Origin: an uncultured Alphaproteobacteria bacterium
Lineage (GTDB): Bacteria > Pseudomonadota > Alphaproteobacteria > HIMB59 > GCA-002718135
DNA: 64,000 nt
Direction of reading: 5' to 3'
NCBI GenBank assembly: GCA_902621305.1
Contig: CACNLM010000001.1
Coordinates: 1 to 64,000 of the forward strand
Within the stretch, counting starts at the first letter, position 1. Each line of letters opens with the position of its first letter. A program made the position numbers and the translations under genes. Positions 1 through 64,000 of this stretch are shown here, one piece after another. The notes under the pieces are model-generated. The model had not been told where the DNA came from, searched no databases, and saw only the letters and a program-made list of their open reading frames with translations.

Positions 1-983
1 GAAACTTGAAAAGGAATTATTGTTTGCACTGAACCCTTTCCAAAAGATTGTGTACCTATGATGATTGCTCTTTTATGATCTTGAAGTGCGCCCGCAACAA
101 TTTCAGAAGCTGATGCGGAACCACCATCAATAATTACAACAAGTGGTTTTCCACTAGTTCTATCAGATTTTTTTGCACGATATCTTCTTATGTCTTTTTT
201 ATCTCTACCTCTTGTTGAAACAATTTCTCCTCTTTTTAAGAAAATATCCGTCACCTTAACTGCTTGATTAAGAAGACCCCCTGGGTTAGATCGTACATCT
301 AAAACATAACCCTTTATTTTATTTTCTTGTTCAATTTTTTTTATAGCATCTAGAAGACCACTTTCTGTTTGTTCATTAAAGGATGTTATTCTTAAATATC
401 CAATATTGTTAAGCACTTCACTTTTAACTGATCTAATTTTTATATAATCTCTGATAATTTCAATCTCAAAGGGTTCAGTATTTGCTCTCGAAATAGTAAT
501 TACTATTGGTTCACCTTTTTTGCCTCTCATTAATTCAACAGCTTCATTTAGAGTTAGACCAAAAACAGGTGTTTCGTCTATTTGAATAATATAATCACCT
601 GCAAGAACTCCAGCTTCATATGCGGGTGTATCCTCTATCGGAGCAATGACTTTCACAAAACCTTCTTCCATAGTAATTTCAATCCCTAATCCACCAAATT
701 TACCCTCTGTATCCATTTGCATTTCTTGAAATACTTCTTCATTCATAAAACCAGAATGAGGATCTAAACCTGACAACATTCCATCAATCGCTTTTTCAAT
801 TAATTCTTGATCCGTAACCTCTTCCACATATGAAGATCTTACCCTGTCGAATACTTGTCCAAATAGATCTAAATATTTATATTTTTCTTCATCTGAAGAA
901 GATCCATATGTTTTAGGTGCAAGAAGTGTAATGAGGGTGAACAGTAGTATTAGTTTTAAAAATACATTTTTTGAAATCATCAT
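1..983 (-). CDS. ctpA: S41-family C-terminal processing peptidase (CtpA-like), C-terminus cut off by window edge
   Basis: Reverse-strand translation MMISKNVFLKLILLFTLITLLAPKTYGSSSDEEKYKYLDLFGQVFDRVRSSYVEEV...GLDPHSGFMNEEVFQEMQ...GGLGIEIT...PAYEAGVLAGDYIIQID, with signal peptide, PDZ and S41 features; no stop before position 1. Confidence 0.9.
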   Translation of the reverse strand, partial: MMISKNVFLKLILLFTLITLLAPKTYGSSSDEEKYKYLDLFGQVFDRVRSSYVEEVTDQELIEKAIDGMLSGLDPHSGFMNEEVFQEMQMDTEGKFGGLGIEITMEEGFVKVIAPIEDTPAYEAGVLAGDYIIQIDETPVFGLTLNEAVELMRGKKGEPIVITISRANTEPFEIEIIRDYIKIRSVKSEVLNNIGYLRITSFNEQTESGLLDAIKKIEQENKIKGYVLDVRSNPGGLLNQAVKVTDIFLKRGEIVSTRGRDKKDIRRYRAKKSDRTSGKPLVVIIDGGSASASEIVAGALQDHKRAIIIGTQSFGKGSVQTIIPFQV

Positions 984-988
984 ATATT

Positions 989-1324
989 TTAAGCTAGTTT
1001 AGTTTGTGAAGAATCAAAGCTTACTTCCCATAATTTTTCTAATGCATATAATTCTCTAATTTCTTGTCGAAATAAATGAACAATGATCTCACCTGCATCA
1101 ACAATTATCCAGTCACATTGAGGTCTTCCTTCAGGATTCGGACATTTTATCCCTGCTCTTTTTAACTTTTTTACCATTTCGTCTGCTGTAGCATCTGAAT
1201 GTCTGGTTGATCTACAGGTAGCAATCACAAAGGCATCAGCAACGGATGATTTGTTTGATAAATCAATAACTTTTATATCTTCAGCTTTTGCATCATTTAG
1301 TATTGATACAATATTTTCTGTCAA
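989..1324 (-). CDS. rsfS: Ribosome silencing factor RsfS/YbeB/iojap
   Basis: Family features (DLSNKSSVADAFVIATCRSTRH...CDWIIVDAGEIIVHLF); adjacent to nadD. Confidence 0.93.
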   Translation of the reverse strand: MTENIVSILNDAKAEDIKVIDLSNKSSVADAFVIATCRSTRHSDATADEMVKKLKRAGIKCPNPEGRPQCDWIIVDAGEIIVHLFRQEIRELYALEKLWEVSFDSSQTKLA

Positions 1325-1337
1325 TGAAGTAATTTTA

Positions 1338-1916
1338 TTAATATTTGCCCCTTAATTTATTTCTTTGATTTCTAATTTCAGATGATGAAATTTTAATTTC
1401 TTTATTTTGTATCAAAGTCCAAGCAGGAACTTTTTTTGATACATATTCTATGTCTTGAGCTATATATTTATGATGAATAAATTTTTTTGCTGCAACACTT
1501 TTCAAAGCATTAGTATTATATCCATGTCTTCTGAAAATAACAATAGAGATAATATGAAAAATTGATTGCCATTTTTCCCATTCGTGAAAATTAACTAAAT
1601 TGTCTGCACCCATTAACCAAAAAAATTTAATATTTTTATAATATTGAATAAGAAATTTAATTGTTTGATAAGAATATTGAGATTTAATTTTTTTTTCTAC
1701 TTCTAATATTTTTATAGGAAAATTTTTTGTAATTTGTTTACAATTTTTTAATCTTTCTTCGTATGTTGCAGGTTTTGAAATCTTCAAAGGGTTCTGAGGT
1801 GTAACTAACCACCAAATTTCATCTAATTGTAATACTTTTTTAGCTTCATTTGAAATAAATAGATGCCCTCGATGTGGCGGATCAAAAGATCCTCCCAGAA
1901 GTCCAATCTTTTTCAA
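1338..1916 (-). CDS. nadD: Nicotinate-nucleotide adenylyltransferase
   Basis: GLLGGSFDPPHRGHL nucleotidyltransferase motif; FFWLMGADNLVNFHEWEKWQ; C-terminal SSSEIR. Confidence 0.93.
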   Translation of the reverse strand: MKKIGLLGGSFDPPHRGHLFISNEAKKVLQLDEIWWLVTPQNPLKISKPATYEERLKNCKQITKNFPIKILEVEKKIKSQYSYQTIKFLIQYYKNIKFFWLMGADNLVNFHEWEKWQSIFHIISIVIFRRHGYNTNALKSVAAKKFIHHKYIAQDIEYVSKKVPAWTLIQNKEIKISSSEIRNQRNKLRGKY

Positions 1917-3166
1917 TTAAGGTCTTTCCTGACCATTACCATTAACTACATATTTAAATGTAGTTAAATGTTTTGTTCCCACTGGTCCCCTTACGTGTAT
2001 TTTGTCTGTTGAGATACCTATTTCAGCACCAAAACCAAATTCACCGCCATCTGCAAATTGCGTAGATGCATTTTTAAGTATTATTGCGCTGTCAATTTTA
2101 TTATAAAACTTTTCAAAGGTTTTTTCACTTTCTGTAATTATACTTTCTGTATGACCAGAAGAATAATCATTTATATGCTTAACCGCTTCATCAACTCCTG
2201 AAACAATTTTTACTGATAAAATTTTATCTAAATATTCTAATGACCAATCTTCTTCACTTGCAGTTTTAAAATCACTATCTAAAGACTGAATATATTCATC
2301 ACCTCGAATTTCACAATTTACTTCTTTTAGAGGTTTTAATATTTTCATAGCTTCGTCTTTAATTTTTTCATCAATTAAAAGTGTTTCTGCAGCACCACAA
2401 ATTTCAGGACGCCTCATTTTACTATTAAAAACTACTTTTTCTGCAATGCTTAAATCAGCATCTTTGTCTACATACACATGACATATACCATCTAAATGTT
2501 TGATAACGGGTATTTTGCTTGCTGAATTAATTTTTTCAATCAAACCTTTGCCACCTCTAGGAATAATTACGTCAACATAATCTCTCATGCTTAGTAAATG
2601 ATCAACCGCTTCTCTTTCAGGTGTATTAATCATTTGGACACAATATTCTGGTAGGCCAGCTTCTGTGAAAGCATTTGTAATATTATTTACTAATTCCTTA
2701 GAGGAATGAAAACTATCACTACCACCTCTTAAAATTATACAATTGCCAGATTTTATGGAAAGACAAGACGCATCAACAGTGACGTTCGGTCTGGATTCAT
2801 AAATCACGCCTAATACACCAAGTGGTGTTGAAATTTTACGAAACTGCAAACCATTAGGTCTTTCCCATTCTTCTAATGTAATGCCAATCGGATCTGGTAT
2901 TTCGATTATATCTTTAATTGATGTGATTAATCCATCAATAGATTTTTCAGTTAATGTGAGTCTATTTATTAAAGGTTTAGCTAAAGATTTTTTTTCACCA
3001 TTTTCTAAATCTGTTTTATTAGCTTCAAGAATTTTATTTCTATTTTTATCTAAATTTTTAGTGAGTTTTGTTAAAGCAAGATTTTTTTGATCACTGCTAC
3101 AGACTTTCATATTTAGAGAGGCAGATTTTGCTCTTTTGCCTAATTCAATAATATTATTTTCAATAC

Positions 3167-3170
<4 letters not shown>
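1917..3170 (-). CDS. proA: Gamma-glutamyl phosphate reductase
   Basis: Full-length ProA: GVIYESRPNVTVDA, CGAAETLLID, FGFGAEIGISTDKIHVRGPVG. Confidence 0.96.
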
Positions 3171-5264
<2,094 letters not shown>

Positions 5265-5278
5265 TTAATTAATTGGGA

Positions 5279-5536
5279 TTATTGTTCTGTGGGAACAACT
5301 GATACAAAAGTTCTTACTCTTGTTTTTTTAAAAGCTACTTTTCCATTTATTGTAGCAAATATTGTGTGATCTTTACCTATGCCAACATTATCACCTGGAT
5401 GAAATTTTGTGCCTCTTTGCCTAATAATAATGTTTCCTGCTATTACGTTTTCACCGCCAAATTTCTTAACTCCAAGTCTTCGACCCGCCGAGTCTCTTCC
5501 ATTCCTAGAACTACCACCTGCTTTTTTCGTTGCCAT
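5279..5536 (-). CDS. rpmA: 50S ribosomal protein L27
   Basis: [29 protein letters not shown]. Confidence 0.97.
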
Positions 5537-6057
5537 TATTTATCTTCTTTTTTAGTTTTAACAGTTTTTTTAACACTTTTCTTTACTGATTTTTTCTTAG
5601 TAGGTGAAGCTTTATTTACTGCTTTTTTTGCAACTGTCTTCTTTTTTGAAACTTTTACCTCTTTAGATTCAATTTTTTCTTTAGTAACTTTAGTTTCAGT
5701 TTTTTTAACTTTTTTTATTTCAGGTTCAGCAGTAGACTTTTTTCCACCATAAGAAATTGATTCAATTCTTAATACAGTTAGATATTGTCTATGACCTTGT
5801 GTTAGTCTGTAATTTTGTCTTTTTCTTTTTTTAAAAACTATTATTTTTTTATCTCTGATTTGATCAACAATTTTTGCTTCAATTGAAGCATCTTTTAGTA
5901 ATGGCTCTCCTAAGCTATTTGTCCTTTGATCACTGATCGCTAATACATCAGTAATAGACACTTTATCACCTTTGGATCCCTCAAGTTTTTCTACCTTAAG
6001 TATCTGACCAGCTCTTGCTAAGTATTGCTTTCCACCAGTTTTGAAAATTGCTAACAT
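5536..6057 (-). CDS. rplU: 50S ribosomal protein L21 with extended Lys-rich C-terminal tail
   Basis: [27 protein letters not shown]...[26 protein letters not shown] followed by about 70 aa of Lys-rich tail. Confidence 0.94.
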
Positions 6058-6137
6058 ATCTTTTGATGGCGGGGTTTATAGTGAACTATGCTAATAGTCA
6101 AATTAAAAATATGGCGTAAATACTGGAAATAAAGACC

Positions 6138-6890
6138 TTAAAAGCTATCCTTTGCTTTTCGCAAATAAGCAAACAATTCAAAGTCTGTAAAACCTAGCTC
6201 TTTCTTAATTATAGTACCTAATTTTGAATTTTGATTCAGGAATAAGTTATATTGTTTTTCATCTTCTAATAAAAAAGGTACGGATTTTCCTTTATTATTT
6301 AAATCATCATTAATTTTGTTTCTAACTGTCAAATAAGCACTTTCTTTTTTGAGTGTTTTCTCAAGAAAATTTAAATTGCTTATTGTATATTCATGACCAC
6401 AATAAATAATTGTATTTTTACCTAACTCATTGATTTTTTTTAAACTGTTAAACATTTCATTTAATGTTCCTTCAAACACACGACCACAACCAAGTCTGAA
6501 CAGTGTATCACCACAAAATAAAACACCATTGTTTTCATCATAGTAAATTATATGATCTAATGTATGCCCGGGTGTTTTTATTATTCTAAATGTATTTAAG
6601 CAGGAGTTGACTTCATCTCCATCACGTAAAACGAATCTTGTATTTTTAATTTGTGCACTTGGAGAGTGTATATTAACTTCTGGAAAAGCATTGAGTATTC
6701 CTTTTACACCTGATGTGTGATCTTTATGATGATGTGTAATAAATATATCTTCTATGGTTAAATTATTTTCAAGAGCAAAATTTAATATAGGATTACTATC
6801 AGCAGGATCTATAATACAGCTCTTAAGCGTGTCATTATATAAAACAAAAGAGTAGTTATCTTTTAATTGATTTATAATTTCAACTTTCAT
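6138..6890 (-). CDS. gloB: Hydroxyacylglutathione hydrolase (glyoxalase II)
   Basis: Metallo-beta-lactamase motif THHHKDHTSG; GHTLDHI, FCGDTLF, CGHEYT. Confidence 0.92.
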   Translation of the reverse strand: MKVEIINQLKDNYSFVLYNDTLKSCIIDPADSNPILNFALENNLTIEDIFITHHHKDHTSGVKGILNAFPEVNIHSPSAQIKNTRFVLRDGDEVNSCLNTFRIIKTPGHTLDHIIYYDENNGVLFCGDTLFRLGCGRVFEGTLNEMFNSLKKINELGKNTIIYCGHEYTISNLNFLEKTLKKESAYLTVRNKINDDLNNKGKSVPFLLEDEKQYNLFLNQNSKLGTIIKKELGFTDFELFAYLRKAKDSF

Positions 6891-6897
6891 CTAATAA

Positions 6898-7581
6898 CTA
6901 ATTTGCAATAACAGAATTTTTTGCAAAAACTTTTTTTGATGATTTAATTTTTATTGGTTCAAAATTTTTATAACTTAATAAAAAGATAGCTTCGTGAGTG
7001 AAAAAATTAACTCCAGTAACTGATTCACTTATATCAAATTGCTTACCTTTTGATGTTAATCCAATACTTTTTTCAATCACAATATTCATTTCATTACACA
7101 AATTCAAAAAATCCTTAATTGTAAAAAAATGAATGTTAGGTGTGTCATACCATGTATAAGGTAAACTTTCTGTTACTGGCATTTTTCCAGATATTAAAAG
7201 CTGTAATCTTATTTTCCAATGTCCAAAGTTAGGAAAAGAAACTATTGCTTTTGATCCTATTCTTAATAATTCAGACAGAATATCTTTGGGTTTCATCATT
7301 GCTTGTAAAGTTTGACTTAAAATTACATAATCAAAACTATTATTTGAATATTGAGATAAATCCAATTCGGCATTTCCATGTATAACATTGAAACCCCTTG
7401 CGATAGCATTTGCAGCTAGATCTCTATTTAATTCAATGCCATGAGTTATCGCATTACGATTATTTTCTAATTGCTCCATAAGACCGCCATCACCACATCC
7501 AATATCTAGGATTTTTCTATCTTGTGCGATAAGTGTTTCAATAAGAGACCAATCTTTTCTTATGCTATTAATTTTATTCAT
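6898..7581 (-). CDS. metW: Methionine biosynthesis protein MetW (methyltransferase fold)
   Basis: KILDIGCGDGGLMEQL, SNNSFDYVILSQTLQ; overlaps metX. Confidence 0.9.
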   Translation of the reverse strand: MNKINSIRKDWSLIETLIAQDRKILDIGCGDGGLMEQLENNRNAITHGIELNRDLAANAIARGFNVIHGNAELDLSQYSNNSFDYVILSQTLQAMMKPKDILSELLRIGSKAIVSFPNFGHWKIRLQLLISGKMPVTESLPYTWYDTPNIHFFTIKDFLNLCNEMNIVIEKSIGLTSKGKQFDISESVTGVNFFTHEAIFLLSYKNFEPIKIKSSKKVFAKNSVIAN

Positions 7582-8722
7582 CTATCTTTGCAAAGTTGTT
7601 TGTTAGGAAACCTTTTATTACATCATCTAACTGTGGTTCCTCTAATAAAAAACTATCATGTCCTTTATCAGTATCAATTTCTAAAAAGCTTACTTCTCTT
7701 GATAGAGAATTTAATTGATTTACAATAATTTTACTTTCTATTGTAGGGAATAACCAATCCGAGGTAAATGAGACAATTAAATATTTTAAATGGTTATTTG
7801 GATTATGACTAAACTCAATATTTTTTCTAAATGTTTCATCATGATCAAAATAATCCATAGCCCTTGTTAAATAAAGATATGAATTTGCATCAAATCTTTC
7901 AACAAATGATTTACCTTGATATCTCAGATAACTTTCAACTTGAAAATCAGCATCAAACCCAAAAGAAATAATATCTCTTGATTGAAGTTTTCTTCCAAAT
8001 TTTCTATGCATCGCATTTTCGGATAAATATGTTATATGTGCAATCATTCTTGCTACTGATAGACCTCTTTCTGGCACTTCATTATTTTCAAAATACTTTC
8101 CATTTTTCCAAATAGGATCACTCATTATTGCCTGTCGCCCAACTTCATGAAATGCAATATTTTGAGCCGAATGTTTTAAAGCGCCCGCAATATGTATTAT
8201 ATTTAAAATTTTATCTGGAAAATCGATTGCCCATTGAAGTGCTTGCATTGCTCCCATCGAACCGCCAATGACAGAAAATAACTTTTCTATATTTAAACTT
8301 TCAATCAATAAAGATTGAGCCTTCACCATATCTTTTATTGTTATGGAAGGAAAATTACCACCATATGCAACATCACTGTCATTTTGTAACTCTTTAGGAC
8401 CAGTTGAGCCAGCACAACCGCCGAGTACATTTGAGCAAATTACAAAAAATTTGTTTGTATCAATTGGTTTATTAGGTCCAACCATTCTAGACCACCAACC
8501 TTCTCTCCCAGTAATGGGATTGTTCCCAGCAACATATTGATCTCCAGTTAAAGCATGGCAAACAAGAATAGCATTTGTTTTATCAGTATTTAATTTCCCA
8601 TATGTTTTGAATGCTAGTTTAAAACTATTTATTATATCTCCTGATTCTAGTTTTAAATTAATATTCTCGAAGTAGGCTATTTCGCTTTCAAGTTTTGTAT
8701 CAGTAGTAAATTTTGTATTCAT
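7574..8722 (-). CDS. metX: Homoserine O-acetyltransferase
   Basis: NAILVCHALTGDQ, SVIGGSMGAMQALQWA, DTDKGHDSFLLE; metX-metW pair. Confidence 0.93.
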   Translation of the reverse strand: MNTKFTTDTKLESEIAYFENINLKLESGDIINSFKLAFKTYGKLNTDKTNAILVCHALTGDQYVAGNNPITGREGWWSRMVGPNKPIDTNKFFVICSNVLGGCAGSTGPKELQNDSDVAYGGNFPSITIKDMVKAQSLLIESLNIEKLFSVIGGSMGAMQALQWAIDFPDKILNIIHIAGALKHSAQNIAFHEVGRQAIMSDPIWKNGKYFENNEVPERGLSVARMIAHITYLSENAMHRKFGRKLQSRDIISFGFDADFQVESYLRYQGKSFVERFDANSYLYLTRAMDYFDHDETFRKNIEFSHNPNNHLKYLIVSFTSDWLFPTIESKIIVNQLNSLSREVSFLEIDTDKGHDSFLLEEPQLDDVIKGFLTNNFAKIDE

Positions 8723-8760
8723 ATCTTTTTAGTTTAACACTATTTGAAAGAACGAAGGAG

Positions 8761-8820
8761 GAGGGTAAACGCTTTAGCTGATTATTGCTCCACCCGCAAG
8801 CTGTCTCAAATCGGTGATAA
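8761..8820 (-). promoter_or_regulatory. Probable SAM-II-type riboswitch in metX 5' UTR
   Basis: Reverse strand UUAUCACCGAUUUGAGACAGCUUGCGGGUGGAGCAAUAAUCAGCUAAAGCG: P1 UCACC/GGUGG, conserved-looking GAUUUG, CUUGC and GCUAAA blocks, possible GCUU/AAGC pseudoknot, about 40 nt before metX AUG. Confidence 0.72.
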
Positions 8821-8931
8821 TTGGTCTTATATTTATATATCTTTCTAAGTCAATAAATCGTCATTTTTTAAATTAAATACTACTTTATTTTGATTTATAG
8901 TTAGATAGTTTGTAAAGAAACATCCAAAATT

Positions 8932-10281
8932 ATGAAAAATAAAGAATTAGACAGTTTAAGAAGCAAAATTAATAACATTGATGATGAGATTTTATCTTTA
9001 TTATCTAATCGCTCTAAAATTGTTTTAGAAATAGGAAAACACAAAAAAGATAATTCAGTTGTTGATCTAGATAGAGAACAAAAAATTCTCGACAGATTAA
9101 GCTCTAAATTTACAGGATTTTATCCGAAAGATACTATTGTTAGACTTTGGAGAGAAATTTTTCAATCTTCTGAAAAACTTCAAAAGTTAACTAAAGAAAA
9201 TATTCAATCAAAAAGATCTATAGAAAATATTAATGTTTATAAAGGTGGTAAGGCAAAGTTAAATAACAATAAAAGAGTTATCAAACTTTCTTCAAATGAA
9301 AATCCTTATGGTGCTTCACAGAAAGCAATTGAATTGTTAGAGACAAAAAATATTAATCATGATTTACACAGATACCCTGAAATTGATGGATCATCATTAA
9401 GAGAAGCAATAGCTAAAAATTTTTCTATTGATAGTAATAGAATTATTCTTGGCTCTGGCTCAGATGAAGTTTTATTATTTGCAGCTTTGGCATTTTGTCA
9501 AGATGGCGATGAAATTCTTCACGCAAACCACGGCTTTGAGATGTATTCAATTGTGAGTAAAGTAGTTGGTGCTGTTCCAAAAAAAATTAAGGAAGATGCA
9601 AATTTCAATTTAAATATTGAAAATCTCATAGATCAAACAAATGACGCTACTAAAGTTATTTATATTGCATCACCTAATAATCCAACCGGAACTTATTTGT
9701 CTAGAGACCAACTTGTTAAATTAATGAGTAGTATTTCAAAAAATATTATTGTTGTTATAGATGGGGCATATGTCGAATATGTACAAAAAGACGATTATGA
9801 TAAAGGATTTAGTTTAACAGATGAATATGAGAATATTATTTTAACAAGAACATTTTCAAAAACATATGGACTCGCAGCTTTAAGAGTAGGCTGGTGTTAT
9901 ACCAGTCAAAAAATAGCTGATATAATTAATAAAATAAAACCTCCTTTTAATACGACAACTATTTCACAGTCTCTTGCAATTAAAGCTTTGGAAGATAAAG
10001 AACATATTGAAAACTCTGTTAAATTAAATTCTGAAATTAAAGATTGGTTTGAAAAAGAGCTCAAACTTCTAAATATTAAGACCAGACAAACTGAAGGTAA
10101 TTTTACTTTAATTGAAACTTCAGAAGAAGAAGCTGAGAAAATTAGTAATCATCTTATGAATGATGGCATTATTATAAGGCGTTTAAATAGTTATAATCTG
10201 CCCAATTTTTTGAGAATTAGTATTGGTACAAAAGAAGAAATGAATTTGACAGTTGAAAGTTTGAAGAAATTTAATGTCTAA
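8932..10281 (+). CDS. Chorismate mutase (AroQ-type)-histidinol-phosphate/aromatic aminotransferase fusion
   Basis: N-terminus LDSLRSKINNIDDEILSLLSNRSKIVLEIGKHK is AroQ-like; then HisC-like class I/II aminotransferase (SSNENPYGAS, YIASPNNPTGTY, TFSKTYGLAALRVGW). Confidence 0.87.
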   Translation: MKNKELDSLRSKINNIDDEILSLLSNRSKIVLEIGKHKKDNSVVDLDREQKILDRLSSKFTGFYPKDTIVRLWREIFQSSEKLQKLTKENIQSKRSIENINVYKGGKAKLNNNKRVIKLSSNENPYGASQKAIELLETKNINHDLHRYPEIDGSSLREAIAKNFSIDSNRIILGSGSDEVLLFAALAFCQDGDEILHANHGFEMYSIVSKVVGAVPKKIKEDANFNLNIENLIDQTNDATKVIYIASPNNPTGTYLSRDQLVKLMSSISKNIIVVIDGAYVEYVQKDDYDKGFSLTDEYENIILTRTFSKTYGLAALRVGWCYTSQKIADIINKIKPPFNTTTISQSLAIKALEDKEHIENSVKLNSEIKDWFEKELKLLNIKTRQTEGNFTLIETSEEEAEKISNHLMNDGIIIRRLNSYNLPNFLRISIGTKEEMNLTVESLKKFNV

Positions 10282-11185
10282 AATAACTTATGATTCAGCT
10301 CTGGTCATTGGTATGGGATTAATTGGATCATCCATAGCAAGGGCACTGAAGGAAAAACAATTATCAAAAAAAATTTTTGCTATTGATGAGAACAGTGAGG
10401 TAATAAGTATTTCAAAAAATTTGAATCTTGTGGATGCAATAGAGAGTGATTTAAATAAATATAATCAACAATTTGATATTATTTTTATTTGCACACCTTT
10501 GAGTTCATATAGGGACATATTTAAGCAATTGAATAGCTATGTTAATGAAACAACATTAGTAACAGATGTTGGTTCAACAAAAGTAAGTGTTATTGAAGAT
10601 TTTAAAGAATCAATTAATAATAAAAAAATTTTATTTGTTCCTGCCCACCCTATTGCTGGATTAGAGAAAAGTGGACCAGAATTTGGTTTCGCAAAGCTGT
10701 TTGAGAATAGGTATTGTATTTTGACCCCAATAGAAACTCAGAGTGAGATAACAAGATCAATTTCAGATATTTGGGACTCATTTGGAATGAATATAGAAAT
10801 CATGGAACCTAAACGTCATGACAGAGTACTAGCTATGACATCTCATATTCCACAACTCATTGCATATTCTGTAGTAGGAACTGCAACAGAGCTTGAATCT
10901 CAAATGAAAGATGAAGTAATTAAGTATTCAGCTGCAGGTTTTAGAGATTTCACAAGATTGGCAGGTAGTGATCCAGTAATGTGGCGTGATGTTTATGAAA
11001 AAAATAAAGAAGCCGTTTTAGAAATGCTTGGTCGTTTCAGTGAAGATCTGCTTACTTATCAAAAAGCAATAAGAAATAATGATTTAAAATATTTAGAAGA
11101 AAAATTTATAAAATCAAAAGAAATTAGAAAAATTATTGAAGAGATTGGTCAAGCAGGAACTTTTGATCCTACAGAAAAGAATTAG
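10274..11185 (+). CDS. tyrA: Prephenate/arogenate dehydrogenase
   Basis: VIGMGLIGSSIARAL NAD-binding motif; DVGSTK, PAHPIAGLEKSGPEFG, AMTSHIPQLIAY. Confidence 0.9.
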   Translation: MSKITYDSALVIGMGLIGSSIARALKEKQLSKKIFAIDENSEVISISKNLNLVDAIESDLNKYNQQFDIIFICTPLSSYRDIFKQLNSYVNETTLVTDVGSTKVSVIEDFKESINNKKILFVPAHPIAGLEKSGPEFGFAKLFENRYCILTPIETQSEITRSISDIWDSFGMNIEIMEPKRHDRVLAMTSHIPQLIAYSVVGTATELESQMKDEVIKYSAAGFRDFTRLAGSDPVMWRDVYEKNKEAVLEMLGRFSEDLLTYQKAIRNNDLKYLEEKFIKSKEIRKIIEEIGQAGTFDPTEKN

Positions 11186-11889
11186 TTATCCAATAATAAA
11201 TCTGAAGCAGTTTCTATTCTATTTTGAACTTCGTTTAATAAAACTTTTTTATCTAAACCTTCATCAATTGTCGGTAAAAATTTTATAGTAATTAATCCTT
11301 TTTCTAATATCCATGATTGTTTTGGCCAACATAAGCCTGAATTTAAAGCTACAGGAAGGATTTTTCTTTTTGTATGATTATAAATTCCAATAAAACCTGT
11401 CTTATAATCCGGTTTACTACCAGGCAGCTTTCTTGTTCCTTCGGGGAAAATAATAATTGAAGATCCAAAAGATAATTTTGATTGAACTTTTTGTAACATA
11501 TCTCTCATAGCTTTTGTTCCACCATCTCTATTAATCGCAACCATATTAGACTTGAATAAATACTGGCCAAAAATTGGTATAAAGAAAAGCTCTTTTTTAT
11601 GGACAAAAAAACAATCTTTTAAATAGTAATAGAGTGCGAGTGTCTCAAATGCGGACTGATGTTTAGACGCAATTAAGACACTTTCATTTGGAATATTTTC
11701 TAAACCTTCAATTTTATGTTTAATATTACATATAAGATTAAGAAAAACAAAAATAACACGTATCCAAAGTTTGGTTGGATATTTAAGTAAATAACTTGGT
11801 AATAAGAGAAAAGGTAAACACACAATACCCATCAACACAGTCCATATAACCAAGGAAATATAAAATATTATACTTTTTAAAATTAACAT
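11182..11889 (-). CDS. plsC: 1-acyl-sn-glycerol-3-phosphate acyltransferase (PlsC-like)
   Basis: ASKHQSAFET (HX4D-like), IIFPEGTR. Confidence 0.85.
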   Translation of the reverse strand: MLILKSIIFYISLVIWTVLMGIVCLPFLLLPSYLLKYPTKLWIRVIFVFLNLICNIKHKIEGLENIPNESVLIASKHQSAFETLALYYYLKDCFFVHKKELFFIPIFGQYLFKSNMVAINRDGGTKAMRDMLQKVQSKLSFGSSIIIFPEGTRKLPGSKPDYKTGFIGIYNHTKRKILPVALNSGLCWPKQSWILEKGLITIKFLPTIDEGLDKKVLLNEVQNRIETASDLLLDN

Positions 11890-11939
11890 ACTTAATGATT
11901 TTGTTTTATATACTAGCCTGACTGATCTATATATAATTT

Positions 11940-12383
11940 ATGTTCATTGTTTGCTCTAATTGTGAATTCAAGTATTTAGTAAATTCTGCAGATCTTAAAC
12001 CAAATGGTAGAATGGTTGAATGTGCAAATTGTAATCATCAATGGTTTCAAGAATTAGATGATACTGATATTACAACATCAGTCCCATCTACAAAAAAAAA
12101 AGAATTAGATCAAAATTTAAAAAATAATAAACAAAAAGAAAAATTAGAAAAAGGTCCAGTCAGAAATTTACCAAGTACAGTTGTAAGACAAGAAAAACCA
12201 AGTGTTATTAATTCAACTATAGTAATTGCTTTAGCTATAGTTGTAATTTTAGCAATATGGATTTATCGATCTTACGGTGTAAATACTTTTATTATTATTG
12301 ATTTCTATATTAGGGAGTTTTTCTTTAATTTAAATTTGATAATTTCAGATTTAGCTAAAATTATACACAATACTTTAAATTAG
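11940..12383 (+). CDS. Zinc-ribbon (MJ0042-type) membrane-anchored protein
   Basis: MFIVCSNCEFKYLVNSADLKPNGRMVECANCNHQWFQ plus one TM helix. Confidence 0.8.
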   Translation: MFIVCSNCEFKYLVNSADLKPNGRMVECANCNHQWFQELDDTDITTSVPSTKKKELDQNLKNNKQKEKLEKGPVRNLPSTVVRQEKPSVINSTIVIALAIVVILAIWIYRSYGVNTFIIIDFYIREFFFNLNLIISDLAKIIHNTLN

Positions 12384-13625
12384 TTACAACCAACTAGGAA
12401 TAATATCAGCTTCAATTATTTTCTCAATTTTTTCTGGAGAATAAATAATTGCATAATTATCATTGTTTACTAAAATTTCAGAGGGCAGTGGCCTAGAGTT
12501 ATAATTTGAAGACATTACTTTTCCATAAGCTCCTGTATTTTTTATAACCAGTAGATTGCCAATTTCTTGTTTAGCCAATTTAATATTTTTTAAAAAAACA
12601 TCTGAACTTTCACAAATTGGACCAGCAATAGCATAATCCATAAATTCCTCTGATTTTACATCAATCGCTAATATTTCATGATGTGCACCATACATGGCTG
12701 GACGTATCAATGTATTCATACCAGCATCAACAATTAAATAATTTATACCTCCATTATTTTTGATTGTAACAATAGAAGTAACTGTAACTCCAGCCTCAGC
12801 AATTAAATACCGACCAGGCTCAAACGATAATTCATAGTTCGTTTGCGTAAAACAATTATCAAGTTCTTCTTTTACCATCTCAATATTAAAGTCAGGATCA
12901 GAATCTTCATATTTAACATGAAAACCTCCACCCAAATCTACATGTTTGATATTAATACCTGATTCAATAAATTTATCTGCAGCCATTTTCATTTGAGAAA
13001 ACGTATTTTTATACGCCTCAATTTTACTAATTTGACTTCCAATATGACAACTAATACCAACTAAATTTAAATTTTTACAATTTTTAACTAATTTGATAAT
13101 TTTATCTAAATTTTCAAATTCAATACCAAACTTATCAGTTTTTTTTCCTGTTGAAATTTTACTTAAAGTCTCACCATCAACATCTGGATTAAGTCTAACA
13201 CCAATATCAACGATTTTATTTTTTTCATTTGCTAAATTATCAAGTAGTTTTATTTCTTCTAAAGATTCAGTATTAATTAAACGTATATTTTTATGCATAG
13301 CATAGAGTAAGTCTTGTTCAGATTTTCCAACACCTTCAAAAATTATTTTATTTGGATCGAAACCAGCTTTCAAGGCTCTTTTTAATTCACCAACTGACAC
13401 TACATCTGCTCCAATATCTAACGAATTCATTAATTTCAAAATAGCTTGATTTGAATTAGACTTAATTGAATAAAAAATATTGTTACCTAAAATTTCTTTA
13501 GTTTTATTTACTTGATTTATAATTTTCTCTTGTGAATACACATAAAAAGGTGTCTGACAAATTTTAACTAAGTCATATAAAGAAGTACCCTCAATATACG
13601 GGTCATTATTTTTATAAGTTAACAT
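12384..13625 (-). CDS. lysA: Diaminopimelate decarboxylase
   Basis: PLP fold III: FYSIKSNSNQAIL, CHIGSQI, DLGGGFHV, EPGRYLIAEAG, GPICESSD. Confidence 0.94.
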   Translation of the reverse strand: MLTYKNNDPYIEGTSLYDLVKICQTPFYVYSQEKIINQVNKTKEILGNNIFYSIKSNSNQAILKLMNSLDIGADVVSVGELKRALKAGFDPNKIIFEGVGKSEQDLLYAMHKNIRLINTESLEEIKLLDNLANEKNKIVDIGVRLNPDVDGETLSKISTGKKTDKFGIEFENLDKIIKLVKNCKNLNLVGISCHIGSQISKIEAYKNTFSQMKMAADKFIESGINIKHVDLGGGFHVKYEDSDPDFNIEMVKEELDNCFTQTNYELSFEPGRYLIAEAGVTVTSIVTIKNNGGINYLIVDAGMNTLIRPAMYGAHHEILAIDVKSEEFMDYAIAGPICESSDVFLKNIKLAKQEIGNLLVIKNTGAYGKVMSSNYNSRPLPSEILVNNDNYAIIYSPEKIEKIIEADIIPSWL

Positions 13626-13811
13626 TTATTCAGTATTTATAATAACGGATTGTTGACGTTCTTTCTCTTCTTCTAATTTCTCTAAACATGCTTCATCACA
13701 TGGATATGTAATGACGGATTTGTCTACTTGATCTTCTGGTAAACTTAAAGGACCAACTTTACCACAGCTAAAAGTAAACAACAAAAATGATAATAATATT
13801 AATCTGATCAT
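13626..13811 (-). CDS. lptM: Small LptM-like lipoprotein
   Basis: MIRLILLSFLLFTFSCGKVGPLSLPED: lipobox followed by a CGxxGPLxLP motif; between argH and lysA. Confidence 0.7.
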   Translation of the reverse strand: MIRLILLSFLLFTFSCGKVGPLSLPEDQVDKSVITYPCDEACLEKLEEEKERQQSVIINTE

Positions 13812-15193
13812 TATAAGTATTTACTTATAACAAGTTTTATCATTTTTTTAGTAATTTCAGGAGCTGTACCCCCAAAACTTGATTTTGATTTAACACTATT
13901 AGTAGCTGATAGCACTTTTTTTGCGTCAGCTGTTATATTTTTGTCAAATTTTTTTAATTCTCCAAGAGCTAATGAATCTATGTTTCTATTTTGTTTTGAA
14001 CAATAAGAAACAATCTTTCCTGTAACAACATAAGCATCTCTAAATGAATATCTAAGTTTTTGAACCAACCAATTAGCCAAATCGGTAGCAGTTGCATTTG
14101 AATTATCAATCAACTCTTTCATTCTAGTTTTGTTGAATGTAGATTTTGATAAAATTTCATTCATAACTTTTATACACAAAGAAACATTATCATATGAATT
14201 AAATGTTATTTGTTTATCGTCTTGTAAGTCTTTACTATAAGAAAGTGGCAACCCTTTAATAATATTAAGCATTGTACTTAAATTACTAATGATAATACTT
14301 GTTTTTCCTCTAACAAGTTCTGCGCCATCAGGATTTTTTTTCTGAGGCATAATTGAACTGCCAGTTGAAAGATCATCTGGTAAATTTATAAAATCAAATT
14401 GTTGATTTGACCAAAGTACTATTTCCTCTGCTATTTTTGATAAATGAACAGCAATTAATGATAGAACAAATAAAAATTCTATTACAAAGTCTCTATCAGA
14501 GACTGTATCCATTGCATTTTTTGTTGGCTCTCTGAAACCTAACTCTTTAGATGTATATTTTCTATCAATAGGAAAAGAGGTGCCTGCAAGAGCAGCTGCT
14601 CCTAATGGGTTTTCATTAAGACGATATAAACAATCTTCAAGTCTTGTTCTGTCTCTTCCAATCATTTCAACATAAGCTAAAACATGATGAGCCAATGTTA
14701 TTGGTTGAGCAATCTGTAAATGAGTGTAACCTGGCATAATTGTTTCAGTATTTTTTGTTGCAATATTAATTAAAGTTCTTTGAAATTTTTTTAGTTCACT
14801 GTCTAAAATTTTAGATTCTTTTTTAACCCATAATTTTAAATCAGTTACTACCTGATCATTTCTAGATCTTGCAGTATGAAGCTTTCCTGCAACTTTTCCA
14901 ATTTTCTTAAATAATAAACTTTCAATGTTCATATGAATATCTTCAAGTTTTTTTGAAAATACGACCTTGTTTTTTTCAATATCTCTTTCAATTGCTTTAA
15001 GTCCAGAGACTATTGCACTTTGTTCTTTTTTATTTATTATTTTTTGTTTACCTAGCATTCTAGCATGCGCTATTGACCCAGTTATATCTTCTTTATACAG
15101 ACGTTGATCGATATCTATAGACGAATTAATTGTATCTAAAATCTCACTAGGTCCTTTAGTAAAATGGACATTTCTTGAAGGATTTTTTTTCAT
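13811..15193 (-). CDS. argH: Argininosuccinate lyase
   Basis: HTARSRNDQVVTDLKLW, GYTHLQIAQPITLAHH, GSSIMPQKKNPD. Confidence 0.96.
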   Translation of the reverse strand: MKKNPSRNVHFTKGPSEILDTINSSIDIDQRLYKEDITGSIAHARMLGKQKIINKKEQSAIVSGLKAIERDIEKNKVVFSKKLEDIHMNIESLLFKKIGKVAGKLHTARSRNDQVVTDLKLWVKKESKILDSELKKFQRTLINIATKNTETIMPGYTHLQIAQPITLAHHVLAYVEMIGRDRTRLEDCLYRLNENPLGAAALAGTSFPIDRKYTSKELGFREPTKNAMDTVSDRDFVIEFLFVLSLIAVHLSKIAEEIVLWSNQQFDFINLPDDLSTGSSIMPQKKNPDGAELVRGKTSIIISNLSTMLNIIKGLPLSYSKDLQDDKQITFNSYDNVSLCIKVMNEILSKSTFNKTRMKELIDNSNATATDLANWLVQKLRYSFRDAYVVTGKIVSYCSKQNRNIDSLALGELKKFDKNITADAKKVLSATNSVKSKSSFGGTAPEITKKMIKLVISKYL

Positions 15194-15297
15194 TTTGCGC
15201 GCCTATAAGAGATATTTATATTAATTTCCACCCTTATGCTTAAATTATTTTCATACGGCAAATTTTTCTTATATAAGCTCACCTTTATAGAACTTAC

Positions 15298-17532
15298 ATG
15301 AATATTAAAAAAGTAGTAGTAATAGGATCTGGCACTATGGGCAGTGGAATCGCAGCCCAAATAGCAAATGCTAATATTGATGTAACACTTCTAGACTTAC
15401 CCTCGAATGAGGGACCTAGAAATCAAATTACAGAAAACGCTAAAGAAAGAATTAAAAAATCACGACCTCCACTTTTAGTGGAAAACAACAAAGCAGAATT
15501 AATTAAGGTTGGAAATATTGAGGATGACTTTAATGAAGTCGCGGAAGCTGATTGGGTTGTGGAGGCTGTTGTTGAGAGAATAGATATTAAACATAACATT
15601 TATGATAAAATTCAGAGTACAAGAAAGAACAATTCTATAATTTCATCTAATACATCTACAATTCCATTAAAAATCTTATCGGCAAATATGTCAGATGAAA
15701 TGAAAAAAAATTTTTGCATAACCCATTTTTTTAACCCAGTTAGATATATGGCATTGCTCGAGATAGTAACTGAAGAAGTTAATGACATTGAAAAAATAAA
15801 TTTATTAAAACAATTTTGTGATGAAAAACTTGGTAAAGGTGTAATTATTTGTAACGACACTCCAGGATTTATTGGAAACAGAATTGGAGTTTATGCAATG
15901 CAAGTTGCTATGACTGAAGCTTTTAAAATGAAGATATCAATTGAAGAAGCTGATGCAGTATTTGGAAGACCAATGGGTATTCCAAAGACTGGAATTTTTG
16001 GTCTATACGATTTAATTGGTATCGATTTGATGGCTGATGTTTTAAAAAGTTTTATTAAAGAACTACCAAAAGAAGATCCTTTCCACGAGGTTGTCCAAGA
16101 AATTCCATTGGTCACAAAACTTATTGAAACTGGGTATACAGGAAGAAAAGGTAAGGGTGGTTTTTATAGAATGAATAAATCTGATGGTAAAAAAATTCTT
16201 GAAGCTATTAATTTAGAAACTGGCGCGTATCACCCAAGTCAGAAAATTAATTTAGGTATGGGAGATAAAATTGACATAAATAAACTCATTCAAAGAAAAG
16301 ACAAATACGGTGAATATGCAAAATCAATTCTGACAAAAGTAATTAGGTATGCTGCATATTTAATCCCTGATGTATCATCAAAATATATAGACATAGATGA
16401 TGCACTAAGATTAGGTTTTAATTGGACTGTTGGTCCTTTTGAAATGCTTTCAAATATTGATACAAAAAATTTTATTGATCAAAATACTGATATTAATTTC
16501 TTTAAAGATCTAAAGGGAGTTTTTGAATTTAATAAAAGACCTGGATATTTAGATTCAAGTATTGATAATTTAAGATCGTTAAATTTACAAAAAACTTTTG
16601 AGAACCCTTCTGCTAATATTAAAAATGCTTCATCATATCAGGTTGTTGAATTTACTACTAAGGCAAACGCTTTAGATACTGACTCTATGTTAGCTTTAAA
16701 AGAAGCTGCGCAAAATAATAAAAGCACAATTGTGATTAATGATGCAATGCAATTTTCTGCTGGTGTAAATTTAAATTATGTCATGGAATTTGCTAAAAAT
16801 AAGGAATGGTCAAAAATTGAAAAATTTATAATTGATTTCCAACAAACGTGTAAAACAATAAAATATGCAGATAAGCCTTTTATTGCTGCGCCATCAGGAC
16901 TTGCTATTGGCGGTGGTTTTGAAGTGGTATTGCATTGTGATTATAACGTTGCTCATACAAATGTTGTTCTTGGACTAGTTGAATCTTTAGTTGGACTTAT
17001 TCCTGCTGGTGGGGGGTGTAAGGAAATGCTGTGGCGTTGGTTACAAACTCCAGAAGGTAAAGAAAATTCTGAACATGCGTCTATGAAAGTTTTTGATCTC
17101 ATTGGTTATGCTATTACTGCTACCTCACCAAATGAAGCGCTTCCAAATCAATTCTTTTTAGAAAAGGATAAGGTGGTAATGAATAGAGACAGACAATTAT
17201 CAACGGCTATCGATTTATTAAACACTATAGAGGGAGGATATGAAAAACCATCTCAACCTAAATTCAATTTAGGCGGTAGTGCTGTCAGAGATAAAATGTT
17301 CGAAAAACTTGAAGCGTTATATAATGAAAATAAAATTTTAGACCACGGATTAGAAGTAGGTAAACAAATTGCTTTTGTACTTAGTGGTGGAAATACAAAT
17401 ATTGATAATGAATTAAGTGAAGATGATCTTTATATTCTTGAATTAGAAGCTTTCATGCGACTTATCCAGATGCCTAAAACTCAAGAGCGAATAAAACATA
17501 CACTTGAAACTGGAAAACCATTAGTAAATTAA
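15298..17532 (+). CDS. 3-hydroxyacyl-CoA dehydrogenase (N-term)/enoyl-CoA hydratase (C-term), FadN-like domain order
   Basis: VVVIGSGTMGSGIAAQIA, FFNPVRYMALLEIV; C-terminal crotonase-like segment IGGGFEVVLHCD. Confidence 0.87.
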   Translation: MNIKKVVVIGSGTMGSGIAAQIANANIDVTLLDLPSNEGPRNQITENAKERIKKSRPPLLVENNKAELIKVGNIEDDFNEVAEADWVVEAVVERIDIKHNIYDKIQSTRKNNSIISSNTSTIPLKILSANMSDEMKKNFCITHFFNPVRYMALLEIVTEEVNDIEKINLLKQFCDEKLGKGVIICNDTPGFIGNRIGVYAMQVAMTEAFKMKISIEEADAVFGRPMGIPKTGIFGLYDLIGIDLMADVLKSFIKELPKEDPFHEVVQEIPLVTKLIETGYTGRKGKGGFYRMNKSDGKKILEAINLETGAYHPSQKINLGMGDKIDINKLIQRKDKYGEYAKSILTKVIRYAAYLIPDVSSKYIDIDDALRLGFNWTVGPFEMLSNIDTKNFIDQNTDINFFKDLKGVFEFNKRPGYLDSSIDNLRSLNLQKTFENPSANIKNASSYQVVEFTTKANALDTDSMLALKEAAQNNKSTIVINDAMQFSAGVNLNYVMEFAKNKEWSKIEKFIIDFQQTCKTIKYADKPFIAAPSGLAIGGGFEVVLHCDYNVAHTNVVLGLVESLVGLIPAGGGCKEMLWRWLQTPEGKENSEHASMKVFDLIGYAITATSPNEALPNQFFLEKDKVVMNRDRQLSTAIDLLNTIEGGYEKPSQPKFNLGGSAVRDKMFEKLEALYNENKILDHGLEVGKQIAFVLSGGNTNIDNELSEDDLYILELEAFMRLIQMPKTQERIKHTLETGKPLVN

Positions 17533-17570
17533 ATTAATTTCTTGTAGTATTTGATCCTTATAGGAGACAG

Positions 17571-19202
17571 ATGAGTAATTTTGATACAAACTTAGATAAA
17601 AATTCAGCCAATTTTGTTCCATTATCACCGTTAAGTTTTATTACTCGCGTAAAAGATATTTATCCAAACTATGACTCTTTAATTTATGGAAATAGAAGTT
17701 ACACTTGGCTTGAAACCTATAATCGATGTACCAAATTTGCTAGTGCTTTAGGAAAAAAAGGAATTACAAAAGGAAGTACCGTTTCAATTATAGCTGCAAA
17801 TACTCCAGAATTATTTGAAGCACATTATTCTATTCCAATGACTGGCGGCGTTATTAATACAATCAATACCAGACTTGATGCAGAAACAATTGCTTATATT
17901 CTAGATCATAGTGATGCAAAACTTCTAATAACTGATACTCAATTTTCACCTACAATGAAAAAAGCTTTAAAAATATATGCGAAGAATATTCCTATTATTG
18001 ACATTCATGATGATCAGGCAGTTTTTAAAGATGGTGAGGGTGAACAAATTGGAGAAATGACATATGAAGAGTTTTTACAAACGGGTGATGACAATTATAA
18101 TTGGTCTTTACCTGAAGATGAATGGCAAGCAATATCACTAAGCTACACCTCAGGCACAACTGGTAAACCAAAAGGTGTTGTGTATCACCACCGTGGATCA
18201 TATTTAATGTCAACAGGAAGTGTTACGGCATGGAACATGCCTAATAAATTAACATTTCTTTATACCGTTCCAATGTTCCACTGTAACGGATGGGGCTATC
18301 CTTGGACAGCTGCTTTAATACACGCTAAGATTATTTGCTGCAGATATATTGTTGCAAAAGATATTTATAATTTAATAGATAAATATAAAGTAACTCATTT
18401 TGGAGGAGCTCCTATTGTTTTAAGTTTAATTGCTAACGCAGATGAGCAAGATAAAAAAGAAATAAATCATAAAGTATATGTATTAACTGCTGGAGCTCCA
18501 CCAACGAGTGCAATTCTTGAAAAGATGGATAACTTAGGTTTTGAAGTTATGCATGTATATGGTTTAACTGAAACATATGGCCATATTCTTCAATGCGCTT
18601 GGAATGAAGAATGGGAATCACAATCAAAATCTGAAAAAGCTGATATTAAAGCAAGACAAGGTGTTCGTTATCCAAATACTGAAGAAGTTTGTGTCGCAGA
18701 TCCAGAGACCTATGAAAAAGTTCCAATGGATGGAGAAACTATGGGAGAGATTTTAATTCGAGGAAATGTTGTAATGAAAGGATATTACAAAAATAAAGAG
18801 GCAACTGAATCATCTATGAAAAAAGGATGGTTTCACTCTGGTGATTTAGCTGTTGTCTATCCTGATGGATATATTCAAATAAAAGACAGATCGAAAGATA
18901 TTATAATTTCTGGTGGAGAAAATATTTCATCTGTGGAAGTGGAAAATGTTGTTGCAAAACATCCAGCTGTTTCCTTAGTTGCAGTAGTCGCCAAACCAGA
19001 TGAGAAGTGGGGTGAAACACCTTGTGCTTTTGTAGAATTAGCACCTGGCAAAAAAGCCACAGAAGAGGATATAATTCAGTTTTGCAAAGAAAATATGGCT
19101 GGATTTAAAAGACCAAAGCATGTAATCTTTGGTGAATTACCAAAAACTTCAACTGGGAAGATACAAAAGTTTGAATTAAGAACAAAAGCAAAGGAGTTAT
19201 AA
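17571..19202 (+). CDS. Acyl-CoA synthetase, AMP-binding (medium-chain/DmdB-like group)
   Basis: SYTSGTTGKPKGVVYHHRGSY, GWFHSGDLAVVYPDGYIQIKDRSKDIIISGGENISS, GKIQK. Confidence 0.9.
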   Translation: MSNFDTNLDKNSANFVPLSPLSFITRVKDIYPNYDSLIYGNRSYTWLETYNRCTKFASALGKKGITKGSTVSIIAANTPELFEAHYSIPMTGGVINTINTRLDAETIAYILDHSDAKLLITDTQFSPTMKKALKIYAKNIPIIDIHDDQAVFKDGEGEQIGEMTYEEFLQTGDDNYNWSLPEDEWQAISLSYTSGTTGKPKGVVYHHRGSYLMSTGSVTAWNMPNKLTFLYTVPMFHCNGWGYPWTAALIHAKIICCRYIVAKDIYNLIDKYKVTHFGGAPIVLSLIANADEQDKKEINHKVYVLTAGAPPTSAILEKMDNLGFEVMHVYGLTETYGHILQCAWNEEWESQSKSEKADIKARQGVRYPNTEEVCVADPETYEKVPMDGETMGEILIRGNVVMKGYYKNKEATESSMKKGWFHSGDLAVVYPDGYIQIKDRSKDIIISGGENISSVEVENVVAKHPAVSLVAVVAKPDEKWGETPCAFVELAPGKKATEEDIIQFCKENMAGFKRPKHVIFGELPKTSTGKIQKFELRTKAKEL

Positions 19203-20512
19203 TGGATCCAAAAACTTATAAATTTGACACACTAAGTCTACATGCTGGTTATCAACCAAGTAAAAACGCTGGTTCAAGACAAGTACCAATTTATCAAACA
19301 ACTTCATATATGTTTGATGATGTTGATCATGCGGCAGCACTTTTTAATTTAGAAAGAGGTGGTCATATTTATAGTCGTATGTCCAACCCGACAGTACAAG
19401 TCCTAGAAGAAAGGGTTTGTGCACTTGAAGGAGGAACAGCTGCTCTTGCTACAGCATCTGGAATGAGTGCAATATTTTTAACCATCATGACCCTTTGTAA
19501 TGCTGGTGATCACATGGTTGTTTCTTCTCAGCTTTACGGTGGAACAGTAAACTTATTTAGATTAACACTTCCAAAGTTTGGCATTAAAACAACGTTTGTA
19601 AAACCAAGAGACACAGAAGGTTTTAAAAAAGCTATTCAACCAAATACTAAAGGTATTTTTGGTGAGCTTGTTGGTAATCCAGGTAATGAATTAATGAACA
19701 TGCCTGAAGTTTCAAAAATAGCAAAAGAAGCAGGTATCCCACTGATTATTGATAGTACCTATCAAACTCCATATTTATGTAGACCTTTTGAACACGGAGC
19801 TGACCTTGTTGTACACTCATTAACTAAATGGATGAGTGGTAATGGTTCTTCTATGGCAGGTATATTAGTTGAAGGTGGAACTTTTGATTGGATGCAAAAT
19901 GATAAATTTCCTTCTATGACAGAACCCTATGAGGGCTATCATGGATTATCATTTGCAGAAGAATTTGGCCCAACAGCTTTTACAATGATGGCAAGAGCTG
20001 AGGGTATGAGAGATATGGGGCCTTGTTTAGCACCACAAAATGCATGGAATATTTTACACGGCTTAGAAACTCTCTCTCTTCGAATGGAAAAACATTGTTC
20101 TAATGCTTTGAAAATGGTTGAGTATTTATCAAATCATGAGAGTGTTGCTTGGGTTTCACATGCTAGCGCACCAGGACATCCAGACAAAGAATTAGCAGAA
20201 AAAATTCTACCTAAAGGTACGGGATCTATGATCGCGTTTGGAATTAAAGGTGGCAAGGAGGCTGGAGCTGCATTTATTAACAATGTTAAACTTGCATCTC
20301 ATTTAGCAAATGTAGGTGATGCGAGAACACTAGTCATACACCCAGCATCTGCAACGCACTCTCAAATGGATGAGGCAACTTTAAAATTTGCTGGATTATC
20401 TCATGATATGATTAGATTATCTGTTGGCTTAGAAGATTTTGAAGATATTGTAAACGATTTCGAAGATGGTTTCAGAGCAGCAAAAAAACCTCGTTTAGTT
20501 GCAAACAAATAA
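19202..20512 (+). CDS. metY: O-acetylhomoserine (thiol)-lyase / Cys-Met metabolism PLP enzyme
   Basis: FDTLSLHAGYQPSKNAGSRQVPIYQTTSYMFDD, LVVHSLTKWMSGNGSSMAGI. Confidence 0.87.
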   Translation: MDPKTYKFDTLSLHAGYQPSKNAGSRQVPIYQTTSYMFDDVDHAAALFNLERGGHIYSRMSNPTVQVLEERVCALEGGTAALATASGMSAIFLTIMTLCNAGDHMVVSSQLYGGTVNLFRLTLPKFGIKTTFVKPRDTEGFKKAIQPNTKGIFGELVGNPGNELMNMPEVSKIAKEAGIPLIIDSTYQTPYLCRPFEHGADLVVHSLTKWMSGNGSSMAGILVEGGTFDWMQNDKFPSMTEPYEGYHGLSFAEEFGPTAFTMMARAEGMRDMGPCLAPQNAWNILHGLETLSLRMEKHCSNALKMVEYLSNHESVAWVSHASAPGHPDKELAEKILPKGTGSMIAFGIKGGKEAGAAFINNVKLASHLANVGDARTLVIHPASATHSQMDEATLKFAGLSHDMIRLSVGLEDFEDIVNDFEDGFRAAKKPRLVANK

Positions 20513-21328
20513 ATGAAGTTTAAAGTTCGCGGTATTGATACGTTTGCCTCCACTGGAGGTAGACCTTTTGATAAAAATAAACCTCTCATTATATTTGTAC
20601 ACGGTAGTGGACTAAGTCACATGGTCTGGGTTTTACAAACACGCTACTTTGCATTCCGTGGATACAGCGTTTTAGCTGTTGATTTACCAGGTCACGGATT
20701 ATCTTCTGGTGAAAGTTTAAAAACTATTGAAGAAATGGGAAACTGGGTTGGCGATGTAATTGGAGCAGTTGGATGTAAAGAAGCATCACTAGTTGGACAT
20801 TCTCAAGGATGTCTTGTAACAATGGAATGTGTTGCACAACACCCAGAAAAAATTAAAACTTTAACTCTTATGGGTGGAGCTTCTGCAATTCCAATGAACC
20901 CTGAATTATTAAAACTAGCTGAAGAAAGTAATCCTAAGGCTGTTGATCTTATGATGGATTTTGCGCACGGTCCGGCAGGACATTTTGGTGGTCATCCTGT
21001 TCCTGGTTTATATCACTTAAATGTCGGCTCTATGATTGTCCAAAATAAAGAAATTAAAGATACTCTAGGCGTCGATTTTAGAGCATGCGATAATTATAAA
21101 AATGGACCTGAGATTGCTAAAAAATTAGATTTACCAACTCTTTCTATATTAGGTGCACAAGATAGAATGTGCCGTTTAAAAGATGGAAAAATTCTTGCTG
21201 ATTATATTAAAAACTCGGAAGTAAAGATTATTGATGATTGTGGTCACATGATGCTCCTAGAAGAAGCAGATCAAACATTAGAAATTCTAAAGAAATTTAT
21301 AGCCGAACACTATCCTTTACCCAGTTAG
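20513..21328 (+). CDS. Alpha/beta hydrolase
   Basis: IIFVHGSGLSHMVW, LVGHSQGCLVTM nucleophile elbow, DDCGHMMLLE. Confidence 0.88.
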   Translation: MKFKVRGIDTFASTGGRPFDKNKPLIIFVHGSGLSHMVWVLQTRYFAFRGYSVLAVDLPGHGLSSGESLKTIEEMGNWVGDVIGAVGCKEASLVGHSQGCLVTMECVAQHPEKIKTLTLMGGASAIPMNPELLKLAEESNPKAVDLMMDFAHGPAGHFGGHPVPGLYHLNVGSMIVQNKEIKDTLGVDFRACDNYKNGPEIAKKLDLPTLSILGAQDRMCRLKDGKILADYIKNSEVKIIDDCGHMMLLEEADQTLEILKKFIAEHYPLPS

Positions 21329-21366
21329 TAAATTTTAAAAATTTTTAGTTATTAATATTTCTGCTA

Positions 21367-21549
21367 TTACTGATTTTCTTCTTTATCAGGCCTTGTAAGT
21401 TCTTCGAGTTTACGCATTTCCTCTTCCATTTTAAGCTTTTCTTGCTCTTCTCGTTTCTTTTTACGTTCCTCAGCCTTCATTTTTAGCTTAAGTTCTTTCT
21501 GCATTTTGCGGTCTCCCGCTTTAGATTTGTGATTAAAGTGAATGCCCAT
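21367..21549 (-). CDS. Small charged hypothetical protein (K/E-rich)
   Basis: 60-aa ORF MGIHFNHKSKAGDRKMQKELKLKMKAEERKKKREEQEK. Confidence 0.5.
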   Translation of the reverse strand: MGIHFNHKSKAGDRKMQKELKLKMKAEERKKKREEQEKLKMEEEMRKLEELTRPDKEENQ

Positions 21550-21603
21550 ATAAACCTGTCAATTGTATACTAAATATTATAAAATTTTTCTAGAGTCTAA
21601 ATA

Positions 21604-21798
21604 CTAATTTCTTGCCAGCCAGACAATTAAAACAAAAACAAATATAGCTATAGCTTGAAAAAGTACTCTTAAACGCATTAGCTTATTACTATGATTTTTA
21701 TTAAGCTTTCCATTTACTGCCATGGCTATAACACCAATAACTACTACTCCTAGAGTTGCAGCCATAAATAAAACTAGCACTATCTGCATTGTACCCAT
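21604..21798 (-). CDS. HIG1-like twin-transmembrane protein; start probably at internal MGTMQ
   Basis: MGTMQIVLVLFMAATLGVVVIGVIAMAVNGKLNKNHSNKLMRLRVLFQAIAIFVFVLIVWLARN: two TMs with a basic loop. Confidence 0.7.
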   Translation of the reverse strand: MGTMQIVLVLFMAATLGVVVIGVIAMAVNGKLNKNHSNKLMRLRVLFQAIAIFVFVLIVWLARN

Positions 21799-21856
21799 AT
21801 ATCTATCTATATAAAACTTTTCTTGAATGAAGCAAGAATTCATACATAAGGTCAAT

Positions 21857-22531
21857 ATGGACAATATATTATTAGGCCCATCAATATCAAAACACGATAA
21901 ACCCAAGAAATTAATGGTAATGCTTCATGGTTATGGTGACAACGCTGCTAATTTTATTCATTTAGCAGAGCCTTTAGACCAAGATGAATGGGGAATGCAC
22001 TATGTAGCTTTAAATGCACCAAGTATTATGCCTGGCAATCCAATGGGTTATCAATGGTTTGATTTATATTTGAACGGTGTTTATATTTCTGATGTTGGTC
22101 CAAAAGAATTTGAAAATGTTAGAAATTTAATAAATGATAATGTTAAAAAAATTTCTAATACGATATCTCTTCTTACAAATGATTTAAACATTGAGATGAG
22201 TGATTGTTTTGTTATGGGTTTTTCTCAAGGAGGTATAATGGCTTTTGAATTGGGTCAATCTCTTAATCAAAAATTAGCTGGCATAGCAATTATTTCTTCA
22301 AGAATAATTTCAAGAGAATTTGTTCCAAAAAATTCATTTTTAGAAACACCAATATTTATTTCACATGGTGGACTAGATAATGTGCTACCTGTTTCAAATT
22401 TCAATCAATCAGTTGAAATTCTAAAAAAATATAATTTTAAATTTGTATCTCACCTTTTACCGAATGATGAGCATACTATGTCGCAAGAAACAATAACTTT
22501 ATTCCAAAATTTTATTAAAAAAAATATTTAA
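21857..22531 (+). CDS. Phospholipase/carboxylesterase-type alpha/beta hydrolase
   Basis: MVMLHGYGDNAANF, VMGFSQGGIMAFE, ISHGGLDNVLP; start uncertain (21827 or 21857). Confidence 0.85.
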   Translation: MDNILLGPSISKHDKPKKLMVMLHGYGDNAANFIHLAEPLDQDEWGMHYVALNAPSIMPGNPMGYQWFDLYLNGVYISDVGPKEFENVRNLINDNVKKISNTISLLTNDLNIEMSDCFVMGFSQGGIMAFELGQSLNQKLAGIAIISSRIISREFVPKNSFLETPIFISHGGLDNVLPVSNFNQSVEILKKYNFKFVSHLLPNDEHTMSQETITLFQNFIKKNI

Positions 22532-22595
22532 AGTAATCGAATCTTAATATTATATTACTATTTGAATAATATGACTTGGGTGAGTAGAAACTAAA

Positions 22596-23150
22596 ATGAG
22601 TACCGCAGAAAATCCAGCTTTGGTTCTTAATGCTGATTTTCGGCCACTATCCTATTACCCACTTTCCTTATGCTCATGGCAAGATGCCATTAAAGCCGTT
22701 TTTCTAGAAAGAGTTTCAGTGATTGAAAATTATGAGCATGAAGTTCATTCCCCAAATCTGACTTTCAAGTTACCAAGTGTTATTGCTTTAAAAGATTACG
22801 TTACACCACAAAGAAGACCTGCGTTCACTCGTTTTAATGTATTTTTAAGAGATAATTTTACTTGCCAGTATTGCACTAATCGTTTTCCTGCCAATGAGCT
22901 GACATTTGATCACTTAGTGCCTAAATGTTTAAATGGAAAAACTACATGGGAGAACGTAGTTTCTGCTTGTACGTCCTGTAATTTAAAAAAGGGAAGAAAA
23001 TTAATTCATAATACAGATATGAAACTTTTTAAAAAACCACTTCGACCATCTTCTATTCAACTACAAAACAATGGTAGGAATTTTCCACCAAATTTTTTGC
23101 ATGAAACTTGGAGAGATTATTTGTACTGGGATACAGAATTAGAAAATTAA
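22596..23150 (+). CDS. HNH endonuclease family protein
   Basis: CQYCTNRFPANELTFDHLVPKCLNGKTTWENVVSACTSCNLKKGRK. Confidence 0.88.
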   Translation: MSTAENPALVLNADFRPLSYYPLSLCSWQDAIKAVFLERVSVIENYEHEVHSPNLTFKLPSVIALKDYVTPQRRPAFTRFNVFLRDNFTCQYCTNRFPANELTFDHLVPKCLNGKTTWENVVSACTSCNLKKGRKLIHNTDMKLFKKPLRPSSIQLQNNGRNFPPNFLHETWRDYLYWDTELEN

Positions 23151-23740
23151 ATTTTTTTTGAGATTGCAATAGCAGTTTTGCATCCAAGCTCAATTACTTT
23201 TGACATAATTTTATAACCTGGAGCTTTTTCCGCATCGTGTTCTATTCCAATATCATGGTGCTCTAGTTCATCATCTCGGAATTTAGAAATTGTTTTTTTT
23301 AAATCTTTGTGATCATCTCCTAAAAGATCTAACTGTTCTTGATAATGTTCACCAATAACTTTTTCTACAGCAACTGTACAAGCCATCGCAGCTTTTTCAC
23401 CCATTAAGGCGGTAGAAGCTCCAAGTGCAAAGCCTGCTACATTCCATAATGGCAGTAGAGCAGTTGGTCTAACACGATGTTCTAATATTAACTCATTGAA
23501 TTTATCTATGTGTTCTTGCTCTTGATCAGCCATATGCTGAATTGTTTTGCCAAGCTTTGAACTTTTGCCAAATATTGCTATTTGACCATCATATATTTTA
23601 GTAGCTCCATATTCACCAGCATGATCAACTCTGATTATTTCTTCTAAAACCTCTCTATGAGTGGTACTTCTTGGTGAAGAATTTTTTTTAGATGCTTTTT
23701 TCTTTTTTAATACCATGGTACTTGAATAAATAAATAGCAT
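23147..23740 (-). CDS. coq7: Demethoxyubiquinone hydroxylase Coq7
   Basis: RVDHAGEYGATKIYDGQ, EQEHIDKFNE, DDELEHHDIG di-iron ligands. Confidence 0.9.
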   Translation of the reverse strand: MLFIYSSTMVLKKKKASKKNSSPRSTTHREVLEEIIRVDHAGEYGATKIYDGQIAIFGKSSKLGKTIQHMADQEQEHIDKFNELILEHRVRPTALLPLWNVAGFALGASTALMGEKAAMACTVAVEKVIGEHYQEQLDLLGDDHKDLKKTISKFRDDELEHHDIGIEHDAEKAPGYKIMSKVIELGCKTAIAISKKI

Positions 23741-24182
23741 TTAAAATAAAAATAACTAGTAAAACTAGTGTATTAATTGAAGCAGCAGAAATTCCAAAAA
23801 AACTCCAAATTACTTCATCGCAACTGATCACTTGTTTTGATAATATCTGTGCTTTAAGGTCTGAAGCATTCTCACTGCTGGTTAACATTGCTGAACAACC
23901 TGCTGGTCCTTTAAGAATTTTATTTTCAACTCCTACGTGCCATATAGAATAAAAAAGCCCATAAACTGATGCAAACTGTATTACTAAACAAAGCCAAATT
24001 TTATTTAGATTTTTAAATAAAAATATCAAAATCAAGCATATTAAAATTAAATAATATGGATGTCTTTGCTTTAAACACAATTCACATGGTTGAAGATTAA
24101 AAAAATATTCTGCAACTAATGCTGTTGATATTGAGATAAGTGAAATAATAAATAAAAGTGTTATCCAATTACGAATTATCAT
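23688..24182 (-). CDS. dsbB: Disulfide bond formation protein B
   Basis: LQPCELCLKQRHPYY CxxC and a second Cys pair (GPAGCSAM...ISCDEV); four TMs. Confidence 0.85.
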   Translation of the reverse strand: MIIRNWITLLFIISLISISTALVAEYFFNLQPCELCLKQRHPYYLILICLILIFLFKNLNKIWLCLVIQFASVYGLFYSIWHVGVENKILKGPAGCSAMLTSSENASDLKAQILSKQVISCDEVIWSFFGISAASINTLVLLVIFILNAIYLFKYHGIKKEKSI

Positions 24183-24763
24183 AAAAATCTAATTATAAAA
24201 ACACTTCCAACAAGTAAAATAAAAAACACAATAGTTAAAATATTAAAATAATTATCAATAATTAATTTAATTCTTTCACCGAAAAAATAAAGAAGTATCG
24301 CTATTAAATAAAACCTTAAGCCTCGACCAATAATTGAAACAACAATAAACATAAAAATATTTAATCCAAATACACCACTTGCAATAGTAATAAATTTATA
24401 AGGAAAGGGTGTTATTCCAGCACCTAGAACAATTAATATACCAAATTCTTTGTAATAACTTTCAAAAACACTAAAGGAATTTTCTAAATGATAAAAGTCT
24501 ACAATATAAATACCCACTGAATTATAAAAAAAATATCCTATCGCATATCCTAGTATTCCACCCAGAACTGAAAACAATGTACACATAAAAGCATAAAATA
24601 AAGCCCTTGCTTTGGAAGCTAATGCCATTGGTATCAAAAGTATGTCTGGTGGAATTGGGAAAAATGAGCTTTCTGCAAATGATATTAAACTTAAATACCA
24701 TTTTGCATTTTTGTGTTGTGCCTTTTCTAAAGTCCAATTGTAAGTTTTTTTAAAAAAATTCAT
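24179..24763 (-). CDS. YqaA/DedA-family (SNARE-associated) membrane protein
   Basis: FAESSFFPIPPDILLIPMAL, LGAGITPFPYKFITIASGVFG. Confidence 0.82.
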   Translation of the reverse strand: MNFFKKTYNWTLEKAQHKNAKWYLSLISFAESSFFPIPPDILLIPMALASKARALFYAFMCTLFSVLGGILGYAIGYFFYNSVGIYIVDFYHLENSFSVFESYYKEFGILIVLGAGITPFPYKFITIASGVFGLNIFMFIVVSIIGRGLRFYLIAILLYFFGERIKLIIDNYFNILTIVFFILLVGSVFIIRFL

Positions 24764-24839
24764 TTAATTTTATTTTTTTTATAATTTTGGTTTATACTAT
24801 TAACTATCTTAAATCTAAATTATCATAGATATTACTTAA

Positions 24840-26036
24840 ATGGAAAATATAGAGACTAAAGAATTAAATACCGCATTTTATGCAACTTTTTCACAAGGAT
24901 TCTTTGCAACATTAACCTTCAGTATGTTTATGGTAAATTCACCAATTCTTTTTGATTTGATTGATATGACAAAAATAGAATTTTCTATAGGATTTATTAT
25001 TTTTGGTATTTGTAATGTAATTACAAACCAACTTACAACCCGTTTTTTACTCCCAAAAATAGGAAGCACAAATTGTTTAATTATAGCAAGATTATTATAT
25101 GCTTTTATTCCGTTTTCTGTGTTTTACTTTTCTTCTTATAATTTTTTTATTTTTGTATCTATGTTGTGGGGTATTTCTATTGGAATACAAGCTCCTAATA
25201 TTTTTACACAAGTTGCGATAATAGAAGAAAAAACAAAAAAAATTCTTAATCCAATATTTAAATCATCCTTTAATTTTGGTTTTCTATCTGGAGCAGGAAT
25301 ATCTAGTTTATGTCTTGGTTTGGAAATTAACCCTGTCTACACTACTTTTATTGTAGGTTTGTTTGTTTTTATATCAACTTTGACTATGTATTTCTTTGGA
25401 ATGAATATGAAATATGATGTTGTTAATAAGGATCCAAGATTTTCAATTCCAAATTATAAAATTATCATGTTTGCATCAATTAACATGTGTATTATCGCAT
25501 TTATGGGAATAATAATTCAATGGTCACCTTTATGGCTCGTTACCGATCTTGCTGCACCAATTTTTTTAGTTGGTTCAATAGTTATTTTTTTTAATTTAGG
25601 TGAGATTATAAGTAATATGTTTGCGTCAAAATTAATTACAAAACTTGGTGAAGTAATTGTAGGTCCTTGTTTTGCAATGATTGGATCAACAATATTAGTG
25701 ATAAGTATTTTTTCTCAAAATATAATTATTATTTTTATAGCAATAACACTTTTTGGAATGTTAATTTCCAATGTTATGCCTATAGTATTTAGACAAGCAG
25801 TAAAAAATTCTCAAAATCCAATTCCAGTTACTATTTCTCATGTATCAAGTATTGCTTTTGTCGGAGCTATATTTGGACCTGCGGTTGTTGGAATTTCAGC
25901 TGAAACTTTTGGTTTAACATTTAATATGTATGCATTAGGCGTTATAATGTTTTTGATTGCTCTACTAATGTTTTTTATAATGCGTGAAGATAAATTGGTA
26001 GGAGTAGAGGGAATCGAACCCACACCACCGAAGTGA
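24840..26036 (+). CDS. MFS-type transporter; 3' end runs antisense into tRNA-Leu
   Basis: About 12 hydrophobic segments; C-terminus GVEGIEPTPPK is encoded by the antisense of the tRNA-Leu 3' half. Confidence 0.75.
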   Translation: MENIETKELNTAFYATFSQGFFATLTFSMFMVNSPILFDLIDMTKIEFSIGFIIFGICNVITNQLTTRFLLPKIGSTNCLIIARLLYAFIPFSVFYFSSYNFFIFVSMLWGISIGIQAPNIFTQVAIIEEKTKKILNPIFKSSFNFGFLSGAGISSLCLGLEINPVYTTFIVGLFVFISTLTMYFFGMNMKYDVVNKDPRFSIPNYKIIMFASINMCIIAFMGIIIQWSPLWLVTDLAAPIFLVGSIVIFFNLGEIISNMFASKLITKLGEVIVGPCFAMIGSTILVISIFSQNIIIIFIAITLFGMLISNVMPIVFRQAVKNSQNPIPVTISHVSSIAFVGAIFGPAVVGISAETFGLTFNMYALGVIMFLIALLMFFIMREDKLVGVEGIEPTPPK

Positions 26037-26080
26037 CCGGATTTTGAATCCGGCGCGTCTACCAGTTCCGCCATACTCCC
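25996..26080 (-). tRNA. tRNA-Leu (CAA), CCA encoded
   Basis: GGGAGTATGGCGGAACTGGTAGACGCGCCGGATTCAAAATCCGGTCACTTCGGTGGTGTGGGTTCGATTCCCTCTACTCCTACCA: acceptor GGGAGTA/TACTCCT, CAA anticodon in TTCAAAA loop, long variable arm, GGTTCGATTCC T arm. Confidence 0.95.
26038..26080 (-). repeat. Direct repeat copy 1 (5' half of intact tRNA-Leu)
   Basis: 43 nt cggattttgaatccggcgcgtctaccagttccgccatactccc, identical to 28154..28196. Confidence 0.95.
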
Positions 26081-26321
26081 ATATTATTTTTCCCACTAAT
26101 ACTGGGTTTTCAAAGTTAAGTCTATGGGCTTGTTTTAGAAAAACAATTACCAAAAGTGTCGTGAGAGTGTCGGTTAATTATTGTCTAAAACTGGGAATGT
26201 TGAGAGATTATTTAAATTTCTTATTTCTCTTTTCAATAAATTCATTTCTTTTATCTTTTCGAGATTTTGTTCTTGTATGTTCATCTTCAAAATTAAATTT
26301 TCAACCACTTTGTTATTTGCT

Positions 26322-28004
26322 TCATTCACATACTACAGGATAAAAATCAAAATTCTGTTTATCTAAATAATTTAAACGATTAGGTAAATGCTTTACAATT
26401 TTATCATAATTTTTTTTAGATATAGAGCTAGGCTTGCATCTAGTTGCAAACCACCATAGTGTAGTCTCCGCTAAATCTTCTTCGTAAAATAGATCCCAGG
26501 CATATTCTGAAATATAGTATTTGTCCTCTCCAATTACTGTTTTCCATTCATCTTCATCTATCACTCCAGTACCCCACTTAAAATCAAGTGAAGCATGCGT
26601 TAATTCATGAAACATAAGTTCCTCATTAAAAGAGGATTTTTCACTATGAATATGAATGACAATTTGACCATTACCACCGGCCCAGCCAACGTTACCTTTA
26701 TGGACCACAATATATTTTACATTTTGTTTTAAAAAATATGGCATTTGTCCATACATTTTGGCCCATTTCAATGCTTGTTTTTCTGCTTTTTCTTGTGTTT
26801 TGAATTCAGCATTTACTTTAATCAAAATATCCTGACTTTTTTCAAAAGATGCATTAAAAATGAAAGCATTAAAGACTTTCATTTCTATTCCATCCCCATA
26901 TTGATTTTTATTTTTTGAAGTTCTTTTATCATATTCCATGACTTCTTTTTCTTCCACAAACTTTAATGTCTTGAAACTACTCACATCTTTTTTTGTCATA
27001 ATTTTATTATTAGTCCAAAGACTATTTAAAAGAATAAAATTTTTTACTTCTTTAATTAATTTTGCACATTTATACCCATCAAACTCACACACTCTAGTTG
27101 AGCCGTCCCAAGCTATAATTTCACCTTTACCTTCCAGTTTATCATTTTTCCATGTGCCAATCCATTTTTCACCATCCTCAGCCCAAGTTAGTTCGCCCTC
27201 TCCGTGTAGTGAACCATCTTTGAAATTACCTATGTACTTATTACCATCATCCCAAACGACTGTACCATATCCATTTTCACAATTTCCTTCAATACAACCT
27301 ATTCCTTCTCCATACATTTTACCATTTTTCCATTTACCTTCATATGTGTCTCCATTCACCCAAACCATCTTTCCTTGTCCATGTTCTTCTCCGTTTTCCC
27401 ACTCACCTTCATATGTGTCTCCATTCGCCCAAACTATCTTTCCTTGCCCATGTTCTTCTCCGTTTTTCCACTCACCTTCATATGTGACTCCATTCACCCA
27501 AACCATCTTTCCTTGTCCATGTTCTTCTCCGTTTTCCCACTCACCTTCATATGTGTCTCCATTCGCCCAAACCATTTTTCCTTGTCCATGTTCTTTCCCT
27601 TTTTTTGACTCACCTTCATATTTGGTACCATCTTCCCAAACGTATGTTCCTTGTCCATTCATACAATTTCCTTCAATGCAGCCCGTCTGATTTAAAACAT
27701 CAGAAGCAACTTCTTCCCAAACAATCTGTTTTCCAATTGCAAAGGGCTTACATGTATTAAATATACCCTTTGTTTTTTTCCATTTATCACATTCATTTAA
27801 TGCAGTCTCTTGATCAGGTCCACGACCATATTCACAACGTCCATTATCACCAATAACAGCATAGAAATAAGCATTTGGGTATTGTTGCAATTCTTCAGGA
27901 TAAGCCTCATTAGTTATCCATGAGCAAATCTCTTGGGAAAAAACTTGATTAGTAAAATAAAAAAAAATCCCAAAAAAAAGAAATATTATCTTTGATTTAT
28001 TCAC
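26322..28004 (-). CDS. Secreted MORN-repeat protein with C-terminal HExxH (putative metallopeptidase-like) domain
   Basis: Signal peptide; YPNAYFYAVIGDNGRCEYGRG segment; about 8 MORN units (GxGxxxWxNGxxYEGEWxNG); C-terminal FHELTHASLDF...EEDLAETTLWWFA. Confidence 0.88.
   Translation of the reverse strand: MNKSKIIFLFFGIFFYFTNQVFSQEICSWITNEAYPEELQQYPNAYFYAVIGDNGRCEYGRGPDQETALNECDKWKKTKGIFNTCKPFAIGKQIVWEEVASDVLNQTGCIEGNCMNGQGTYVWEDGTKYEGESKKGKEHGQGKMVWANGDTYEGEWENGEEHGQGKMVWVNGVTYEGEWKNGEEHGQGKIVWANGDTYEGEWENGEEHGQGKMVWVNGDTYEGKWKNGKMYGEGIGCIEGNCENGYGTVVWDDGNKYIGNFKDGSLHGEGELTWAEDGEKWIGTWKNDKLEGKGEIIAWDGSTRVCEFDGYKCAKLIKEVKNFILLNSLWTNNKIMTKKDVSSFKTLKFVEEKEVMEYDKRTSKNKNQYGDGIEMKVFNAFIFNASFEKSQDILIKVNAEFKTQEKAEKQALKWAKMYGQMPYFLKQNVKYIVVHKGNVGWAGGNGQIVIHIHSEKSSFNEELMFHELTHASLDFKWGTGVIDEDEWKTVIGEDKYYISEYAWDLFYEEDLAETTLWWFATRCKPSSISKKNYDKIVKHLPNRLNYLDKQNFDFYPVVCE
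27306..27587 (-). repeat. 69-bp MORN-encoding tandem repeats with 138-bp higher-order periodicity
   Basis: GQGKMVWANGDTYEGEWENGEEH / GQGKMVWVNGVTYEGEWKNGEEH alternate A-B-A-B. Confidence 0.85.
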
Positions 28005-28153
28005 TTTAAAAATTTCCCTTTCAAAAATTTTTCACCAAATAAAATATACTATTAAATACAAGAAAATTTAAATTAAAAAGTGCCTTATAAGTGTCTATAT
28101 AAAATTATTTGCTAAAGAATAGGAGATTATATTAAAATTAATGTGAAAATGAT

Positions 28154-28196
28154 CGGATTTTGAATCCGGCGCGTCTACCAGTTCCGCCATACTCCC
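28154..28196 (-). pseudogene. Truncated tRNA-Leu 5' half (direct repeat copy 2, putative att remnant)
   Basis: Perfect 43-nt copy of 26038..26080; no 3' half (T arm/acceptor) follows. Confidence 0.92.
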
Positions 28197-28258
28197 TTAT
28201 TTGATATTTACTCTTGTTTTAATTATTAATCTATTAGTTTCAATTATTTATTTATTTT

Positions 28259-28870
28259 TTATTTTGATTGTCTTTTCATATTAAATTTTGAAGAAATAGT
28301 TGTATACTCACTATATCCCATTCTTGCTATATATCGCATTGAAACACTATCAACTCTATTATTCTTAATATATTTGTTATTTATAAAAATTCCAATTACT
28401 TCACCGACAATCATTGTAGAAATCTTTTTTGAATTAGATTTTAATTTAATTGTTTTAACTAATTTACATTCTAAATTTACAGGACTATCTTTAACTGATG
28501 GAGCTTTAACAAGTCTTGATTTTTTCTTTTTTAAATTTGACAATATAAACTCATCTTCATCTGGTTTGAAATCCCTGGAAGATACATTCATTTGATTTCG
28601 TGAAGTGGAGGTTGCAAAATTTACAACAAATTCCTTTGTAGACAAAATATTTGATAACGAATCCTTATATTTTCCATGTGTTGAACTACCATTTGAACAA
28701 AACATCACTTGTGGCGGCTCATCAGCCACAGCATTAAAATATGAATAAGGTGCTAAGTTAGCAACTCCATTTTTATTAATAGATGATATCCATCCAATAG
28801 GTCTAGGAAAAACTAGTGACTTAAATGGATCTATTTTAAAAGGACTTCCCTTTTTTGGCTCATAAAACAT
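28259..28870 (-). CDS. Flavin reductase-like (FMN-binding split barrel) family protein
   Basis: FPRPIGWISSINKNGVANLAPYSYFNAVADEPPQVMFCSNG. Confidence 0.85.
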   Translation of the reverse strand: MFYEPKKGSPFKIDPFKSLVFPRPIGWISSINKNGVANLAPYSYFNAVADEPPQVMFCSNGSSTHGKYKDSLSNILSTKEFVVNFATSTSRNQMNVSSRDFKPDEDEFILSNLKKKKSRLVKAPSVKDSPVNLECKLVKTIKLKSNSKKISTMIVGEVIGIFINNKYIKNNRVDSVSMRYIARMGYSEYTTISSKFNMKRQSK

Positions 28871-28878
28871 TATCTATT

Positions 28879-29292
28879 TTATAAATAAGAATTTGCGTAT
28901 TCTTTTATTTTTTCAAGCATTGAATTGACCCCATTCCTTCTCCCTGGAGTTAAAAGAGTATCAAGCTCTAAAGTATTTAGCATACTAAAGTCAGAATTTT
29001 TAATTTCGGATGGATTCCTATCACCATAAATATCACATAGAATTGTAACCATACCCTTTGATATAAATGCATCTGAGTCATAATAAAATGAAAGTTTATT
29101 TTCTTTTAATTGAGGAACCAACCAAACTTGTGCCTGACATCCTGAGACTTTAAAGGATTCATTTCTATATTCTTCAGGAAAATCTTTAGCATTTTTTGCT
29201 TGATCAATTAAAAACTTGTACTTATCCATTCCGTCATCGAATAGATCTAGACTCTCTTTGTAGTAATTTATTTTTTCTTCTATTGTTTTCAT
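28879..29292 (-). CDS. sufE: SufE-family Fe-S assembly protein
   Basis: FKVSGCQAQVWLVPQLKENKLSFYYDSDAFISKGMVTILCDIY. Confidence 0.9.
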   Translation of the reverse strand: MKTIEEKINYYKESLDLFDDGMDKYKFLIDQAKNAKDFPEEYRNESFKVSGCQAQVWLVPQLKENKLSFYYDSDAFISKGMVTILCDIYGDRNPSEIKNSDFSMLNTLELDTLLTPGRRNGVNSMLEKIKEYANSYL

Positions 29293-30338
29293 GACATAAA
29301 TTTTCTTAATACTTTAGCAGAATCTTCTGGCAATACATCCATTATAAAAACACCAGCCATTGACTCAGAGCCCGCTAAAACTTTTGGTTTATCGCCGTGT
29401 CGTAAAGGTGGGTAAAATTCAGCATGAAAATGAAAGTCACTATCATCTAATTCAGGTGAAGCGTGTAAACCCATTATATATGGGCATCTTTTATTTAGAA
29501 AAGTATCATACCCTTTGACAACCTGCTGAATACATTTAGAGAAATCTTCAATTTGCATATCATTAAATTTCCACGGTCCTTCGATTTGAATTTTTGGTAT
29601 TATCCATACCTCATAAGCGTATCTTGCGAACGGCGGCACGGCAGCAATAAAATTGTCATTTTGATATACATAATATTTCTCTTCTAACTGATTCATAATT
29701 TTGATTAAAAAGTTCTCTTTTTTAAATGCTCTTATTTCTTTTTCTATTGCAGGTGGAATAAAAGGATAAGCATAAATTTGGCCATGTGGATGATGAAGAG
29801 TAACACCACATTCTTCCCCTCTATTTTCAAAAGGTAGAACATATTTAACGTCTGGTTTCTTTTGCAACTCCTTATATCTATCAATCCAAACTGTAGTTAA
29901 TAATTCTATTCGCTCTAAAGGCATTTCAGAAATTGTATCAAGATGTTTAGGTGAATACACAATGACTTCACACTCTCCTTTTGACGGTTTACTTAAAATA
30001 TTTTCTAAAAATATATTTTCTCCATTAGGATTAAAGCTAGCCCAACGATTTGGAAAGACTGCAACTTCGAAGTTTGAAAATGGTATCTCTGTCGGATAAT
30101 TTAAATTTGCACCTGGACAAAGTGGGCAATACTCTTTTGGTGGAAATGAAGTTCTGTCTTTTCTTCCTGCTGAGTATGTAACCCATTCCTCTCTTGAAGG
30201 ATTCCATCTCATATGAGGTTTAGGAATTTCTGTAATATCAAGTTCTTGGCTTGGGGATTCTTTGTGTTCATTATAACCATAAAGATAAAGTTCTTTTTTA
30301 TCATTTCTTATAAAAATTCTTTTATGTATTTGATTCAT
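29289..30338 (-). CDS. galT: Galactose-1-phosphate uridylyltransferase
   Basis: RWNPSREEWVTYSAGR, CPLCPG, EVIVYSPKHLDT, GVTLHHPHGQIYAYPF. Confidence 0.92.
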   Translation of the reverse strand: MNQIHKRIFIRNDKKELYLYGYNEHKESPSQELDITEIPKPHMRWNPSREEWVTYSAGRKDRTSFPPKEYCPLCPGANLNYPTEIPFSNFEVAVFPNRWASFNPNGENIFLENILSKPSKGECEVIVYSPKHLDTISEMPLERIELLTTVWIDRYKELQKKPDVKYVLPFENRGEECGVTLHHPHGQIYAYPFIPPAIEKEIRAFKKENFLIKIMNQLEEKYYVYQNDNFIAAVPPFARYAYEVWIIPKIQIEGPWKFNDMQIEDFSKCIQQVVKGYDTFLNKRCPYIMGLHASPELDDSDFHFHAEFYPPLRHGDKPKVLAGSESMAGVFIMDVLPEDSAKVLRKFMS

Positions 30339-31347
30339 TAATTTTTTCTTCCCATTTAATTGAAGAATTTATAATTTCACTTAGATCATTATGTTTTGGT
30401 ATCCAATCAATATGTTTCAATATTTTTGATGTATCAGCAATTAATTGTTCAACATCTCCATTTCTCCTGTTTGAAAATTTATAATTAATTTTATCATCTG
30501 AAATTTTATTTGCAGTATTTATAACATCTAAAACACTAAAACCATTTCCATAACCACAATTAAATAAATTAGATTCTGAACCTTCTAATAAATATTTTGC
30601 AACTTCTAAGTGAATATCAGCAAGATCAGAGACATGAATATAGTCCCTGATAGCTGTTCCATCAGGCGTATTATAATCATTCCCAAATATTTCAATATGA
30701 TCTCTCTTACCAACAACAACTTCAGATAAAATTTTTATTAAATGTGTTGATTTTTTAGATATTTGACCTGATCGTAATTTTTTATCAGCACCAGCAACAT
30801 TAAAGTATCGCAATATTATAAATTTGTAATCATCTTTATTTTCAAATAAAAAATTTTCTGTTTTTATTTTTGATTCAGCATAGGGATTTTGAGGATTTAA
30901 ATTTGTATTTTCATCTATTAATTTATTTTCACTTATTGATCCATATGCAGCAGCTGTAGAAGAAAATACAATTTTATTTAATCCATTATTTTTACAAGTT
31001 TCAAATAGTTTAGTTGCATTTTCAGTATTATTATCAAAATATTTCTGTGGGTATTTTACAGATTCCTCAACTTGAATAAAACCAGCAAAGTGCATTAATA
31101 AATCAAAGCCATTAGATTTTATAAGCTCAGAAATTACTTCTTCATCATTAATATTACATTTTGTAAAAAATGCATTTTTAGGAATGAGACTTCTATTCCC
31201 AGTAGATAAATCATCAATAATATGAACACTGTGACCAGCATCTAGAAGAGAAAGAGCAGCATGACTTCCTATATATCCAGCACCACCTGTTAAAAGAAAA
31301 TTCATATATGTACCTAATAAATTATTATTTATTAATTTAAAATTCAT
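30322..31347 (-). CDS. galE: UDP-glucose 4-epimerase
   Basis: LLTGGAGYIGSHAALSLLDAGH; YAESK; LRYFNVAGA; GTAIRDYIHVSDLA. Confidence 0.92.
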   Translation of the reverse strand: MNFKLINNNLLGTYMNFLLTGGAGYIGSHAALSLLDAGHSVHIIDDLSTGNRSLIPKNAFFTKCNINDEEVISELIKSNGFDLLMHFAGFIQVEESVKYPQKYFDNNTENATKLFETCKNNGLNKIVFSSTAAAYGSISENKLIDENTNLNPQNPYAESKIKTENFLFENKDDYKFIILRYFNVAGADKKLRSGQISKKSTHLIKILSEVVVGKRDHIEIFGNDYNTPDGTAIRDYIHVSDLADIHLEVAKYLLEGSESNLFNCGYGNGFSVLDVINTANKISDDKINYKFSNRRNGDVEQLIADTSKILKHIDWIPKHNDLSEIINSSIKWEEKINESNT

Positions 31348-31442
31348 ATATTTTGTAAATGACTAATATTTTGAGCTTCTTTATTTATTGAATTCAAAAT
31401 AAAGTCTGTTAATGCTAAAAAAAAGACATATCGTAATAAAAT

Positions 31443-32180
31443 ATGAGATTAGATAAAAAAAATATTATAGTCACAGCAGCAGCACAAGGCATTGGAAGAG
31501 CAACCGCCCTTAAATTTGCAAATGAGGGAGCTAAAGTTTTAGCAACTGATATTAATGAAGATAAACTAAATGATTTACAAAATGAAAACGAGAATATCCA
31601 AACTATGAAATTGGATGCAACAAACAAAAATGATGTAGAGGTCTTTTGTTCTTCTATAGACAAGATTGATGTTTTATTTCATGCAGTAGGTTTTGTTCAT
31701 CACGGAACAATTCTTGATTGTGATGAAGATGAATTTTCACGATCAATCAATGTTAACATATTTTCTGCATATTTAATGACCTACAATCTTTTGCCAAAAA
31801 TGCTGAAAGAAAAGAAAGGTAATATTGTTATTGTTTCTTCTGCCGCATCTAATGTTAAAGGTGTACCTAATAGGTTTATCTATGGAACTACAAAAGCGGC
31901 ATTAAATGGTTTTGTAAAAGCCATAGCTATTGATCATATTAAAGAAGGAATTCGCTGTAATGCTATTTTACCAGGAACTGTTGAAACACCTTCTTGGGAG
32001 GGTAGAGTTAACATGGCCGATGATCCTGTTAAAGCAAGATCAGACTTTATAGCAAGACAGGCTATGGGAAGATTAGCACAACCAGAAGAAATAGCATCTC
32101 TTGCAACTTATTTAGCAAGTGATGAATCAGATTTTGTTACTGGAACATTAAACTTAATTGATGGAGGGTGGACTTTATAA
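31443..32180 (+). CDS. SDR-family dehydrogenase (possible 2-keto-3-deoxy-L-fuconate dehydrogenase)
   Basis: TAAAQGIGRATAL cofactor motif; catalytic SSAAS...YGTTK; overlaps an FAH-family gene. Confidence 0.85.
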   Translation: MRLDKKNIIVTAAAQGIGRATALKFANEGAKVLATDINEDKLNDLQNENENIQTMKLDATNKNDVEVFCSSIDKIDVLFHAVGFVHHGTILDCDEDEFSRSINVNIFSAYLMTYNLLPKMLKEKKGNIVIVSSAASNVKGVPNRFIYGTTKAALNGFVKAIAIDHIKEGIRCNAILPGTVETPSWEGRVNMADDPVKARSDFIARQAMGRLAQPEEIASLATYLASDESDFVTGTLNLIDGGWTL

Positions 32181-33028
32181 TGAAAACTTTAAGATATAGA
32201 ATTGGAAATGAAGTTAAACCAGGAATACTTGATCAAGAAGGAAATATTCGCGATGTATCATCTCTAGTTAAGGATTGGGATAATAAAAATGTAACTATTG
32301 GTAAATTGAATGAAGTAAAAAAAATTGACTCTACATCTTTACCTTTAGTGGAAAACAGTGATGGATATGCACCTTGTGTTTGTAAAGAAAGTATTGGAAA
32401 ATTTATTTGTATCGGGCTTAATTATTCTGATCATGCTGAAGAAACAGGTCAGAAAGTTCCACCTGAACCAATTATTTTTGCAAAAGCAACAAGTGCCGTT
32501 ATTGGACCAAACGATAATGTAGAGATTCCAAAAAAATCAGTAAAGTCTGACTGGGAAGTTGAACTAGGTGTTATTATTGGAAAAGAAGCAAAATATATTT
32601 CTGAGAGCGAGTCACAATCTCATATTGCTGGATACTGTGTCATCAATGATCTCAGCGAAAGAGAATTTCAAATAGAACATTCCGGTCAATGGGTTAAAGG
32701 AAAATCTTGTGACACTTTTGGCCCAATCGGACCATATTTAGTTACTACTGATGAAGTACCAGATCCTCAAAACTTAAAAATGTGGCTTGATGTAAATGGT
32801 AAAAGAATGCAAGATGGATCAACAAGCACAATGGTTTACGGAGTAAACTTTTTAATAAGTTATTTAAGCCAATTTATGTCATTACAACCTGGCGACATCA
32901 TTTCTACAGGAACACCGCCTGGTGTTGGTATGGGAATGAAACCACAAGTATTTTTAAAAGCAGGTGATGTAATGAAACTTGGTATTGAGGGTCTGGGTGA
33001 ACAAACTCAAAAAACTATTCAGGCGTAA
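32180..33028 (+). CDS. Fumarylacetoacetate hydrolase-family protein (possible 2,4-diketo-3-deoxy-L-fuconate hydrolase)
   Basis: CIGLNYSDHAEETGQKVPPEPIIFAKATSAVIGPND, DWEVELGVIIGKEA, STGTPPGVGMG. Confidence 0.88.
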   Translation: MKTLRYRIGNEVKPGILDQEGNIRDVSSLVKDWDNKNVTIGKLNEVKKIDSTSLPLVENSDGYAPCVCKESIGKFICIGLNYSDHAEETGQKVPPEPIIFAKATSAVIGPNDNVEIPKKSVKSDWEVELGVIIGKEAKYISESESQSHIAGYCVINDLSEREFQIEHSGQWVKGKSCDTFGPIGPYLVTTDEVPDPQNLKMWLDVNGKRMQDGSTSTMVYGVNFLISYLSQFMSLQPGDIISTGTPPGVGMGMKPQVFLKAGDVMKLGIEGLGEQTQKTIQA

Positions 33029-34182
33029 TGTTTGGAAATATCAATAATTGTCATAACGTAAAAGATTTTAGAAACTTAGCAAAAAAAAGGCTACCTAGTC
33101 CAATATTCCATTACATTGATGGCGCTGCTGATGATGAGATAACTTATAAAAGAAACACAGATGCCTATGAACAATGTGATTTAATTCCAAATGTTTTAAG
33201 CGGAGTTGATAAAGTTGATATGTCAACTACGGTAATGGGACAAAAGTTAGACATGCCTTTGTATTGTGCACCAACCGCTCTTCAAAGGTTGTTTCATCAT
33301 GAAGGTGAGATCGGAGTTGCAAAAGCTGCAGAAAAATTTGGAACAATGTTTGGGATTTCATCTTTAGGAACTGCTAGCATTGAAGAAATATCAAATTTAG
33401 TAAAAACACCAAAATTATTTCAACTTTATGTTCACAAAGACAAAGGCCTGAACAAAGCTCTTATAGAAAGATGTAAGGAATCAAATTTTGAAGCAATGGC
33501 TGTGACTGTAGATACTGCTGTTGGAGGAAACCGCGAAAGAGATTTATATACGGGTTTTACTATTCCAATGAAATTAAAACTTAATAGTGTTCTAAGTTTT
33601 ATGCTCCATCCAAAGTGGGCAGTAGATTATTTTACAAAACCTAAATGGGAATTAAGTAATTTAAAGGATCATATTAATGAAGGTACAACAGTAATGACAA
33701 CCATTGGAGATTACTTCACTAAAATGCTTGATAATTCTATGAGTTGGAAAGACGTGGAAAATATTAATAAAGAGTGGGGTCGGCAATTTGCTATTAAAGG
33801 TGTGATGTCTGTAGATGATGCAAAAAAAGCAGTCGACGTGGGTGCCTCCGCTATAATGGTTTCAAATCATGGAGGTCGACAATTAGATGGTTCAAGATCA
33901 CCATTTGATCAACTAGCTGAAATTGTAGATGCTGTTGGTGATAAAATAGATGTAATTTGTGAAGGAGGAATAAGAAGAGGTACTCATGTTTTAAAAGCAC
34001 TGTCACTTGGTGCAAAAGCCTGTTCTGGTGGAAGAATGTATTTATATGCATTGGCAGCAGGAGGTCAAAAAGGTGTTGAAAAAAGTTTATCTAATTTACG
34101 CAATGAAATTGAACGCGACATGAAATTAATGGGAGTTTCTAACGTAAAAGAACTCACAAGAAAAAATCTAAAATTCAGATAA
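33028..34182 (+). CDS. lldD: Alpha-hydroxy-acid oxidizing protein, L-lactate dehydrogenase-like
   Basis: FMN enzyme features: HYIDGAADDEITYKRN, SNHGGRQLDGSRS, EGGIRRGTHVLKALSLGAKA. Confidence 0.88.
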   Translation: MFGNINNCHNVKDFRNLAKKRLPSPIFHYIDGAADDEITYKRNTDAYEQCDLIPNVLSGVDKVDMSTTVMGQKLDMPLYCAPTALQRLFHHEGEIGVAKAAEKFGTMFGISSLGTASIEEISNLVKTPKLFQLYVHKDKGLNKALIERCKESNFEAMAVTVDTAVGGNRERDLYTGFTIPMKLKLNSVLSFMLHPKWAVDYFTKPKWELSNLKDHINEGTTVMTTIGDYFTKMLDNSMSWKDVENINKEWGRQFAIKGVMSVDDAKKAVDVGASAIMVSNHGGRQLDGSRSPFDQLAEIVDAVGDKIDVICEGGIRRGTHVLKALSLGAKACSGGRMYLYALAAGGQKGVEKSLSNLRNEIERDMKLMGVSNVKELTRKNLKFR

Positions 34183-34242
34183 ATCAACAACTTTCTTAAA
34201 AAAAATATTTATTCTATTTCAATTTTATTTTACAAATTTTTT

Positions 34243-34563
34243 ATGAATGATGAAATAGAGCCAATCTTAATAGGTGAAGTAGACGATATTGATGTTGGAT
34301 CAGTTGAAAATTTTGAATACGACGATGTAAATTATGCAATTTATAGACTTGAGTCTGGCTTTTTTGCAACTGAAGGAAATTGTCCTTGTGCAGAAAAAAC
34401 TTTATTAAGTGATTCTAGTATTGAAGGTGAAGAACTAGAGTGTCCAACATGCGGAAATAAATTTAGTATTGTATCTGGAGACTCTATCTCTGATTTAGAA
34501 CAGACCCCATTAAAAATATTTGATGTTACAGAAGAAGATGGTAATCTTTACCTCAATATTTAA
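34243..34563 (+). CDS. Rieske-like domain protein with CxC...CxxC in place of CxH...CxxH
   Basis: GNCPCAEKTLLSDSSIEGEELECPTCGNKFSIVSGD in a Rieske-like layout. Confidence 0.7.
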   Translation: MNDEIEPILIGEVDDIDVGSVENFEYDDVNYAIYRLESGFFATEGNCPCAEKTLLSDSSIEGEELECPTCGNKFSIVSGDSISDLEQTPLKIFDVTEEDGNLYLNI

Positions 34564-35525
34564 CTTAAAAAATTAAAATTTATTATATTGCTTTCATTCA
34601 GTTTTTTACTTTTAGTCAAAAAATTATAAACGTTTTCACAAGACTCAATCGCCATTCTTTTCCTACATTCTAATGTTAATGCTGAATTATGAGGAGTTAA
34701 CAATGTATTTTGTAATGAAAATAATTTGTGGTTATTTATTGGAGGTTCAATTTCAAAAACATCTAATCCTGCAGCAAAAATTTTTTTGTTTTTTAAAGCA
34801 TCATATAATGCTTCTTCATTAACAATCCCACCACGAGCAGAATTTATAAGAATTAAATTAGATTTACATATGTTAAATGAATCATAGGAAATCAAATCTT
34901 TAGTATTATCATTTAAAGGTAAATGAATACTAATATAATCAGCAATTTTAAATCCCTTTTCCTTCTCAATTGGAATATAATTTAATTTTATAATATCATC
35001 ATTAGATACAAAAGGATCATGAATGTAAACTTGCATATCAAAAGCTAAACATCTTTTAGCTAAAGCTTTTCCAATTCTGCCAAAACCTAAAATTAAAATT
35101 TTTTTTTGATATAATTCAAAAAAATTAGGAAGTTTTGCTTTTTCTTTAAATTTATTATTTTTAACTAATTTATCTGATTCAAAAATATTTTTAGTCAAAC
35201 AGAGCATCATTGTCATTACATGCTCAGAAACACTCACTGAATTAGCTGTACCAGTTATTGCTAAAGCAATTTTATTTTCATTCAAAAAATTAATATCAAC
35301 ATTGTCGTAACCAACACCATGTCTAGCTACAACTTTTAAATTTTTAGCATTAGATAGAATATTTTTATTTAATTTCACTGTCCTAACAACAATGCCATCC
35401 ACATCTTTTAATTCTTCTTTAAGCTGATTCTCTTCCTTGTTTTCTGTAACAAAATACTTGATATTATTTTTCTCAAAAATTTCGAACCCACTTTTATGAA
35501 TCTCTCCAACAACTCCAACTTTCAT
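34560..35525 (-). CDS. D-3-phosphoglycerate dehydrogenase-like 2-hydroxyacid dehydrogenase
   Basis: VVARHGVGYDNVD, GFGRIGKALAKR, NSARGGIVNEEAL, TPHNSALT. Confidence 0.88.
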   Translation of the reverse strand: MKVGVVGEIHKSGFEIFEKNNIKYFVTENKEENQLKEELKDVDGIVVRTVKLNKNILSNAKNLKVVARHGVGYDNVDINFLNENKIALAITGTANSVSVSEHVMTMMLCLTKNIFESDKLVKNNKFKEKAKLPNFFELYQKKILILGFGRIGKALAKRCLAFDMQVYIHDPFVSNDDIIKLNYIPIEKEKGFKIADYISIHLPLNDNTKDLISYDSFNICKSNLILINSARGGIVNEEALYDALKNKKIFAAGLDVFEIEPPINNHKLFSLQNTLLTPHNSALTLECRKRMAIESCENVYNFLTKSKKLNESNIINFNFLS

Positions 35526-35623
35526 AAATGATTTATATTCTAAAATATTAAAAAAATAAATTGATTAACTCTTTAAATTATTTTTTTATTATAATAGTAT
35601 CAATTTTTTTTTGGAAAGAAACT

Positions 35624-37468
35624 ATGAAAACAGTTAGAATGTCATGTTCACATGCATTAATTAAGTATTTAACTATGCAAAAAATTTTAATTAATGGAAA
35701 AAAAGAACCACTATTTCCAGGAGCTTTCGGTATTTACGGTCATGGTAACGTTGCGTGTATTGGACAAGCTATGGAAGAATACCAAGACGAACTTCCTGGA
35801 TACAGAGGTCATCATGAACAAAACATGGCACTAACTGGAATTGCATATGCTCGTGCCAAAAGAAGACAACAAATATTTGTTGCAACTTCATCTGTTGGAC
35901 CAGGTTCCACTAACATGGTTACAGCTGCTGCAGTTGCTTTAAGTAATAGACTTCCAATTTTACTTTTACCAGGGGATACATTTTCTAGTCGTTTTCCGGA
36001 CCCTGTTTTACAACAAGTAGAACATTTTAATTCTCCATCAGAAACACAAAATGATTCATTTAAATCTGTATCAAGATATTTTGACCGAATAACTAGACCT
36101 GAACAAATTTTAACATCTTTACCGCAAGCGATTAATGTAATGCTTGATCCTGCAGAATGTGGCCCAGCAGTAATTTCTATGTCTCAAGATGTTCAAGGAG
36201 AAGCCTATGATTATCCTGAAATCTTTTTTGAAGAAAAAATTCATGAAATTAGAAGAATTCATCCTGATCCAAATCAAATACAAAAGGCTGCAGATAAATT
36301 AAAACAATCTAAACAACCTATCATTATTTCAGGTGGAGGTGTTTTATATTCAGAAGCAGAAGAGGAAATTTCTGCTTTTGCAAATAAACATAATATTCCT
36401 GTAACAGCAACTGTCATGGGTATTGGATGTATGAATAAAGATGATCCCTATTACATAAGTGCAATTGGATGCTTAGGAGAAGGCTCATCTAATAACCTTG
36501 CTACTGATACAGATTTAGCACTAGCTGTAGGAACAAAATTAGGAGACTTTACAACTGGCTCTTGGACTAATTTTGAAAATGAAAATTTTCAACTTGTATC
36601 AATAAATACTTCACGATTTGACACAACAAAACATCGCGCAACTCCTGTTGTAAGTGATGCAAAAATTGGACTTCAAGAATTATCAAAGGCATTAGGAGAT
36701 TGGAAAGCACCAGATAATTGGTACCACCGTTCAATTGAGGAAAGAAATAAATGGGATGAATATGTTGCTAAAGAAAGTGGACCAACAAACCAAGAATTAC
36801 CATCCTATGCTCATGCTGTAGGTGCAGTTTATAGAAACTCAGACTCATCAGATATTGTCGTAACTGCAGCTGGAGGGTTAGTTGGTGAAGTGGTTCAAAT
36901 ATGGAAACCAAAAGAGCTAAACACTTTTGAAACTGAATGGGGTTTTAGTTGCATGAGTTATGAAATATCAGGTGCACTTGGAATCAAAATGGCAAAACCT
37001 GATCAGGATGTAATTGTATTTGTAGGTGATGGATCATACCTTTTACAAAATAGCGATATCTACAGTTCAGTTTTATATGATAAAAAATTAATTATAGTTG
37101 TTTGTGATAATGGTGGTCACATGGTTATAAATAGATTGCAACTAGCAAAAGGTGGAAATGAATATCTTTGTAATCTAAATGCAGCCAGAGCGACAAATGT
37201 ACAGTTTGTAGATTTTGAGGCTCACGCAAAAAGTATGGGGGCAAATGGTGAGACTGTTAAATCTATTTCAGAGTTAGAGGCTGCTTTTAAAAGAGCAAAA
37301 GAATCAGACAAAACATATGTTATTTCTATGAAGACAGATGGGTATGAATGGTTAGAGGGGACAGCTTTCTGGGAAAGCCCAACACTTGAAGTAGATAATA
37401 CTGAAGGTAAGAAATCAGCTCTTAATGAATTTTTAGAAGGAAAAAATAAACAACGTAAAGGCGTATAA
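35624..37468 (+). CDS. iolD: IolD-like ThDP enzyme (3D-(3,5/4)-trihydroxycyclohexane-1,2-dione hydrolase family)
   Basis: MKTVRMSCSHALIKYLTMQ...FGIYGHGNVACIGQAM, YRGHHEQNMALTGIAYA, GDGSYLLQNSDIYSS ThDP motif. Confidence 0.85.
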   Translation: MKTVRMSCSHALIKYLTMQKILINGKKEPLFPGAFGIYGHGNVACIGQAMEEYQDELPGYRGHHEQNMALTGIAYARAKRRQQIFVATSSVGPGSTNMVTAAAVALSNRLPILLLPGDTFSSRFPDPVLQQVEHFNSPSETQNDSFKSVSRYFDRITRPEQILTSLPQAINVMLDPAECGPAVISMSQDVQGEAYDYPEIFFEEKIHEIRRIHPDPNQIQKAADKLKQSKQPIIISGGGVLYSEAEEEISAFANKHNIPVTATVMGIGCMNKDDPYYISAIGCLGEGSSNNLATDTDLALAVGTKLGDFTTGSWTNFENENFQLVSINTSRFDTTKHRATPVVSDAKIGLQELSKALGDWKAPDNWYHRSIEERNKWDEYVAKESGPTNQELPSYAHAVGAVYRNSDSSDIVVTAAGGLVGEVVQIWKPKELNTFETEWGFSCMSYEISGALGIKMAKPDQDVIVFVGDGSYLLQNSDIYSSVLYDKKLIIVVCDNGGHMVINRLQLAKGGNEYLCNLNAARATNVQFVDFEAHAKSMGANGETVKSISELEAAFKRAKESDKTYVISMKTDGYEWLEGTAFWESPTLEVDNTEGKKSALNEFLEGKNKQRKGV

Positions 37469-37501
37469 AATAAATTTCTTTTTCTAAAATTTCAAAATTG
37501 T

Positions 37502-38530
37502 ATGAATCAAAACAAGCCTATAATTTTATTAGACCCATATCCAAGAACAATGGACCTACTTTTTTCTAAAGAAAATTTAAAATACTTAAAAAAAAACTTT
37601 AAACTCATTACTGCTCCTAAAAAAAATAAAAATAATTTTTATGAAAAAAATCTACCAAAGGCAGATTATATTTTTGGACAACCCAATTTACCTTCATCTT
37701 TAATTTCTAAATCTGCAAAACTTAAAGCTATATTTAATGTAGAGAGTAATTTTATGGACAATATGGATTATGATTATTGTTTTAGAAAAGGAATACATGT
37801 TTTAGCAACATCTCCTGTGTTTGCTCAACCTGTTGCTGAAATGGCAATGGGTCTTACTTTATCTATAGCAAGAAGTATTCATATTGCTCATTCAGACTTT
37901 ATTTCAAAAAAAGAAAAATATGGTGGTGCAATAAGTCAGAATAATTTTTTGATAAAAAATAAAACATTTGGTTTAATTGGTTTTGGTGATTTAGCCAAAT
38001 CACTCACTCCTATACTCAAAGCATTCTCTAATAATATCATTGCCTATGACCCTTGGATTCCCAATAAAGAAATCGAAAAATTTGATGTTAATCCTACTAG
38101 TTTAAATTCTTTACTCAAAAATGCTGACATCATTTATGTATTAGCTTCCATTACTTCCTCTAATGAATCTATGATTAATTCTTCTAAACTGAAATTAATA
38201 AAAGATGGATCAATATTTGTCTTAATGAGTAGAGCAGCCATAATAAATTTTGATGATTTTTTTAATTTTTTAAATAACAGAAATGTGTTTGCTGCGATTG
38301 ATGTTTTTCCACAAGAACCATTTCCTAAAAATCATAAATTAAGAAAACTTAAAAACATAATTTTTTCTCCTCACAGGGCTGGCGCATTAGACAGCGCATT
38401 TAAAGAGATGGGTGAATTAGTAATTCAAGATTTAAAACTTATTTCAAAAGGCCTGCCTCCAAAATTATGCAAAAAAGCTGAAAGAGAAACTGTTAAATAT
38501 TTACGTTCAAAACCAGTTGATATTAATTAA
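37502..38530 (+). CDS. D-isomer-specific 2-hydroxyacid dehydrogenase family protein
   Basis: FGLIGFGDLAKSLTPIL, SRAAIINFDD, DVFPQEPFP, SPHRAGA. Confidence 0.85.
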   Translation: MNQNKPIILLDPYPRTMDLLFSKENLKYLKKNFKLITAPKKNKNNFYEKNLPKADYIFGQPNLPSSLISKSAKLKAIFNVESNFMDNMDYDYCFRKGIHVLATSPVFAQPVAEMAMGLTLSIARSIHIAHSDFISKKEKYGGAISQNNFLIKNKTFGLIGFGDLAKSLTPILKAFSNNIIAYDPWIPNKEIEKFDVNPTSLNSLLKNADIIYVLASITSSNESMINSSKLKLIKDGSIFVLMSRAAIINFDDFFNFLNNRNVFAAIDVFPQEPFPKNHKLRKLKNIIFSPHRAGALDSAFKEMGELVIQDLKLISKGLPPKLCKKAERETVKYLRSKPVDIN

Positions 38531-38550
38531 AATTTATTTAAAAACACACT

Positions 38551-39297
38551 ATGTCAGATAACTTAGTACTAGAAGCTAAATCAGTTTCAAAATTTTTTGG
38601 TACTATCACAGCTCTTCAAAATGTAGATCTTCATTTAAATAAAGGCGAGGTTCTTGGTGTTGTCGGCGATAACGGTGCTGGGAAATCAACATTAATGAAA
38701 GTTTTATCAGGATTATATAAGCCAAGTGAAGGTTCACTTTTTTTTGATAAAGAAAAAGTAACTTTAAATAGTCCGAGAGACTCTCAAAATTTGGGCTTAG
38801 AAATGGTTTATCAAGATTTAGCACTAGCTGGGAATCTCCCTATTGGTGATAATATTTTTTTAGGAAGAGAGCCAACAAGAAAAGTTGGTCCCTTTAATTT
38901 TTTGGATCATAAAAAAAGAAAACAATTAACTGAAGAGCATCTTTCAAAACTAAAAATAAACGTAAAGAGTGCTGATCAAAAGGTTGAAGAATTATCAGGT
39001 GGACAAAGACAAGCAGTAGCAATTGCTAGAGCTACAGCATTTAATGCAAAAATTGTATTGATGGATGAACCAACAGCAGCACTTGCTGTTAAAGAAGTTG
39101 GGAAAGTTTTAGATTTAATTTTAAATCTTAAAAAGTTAGGTGTTAGTGTAATAGTAATTAGCCATCGAATGGATGATATTTTTACTGTTTGTGATCGCGT
39201 AATGGCACTTTTTCAAGGAACAAACTTTGCTGAATCAGAATTAAAAAACACTTCAAGAGACGAAGTAATTGGGTGGATCATGGGGAAAAAAGATTAA
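38551..39297 (+). CDS. Sugar ABC transporter ATP-binding protein, single ATPase domain (FrcA-like)
   Basis: GDNGAGKSTLMK Walker A, ELSGGQRQAVAIARA signature, VLMDEPTAAL Walker B. Confidence 0.9.
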   Translation: MSDNLVLEAKSVSKFFGTITALQNVDLHLNKGEVLGVVGDNGAGKSTLMKVLSGLYKPSEGSLFFDKEKVTLNSPRDSQNLGLEMVYQDLALAGNLPIGDNIFLGREPTRKVGPFNFLDHKKRKQLTEEHLSKLKINVKSADQKVEELSGGQRQAVAIARATAFNAKIVLMDEPTAALAVKEVGKVLDLILNLKKLGVSVIVISHRMDDIFTVCDRVMALFQGTNFAESELKNTSRDEVIGWIMGKKD

Positions 39298-40304
39298 TGG
39301 ATAAGAATCAAGAATCTTTATTTGTCAGACTTATTCCTTTTTTTGAAAGATATGGAATCTTATTACTTATCCTAATAATGATTGCTGTTTTGCATTTGTT
39401 ACAACCTGATGTGTTTTTATCTTGGAGAAATGTAACAAATATTTTTAAACAAGTGTCTTGGCAGTCTATGTTAGCGCTTGGTGTTTTTATGGTCATAGTT
39501 ACTGCAGGAATAGATTTATCAGTCGGTTCAATTATTATGTTATCATTAATGGGACTTGCTATTGCTTCAAAAGCAGGAATGCCTTGGTACGTTGTCATGT
39601 TAGTTGCGCCAGCAATTGGGTTTTTGTGTGGTATGTTTAATGGTATTGGAATTACCTTACTTCGAATGCCTCACCCATTCATAATGACACTAGGGACGCT
39701 TTATATATTTAGAGGTATTGGAAATCTTATATCCGGAGGTGTTCCAATAACAGGTTTTGCTGAACAAATAAGAGTTATAGGAAATGGTAAAATTAAACTG
39801 GATGTAATTTTTGGAGAAGGCGCAAGAGAGTATATTCCCACAAGTTTAATTTTAATGATTGTAATATTTTTTATCTTTTGGATATTTTTAAATCATACAA
39901 GAATAGGTAAATGGATTTATGCGATTGGTGGCAACCCTGGAGCAGCAAGGGCAGCAGGTATTAACGTAGATCGAATTTTGATCGTTGTTTACACCTTGTG
40001 CGGTTTCTTGGCGGGCATTGGAGGTTTAATTTTAGCTGGAAGAACGAATTCTGCTTACCCAAATGCCGGTTTACAATCTGAGCTAGATGCAATTGCAGCA
40101 GTCATTATAGGTGGAGCCAGCTTTTTTGGGGGCAGAGGAACCGTTTTAGGTGTATTTGCTGGAGTCATGATTATGGGTATACTCCGAAATGGTCTAAATT
40201 TGATGAATGTTAGTGTTTTCTGGCAGCAAGTTCTTATTGGGTCAATTATTATTTTGGCTGTGTATATCGATGTTCTAAGAAGACAACTTGCAACCAGAAC
40301 ATAA
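39297..40304 (+). CDS. Sugar ABC transporter permease (RbsC-like)
   Basis: TAGIDLSVGSIIMLS, GNPGAARAAGINV, ELDAIAAVIIGGASFFGGRGTVLG; TAATG overlap with ATPase gene. Confidence 0.9.
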   Translation: MDKNQESLFVRLIPFFERYGILLLILIMIAVLHLLQPDVFLSWRNVTNIFKQVSWQSMLALGVFMVIVTAGIDLSVGSIIMLSLMGLAIASKAGMPWYVVMLVAPAIGFLCGMFNGIGITLLRMPHPFIMTLGTLYIFRGIGNLISGGVPITGFAEQIRVIGNGKIKLDVIFGEGAREYIPTSLILMIVIFFIFWIFLNHTRIGKWIYAIGGNPGAARAAGINVDRILIVVYTLCGFLAGIGGLILAGRTNSAYPNAGLQSELDAIAAVIIGGASFFGGRGTVLGVFAGVMIMGILRNGLNLMNVSVFWQQVLIGSIIILAVYIDVLRRQLATRT

Positions 40305-40392
40305 TATCAAAAAATAATCATTTTCAGACAAACAGCCACTTGATTAGATTTTCATTTTTGATTAATGGTTAAAAAAAATTTTAGGAGGAAAA

Positions 40393-41310
40393 ATGAAATT
40401 TCTTATTTCTATAATTACTACTTCTGTATTGTTTTTTTCAGGTAGTCTTTTAGCAGGCTCACATGCAAAAACAATTATGCTAAGTACTAAGGGACCAGGT
40501 GCTGGAAACCCTTTTTGGGCTTCAGTTGAAGCTGGTGCTAAAGATGCTGCTGAAGAATTAGGTGTAAACCTTATTATCCTTTCACCACCACAAGAGAGTG
40601 ATGTTATGGCTCAGGTAGCGCAAATTGAAGACCAAATTGCTAAAGGTGTAGACGGTATAGCGATTGCACCAACTGACCCTAACGCTGTTGCACCAATTCT
40701 TGATGATGCAATGGCTTCAGGTGTTCCAGTTGTATACATTGATACTAATGGAATTAATGAAGGTGTAACTTTCATTGGTACAAACAATATCAATGGCGCT
40801 GCTTTAGCTGCTCAATACATTTGTGATAATGTTCCAAGTGGTTCTGATGTTGCAATCCTTCAAGGAATGATCACGCAAACTACTGGTCAACACAGAGCTG
40901 AAGGATCTCACAAAGGTCTTGAAGCATGTGGTATGAACATTGTTGCTGAACTTCCAGCTAACTGGGATACTGCACAAGGTATGTCAGTAACTGAAGACAT
41001 TTTAACTGGTAACCCAAATCTAAAAGCAATTTTTGCTTCTAATGACAATATGGGTCTAGGGGCTATCCAAGCATTAAAAAATGCTGATATGCTAGATGAT
41101 GTTGTCGTTGTTGGATTTGATGCTAACCCTGATGCTGCTGCAAGTGTAATGGCTGGTGAGATGTCAGCTACTATTGCTCAATTCTCATACAACATGGGAT
41201 ACATGGGTGTAGAAAACGCACTTAAATTAGCTAATGGTGAAAGCATTCCAGATAACATTGATACTGGAACTGTATTAGTTACTAAAGAAAACGCTGCAGA
41301 CTTTATGTAA
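40393..41310 (+). CDS. Sugar ABC transporter substrate-binding protein (periplasmic-binding protein family 4-like)
   Basis: Signal peptide; GAGNPFWASVEAGAKDAAEELGVNL, QIAKGVDGIAIAPTDPNAVAP, VVGFDANPDAA. Confidence 0.9.
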   Translation: MKFLISIITTSVLFFSGSLLAGSHAKTIMLSTKGPGAGNPFWASVEAGAKDAAEELGVNLIILSPPQESDVMAQVAQIEDQIAKGVDGIAIAPTDPNAVAPILDDAMASGVPVVYIDTNGINEGVTFIGTNNINGAALAAQYICDNVPSGSDVAILQGMITQTTGQHRAEGSHKGLEACGMNIVAELPANWDTAQGMSVTEDILTGNPNLKAIFASNDNMGLGAIQALKNADMLDDVVVVGFDANPDAAASVMAGEMSATIAQFSYNMGYMGVENALKLANGESIPDNIDTGTVLVTKENAADFM

Positions 41311-41332
41311 GTCTTAGCAAAGTTATTTTTAA

Positions 41333-41363
41333 AGGGCCGTAATTTTTTACGGCCTTTTTTTTT
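41333..41363 (+). terminator. Intrinsic terminator after substrate-binding protein gene
   Basis: ggccgtaa-tttt-ttacggcc hairpin followed by a T tract. Confidence 0.88.
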
Positions 41364-41402
41364 ACTATTCCATTTTTTACAATTGATTTATAGAAACAAG
41401 TT

Positions 41403-42554
41403 ATGAAAAATATTGGTCTAATTGGTTGTGGTAATATTGCAGAGACCTATTTCCGGGCTCAGGAATATTTTAACAATATAAATTTTGTTGCTTGTGCTGA
41501 TATTAATTTAAATGCCGTAAAAAGAACAGCTGATCAATATAATATTATTCCTTTATCAGTTGATGAAATACTTAATGACAAGAATATAGATATTATTCTT
41601 AATCTCACAATTCCTCAAGCGCACTATGAAATATCTAAAAGAGCTCTTGAGTCAAATAAACATGTTTATTGTGAAAAACCAATGAGCGTTAAGTTTGATG
41701 AGGCAAAAGAATTATTAAATTTAGCAAAAAAAAATAGTCTATACATTGGGAATGCACCCGATACTTTTTTAGGAGGAGGAGCGCAACTTACACGAAATTT
41801 AATTGACAACAATGATATTGGACAAGTTCTAACTGGTAATTTTATATTTGCTTTTCCAGGTGTTCAAGATTTTCATCCAAGTCCTGAGTCTTGGTTTCAA
41901 GAAGGAGGAGGACCTGTAATAGACATGGGTCCATATTTTTTCACCACACTTGTTAATCTTCTAGGTCCCGTAAAAAACATAAGAGGAAGAGGAGCTAAAT
42001 TTTCTGATAAAAGAGAATACAAAGCTGGCCCAAAAAAAGGGCAAACTTTTAATGTTGAAATTCCAACTTCTTATATGTTTAATATTGAATTTCAAAATAA
42101 AGCTGTCATTCAAGGGTTCATTTCATTTGATGTTTTAAATCATAAACGTAATCATATGGAGCTTTATGGAACGAAAGGTTCAATAGTAGTGCCAGACCCA
42201 AATATGTTTGGTGGTCCAGTATCCATATCTGGTGAGTTTGGATCTGAATGGAAAGATATAAGTGTGGAAGATAAACCCCTTGGAAAAACAAATATAGTTA
42301 ATCATAGCGGAAGAACTAATGAGGCACCAGAACAAGCAAACTACAGGGGTATTGGTCTTGCTGAAATGATTGATGCCATCGAAAATAATAGAATGCATAG
42401 ATGTAATGGAGAGCTTGCTCTTCACGTCTTAGATGTTATTGAATGTGCGATGATTTCATCAATTTATAAAGTCGAAGTGGAGCTCCGTTCTTCGTGTGTG
42501 AAGCCTGAACCAATGCATGATGATTTTGTTAGACAGATCTTAAAAAAAGTATAA
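41403..42554 (+). CDS. Gfo/Idh/MocA family oxidoreductase
   Basis: NIGLIGCGNIAETYFRA NAD motif; HVYCEKPMSVKFDEAKELL. Confidence 0.9.
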   Translation: MKNIGLIGCGNIAETYFRAQEYFNNINFVACADINLNAVKRTADQYNIIPLSVDEILNDKNIDIILNLTIPQAHYEISKRALESNKHVYCEKPMSVKFDEAKELLNLAKKNSLYIGNAPDTFLGGGAQLTRNLIDNNDIGQVLTGNFIFAFPGVQDFHPSPESWFQEGGGPVIDMGPYFFTTLVNLLGPVKNIRGRGAKFSDKREYKAGPKKGQTFNVEIPTSYMFNIEFQNKAVIQGFISFDVLNHKRNHMELYGTKGSIVVPDPNMFGGPVSISGEFGSEWKDISVEDKPLGKTNIVNHSGRTNEAPEQANYRGIGLAEMIDAIENNRMHRCNGELALHVLDVIECAMISSIYKVEVELRSSCVKPEPMHDDFVRQILKKV

Positions 42555-42666
42555 AAAATTTAAATTTTACTGTTCAGTGCGATAATTTTACATTCAAATT
42601 AAGTATATTTCTCCTTGTTTTACATACCTATTCTTGTTAGGGAAATACTATTTATAGGAGGAATGC

Positions 42667-43632
42667 ATGAAAAAAATTGCTTCAATTATTCTTGCTTCTG
42701 TAGCTCTATTTGCTACTTCAGCGAAAGCAGAATACAAATTTAACTTCGTTATGCACAGTGATACGAACAACGCTTTCTGGGCAGCTGTTCACAAAGGTTT
42801 TAAAGATGCTTGTGCACAAATTAATGCTGATTGCCAAATGTTAACTCTTTCAGGTGATGGAGACCAACAAGAGCAATTACAAAACTTAGAATCTTCAATT
42901 GCTCAAGGTGTTGATGGTATCGTAACTACAATTACTAATCCAACTATCTTTGATGCTGCAGTTGATGAAGCATTAGCTGCTGGTATTCCAGTAATTACAG
43001 CTAATACTGATGATCCAGAAGGTGCTGCTGGTAGTAACAGACTAGCATATGTTGGACAAGACTTAGAAGCAGCTGGTTATGAATTAACAGCTAATCTTTC
43101 TGAAATGTTTCCTGATGGAGATATTCACGTTTTAATCGGTGTTGCAGACATGAACCAATCATGGGCATACACTAGAGGAAACGGTATTGCACGTTTCATG
43201 GAAGATTACAAAGCAGCAAACCCTGACAGAAATGTAACATACGAGAAAATCGAGTCAGGTTTAGATCTTTCAACTGTTGGAAACAGAGTTGCTGCTTATG
43301 TACAAGCTAACCCAAATACAACTGCATATCTTGATGTAGGTTTCTGGGAAGCTGGTGCAGCTCAAGCAGTAAGAAACTTAGGTTATGGACCTGGAGAAAT
43401 ACTTCTTGCTGGTTTTGACTTAGTTGACGTAGTTTTCGAAGAAATGGACAAAGGTTATGTTCAACTAACAGTTGACCAACAACCATACTACCAAGGTTAC
43501 ATGTCAGTTCACCAATTATACTTAATGAACAAGTATGGTTTAAGTGCACTAGATATCAACACTGGTAAAGCTATGATTGGTCCTTCTGATGTTGAAACAA
43601 TCAGATCATTCAAAGGAATGTCAGTTAGATAA
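42667..43632 (+). CDS. Sugar ABC transporter substrate-binding protein
   Basis: Signal peptide; HSDTNNAFWAAVHKGFKDACAQINADCQM, IAQGVDGIVTTITNPTIFD. Confidence 0.9.
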   Translation: MKKIASIILASVALFATSAKAEYKFNFVMHSDTNNAFWAAVHKGFKDACAQINADCQMLTLSGDGDQQEQLQNLESSIAQGVDGIVTTITNPTIFDAAVDEALAAGIPVITANTDDPEGAAGSNRLAYVGQDLEAAGYELTANLSEMFPDGDIHVLIGVADMNQSWAYTRGNGIARFMEDYKAANPDRNVTYEKIESGLDLSTVGNRVAAYVQANPNTTAYLDVGFWEAGAAQAVRNLGYGPGEILLAGFDLVDVVFEEMDKGYVQLTVDQQPYYQGYMSVHQLYLMNKYGLSALDINTGKAMIGPSDVETIRSFKGMSVR

Positions 43633-43639
43633 ATATCTT

Positions 43640-43670
43640 AACCAGGCTCTTAAAATAGAGCCTGGTTTTC
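43640..43670 (+). terminator. Strong hairpin/terminator after substrate-binding protein gene
   Basis: accaggctct-taaaat-agagcctggttttctt. Confidence 0.8.
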
Positions 43671-43685
43671 TTTAATTATAAAAAT

Positions 43686-44666
43686 ATGAGTAAAAATTTT
43701 AGTCTTAGAAGTTTATTAGTAAGACCAGAAGTAGCGACCTTCTTAATGTTTCTGGCAATAATGATTGGATTTTATATTGCTAATGAAAGATTTTTAGATG
43801 CAAGAAATATAAGAATAGTTATGGGTATCACACCCGAATATATTATTGTTGCTATTGGGATTGCAATATTAATGATCTCAGGTGAATTTGATTTATCTGT
43901 AGGCTCAGTCTTTGCATTAGTCCCTATGACCATTGTACAAATGGTGCATCAAGGTATACCGCCTTGGTTTGCTATTTTTCTAGGATTAATGATTGGTATT
44001 ATAGTTGGTTTCGTTAATGGATTTATTACCTTAAGATTTGGAATCCCTTCTTTCATTGCAACTCTTGGAATGCTTTATATTGCTAGAAGTCTTACAACTG
44101 TAGCTACTGCAGGATTTCCACCACCATTTCCTCATATTTTACCAAATGAGTTATTCGTTTATCAATTTGAATTATTTCGAGCTTCCTTGTACTGGGCTCT
44201 TTTAGTTGCCGTGGTTTTAGGTGTTATGCTTCACCGAAGTAATGTTGGTAACTGGATATATGCAACTGGCGGAGATCAAAATGCAGCATCTTCAATGGGA
44301 ATAAAGACTGGAAATGTTAAAATGTTTTGTTTTATCTTATGTGGTTTCTTAGCTGGCTTTGCTGGAATGATTCAAACATTTAGATTAGAAGCACCACTAC
44401 CATCTCAAGGATACTTATTAGAGCTTGAGTCAATTGCTGCAGCAGTTATTGGCGGTGTCAGTTTATTTGGAGGTATTGGAACAGTTTTTGGTGCCGTCAT
44501 TGGCGCAATACTAATCAGATTTTTGGAAAGTGGAATCATTATGGCTAGAATAGATGCGGAATGGTTCAGAGCAGGTTTAGGCTCTTTAATTATCATAGCC
44601 GTAGTGTTTAATACTTATATAAGTAGAAGAGCAACACGAATTGGTCAAAACAAGGCAGAGGATTAA
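43686..44666 (+). CDS. Sugar ABC transporter permease (RbsC-like)
   Basis: MISGEFDLSVGSVFALVPM, GGDQNAASSMGIKTGNV, ELESIAAAVIGGVSLFGGIGTVFG. Confidence 0.9.
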   Translation: MSKNFSLRSLLVRPEVATFLMFLAIMIGFYIANERFLDARNIRIVMGITPEYIIVAIGIAILMISGEFDLSVGSVFALVPMTIVQMVHQGIPPWFAIFLGLMIGIIVGFVNGFITLRFGIPSFIATLGMLYIARSLTTVATAGFPPPFPHILPNELFVYQFELFRASLYWALLVAVVLGVMLHRSNVGNWIYATGGDQNAASSMGIKTGNVKMFCFILCGFLAGFAGMIQTFRLEAPLPSQGYLLELESIAAAVIGGVSLFGGIGTVFGAVIGAILIRFLESGIIMARIDAEWFRAGLGSLIIIAVVFNTYISRRATRIGQNKAED

Positions 44667-44668
44667 AG

Positions 44669-45406
44669 ATGGAAGATATAATAGTTTGCGAGGGTTTAAA
44701 CAAATACTATTCTGGAGTCCATGCTTTAAAAGATTTAAGCCTAAAGATAAAAAAAGATTCTGTTGTTGGTCTTATTGGCGACAATGGTGCTGGTAAATCA
44801 ACATTAATTAAAATCTTATCTGGTGCACATCAACCTGACTCAGGTCATATATATTTTGAAGGTAATAAGGTTAAATTTAAATCTACAAAGGAAGCAATGA
44901 ACTTAGGCATTGAGACAATTTATCAGTATTCAGCTTTGATCCCTGAAATGTCTATTGCAAGAAATATTTTTATTGGACGTGAACAGACTCAATATAATGT
45001 TGGCTCTTTTGGTTTAATGAAAACTAAAACCATGCAGGATGATGCTATGAAAGCATTAACGGATGTAGAACTACATCTTCGATCTCCAGATACTCCAGTT
45101 AACCAATTATCAGGAGGAGAAAGACAAGGTGTTGTTATTGCAAGAGCAATGTATTTTAAATCAAAAGTTTTAATATTAGATGAACCAACAAACCACTTGT
45201 CCGTAAAAGAAACAAATAAAGTATTAAAGTTTGTTGAAGGATTAAAAAGCCAAGGTGTTACATCAATATTTATTACTCACAACTTAAGTCATGTGTATCC
45301 AATTGCTGATCATTTATGTGTCATGGCTAGAGGTGAAAAAATTGCTGACATGGAAAAAAAAGATACAACAATAGATCATCTAACTGATTTATTAGTAAAT
45401 GGATAA
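44669..45406 (+). CDS. Sugar ABC transporter ATP-binding protein, single ATPase domain
   Basis: GDNGAGKSTLIK, QLSGGERQGVVIARA, LILDEPTNHLS. Confidence 0.9.
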   Translation: MEDIIVCEGLNKYYSGVHALKDLSLKIKKDSVVGLIGDNGAGKSTLIKILSGAHQPDSGHIYFEGNKVKFKSTKEAMNLGIETIYQYSALIPEMSIARNIFIGREQTQYNVGSFGLMKTKTMQDDAMKALTDVELHLRSPDTPVNQLSGGERQGVVIARAMYFKSKVLILDEPTNHLSVKETNKVLKFVEGLKSQGVTSIFITHNLSHVYPIADHLCVMARGEKIADMEKKDTTIDHLTDLLVNG

Positions 45407-45420
45407 TATTAGGAGGAATT

Positions 45421-46356
45421 ATGATTAGTGATGCGCAAATAAAACAATACAACGAAGAAGGTTATACGATCGTTGAAAATGTTTTTAGTATGGATGATTT
45501 AAATCCAATATTAAATGAATTTGAAGAAATCGTTGACGATTTTGCAGAAAAAGCTTTTCAAGCCGGAAAAATTACAAACAAACATGATGATAAAGATGTT
45601 TTTAAAAGACTAGCTGCTCTCGAAAGAGATTTTAAAGGTTCTTCAGTTTTAATTCATCATAGAGGCGAATTAAAACCAGCCCTCGCTAACCTATGGGGAT
45701 CAAAAAAACTTTTAGATATGGTTGAAAATTGGGTTGGCAAAGATATTTCTGGTCATCCAGTTTGGAATATTAGATCTAAAACACCTCAGACAGCTAGGAT
45801 GACTGTTCCATGGCACCAAGATTCTGCTTATTTAAAAGATGGAGCAGAAAAAACCACTCAGCCTGCTGCGTGGATTCCATTTCTCGATGTAAATAAACAT
45901 AATGGATGCATGCAAGTTGTTCCTGGAGGACATAGACCTGAAAGAGTTTTGAATCATAAATTAGAAAAGAAAGATGGTTCAGTAAAAGATTCTTGGTATT
46001 TATTTATTGAAGACAAAGATATTCCAGAGGAGAAAGTTGTTACTTGTGAAATGAAAGCTGGTTCAGTTTTGTTTTTACATCAATTAGTTCCTCATCGATC
46101 ACTTGAAAATTTATCTGATGATGTAAGATGGAGTGTTGATCTAAGATTTCAAAATCCAAAAGATGAAGCAGGTTTTCATACTGGTTTAGTTGATCCAATC
46201 ATAATGAGAAAATCGGAAGATCCAAGCTATACAGCTGATTGGGATTCTTGGTTTAAAGGTTATGAAGAACAACACACAAAATTTAGAGGAACTTCAAAAA
46301 AAGATCAATTTGACTCCACAGTTGATGGGTCATGGTTAGATCGTTGGGATAATTAA
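45421..46356 (+). CDS. Phytanoyl-CoA dioxygenase (PhyH) family protein
   Basis: VPWHQDSAYL (HxD) and distal LVPHRSLEN...RWSVDLRF. Confidence 0.87.
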   Translation: MISDAQIKQYNEEGYTIVENVFSMDDLNPILNEFEEIVDDFAEKAFQAGKITNKHDDKDVFKRLAALERDFKGSSVLIHHRGELKPALANLWGSKKLLDMVENWVGKDISGHPVWNIRSKTPQTARMTVPWHQDSAYLKDGAEKTTQPAAWIPFLDVNKHNGCMQVVPGGHRPERVLNHKLEKKDGSVKDSWYLFIEDKDIPEEKVVTCEMKAGSVLFLHQLVPHRSLENLSDDVRWSVDLRFQNPKDEAGFHTGLVDPIIMRKSEDPSYTADWDSWFKGYEEQHTKFRGTSKKDQFDSTVDGSWLDRWDN

Positions 46357-46370
46357 TTTAATTATCAAGC

Positions 46371-47354
46371 ATGGAAGTTAATCTCGATGATTGGTACAGA
46401 CCAGAAGTCGATAGAAAAACATTAAAATTCTTGAGTAAGAGAAGAGATCTTCCAGGACTAATACATTTTTTCTTATATTTTTTATCTTTATTTATTTCAG
46501 GATATTTAGCATATGTAACTTTAGGTACTTGGTGGACATATTTATTCTTTTTTATTTATGGCACAATTTATGCGTTTAGTGTAGCGAACTGGCATGAAAC
46601 TGTTCATCGAACTGCCTTTAGGACTCGTTGGATAAATGAATTTTTTTATCATATCAGTTCTTTCATGTGTGACTTTGAAGGTTTTAGATGGCGTTGGAGT
46701 CATACTTTTCATCATTCAAAAACTTTACAAACAGAAGATGATTATGATCACGAAATACAAGTATCAAGACCGATAGAATTATTTGCATTCTTTTTGAATT
46801 TTATACCTCTTACAGATTTATTATACCCACATAAATTAATTAAGTTTGAAGTTCTAAAACATGCTTTTGGAAAATTCACTCCAGTTATTGATATAACAGC
46901 GCCTAAAGAAGAAAAGAAAAAAATTCTTTGGAACTCAAGACTATATGTCTTTATTTGGGTATCAGTAATTGTATATTCTTTTTACATTGGCTCTTTCCTA
47001 CCAATAATTTATATAATTTTACCTACCTATATTGGGAAGCCAATTTGGTTTGCTGTAAATGTGACTCAACACCTAGCTGCTAAAGTTGATACAAAAGATC
47101 ACCGCTTAAGCACTTACTCTGTGAGAATAAATCCAATATTAAGTTTTTTATATTGGCATATGGAATATCATCTAGAACATCATATGTTTCCAATGATTCC
47201 TTCATATAATTTAAAAAAATTACGAAAAGAAATTGATAAAGAATTACCACAACCTTTTACGAGTCTTTTTGATTTTTATAAAAAAGTTTTGCCAGCTGTC
47301 ATAGCTTTAGCAACTGATCAAAATAAATATTATAAAGTGAAGTTAAATAATTAA
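46371..47354 (+). CDS. Fatty acid desaturase-like membrane di-iron protein
   Basis: His boxes HETVH, HTFHH, HMEYHLEHH; several TM segments. Confidence 0.87.
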   Translation: MEVNLDDWYRPEVDRKTLKFLSKRRDLPGLIHFFLYFLSLFISGYLAYVTLGTWWTYLFFFIYGTIYAFSVANWHETVHRTAFRTRWINEFFYHISSFMCDFEGFRWRWSHTFHHSKTLQTEDDYDHEIQVSRPIELFAFFLNFIPLTDLLYPHKLIKFEVLKHAFGKFTPVIDITAPKEEKKKILWNSRLYVFIWVSVIVYSFYIGSFLPIIYIILPTYIGKPIWFAVNVTQHLAAKVDTKDHRLSTYSVRINPILSFLYWHMEYHLEHHMFPMIPSYNLKKLRKEIDKELPQPFTSLFDFYKKVLPAVIALATDQNKYYKVKLNN

Positions 47355-47355
47355 T

Positions 47356-47781
47356 CTACCAAGAACCAGAATTTTCCATAGACTTCCATGGTTCTTGTTC
47401 AGGTAAAGATTCTCCTTCTTGTAAGATCTCAATAGAAATTCCATCAGGAGAGCGAACAAAAGCCATATGTCCATCACGAGGTGGTCTATTAATTGTGACG
47501 CCGTTGTTCATTAATTTTTCACATACTTCATAAATATTGTTAACACTGTAAGCTAGATGACCAAAGTTTCTTCCACCAGAATATTTTTCCGGATCCCAAT
47601 TGTAGGTTAATTCAAGAAGACCTGTTCTTTCATCACTATTTTCAGCGGCTAAAAATATTAGGGTGAAACGACCTTTTTCATTGTCAACTCGTCGCACCTC
47701 TTTTAATCCAAGTTTGTTACAGTAAAAATCTAGAGAAGTATCAATGTTCTCAACCCTCACCATTGTGTGTAAATATTTCAT
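47356..47781 (-). CDS. gloA: Lactoylglutathione lyase (glyoxalase I)/VOC family
   Basis: HTMVRVENIDTSLDFYCNKLGLKEVRR, GLLELTYNW, GHLAYSV, VRSPDGISIEIL. Confidence 0.88.
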   Translation of the reverse strand: MKYLHTMVRVENIDTSLDFYCNKLGLKEVRRVDNEKGRFTLIFLAAENSDERTGLLELTYNWDPEKYSGGRNFGHLAYSVNNIYEVCEKLMNNGVTINRPPRDGHMAFVRSPDGISIEILQEGESLPEQEPWKSMENSGSW

Positions 47782-47874
47782 AAAAACTAATAAATATTAA
47801 CACAATTTTAAATTTATTTTCAATTGTTATTTTGCTTAATTCACGTAAAATAAAATGCAAATAGGGAGGAATTA

Positions 47875-49407
47875 ATGAAGAAGAAAAAAGAATTAAAAAT
47901 CTCTAGACGTACAGTTATGAAAGGAGCTCTTGCTGCGGGTGCAATGATGTCAGCAGGATCTATACCTTCAAAACTATTTGCTGGAGAATTTAATATTCCT
48001 GATCCACTAAAACCATTACCAACAACTGGTGGTAATATGCGATGGATTGATAGTGGTGACATGAAAGGTGTCTTTTGGAAAAAATTATTTCCAGAATATG
48101 CAGCTTCAAGAGGTATCACTATTGAATATGATGGTTTGCCATGGAAAGAAATAAATAAAATTGTTCCAATTGCTATAAGAAATGGAACTGTTCATGATGT
48201 ATTCCAACTACCGATAGGAATGGATCCGGGTGTTGCAGTATCTGAAGGCTGGGTGCAACCATGGGATGACTACATTGAAAACATCGACGAATGGTTAGGT
48301 GCGTTTCCTAGTGGTGTTTATCTTCCTGGTGTCAACCAATTCAATGGAAAGACCTATGGAACATGTTTAACAGCAAATAAGAGAACGGGAACTTGTCTTC
48401 TGTATAGTGAAAAATATATGAGTGAAGCTGGTTATGATCCTCAAGCTGGTCGTATGACATATTCTGAAATCAGAGATGCTGCTAAAAAAATTACTAAAAA
48501 TGGTAATGGTCAGTATTATGGTTGGATCATTGGTGGAAACCAAGTTAATCGATGGGAAGATGTTGTCCATACATTTGGTCAAGTAGGTGGAGCACATAGT
48601 GGAAGAGGTGGTTTTACAAATAGACATATTAACTTCCAAAATGGTAAATTCCAAATTGCATCTGATCAATATATGGAAGCAGTTGAATTACTTCTTCAAT
48701 TAAAATCAGATGGTAGTGCTTTCCCAGGAGTTATGAGTATGAATGCTCCTCAAGCTAGAGCTTTGATGCCACAAGGTGCAGCAGGAATGATATTCCAGGG
48801 TCCTTGGTGTATTGGAGTTTGGGGAAGAGATGCTCCAGATTGGAAATATGGTATTGCAAGTGAACCAGTTCCAGATGGAAAAGAAGCACAACCACTTTAC
48901 ATTGCAGAAGGTGGATCGAATACATTTTGGTTAAGTGCCAATAGTACGATGGGACCATTTGCCGGTGACCTGATTAGATTTATGGGAACTGAGCAAGGTC
49001 AAATTTACTGGGCACAAACTGTTGGTGCCGCAGATCCAGCTGTTAATCCAGATGCAGTTGCTAAAGCTGGTTTAACCGGACCATCAGCACAAGCTTTATC
49101 TATGTTTGCTGAAAACATACTTGTTGGACCTAATCCAATTGTAAGAAATAAAGATGTTGGTATTGTAGCTGCAAAGTCTAGAGTACCAGATCCTTCTTTG
49201 GCTCTAGTTATTCAAGGGTTGTATACTGGACAACTTAAAGGTGTGGAAGCACAGCTTAAAGATTGTAATCAAAGGTATGAAGATGCTCTTGATAAAGCTG
49301 TTGAAGAGGCAAGAGCAGACGGTGCTAATGTAACTCGTGATGATTGGGTCTTCCCTAACTGGGATGTATACTCAAATTACGGTGCTGAAAAGTATCAAGA
49401 ACTTTAA
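47875..49407 (+). CDS. Extracellular solute-binding protein (family 1-like) with Tat-like signal
   Basis: KKKKELKISRRTVMKGALAAGAMMSAGS twin-Arg leader; followed by two MalF/MalG-type permeases. Confidence 0.85.
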   Translation: MKKKKELKISRRTVMKGALAAGAMMSAGSIPSKLFAGEFNIPDPLKPLPTTGGNMRWIDSGDMKGVFWKKLFPEYAASRGITIEYDGLPWKEINKIVPIAIRNGTVHDVFQLPIGMDPGVAVSEGWVQPWDDYIENIDEWLGAFPSGVYLPGVNQFNGKTYGTCLTANKRTGTCLLYSEKYMSEAGYDPQAGRMTYSEIRDAAKKITKNGNGQYYGWIIGGNQVNRWEDVVHTFGQVGGAHSGRGGFTNRHINFQNGKFQIASDQYMEAVELLLQLKSDGSAFPGVMSMNAPQARALMPQGAAGMIFQGPWCIGVWGRDAPDWKYGIASEPVPDGKEAQPLYIAEGGSNTFWLSANSTMGPFAGDLIRFMGTEQGQIYWAQTVGAADPAVNPDAVAKAGLTGPSAQALSMFAENILVGPNPIVRNKDVGIVAAKSRVPDPSLALVIQGLYTGQLKGVEAQLKDCNQRYEDALDKAVEEARADGANVTRDDWVFPNWDVYSNYGAEKYQEL

Positions 49408-49418
49408 ACAAAATATCT

Positions 49419-49449
49419 AAAGGCGAATTTTTTAAATTCGCCTTTTTTT
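49419..49449 (+). terminator. Hairpin/terminator after solute-binding protein gene
   Basis: aaggcgaattt...aaattcgccttttttta. Confidence 0.85.
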
Positions 49450-49452
49450 ACT

Positions 49453-50367
49453 ATGCACAAAAAACCTCTATCTAAACAAATATATGATGCAAGATGGTGT
49501 TACTTATTTGTTTTACCATGCTCAATTCTTACAGGAATGTTTGTCATTTATCCGATTGGAATGTCTTGGTACTTTTCTTTATTAGATTGGAGTGGTTTTA
49601 CAAAAGAAGCAAAATTTATCGGCCTTCAAAATTATTATGAAGCTGTCAATGATGAATTTTTTTGGGATGCATTTATTCGTTCTTTTATTTTTATGTTTGG
49701 AACAGTTCCAGTAAAAATAGTTTTAGGTTTCATTATTGCAGTATTTTTAAATAATCAGGTTTTAAAACTTGCCCCTTTCTTTCGTACTGTAATCTTTATG
49801 CCTGTAGTTACTGCAATTGCTATCATTGGTATTGTAATGACTTTTGTATTTAGCCCTTTTAATGGACCTGCGAATAAATTTTTAATGTCTACTAATTTAA
49901 CTTCTGCTCCAATTGATTTTCTTGGAAACCCAGATACAGTGCTTCCAACTGTAATGGGAGTATATGTTTGGAAATGGTTAGGGATAACTATGATGTATTG
50001 GCTTGCTGCTTTACAAACAGTTCCTCAAGATGTTTACGATGCAGCAAAAATTGATGGAGCTGAGGGATATAGATTATGGGTCCATATTATTTTACCAATT
50101 GTATTACCTTTTGCTATTGTCATTATTCTTGTGGAGGCAGTTGGAGCGCTAAATGTTTTTCCTTTAATTGAAACTATGACTGCTGGAGGACCATTCTTTA
50201 GTAGTGAAGTTATGGAAATATATATTTTTAGAACAGCTTTTGTAACTGACTCTGGCACAATGCCTAGGCTTGGATACGCTTGTGCTGCAGGAGTATTTTG
50301 GGGCGTTGCTGTTTTATTTATTACAGTACTTCAGGGATTATGGATGAGGAGAACTCGAAGAATATGA
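49453..50367 (+). CDS. Sugar ABC transporter permease (MalF/UgpA-like)
   Basis: EAA-loop VPQDVYDAAKIDGAEGYRLWVHIILP. Confidence 0.9.
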   Translation: MHKKPLSKQIYDARWCYLFVLPCSILTGMFVIYPIGMSWYFSLLDWSGFTKEAKFIGLQNYYEAVNDEFFWDAFIRSFIFMFGTVPVKIVLGFIIAVFLNNQVLKLAPFFRTVIFMPVVTAIAIIGIVMTFVFSPFNGPANKFLMSTNLTSAPIDFLGNPDTVLPTVMGVYVWKWLGITMMYWLAALQTVPQDVYDAAKIDGAEGYRLWVHIILPIVLPFAIVIILVEAVGALNVFPLIETMTAGGPFFSSEVMEIYIFRTAFVTDSGTMPRLGYACAAGVFWGVAVLFITVLQGLWMRRTRRI

Positions 50368-51215
50368 GTAGATACTTAAATTTTATTGCTGAAAAAAACC
50401 AAGTTAAGTATTTAATTATAACTATTGCTTTTATTATTTTCTCTTTTTTTTGGATCTATCCATTACTGTGGGTACTTTCAGCCTCTTTCAAAACTGATTT
50501 TGAAATTTGGGGAGGCTTAGGATTAATCCCTGATCGCCTAGTTTGGGAAAATTTTGAAAGAGCATGGTTTGGCGCAAATATGGGTAGGTATTTTTTTAAT
50601 ACCCTTATTATTACAGTTGTTTCTGTAATTATAGTTGTCGTAACAACTGGTATGTTTGGTTACGTAATTGGAAGATATTCTTTTCCAGGAAAAAAAATAC
50701 TAATTGGCATTTTAATTAGTACAATTTTTATTCCTCAAGGTTACACAATTATTCCTGTTTTTGATTTATTAAACAATTTAAATATTTCTAAAAACTTAAT
50801 TGGACTAACACTCGCAACAGCAGGGCACACCCCTGTAATTTATATTTTATTGTTTGCAGGATATTTTTCGAGAGTTCCTGTAGAGCTTGAAGAAGCAGCT
50901 AAAATGGATGGAGCGGGTTTTGTTCGAACATTTATTTCAATCATGTTACCTTTAACAAAACCAGTAGTAGCTACAGTTTCTATTTTACAAGTTTTACATG
51001 CATGGAATGATTTTTTATTACCAGTCGTCATTACATTAGGTAATCCCGATATACGAACACTATCCGTAGGTGTGTACGCTTTTAAAGGTGAGTACTTTGT
51101 CGATTGGTCTGGTATGGCAGCTGCATCTGTCATAACTATTTTGCCTATAATTGTTTTATTTTTGTTTATGCAAAAATATTTTGTTGAAGGTGTTCAAGGA
51201 GCTGTAAAAGGGTAA
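50364..51215 (+). CDS. Sugar ABC transporter permease (MalG/UgpE-like)
   Basis: EAA-loop VPVELEEAAKMDGAGFVRTFISIMLP; ATGA overlap with upstream permease. Confidence 0.9.
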   Translation: MSRYLNFIAEKNQVKYLIITIAFIIFSFFWIYPLLWVLSASFKTDFEIWGGLGLIPDRLVWENFERAWFGANMGRYFFNTLIITVVSVIIVVVTTGMFGYVIGRYSFPGKKILIGILISTIFIPQGYTIIPVFDLLNNLNISKNLIGLTLATAGHTPVIYILLFAGYFSRVPVELEEAAKMDGAGFVRTFISIMLPLTKPVVATVSILQVLHAWNDFLLPVVITLGNPDIRTLSVGVYAFKGEYFVDWSGMAAASVITILPIIVLFLFMQKYFVEGVQGAVKG

Positions 51216-51217
51216 AC

Positions 51218-52759
51218 ATGAAAAGACCAAATATTTTATTAATAACTTCCGATCAACAGCATCACGATACAATTGGAAAATTTAATTCAAAAATACAAAC
51301 ACCGTATTTAGATAAGCTTTGTGATGAGGGAATGAATTTTACAAGAGCTTATTGTCCATCACCAGTTTGCACACCTTCAAGAGCAAGTATTATTACTGGA
51401 CAATATCCGTCTTCTCATGGAGCTTGGACAATAGGAGTTAAATTAGATGAAGAAGTAGAAACTATTGGAGAACTTTTATACAAAAATGGATATTCTACTG
51501 GGCTAATAGGTAAAGCACATTTCCAGCCATTAACTTCAGTTCCAGGTCAGGAGTCTATAGAAGGACAACCAACTTTAAGAGATTTAGAGTTTTGGAAAAA
51601 TTTTAAAGGACCTTGGTATGGCTTTGAACATATTGAGCTAGCACGTAATCATGCAGATGAAAGTCATGTAGGTCAACATTATGCAATTTGGATGGAACAA
51701 AACGGTCTTAGTGATTGGAAAGAGTATTTTCAACCAGTACCTGGTGAAACTTCTAAATATGCCCCTCCTATTGCTCGTGAATATGACTACTGGGCCAGAC
51801 CGGATAGGGTTTGGAAATTAGATGAAAAACATCATTATACAAATTGGACAGCCGAAAGATCAATTGAATTTTTAGATCAACAAAAAGATGACAAGCCATT
51901 TTTTCTTTGGACAAGTTTTCAAGATCCACATCCACCGTATGTATTAAGCCAACCATGGGCATCAATGTATAATCCAGAAGATATGTCACCTGGAACACTA
52001 AAAGAAGGTGAACATGAATTAAATCCACCACATTTTGGAAAAACACAAACGACAAATCCTGATTTCGAAAATTGGCATTCACCATTTAACGCTCATGGAT
52101 GCATGAGCCATCTTTATCCAATGGAAGAATTAAAAAAAGACATGGCAATCTATTATGGCATGGTTAGTTTTATGGATAAGAATATTGGAAAAATAATTAA
52201 TAAGTTAGATCAAATGGGTGAACTTGATAATACCATAATTATTTTTACTACTGATCATGGTCACTTTATAGGACAGCATGGCTTAATTGCTAAAGGACCT
52301 TTCCACTATGAAGATATGCTCCGTTTACCATTTATTGTTAGATGGCCAAATAAAGTTCCTCAAAATTCATCCTCTTCATCTTTATTAAGTTTAGTTGATC
52401 TCGCGCCAACATTTTTAAAAGTCGCTGGCATTGATATACCAATTCAAATGCAGGGAGTTGATCAAACGGATGTATTTTATGGTAACAAGGAAAGTATCCG
52501 TTCACATATATTCGTTGAAAATAGACATAATCCAAGAATGCCACATTTAAAAACTTACATAAATGATAACTATAAAATTTCTATTTACCGAGAAGCTAAC
52601 TACGGTGAACTTTTTGATTTAGAAAATGATCCAAACGAATATAATAATTTATGGGATAATACAAACGCACAAACATTAAAAAAAGATTTATTATTTAAGT
52701 TTGCGCAAGCCACATTAAAAGATGAAACATCAAAAATGAAAAGAGTTTCAGGTGCTTAA
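51218..52759 (+). CDS. Sulfatase (type I, Cys-type), no signal peptide
   Basis: MKRPNILLITSDQQHHDT; CTPSR FGly motif; TDHGHFIGQHGL. Confidence 0.92.
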   Translation: MKRPNILLITSDQQHHDTIGKFNSKIQTPYLDKLCDEGMNFTRAYCPSPVCTPSRASIITGQYPSSHGAWTIGVKLDEEVETIGELLYKNGYSTGLIGKAHFQPLTSVPGQESIEGQPTLRDLEFWKNFKGPWYGFEHIELARNHADESHVGQHYAIWMEQNGLSDWKEYFQPVPGETSKYAPPIAREYDYWARPDRVWKLDEKHHYTNWTAERSIEFLDQQKDDKPFFLWTSFQDPHPPYVLSQPWASMYNPEDMSPGTLKEGEHELNPPHFGKTQTTNPDFENWHSPFNAHGCMSHLYPMEELKKDMAIYYGMVSFMDKNIGKIINKLDQMGELDNTIIIFTTDHGHFIGQHGLIAKGPFHYEDMLRLPFIVRWPNKVPQNSSSSSLLSLVDLAPTFLKVAGIDIPIQMQGVDQTDVFYGNKESIRSHIFVENRHNPRMPHLKTYINDNYKISIYREANYGELFDLENDPNEYNNLWDNTNAQTLKKDLLFKFAQATLKDETSKMKRVSGA

Positions 52760-52775
52760 TTAAGAAAGGATAAAG

Positions 52776-54275
52776 ATGAGAATTTTATACGTAGACATAG
52801 ACTCTTTAAGACCTGATCACTTAGGATGTTATGGTTATCATAGAAATACGTCTCCTACGATTGATTCAATAGCAAAAGAAGGAGTCAAGTTTACAAATTT
52901 TTATTCGACTGACACACCTTGTCTACCTAGTCGAACTGCTTTGTTTGGCGGTAATTTTGGTTTCAAAACTGGAGTTGTTAATCATGGCGGTGAATTCTCT
53001 GATATTGCTCCTAGAAAAAATATTTGGAATAGAGAATTTAAAGGCGGCTTAAGAGGAGAATATGCTTTTACATCTCTTGGAAAAGTTCTTCGAGATGCAG
53101 GATATTATACAGCAAGTATCAGTCCTTTCCCTGAAAGACATACAGCTTATCAAGTTTGGTTTGGTTTTACCGAAACGTATGACACTGGAAAAGGTGGTTT
53201 AGAAAATGCTGATGAAGTCTACCCTGTTATAAAAAAGTGGTTAGAAAATAATGGAGAAAAAGAAAATTGGTTCTTACATGTAAATATGTGGGATCCTCAT
53301 ACTCCGTATGATACGCCTGAAGATTTTGGAAATCCTTTTAAAGATGATCCTATTGAAGAATGGGTGACAGAAGAATTAATTAAAAAACAAAGGAATAGTT
53401 TTGGACCGCATAGCGCTAGAGAAGTTCCAGGATTTGATGAAGATCTTGGAGGAAAGTATACAATGGGAGTGGGCGAAATTAAAAATACTTCTGATGCTAA
53501 AGAACAAATTGATGCATATGACACTGGAATTAAATACGCAGATTTTTATTTAAATAAAGTTTTTGAAGATTTAAAAAAAATGAATCTTTGGGATGATACT
53601 GCGATAATTATTTCAGCAGACCACGGAGAAAATCAAGGTGAGTTAAATGTATGGGGAGATCACCAAACAGCTGATCATATAACTAATAGAGTTCCATTAA
53701 TAATTAGATGGCCGGGGATAACAGATACAAATAAAGGAAGTACTGTAGAAAATAAATTTTATAATTTAGATTTAACTTCAACTATTTCTCAAATTACTTC
53801 ATCTTCTCAACCTGACAGATGGGATGGTATTAATTTCACTGAAAATTTAACAAATAGTAAATCATCAAATGGAAGAGATTATTTAGTTATTAGTCATGGT
53901 GCTTGGAGTTGTCAAAGATCTGTAAGATGGGATAATTGGTTACTAATCAGAACTTACGATACTGGTTTAAAAGATTTTCCAAAATATATGCTGTTTGATA
54001 TTGAAAAGGATCCGCATGAGTTGAATAACCTAGCAAATCAGCATAAAGATCTCCTAGCTCACGGAATGTTTTTAATCGATGAGTGGATTGAAGAAAATAT
54101 GTATGAGGCTGATAGAGGAGATCCACTTCAAGGTGTAGTTAGAGAAGGTGGTCCTCATCATGCAAATATTTATTCAAAAGTCTGGAATACATATGTTGAG
54201 CGTCTTGAAAAAACAGATAGAAAAAAACACGCCGACAATCTTAGGAAATATAAAGGAAAACCTTTTAGTAAATAA
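52776..54275 (+). CDS. Sulfatase (type I, Cys-type), no signal peptide
   Basis: MRILYVDIDSLRPDHLGCYG; CLPSR; ISADHGENQGE. Confidence 0.92.
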   Translation: MRILYVDIDSLRPDHLGCYGYHRNTSPTIDSIAKEGVKFTNFYSTDTPCLPSRTALFGGNFGFKTGVVNHGGEFSDIAPRKNIWNREFKGGLRGEYAFTSLGKVLRDAGYYTASISPFPERHTAYQVWFGFTETYDTGKGGLENADEVYPVIKKWLENNGEKENWFLHVNMWDPHTPYDTPEDFGNPFKDDPIEEWVTEELIKKQRNSFGPHSAREVPGFDEDLGGKYTMGVGEIKNTSDAKEQIDAYDTGIKYADFYLNKVFEDLKKMNLWDDTAIIISADHGENQGELNVWGDHQTADHITNRVPLIIRWPGITDTNKGSTVENKFYNLDLTSTISQITSSSQPDRWDGINFTENLTNSKSSNGRDYLVISHGAWSCQRSVRWDNWLLIRTYDTGLKDFPKYMLFDIEKDPHELNNLANQHKDLLAHGMFLIDEWIEENMYEADRGDPLQGVVREGGPHHANIYSKVWNTYVERLEKTDRKKHADNLRKYKGKPFSK

Positions 54276-54287
54276 ATCTAAATCATA

Positions 54288-55655
54288 ATGAATATTAAAT
54301 CTAAACCAAATATTATTGTATTTTTTACTGATCAACAACGCTGGGATACTTCTGGTTTACATGGCAATCCATTATCCTTGATGGAGAACTTCGATCATTA
54401 TGCAGTCGAAGGTACACATCTTTATAACTCATTTACATGCCAACCAGTTTGTGGGCCTGCAAGAGCTTCATTACAATCAGGAATGTATGCAACAAAAACT
54501 GGATGTTATAAAAATAGAATACCTTTAAAAAAAAATATTAAAACTCTTGCAAAACATTTATCAAAAGAAGGATATGCTACTGGATATATTGGAAAGTGGC
54601 ACCTCGGCTCATCTGAACCGGTTAAAAAAGAGGATAGAGGTGGTTATGATTATTGGTTGGGATCAAATCTTTTAGAATTTACTTCCAATGCTTATGAAAC
54701 ATATGTTTATGATGGACAAAATAAAAAAGTATTTCTTCCAGGATATAGAGTTGATGCAATAACTGATGCAGCTATAAATTTTATAAAACTAAATCAAAAA
54801 AAACCATTTTTTCTTTTTGTTTCTCTTATTGAGCCACATCACCAAAACAATACAGATGATTATCCACCACCTATTGGATACAGAGAAAAATATACAGGTA
54901 AGTGGTCTCCTCCAGATCTTTCATCTCTGGTTGGATCTTCTCCTCGACATTTAGGAGGTTATTATGGAATGGTGAAGAGAATAGATGAAGCTTATGGAAG
55001 AATGATTGATGTAATTAAAAGCTTAAAATTATTTGATGATAGTGCAATTATTTTTACATCAGATCATGGAAATAATTTTAAAACACGAAATAGAGAATAT
55101 AAACGTTCATGTCATGAAAGTTCAATACGGGTTCCTACTTCTTTAATTGGAAATGTTTTCCAGCAAGGTGGACGTATAAAAGAACTAACCCATATATTAG
55201 ATATTCATGCAACAATCTTAGATTTGGCAAAAGTCAAAAATACCTCTCATTGTGATGGTAGATCAGTATTGCCATTGGTAAATAAAACATCAAACAAATG
55301 GGAAAACGAAATTTTTGTTCAAATAAGTGAGAGTCAATTAGCTAGAAGTTTAAGAACTGAAAAATGGAAATATTGTATTGCTGATCAAGACTCTAATGGG
55401 AGTGATAAACCTTCATCTAATCAATACACAGAAACAAATCTATACGATCTTGATGCTGATCCGTATGAATTAAATAACTTAATTGGTATTAGTACTTTTG
55501 ATGAAATAACAACGTCCTTAAGAAAAAAGATTAAAAGTAAAATTAAAAAAGTTGAAAATATAACAACTAAAATTACAAAAGCTAAAAATGTAAATAATCC
55601 TGGTCAAATGGGATTAAATCCTGATTCTTTTCATAGATTAAAGAAAAAACTTTAA
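54288..55655 (+). CDS. Sulfatase (type I, Cys-type), no signal peptide
   Basis: KPNIIVFFTDQQRWDT; CGPAR; GYIGKWHLG; TSDHGN. Confidence 0.92.
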   Translation: MNIKSKPNIIVFFTDQQRWDTSGLHGNPLSLMENFDHYAVEGTHLYNSFTCQPVCGPARASLQSGMYATKTGCYKNRIPLKKNIKTLAKHLSKEGYATGYIGKWHLGSSEPVKKEDRGGYDYWLGSNLLEFTSNAYETYVYDGQNKKVFLPGYRVDAITDAAINFIKLNQKKPFFLFVSLIEPHHQNNTDDYPPPIGYREKYTGKWSPPDLSSLVGSSPRHLGGYYGMVKRIDEAYGRMIDVIKSLKLFDDSAIIFTSDHGNNFKTRNREYKRSCHESSIRVPTSLIGNVFQQGGRIKELTHILDIHATILDLAKVKNTSHCDGRSVLPLVNKTSNKWENEIFVQISESQLARSLRTEKWKYCIADQDSNGSDKPSSNQYTETNLYDLDADPYELNNLIGISTFDEITTSLRKKIKSKIKKVENITTKITKAKNVNNPGQMGLNPDSFHRLKKKL

Positions 55656-55686
55656 TAATTATTTTTTTCGTATTAGTCTGGTATTT

Positions 55687-57198
55687 ATGAAAACAGTTTT
55701 TCTTTTATTTGATTCATTAAATAAAAGAATGTTAAATTCTTATGGTGGTAAATATATTGAAACACCAAATTTTAACAGATTAGCAAAAAAATCAGTTCAA
55801 TTTAATAATCATTATATTGGTAGTATGCCCTGTATGCCGGCAAGACGTGATATGCATTCAGGTCGATTAAGTTTTCTTCACCGTGCATGGGGTCCATTAG
55901 AACCATTTGATAATTCATTTCCAGAAATCTTAAGACTAAATAATACTTATACCCATCTTGTGACTGATCATTATCATTACTTTGAAGATGGTGGCGCAAC
56001 CTATCATAATAGATTTAACTCATGGGATTTTATTAGAGGACAAGAGAGTGACCCGTGGAAAGCCATGGTTCAACCACCACTTGAAAAATTAAGAGAAAAA
56101 TATCATCAATCACAATTAAATTTAACTGATAGGGAAACAGGTTATTATCATTACGCAATCAATAGTGAATTTATTAAAGAAGAAAAAGATTTTCCTTCAG
56201 TTAAATGTTTTGAATCTGGTTTAGACTTTATAAATATTAATAAAGATGCTGATAATTGGTTTCTTCAACTGGAAACTTTTGATCCTCACGAACCTTTTTT
56301 TGCGCCAGAGCGATTTAGAGAAAAACTAAAAACAAATTATACTGGTCCAAGATTAGATTGGCCTCAGTATGATAGAGTGAAAGAAACAGATGATGAGGTT
56401 GCAGAGTTAAAAGCCAATTACATTGCTTTAGTTGGTCTATGTGATTATTTACTTGGTACGGTTTTAGATTATTTTGATGAAAATAATTTATGGAATGACA
56501 CTGCATTGATTTTAACTACAGATCATGGTTTCATGCTTGGAGAACATGATTGGTGGGCTAAAAACAGAATGCCTTTGTATAATGAAATTGCAAATATACC
56601 TTTTTATTTTTATCACCCGGAATACAAACAATATTCGGGTGAGCAAAGAAATGTTGTAACTCAAAATATTGATTTGATGCCAACATTCATGACAATGCAT
56701 GGTCATAATCTTCCTAAAGAGGTTAAAGGTAAATCACTATTAAATTTTTTAGATATAGATAGTGAAAATGAACATTTCGCTTTGTATGGATATTGGGGCG
56801 GGGGAATAAATATATCAGATGGAAATTATACATATTTTCATTTTCCAGAAAATTTTGATCAATATGATAGAAGTAGATTTCAATATACATTGATGCCAAC
56901 CAATATGAGGCAATTTTTTTCACATGAAGAGTTACAAACTGCCACAATGCATGAGCCATTTAACTTTACAAAAAATATTCCAGTAATGAAAGTTAATAGA
57001 ATTCTTAGAAAATCAGATCCACATAAATCATTAGAAGATACTAAATGTGCTCTTTATAATTTGAAGGATGATCCTGGCCAATTAAATCCCATTAATGATG
57101 AAGATTTGATAAACAAATATAAAAATCTTATGCTGAATGAAATTAAAGCATATGATCCACCAAAGGAATTGTTAAACAATTATTTTAAAGAAAACTAA
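55687..57198 (+). CDS. Sulfatase (type I, Cys-type), no signal peptide
   Basis: MKTVFLLFDSLNKRMLNSYGG; CMPAR; TTDHGFMLGEHDWWAKN. Confidence 0.9.
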   Translation: MKTVFLLFDSLNKRMLNSYGGKYIETPNFNRLAKKSVQFNNHYIGSMPCMPARRDMHSGRLSFLHRAWGPLEPFDNSFPEILRLNNTYTHLVTDHYHYFEDGGATYHNRFNSWDFIRGQESDPWKAMVQPPLEKLREKYHQSQLNLTDRETGYYHYAINSEFIKEEKDFPSVKCFESGLDFININKDADNWFLQLETFDPHEPFFAPERFREKLKTNYTGPRLDWPQYDRVKETDDEVAELKANYIALVGLCDYLLGTVLDYFDENNLWNDTALILTTDHGFMLGEHDWWAKNRMPLYNEIANIPFYFYHPEYKQYSGEQRNVVTQNIDLMPTFMTMHGHNLPKEVKGKSLLNFLDIDSENEHFALYGYWGGGINISDGNYTYFHFPENFDQYDRSRFQYTLMPTNMRQFFSHEELQTATMHEPFNFTKNIPVMKVNRILRKSDPHKSLEDTKCALYNLKDDPGQLNPINDEDLINKYKNLMLNEIKAYDPPKELLNNYFKEN

Positions 57199-57477
57199 AT
57201 GACCAAAAGACAAAAAGTTTTAGTTCTTTATTTGAAGTTTCCAAGTCTAGAAGCTGAAGTTATTTCATGGGCTACTTTTGATGGTACTGGTCAAAAACTC
57301 CATATGACAGGTGATAGTGATGAGCCTCCTTATCCTACAGGCCTCGACGCCTTATTAGATGGATGGAGATTATTTCAATCAAGTCAAGCCATTCCAGAGC
57401 ATCCAGGAGAAGAATTTAGGACTTCATATTTAAAACATGAATTTTTTTTTGAAAAAATAGAAGAAGGAGATTTTTAA
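57199..57477 (+). CDS. Small uncharacterised protein coupled to sulfatase and PhyH genes
   Basis: 92-aa ORF starting right after the sulfatase stop and ending 1 nt before the PhyH start; KVLVLYLKFPSLEAEVISWATFDGTGQKLHMTGDSDEPPYPTGLDALLDGW. Confidence 0.75.
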   Translation: MTKRQKVLVLYLKFPSLEAEVISWATFDGTGQKLHMTGDSDEPPYPTGLDALLDGWRLFQSSQAIPEHPGEEFRTSYLKHEFFFEKIEEGDF

Positions 57478-57478
57478 G

Positions 57479-58399
57479 ATGGTACAATTATTGTCAACTG
57501 AGCAAATGGCAGAGTTTGCAAATAGTGGATGCTTATTTTTTGATGGATTAATTGATAATGAAACTAATAAAGAATTTTTAAACGATATTGGACATACAGA
57601 TATTGAAAACGTTGATAATATGCAAAAGTATTTTCAAAATATTAAAGCCTCTAGTAGCATTCCAAGAATTCCTGCAGGAACACCACTCAAGAATGCTTAT
57701 CCACACAAATCTCCTTTAGAAAAAATTTTCCAAAATGAAGTTGTCGCAGGAGCAATTAATAGTTTAGTTGGATCCGAGGCTGTAGTTGATCATCAATTTC
57801 TTCATCTAACATTCCCAACAAAATACTTTAAAAAAACTAATCAAAGACAGATGTCTCAGGTTAATCATCAAGACAGTACAATCGATCCAAGAATTACATT
57901 TGATATTCAATTATTCTATTTTCCGACTGATGTTACAAAAGAAATGGGTGGAACAAGATATCACCCTGGTACACATCTCAGAATTGTAAACGAAATGGGA
58001 ATTGCTAAATATCAAAATATTAAAGGACAGAAAAATATAGTTTGTAAGGCAGGAACAATTGGGATCTTTCATAATGGCTTGTGGCATGGTGCAGGTGTTA
58101 ATTTTTCAGATGAGATTAGGTACATGTTCAAAGTAAGATTGCAACCAACAGAAAAACAGGAATTATTATGGGATCCTGAAAAAAAATATAAACCACTTCC
58201 TAATAAAGCATTATATTGGACAGATGAAAATCAAGAAAAAACAGTTAATGATATTTTAATGAAATCATATCCTTGGCAAGAAGCAGATACAAATCGATTA
58301 GATAAAATTAATACAATTAAGTTCTGGAGAATGCTTACTGGTAATAAAAATTTAGATATTGATTATTGGCTTACTAGAATTGAGAATGAATTATATTAG
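57479..58399 (+). CDS. Phytanoyl-CoA dioxygenase (PhyH) family protein
   Basis: QVNHQDSTID (HxD), GLWHGAGVNFSDEIRYMFKVRLQ. Confidence 0.85.
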   Translation: MVQLLSTEQMAEFANSGCLFFDGLIDNETNKEFLNDIGHTDIENVDNMQKYFQNIKASSSIPRIPAGTPLKNAYPHKSPLEKIFQNEVVAGAINSLVGSEAVVDHQFLHLTFPTKYFKKTNQRQMSQVNHQDSTIDPRITFDIQLFYFPTDVTKEMGGTRYHPGTHLRIVNEMGIAKYQNIKGQKNIVCKAGTIGIFHNGLWHGAGVNFSDEIRYMFKVRLQPTEKQELLWDPEKKYKPLPNKALYWTDENQEKTVNDILMKSYPWQEADTNRLDKINTIKFWRMLTGNKNLDIDYWLTRIENELY

Positions 58400-59904
58400 T
58401 TAAAATCTCTTTCATCACCTTTTAAGGGAACAACATCACAAGTTTCTTGATACCATGATAACATTTTATCTTTTAGTTTCTTAAGTTCTGATGCATATTG
58501 CGTATCATCGATAACATTATGTATTTCGCCAGGATCTGAAATTAAATTATAGAGTTCATCTTTCTCGTAAGCTCTTTTTATATATTTAAATTTTTTATTT
58601 CTACACATTGTAGCCTTGGTATGCATTAAAATTTCATCTTCCTTACCCTGTAGACTTACTCTAGGATAATAAAGACCATGTGGTAGTTGTAGACTCTGGT
58701 TTTCACTAGCTTGTCTTTCTAATCTAAGTCTACCCCCCTCAGTAAATACCTCTTCTCTATGATTATCAACCTTTTGATCGATAAAATTTTTAATACTCTT
58801 TCCAAAATGCCAATAAGATGGTTCTATATTACTATAGTCATATATTGTACCAGCCACATCAATCAATTCAATCATTGTGTCACTTACACCATTAAGTGTA
58901 TTCTCACTTTTAGGCGGTTTAATTATTAGAGGAACATTAGTTAGACAATCTTGAAAAGTATTTTGAGTTTTTTCAACGAGATTGTAATCACCAGTGAAAT
59001 CACCATGATCTGATAGGAAAATAATTAAGGTATCATCATACAAATTATTTTTTTTAAGTTGATTTACTAAAAGACCAAATTGATAATCAACTCTTGCACA
59101 CATACCAAGATAAACAGCTCGTAATTCATTCCAACGATCATCAGTCCAATTTTGCATTTGTTGACCATCCATTATTCCTTTTAAAAGACTTGGTTTGTCT
59201 TCCCATGTTTTGTATTGATATCTTTCAGGAATTATATTTCTATCAATCGAAGAAAACCATGGATCTTCAACGCAGTAAGGCGGATGCGGGTATCCTAGTG
59301 GTAAAAATAAACAGAATGGTTTTTCTTTTTTATAATCTTCAATAAAATCTAATGCTCCATAAACCATGGACCAATCATCATCGAAATAAATATCTTTATC
59401 TTTTTTGTCTAATTTTCCTTTAAAGAAGCTATAATAATTATCTCCATCTTCAGGACCTCTCCATGATAAATCTCCCCCATGAGTACCTGGTTGTTGAGCA
59501 TAGTCCCATTTCTTAAAATCATTATCTGTTGGCTCAAAATAAATATCACAATGGTTACGATATCCTTCTTGTCCAGCTATCAAGTCATTTTTTCCGCCCC
59601 ACCAAATAAAATAATCTTTATTTTTTAATTCTGATAATATGCTCGAATCACCTTTATCAGTATGTAGCATGTAATGCATCGTTCTATGACCGTGAACATG
59701 TGGGTACCAACCAGTCATAAATGAGCAGCGACTTGGCGTACAAACAGTAGCTTGGCAGAATGCATTCTTAAATGCAATTGCATCATTATTTATAATATTA
59801 TCTAAATTTGGTGTTTGAGCTCCAGGATACCCTAGATATCCAAGCATATCCCCTCTCCATTGGTCAGGATTAAATATGAGTATGTTAGGACGTTTATTTG
59901 TCAT
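58396..59904 (-). CDS. Sulfatase (type I, Cys-type), no signal peptide
   Basis: RPNILIFNPDQWRGDMLGYLG; VCTPSRCSFMTGWYPHVHG; LSDHGDFTGD. Confidence 0.92.
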   Translation of the reverse strand: MTNKRPNILIFNPDQWRGDMLGYLGYPGAQTPNLDNIINNDAIAFKNAFCQATVCTPSRCSFMTGWYPHVHGHRTMHYMLHTDKGDSSILSELKNKDYFIWWGGKNDLIAGQEGYRNHCDIYFEPTDNDFKKWDYAQQPGTHGGDLSWRGPEDGDNYYSFFKGKLDKKDKDIYFDDDWSMVYGALDFIEDYKKEKPFCLFLPLGYPHPPYCVEDPWFSSIDRNIIPERYQYKTWEDKPSLLKGIMDGQQMQNWTDDRWNELRAVYLGMCARVDYQFGLLVNQLKKNNLYDDTLIIFLSDHGDFTGDYNLVEKTQNTFQDCLTNVPLIIKPPKSENTLNGVSDTMIELIDVAGTIYDYSNIEPSYWHFGKSIKNFIDQKVDNHREEVFTEGGRLRLERQASENQSLQLPHGLYYPRVSLQGKEDEILMHTKATMCRNKKFKYIKRAYEKDELYNLISDPGEIHNVIDDTQYASELKKLKDKMLSWYQETCDVVPLKGDERDFN

Positions 59905-60027
59905 TACTATTTAGTAATATTACATCATTATAATTAATAATTGTTTTAAATTATCATAATTATTTTGGTTTAATATAAAATTTCTTAATGTTATAATTCA
60001 ACTATAGAAAATTTAAGGGAGGAATAA

Positions 60028-61278
60028 ATGAAATTATTACTAAAAATATTTTTTTCATTAACATTTTTGACATTCTATAGTTCTGCAAATGCAGATACTA
60101 TAAAATGGCTTCACTTATTTGGAGAAGACTCAAGTCAATATCCTAACATGGTTAGGGCTGCGGAAGAATTTGAAGCTAAAACAGGACACACTGTTGTTAT
60201 GCAGTATTTAGAAAACGAATCTTTCAAAGCTAAACTACCAACAATGCTTCAATCTAATGACAGACCAGATATATTTTATAGTTGGAGTGGTGGAGTTATG
60301 TATGACCAAGCTAAAGCTGGTTTCTTAAGAGATATCTCAGATGTTGTTCCAGATAGTTATTTAGATACTGTTAGTGCAGCAGCAGCAGATGCTTTTACTT
60401 TTGAAGGTCAAAGAGTAGGTCTACCTTTACAGGTATCGCAAGTTGCTTGGTGGTATAATAAAGATCTTATTAATCAAGCTGGTGTTGATGTTTCAAACAT
60501 AAAAGAATGGGATGATTTAATTAGTGCTGTAAAACAAATTCAAGCAGCAGGAATTACTCCTATTTGTATGGGTGGTAAAGATAAATGGCCTGTTCACTTT
60601 CTTTGGACACACTTACACATAAGAAATGGTGGAAAAGATTTATTCCTTGAATCACTAAATAATGGTGGTTGGGATAGACCAGAATACTTAAAATCAGGCG
60701 AGCAAATGCTTGAGCTAGTTGCTCTAGAACCTTTTCAAAAAGGATTTTTAGCACACACCTGGCCAGATCAAGCAGGTTTCTTTGGAGACGGAAAATGTGC
60801 AATGGCCCTTATGGGTAACTGGATGTATGGTTCTCAAAAATCTAACAGTGCAAGCGGTGAAGGTTTAGGAGATGATAATATGGGAATGTTTAACATGCCA
60901 ATGACTAGTGGTGGTCTTGGAGATGCTGGAGATACACTTGGCGGTATAAATGGTTGGTTGTTCTCAAGTAGTGCTCCAGACTCAGCAGTTGAATTTATGA
61001 TGCATTATGTATCTTTAGATATCCAAAAGGAAGATGCTGCAAATGGTGCTTATATACCTATCGTAAAAGGTGCTGATGTATCTCTTACAAATCCTTTCTT
61101 GCAACAAGTTGCTCAAAATATCTCTAACTCAGAATATCATCAAATATTTTATGATCAGTTCTTAGGTGCAGATATTGGTAGGGTTGTAAATGACGTTTCT
61201 ACTGATTTAGCGGCAGGAATTATTACTCCTGAAGAAGCTACTCAAGCTGTTCAAGAAGCCTGGGAATTTAATCAATAA
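60028..61278 (+). CDS. Extracellular solute-binding protein (family 1-like)
   Basis: Signal peptide; EFEAKTGHTVVMQYLENESFKAKLPTMLQSNDRPDIFYSWSGG. Confidence 0.9.
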   Translation: MKLLLKIFFSLTFLTFYSSANADTIKWLHLFGEDSSQYPNMVRAAEEFEAKTGHTVVMQYLENESFKAKLPTMLQSNDRPDIFYSWSGGVMYDQAKAGFLRDISDVVPDSYLDTVSAAAADAFTFEGQRVGLPLQVSQVAWWYNKDLINQAGVDVSNIKEWDDLISAVKQIQAAGITPICMGGKDKWPVHFLWTHLHIRNGGKDLFLESLNNGGWDRPEYLKSGEQMLELVALEPFQKGFLAHTWPDQAGFFGDGKCAMALMGNWMYGSQKSNSASGEGLGDDNMGMFNMPMTSGGLGDAGDTLGGINGWLFSSSAPDSAVEFMMHYVSLDIQKEDAANGAYIPIVKGADVSLTNPFLQQVAQNISNSEYHQIFYDQFLGADIGRVVNDVSTDLAAGIITPEEATQAVQEAWEFNQ

Positions 61279-61285
61279 CATAAAT

Positions 61286-61316
61286 ATCAGGGCTCTTTTA
61301 ATAAAGAGCCCTGATT
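61286..61316 (+). terminator. Intercistronic hairpin after solute-binding protein gene (no clear T tract)
   Basis: atcagggctcttt...aaagagccctgat. Confidence 0.65.
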
Positions 61317-61322
61317 ATTACT

Positions 61323-62222
61323 ATGAGATCAGCAAAACTTGATGCGCTACTAAGTAGGTATTATACAATAATAATTTTCTTAATACCTGCTTTAACAATA
61401 TTTACATTGTTTGTAGTACTTCCAATAGGAGAGGCTGCGTATTACAGTTTTTTTAGATGGAATGGCTATGGTGCACCTGAAAAATTTGTCGGATTTAAAA
61501 ATTATGAATTTTTATTCAAAAATAGAGTGTTTATTTTATCACTCAAAAATAATTTTTATATAATTGCTATATCATTATTTGTTCAGTTACCATTTGCTCT
61601 TTTAATTGCATTAATGATCTCAGATAAATTAAGAGGAGCTGCTTTTTTTAGAACAATTTTCTTTCTTCCATTTATTTTAGCAGAAATAGTTACAGCGTTA
61701 ATCTGGGCATACATCTATGATGGTAATTATGGTTTAGTTGCAGCAATTTGGGGATTTTTTGGTGCAGAGGCACCATTTGTTCTTGGTGATAAAGATTGGG
61801 CATTAGTTGCAATTTTAATTGTTATTTTTTGGAAATTTTTTGGAATTCACATGATGATTTATATTGCAGGATTGCAAGCTATTTCAAAAGAAGTATTAGA
61901 GGCAGCTAAAGTAGACGGGGCAGGTCCAATCACAACTGCTTTTAGAATTAAAATACCAATGCTTATTCCTACAATTAAACTTTCAGTTTTTTTATCATTG
62001 TTAGGCAGTTTACAGCTTTTTGATATTATTATGCCACTAACAGGAGGAGGACCTTCAAATGTAACACATTCGATGGTCTCTTATTTATATTACTTTGGTG
62101 TAATGCGTATGAAAGTTGGTTTTGGAAGTGCAGTTGGAGTTGTAATATTTTTAATTTGTTTATTTATTGCAATTGGTTATCAAAGAACATTGATGAGGGA
62201 TGATAATGAAAACAAATTTTAG
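61323..62222 (+). CDS. Sugar ABC transporter permease (MalF-like)
   Basis: EAA-loop ISKEVLEAAKVDGAGPITTAFRIKIP. Confidence 0.9.
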   Translation: MRSAKLDALLSRYYTIIIFLIPALTIFTLFVVLPIGEAAYYSFFRWNGYGAPEKFVGFKNYEFLFKNRVFILSLKNNFYIIAISLFVQLPFALLIALMISDKLRGAAFFRTIFFLPFILAEIVTALIWAYIYDGNYGLVAAIWGFFGAEAPFVLGDKDWALVAILIVIFWKFFGIHMMIYIAGLQAISKEVLEAAKVDGAGPITTAFRIKIPMLIPTIKLSVFLSLLGSLQLFDIIMPLTGGGPSNVTHSMVSYLYYFGVMRMKVGFGSAVGVVIFLICLFIAIGYQRTLMRDDNENKF

Positions 62223-63030
62223 AACTTATTATTTATATCTTATTCTATTTTTTCTAGCAGGGGTCATTATTATTCCATTATACGTTTCTGTAATGGGAGG
62301 TTTTAAACATACTGGAGAATTAAGAACAAACTCTCTAGGCTTACCAATAGATTGGAAGTTTGAAAATTATATATCTCTTTTAGTTAATTCTGATTTCTGG
62401 CTTTTTTTATGGAACTCGACCGTATACGCAGTTGGAACTACTTTTTTTGTAGTTTTATTTGCCTCTATGACTGCTTTTGTTTTTGCTCATGTAAAATTTG
62501 CAGCAAATAAATTTCTTTATAATTATTTTTTATTAGGACTTATGTTTCCATTTGCAACTGCAATTTTACCTCTATTTTTAAGAGTTCGAGATTTTGGTTT
62601 ATTGGGTACAAGTTGGGCAGTTATAATCCCACAAATTGCATTTGGACTTGGCTTTTCTATAATTCTTTTTCGTGGTTTTTTTAGGCAAATGCCAAAAGAG
62701 ATCTTTGAGGCTGCTGTTTGTGATGGCTGTAGCTATATTCAATTTTATTTTAGGTTCACTCTACCACTATCAACACCTATATTAGCTACAGTTAGTGTTA
62801 TTACTCTTACAGGAAGCTGGAATAATTATTTGCTGCCTCTTATAATGATTAATGATGAGTCACTTTACTCATGGCCAATGGGTATAATGGTTTTTAGAGG
62901 TGAGTACTTCACTGATTGGGGTAAAATATTAGCTTATGTTTCCCTAACACTTGTGCCAGCAGTAGCTTTCTTTTTTGCACTGCAAAAATATATCGTTGCT
63001 GGTTTAACGGGTGGAGCGGTTAAAGAATAG
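62206..63030 (+). CDS. Sugar ABC transporter permease (MalG-like)
   Basis: EAA-loop MPKEIFEAAVCDGCSYIQFYFRFTLP; overlaps upstream gene. Confidence 0.9.
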   Translation: MKTNFRTYYLYLILFFLAGVIIIPLYVSVMGGFKHTGELRTNSLGLPIDWKFENYISLLVNSDFWLFLWNSTVYAVGTTFFVVLFASMTAFVFAHVKFAANKFLYNYFLLGLMFPFATAILPLFLRVRDFGLLGTSWAVIIPQIAFGLGFSIILFRGFFRQMPKEIFEAAVCDGCSYIQFYFRFTLPLSTPILATVSVITLTGSWNNYLLPLIMINDESLYSWPMGIMVFRGEYFTDWGKILAYVSLTLVPAVAFFFALQKYIVAGLTGGAVKE

Positions 63031-63043
63031 ATTGGAATATATT

Positions 63044-64000
63044 ATGAAGGTAGGTGTAATTGGTTGTGGAAATATAGCAGATATATACTTCCACAATGCA
63101 AAAAATTTTTTTAATAACTTCGAAATTATTGCTTGCGCAGATTTAAACCCTAAAGCATCAAAGAAATATTCTGAAAAATATGGAATAACAAATTTATCCG
63201 TTGATGAATTATTGTCTAATGAAGATATTCAATTGGTAATAAATCTTACCATTCCAAATGCTCATTTTGAAGTTTCAAAATCAATTTTAAATTCAGGTAA
63301 GCATTCATATTCTGAAAAACCAATTTCCATTGAATTTGACGAAGGTAAAGAATTATTAAATTTAGCTAAATCTAAAAATTTATATGTAGGTAGTGCTCCT
63401 GATACTTTTTTAGGTGCTGGAATACAAAAATCAAAGCAAGTCATTGAGGATGGTACAATAGGGGAAATAGTTTTAGGTAGTATCTCAATGGGTGTAGCGG
63501 GACATGAAATTTGGCATCCAAACCCAGACTTTTATTACAAATATGGGGGAGGACCAATTTTAGATATGGGACCATATTATTTTTCAGCATTAGTAAATTT
63601 ATTAGGGCCCGTCAAAAGTGTCTATAGTCAATCTCGAACGGTTTATTCTCAAAGAGAAATTGGTAGTGGAGAGAGAAAAGGTGAAAAAATAGCGGTTGAT
63701 ATTCCAACAACTTTGATCTCTCAAATTGAATTCAGTAATGGAGCTTTAATTGATTCATTTTTTTCATTTGATGTTTACAAACATAATAAGTCACATATTG
63801 AATTATTTGGAACAAAAGGTGTTATTAATGTTCCTGATCCTAACATGTTTGGAGGAGAAATTAAAATTTGTGATGAAAAAAAATCAGATTGGAAAACTAT
63901 TAAAACTGACAACATGAATCTAGGGCGTTTAAACACAAATCGAACAGGTGGAGAAAAAAACGACAAAGCAAACGAAGATCCAACATCTGCTAACTTTAGA
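63044..64000 (+). CDS. Gfo/Idh/MocA family oxidoreductase, truncated by window end
   Basis: Hand translation MKVGVIGCGNIADIYFHNAKNFFNNFEIIACADLNPKASKKY...; close paralogue of 41403..42554. Confidence 0.9.
   Translation, partial: MKVGVIGCGNIADIYFHNAKNFFNNFEIIACADLNPKASKKYSEKYGITNLSVDELLSNEDIQLVINLTIPNAHFEVSKSILNSGKHSYSEKPISIEFDEGKELLNLAKSKNLYVGSAPDTFLGAGIQKSKQVIEDGTIGEIVLGSISMGVAGHEIWHPNPDFYYKYGGGPILDMGPYYFSALVNLLGPVKSVYSQSRTVYSQREIGSGERKGEKIAVDIPTTLISQIEFSNGALIDSFFSFDVYKHNKSHIELFGTKGVINVPDPNMFGGEIKICDEKKSDWKTIKTDNMNLGRLNTNRTGGEKNDKANEDPTSANFR

Follow-up and report, generated by a model that had tools for sequence, protein, structure and literature searches.

Among the islands catalogued by Islander, 5′ fragments of the target tRNA gene are found in 159 of 3,919, compared with 3,760 carrying 3′ fragments (PMC4383910), and a passage of PMC6563490 attributes islands with a 5′ tDNA fragment to Zhao and Williams (2002). 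Archaeal pTN3-like integrases likewise duplicate the 5′ half of the tRNA gene and leave the recombinant tRNA on element-supplied sequence, their integrase gene being split on integration (PMC8371274). Additive flexible genomic islands, described in the streamlined marine groups Actinomarinales (PMC7771536) and Methylophilaceae (PMC10872708), consist of small cargo cassettes at tRNA genes with direct repeats of part of the tRNA, and the portions of these two reports drawn on here describe no mechanism. The tycheposons of Prochlorococcus, as summarized in PMC10872708, are tyrosine-recombinase cargo elements of 4–200 kb at tRNA genes of streamlined aquatic bacteria. In tRNA-dependent lysogeny, the target tRNA is split and unrestored, and a tRNA of that isotype is provided by the element itself (PMC10865867). 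Passages of PMC7771536 state that prophages are rare in Pelagibacterales and count having no identifiable mobile elements among the traits held in common with Pelagibacterales.

Here we describe an unusually well-resolved tRNA-directed cassette of the additive-island type, which belongs to the rare 5′-half-restoring class, is bacterial and has no integrase of its own. It lies in the 64,000-nucleotide stretch of DNA analysed in this study (the window), and in related genomes the same tRNA hosts a series of such cassettes, mostly without the moving enzyme. SAR11 bacteria are among the most abundant marine bacteria, and the tRNA-Leu locus offers this group a precisely bounded way to gain and lose single genes, one that is hidden from integrase-based island searches. 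We consider it highly probable that the focal 2,116-bp unit is a non-autonomous, trans-mobilised integrative cassette of a SAR11 element family targeting tRNA-Leu(CAA).

The only tRNA detected by ARAGORN in the window was tRNA-Leu(CAA) on the minus strand. Its 5′ half (26038–26080) recurs identically over 43 bp and in the same orientation at 28154–28196, and at 95% identity the repeat widens to 55 bp (26031–26085 and 28147–28201), with a spacing of 2,116 bp between the copies. Neither ARAGORN nor a tRNA match search found a tRNA 3′ half beyond the second copy, which was also the sole further match to tRNA-Leu(CAA) in the whole assembly (1.45 Mb, 87% complete). A chance repeat was ruled out, as a 43-mer repeat is expected only ∼4e-24 times within 64 kb. 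A first-pass annotation of the locus had reported the perfect 5′-half copy with no 3′ half after it and, between the copies, one large MORN-repeat ORF and no integrase; the former was confirmed by these searches and the latter by ORF and Pfam analysis. The coordinates of all features are listed in Table 1.

Table 1. Features of the tRNA-Leu(CAA) locus (positions in the window)
Feature	Position	Strand	Description	Basis
Flank: MFS transporter gene, convergent	24840..26036	+	Last 41 bp antisense to tRNA 3′ half; kept in relatives	
Intact tRNA-Leu(CAA)	25996..26080	-	Native 3′ half; element-supplied 5′ half 26038-26080	ARAGORN, in-silico excision and empty-site comparison
Integrated unit, 2,116 bp	26040..28155		Crossover core to crossover core	Copy spacing; excised join against six empty loci
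Minimal crossover core, tRNA positions 36-41	26040..26045	-	Second copy 28156-28161	Overlap of all 5′ (shortest 1-41) and 3′ fragments (latest start 36)
Element left arm	26081..26173	-	New tRNA upstream; boxes TAGACT 26119-26124 and TATTAG 26096-26101; paired repeats CGACACTCTCACGACACTTTT 26152-26173	
Cargo gene, 560 aa	26322..28004	-	MORN repeats, then conserved C-terminal domain with HELTH (HExxH) motif	Pfam
Element right arm	28076..28095	-	Paired repeats GACACTTATAAGGCACTTTT, matching the left-arm repeats	
Stranded native tRNA-Leu 5′ half	28154..28196	-	43 bp identical; 28147-28201 at 95%	
Native tRNA-Leu upstream and promoter region	28197..28258	-	Orphaned upstream of the 5′ fragment	79-85% to upstream DNA of seven empty loci
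Flank: flavin reductase-like gene	28259..28870	-	Adjoins tRNA-Leu in empty loci too	

The locus was found in relatives through the flavin reductase gene, the tRNA was then searched for in 101 genomes of the genus, all of them incomplete single-cell or metagenome assemblies, and the surrounding stretches were compared. In six of the empty loci (L100, L109, L111, L114, L118 and L119), the flavin reductase stop codon was followed after 67–71 bp by an intact tRNA-Leu and the convergent MFS gene. In-silico removal of the 2,116-bp unit at the core restored an intact tRNA and gave one unbroken 1,484-bp alignment of 94–95% identity with each of these six loci, whereas the alignment split in two when the unit was left in place. 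Sequence preceding the stranded 5′ fragment was 79–85% identical to the tRNA upstream DNA of seven empty same-clade loci, to which the DNA upstream of the intact tRNA was just 31–43% identical, and the stranded fragment lies 63–73 bp past the flavin reductase stop, compared with 67–74 bp for the tRNA start in the empty genomes. From the upstream identities and the restored empty locus, we conclude that the element replaced the 5′ half of the tRNA and its upstream DNA.

With a restored tRNA and a displaced fragment bounding the insert in the same orientation, the unit has the layout of a tRNA-targeting integrative element, and with native upstream DNA at the fragment and element DNA at the intact tRNA, that of the 5′-half-restoring island class. 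The 5′-fragment islands of Islander have in common with it that the island lies between an intact tRNA and a 5′ fragment displaced in like orientation, that the crossover is in the anticodon loop, and that the DNA upstream of the restored tRNA is element-derived. The initial proposal of an att-like, tRNA-targeting insertion that duplicates the 5′ half and supplies the upstream DNA of the intact tRNA is therefore upheld by the excised join and by the upstream comparison; other cargo between the same repeats, which it had anticipated, was present in many relatives, and neither of the outcomes held to speak against it (a lack of empty sites or a simple tandem duplication) occurred. In two empty loci of another clade (L063 and L129), the native tRNA upstream DNA was 62–64% identical to the focal element-supplied upstream and 26–47% identical to the focal native upstream, a likeness that hints at a possible origin of the element's promoter.

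Across the genus, a single stretch contained the two flanks together with an intact tRNA at 41 loci. Eleven of these loci were empty (one with a 140-bp excess), 22 carried extra DNA on the 5′ side only, 5 on both sides and 3 on the 3′ side only, giving totals of 27 with 5′-side inserts and 8 with 3′-side inserts. Fragments of the 5′ part (from tRNA positions 1–41 to 1–63) were found upstream of the intact tRNA in 19 genomes, and fragments of the 3′ part (from 25–85 to 36–85) downstream of it in 7. The six positions common to all of them cover the anticodon loop and stem edge between the perfect dyad CCGGATT/AATCCGG, which bears out the crossover near the anticodon loop suggested at first pass. 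Unlike in Islander, the 5′ class is the major one at this locus (19:7 compared with 159:3760; Fisher p ∼5e-21, the 26 genomes being related and not independent). Four genomes (G074, G119, G084 and G030) contained stacked arrays of two or three elements. In two others, one cargo gene lies between two full tRNA-Leu copies (100/100% in G010 and 96/100% in G072).

The MFS ORF enters the 3′ end of the tRNA by 41 bp (25996–26036), and the crossover falls just beyond this ORF; an overlap of 40–41 bp was found again in relatives. Since a 3′ fragment beside the MFS gene would still encode the MFS C-terminus, the overlap may preserve 3′ fragments.

Paired repeats flank the core on both sides of the focal unit. 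Other elements have other arm motifs (ACGCTCATACGACGCTTT; GTTGACCATTTGTTGACC; GATTCCCTATGGATTCCCTGTG), each in two copies 11 bp apart. Over 26 elements, the right and left arms of one element matched at 17.0, compared with 11.5 ± 0.8 when permuted, and 0 of 20,000 permutations were as high. In 34 of the 52 arm windows, the best short repeat had a lag of 11, compared with 7% of shuffles and 4% of core DNA; this unselected count is preferred to the 23 of 28 obtained with a smaller hand-picked set. Paired repeats with an 11-bp period are what arm-type integrase sites spaced by one helical turn would look like, and those on both sides of the focal core are, by this pattern, predicted to bind integrase. 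The focal left arm also contains the boxes TAGACT-N17-TATTAG, 15 nt ahead of the tRNA. A TAGACT-like box near −44 preceded 55 of 80 full tRNA copies, compared with 1.4% by chance, in a loose positional count whose misses include native promoters with the box at ∼−38. The left arm probably drives the intact tRNA as its new promoter.

No cognate integrase was found in the focal genome at its 87% completeness, where the sole tyrosine recombinase (365 aa) is on another contig and is carried by nearly every genome of the genus. Three elements in relatives encode an intact tyrosine recombinase of 332 aa (PF00589; PHROG integrase) ∼80–120 bp past the tRNA or fragment; among solved structures, its best relative is 5c6k, deposited as ‘Integrase’. 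In G073 the recombinase follows a 1–62 fragment, as a 5′-half element, and in G035 a 1–48 fragment; in G002 it follows the intact tRNA and the element ends in a 25–85 fragment, as a 3′-half element. The R-K-H-R-H-Y residues are common to all three integrases, and those of G073 and G002 are 85% identical. The records of the integrase-bearing relatives name uncultured Alphaproteobacteria single cells and one Pelagibacteraceae MAG (AG-457-F14, AG-457-E22 and SI047_bin126), and we infer that the single cells too belong to SAR11. The first-pass annotation had pointed to a tyrosine recombinase with this att core as the enzyme to look for, and a cognate family was found beside tRNA-Leu fragments in relatives.

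The right arm of G073 is common to seven cargo-only 5′-half elements (G071, G063, G014, G074, G119, G062 and G005), of which G005 and G062 retain the integrase leader and first codons, and the right arm of G002 is common to four cargo-only 3′-half elements (G029, G012, G101 and G030). In G081, only the N-terminal third of the integrase is left, after a 1–63 fragment. Given the shared arms and the integrase-start remnants, the integrase-less units derive from integrase-bearing ones, and the latter can plausibly serve the former. The focal arm family (GACACTT type) is linked to an integrase only via the truncated copy of G081 and the similar repeats of G035. As the focal unit contains no integrase gene, we class it as a non-autonomous relative and not as an autonomous island, and an integrase filter such as that of Islander would reject it.

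Of the integrase, excisionase-like HTH protein and primase of phage satellites, the focal unit has none, but all three occur at this tRNA in the G002 element (∼9.5 kb), which encodes the integrase, a primase-like protein, a CHC2 zinc ribbon and the HTH protein. The focal boundaries are tRNA-Leu fragments and not the attC sites of integron cassettes, no integron integrase is present, and the related integrase scored weakly on the integron integrase model (20.7 against a cut-off of 265). In contrast to the archaeal pTN3-like systems, the present system is bacterial, and the 332-aa integrase is wholly inside the element or absent. The focal unit resembles the additive islands and, compared by description, the tycheposons, but at 2.1 kb and one gene it is smaller than the latter, and polarity, arms, related integrase and empty sites, for which the consulted portions of the additive-island reports offer no mechanism, are resolved here. 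Phage records yielded only distant integrases, all <60% with the best among the matches listed at 32%, and their tRNA matches were ordinary tRNA homology. Related integrases of 330–350 aa were also seen beside tRNA-Arg, tRNA-Gln or tmRNA at five loci of the same genus (L143, L148, L155, L144 and L146), so the integrase family has other targets in the genus.

The MORN repeats of the cargo gene matched Pfam PF02493 (E 2e-40), and two relatives at the same locus (L058 and L116) comprise the C-terminal domain only. The structure model was weak outside the MORN repeats (pLDDT 60, with most of the C-terminal part <50), and no PADLOC defence model matched the gene. Other cargos at the locus include an RNase T-like exonuclease, a polysaccharide lyase, an SNase, a DNA methylase with HNH, an HNH nuclease, an FkbM methyltransferase and a rhodanese. 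For G095 (L138), DNA identity to the focal genome was 86.3% for the MORN gene and 89.6% for the 240-bp left arm, compared with 65–80% for eight core genes near the site. In G105 (L102), the MORN gene was 98.2% identical and the core genes 87–94%, and the left arm was unrelated and of another arm family. Because cargo and left-arm identity exceed core-gene identity, the cassette has moved between lineages, and the cargo has done so without its arm as well; these identities show horizontal transfer of the focal cargo. Similar movement was seen for other cargos, among them a gene pair that was 93–95% identical between a 5′-half element (G063) and a 3′-half element (G101).

In the mechanism that we favour, an integrase-bearing relative would supply the tyrosine recombinase in trans, and recombination would take place between the anticodon loop of the tRNA (attB) and an attP that combines paired arm-type binding repeats with a promoter and a 5′ half of the tRNA. 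On integration, the tRNA would receive its present 5′ half and promoter from the cassette, and the native ones would be left stranded 2.1 kb away. Such a unit may still be mobile; neither an excised circle nor a mixture of empty and occupied sites in one strain was seen in these incomplete single-cell and metagenome assemblies. The first-pass annotation had offered a decayed element, a satellite using an integrase in trans, or an unusual 5′-half-targeting class, and a satellite-like, trans-moved cassette in the 5′-half-restoring class fits best. Decay of an autonomous element, in which a satellite or prophage lost its integrase once it had integrated and then became fixed, with arms that are leftovers and nothing moving in trans, would agree with the missing cognate integrase of the focal genome and with the truncated integrases and integrase-start remnants of G081, G005 and G062. 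We judge it unlikely, because both arms and the 43-bp core are still intact, the same cargo and left arm recur in a distant lineage and are there more similar than the core genes, and integrase-less units with many different single cargos far outnumber integrase-bearing ones at the site.

Homologous recombination between tRNA-Leu copies and flanks, with no site-specific recombinase, could draw on the shared 43–62 bp of tRNA identity, and the swaps of cargo between arm families suggest some homologous or recombinase-independent shuffling, but the conserved paired arm repeats with 11-bp spacing on both sides, the tyrosine recombinases encoded nearby with their catalytic R-K-H-R-H-Y residues, and a crossover restricted to the anticodon loop all suit site-specific recombination, and we regard the homologous route as a decidedly improbable source of the unit. 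A tandem duplication that took in the tRNA, one copy of which later decayed, might cite the 43–55 bp direct repeat in the same orientation and the two full tRNA copies of G010 and G072. It was rejected as hardly credible: the upstream DNAs of the two copies are unrelated with one side matching empty sites, excision restores the exact empty locus, and arms and cargo are common to several genomes.

The locus provides a natural comparison for the old question of why integrases nearly always duplicate the tRNA 3′ half. As near-identical integrases serve both fragment types, the duplicated half seems to depend on which part of attP, 5′ or 3′, reproduces the tRNA faithfully, and the 85% identity between integrases of the two kinds makes the 3′-half rule look like a property of attP, by which the native promoter is kept, and not of the enzyme. 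The left arms of several 3′-half elements still contain promoter-like boxes and a degenerate 5′ half; together with the double copies of G010 and G072, possibly the ancestral state, they suggest, as a hypothesis, a whole-tRNA attP in which either half may decay. A significant degenerate opposite half was found in five arms (L081, p=0.001; L061, p=0.007; L094, p=0.005; L087, p=0.022; L095, p=0.045), and most arms, including the focal right arm (p=0.48), were not significant; degenerate halves were accordingly rejected as general proof of a whole-tRNA attP. More tentatively, and with less than even confidence, we suggest that families of cassettes with one to a few genes could share tRNA-Leu(CAA) of SAR11 as a docking site and be moved in trans by integrases that are nearly identical. 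The duplicated half would then be interchangeable and set by attP, the ancestral attP would have comprised a whole tRNA with promoter of which either redundant half may decay, and cargo would cross arm families, so that a streamlined genome would have a cassette system other than integrons.

Two further observations concern neighbouring systems. For fGI-2 of Methylophilaceae, the section of PMC10872708 that describes it gives the repeat as the last 20 bp of tRNA-Lys (ACCAGCTGAGCTAATCCCCC), which reads GGGGGATTAGCTCAGCTGGT on the other strand; this resembles a tRNA 5′ end, and the Methylophilaceae islands may also be of the 5′-half class. In G122 (L079, contig C1, 7431–12316 in tRNA orientation), tRNA-Leu is split (1–41/32–85) and unrestored, and no intact host copy was found in this 79% complete genome. 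Between the parts lies an element with a complete tRNA-Leu(CAA) of its own and a tyrosine recombinase of 429 aa, an arrangement that looks like tRNA-dependent lysogeny (PMC10865867) at the same site, from which the focal locus differs by its restored tRNA.
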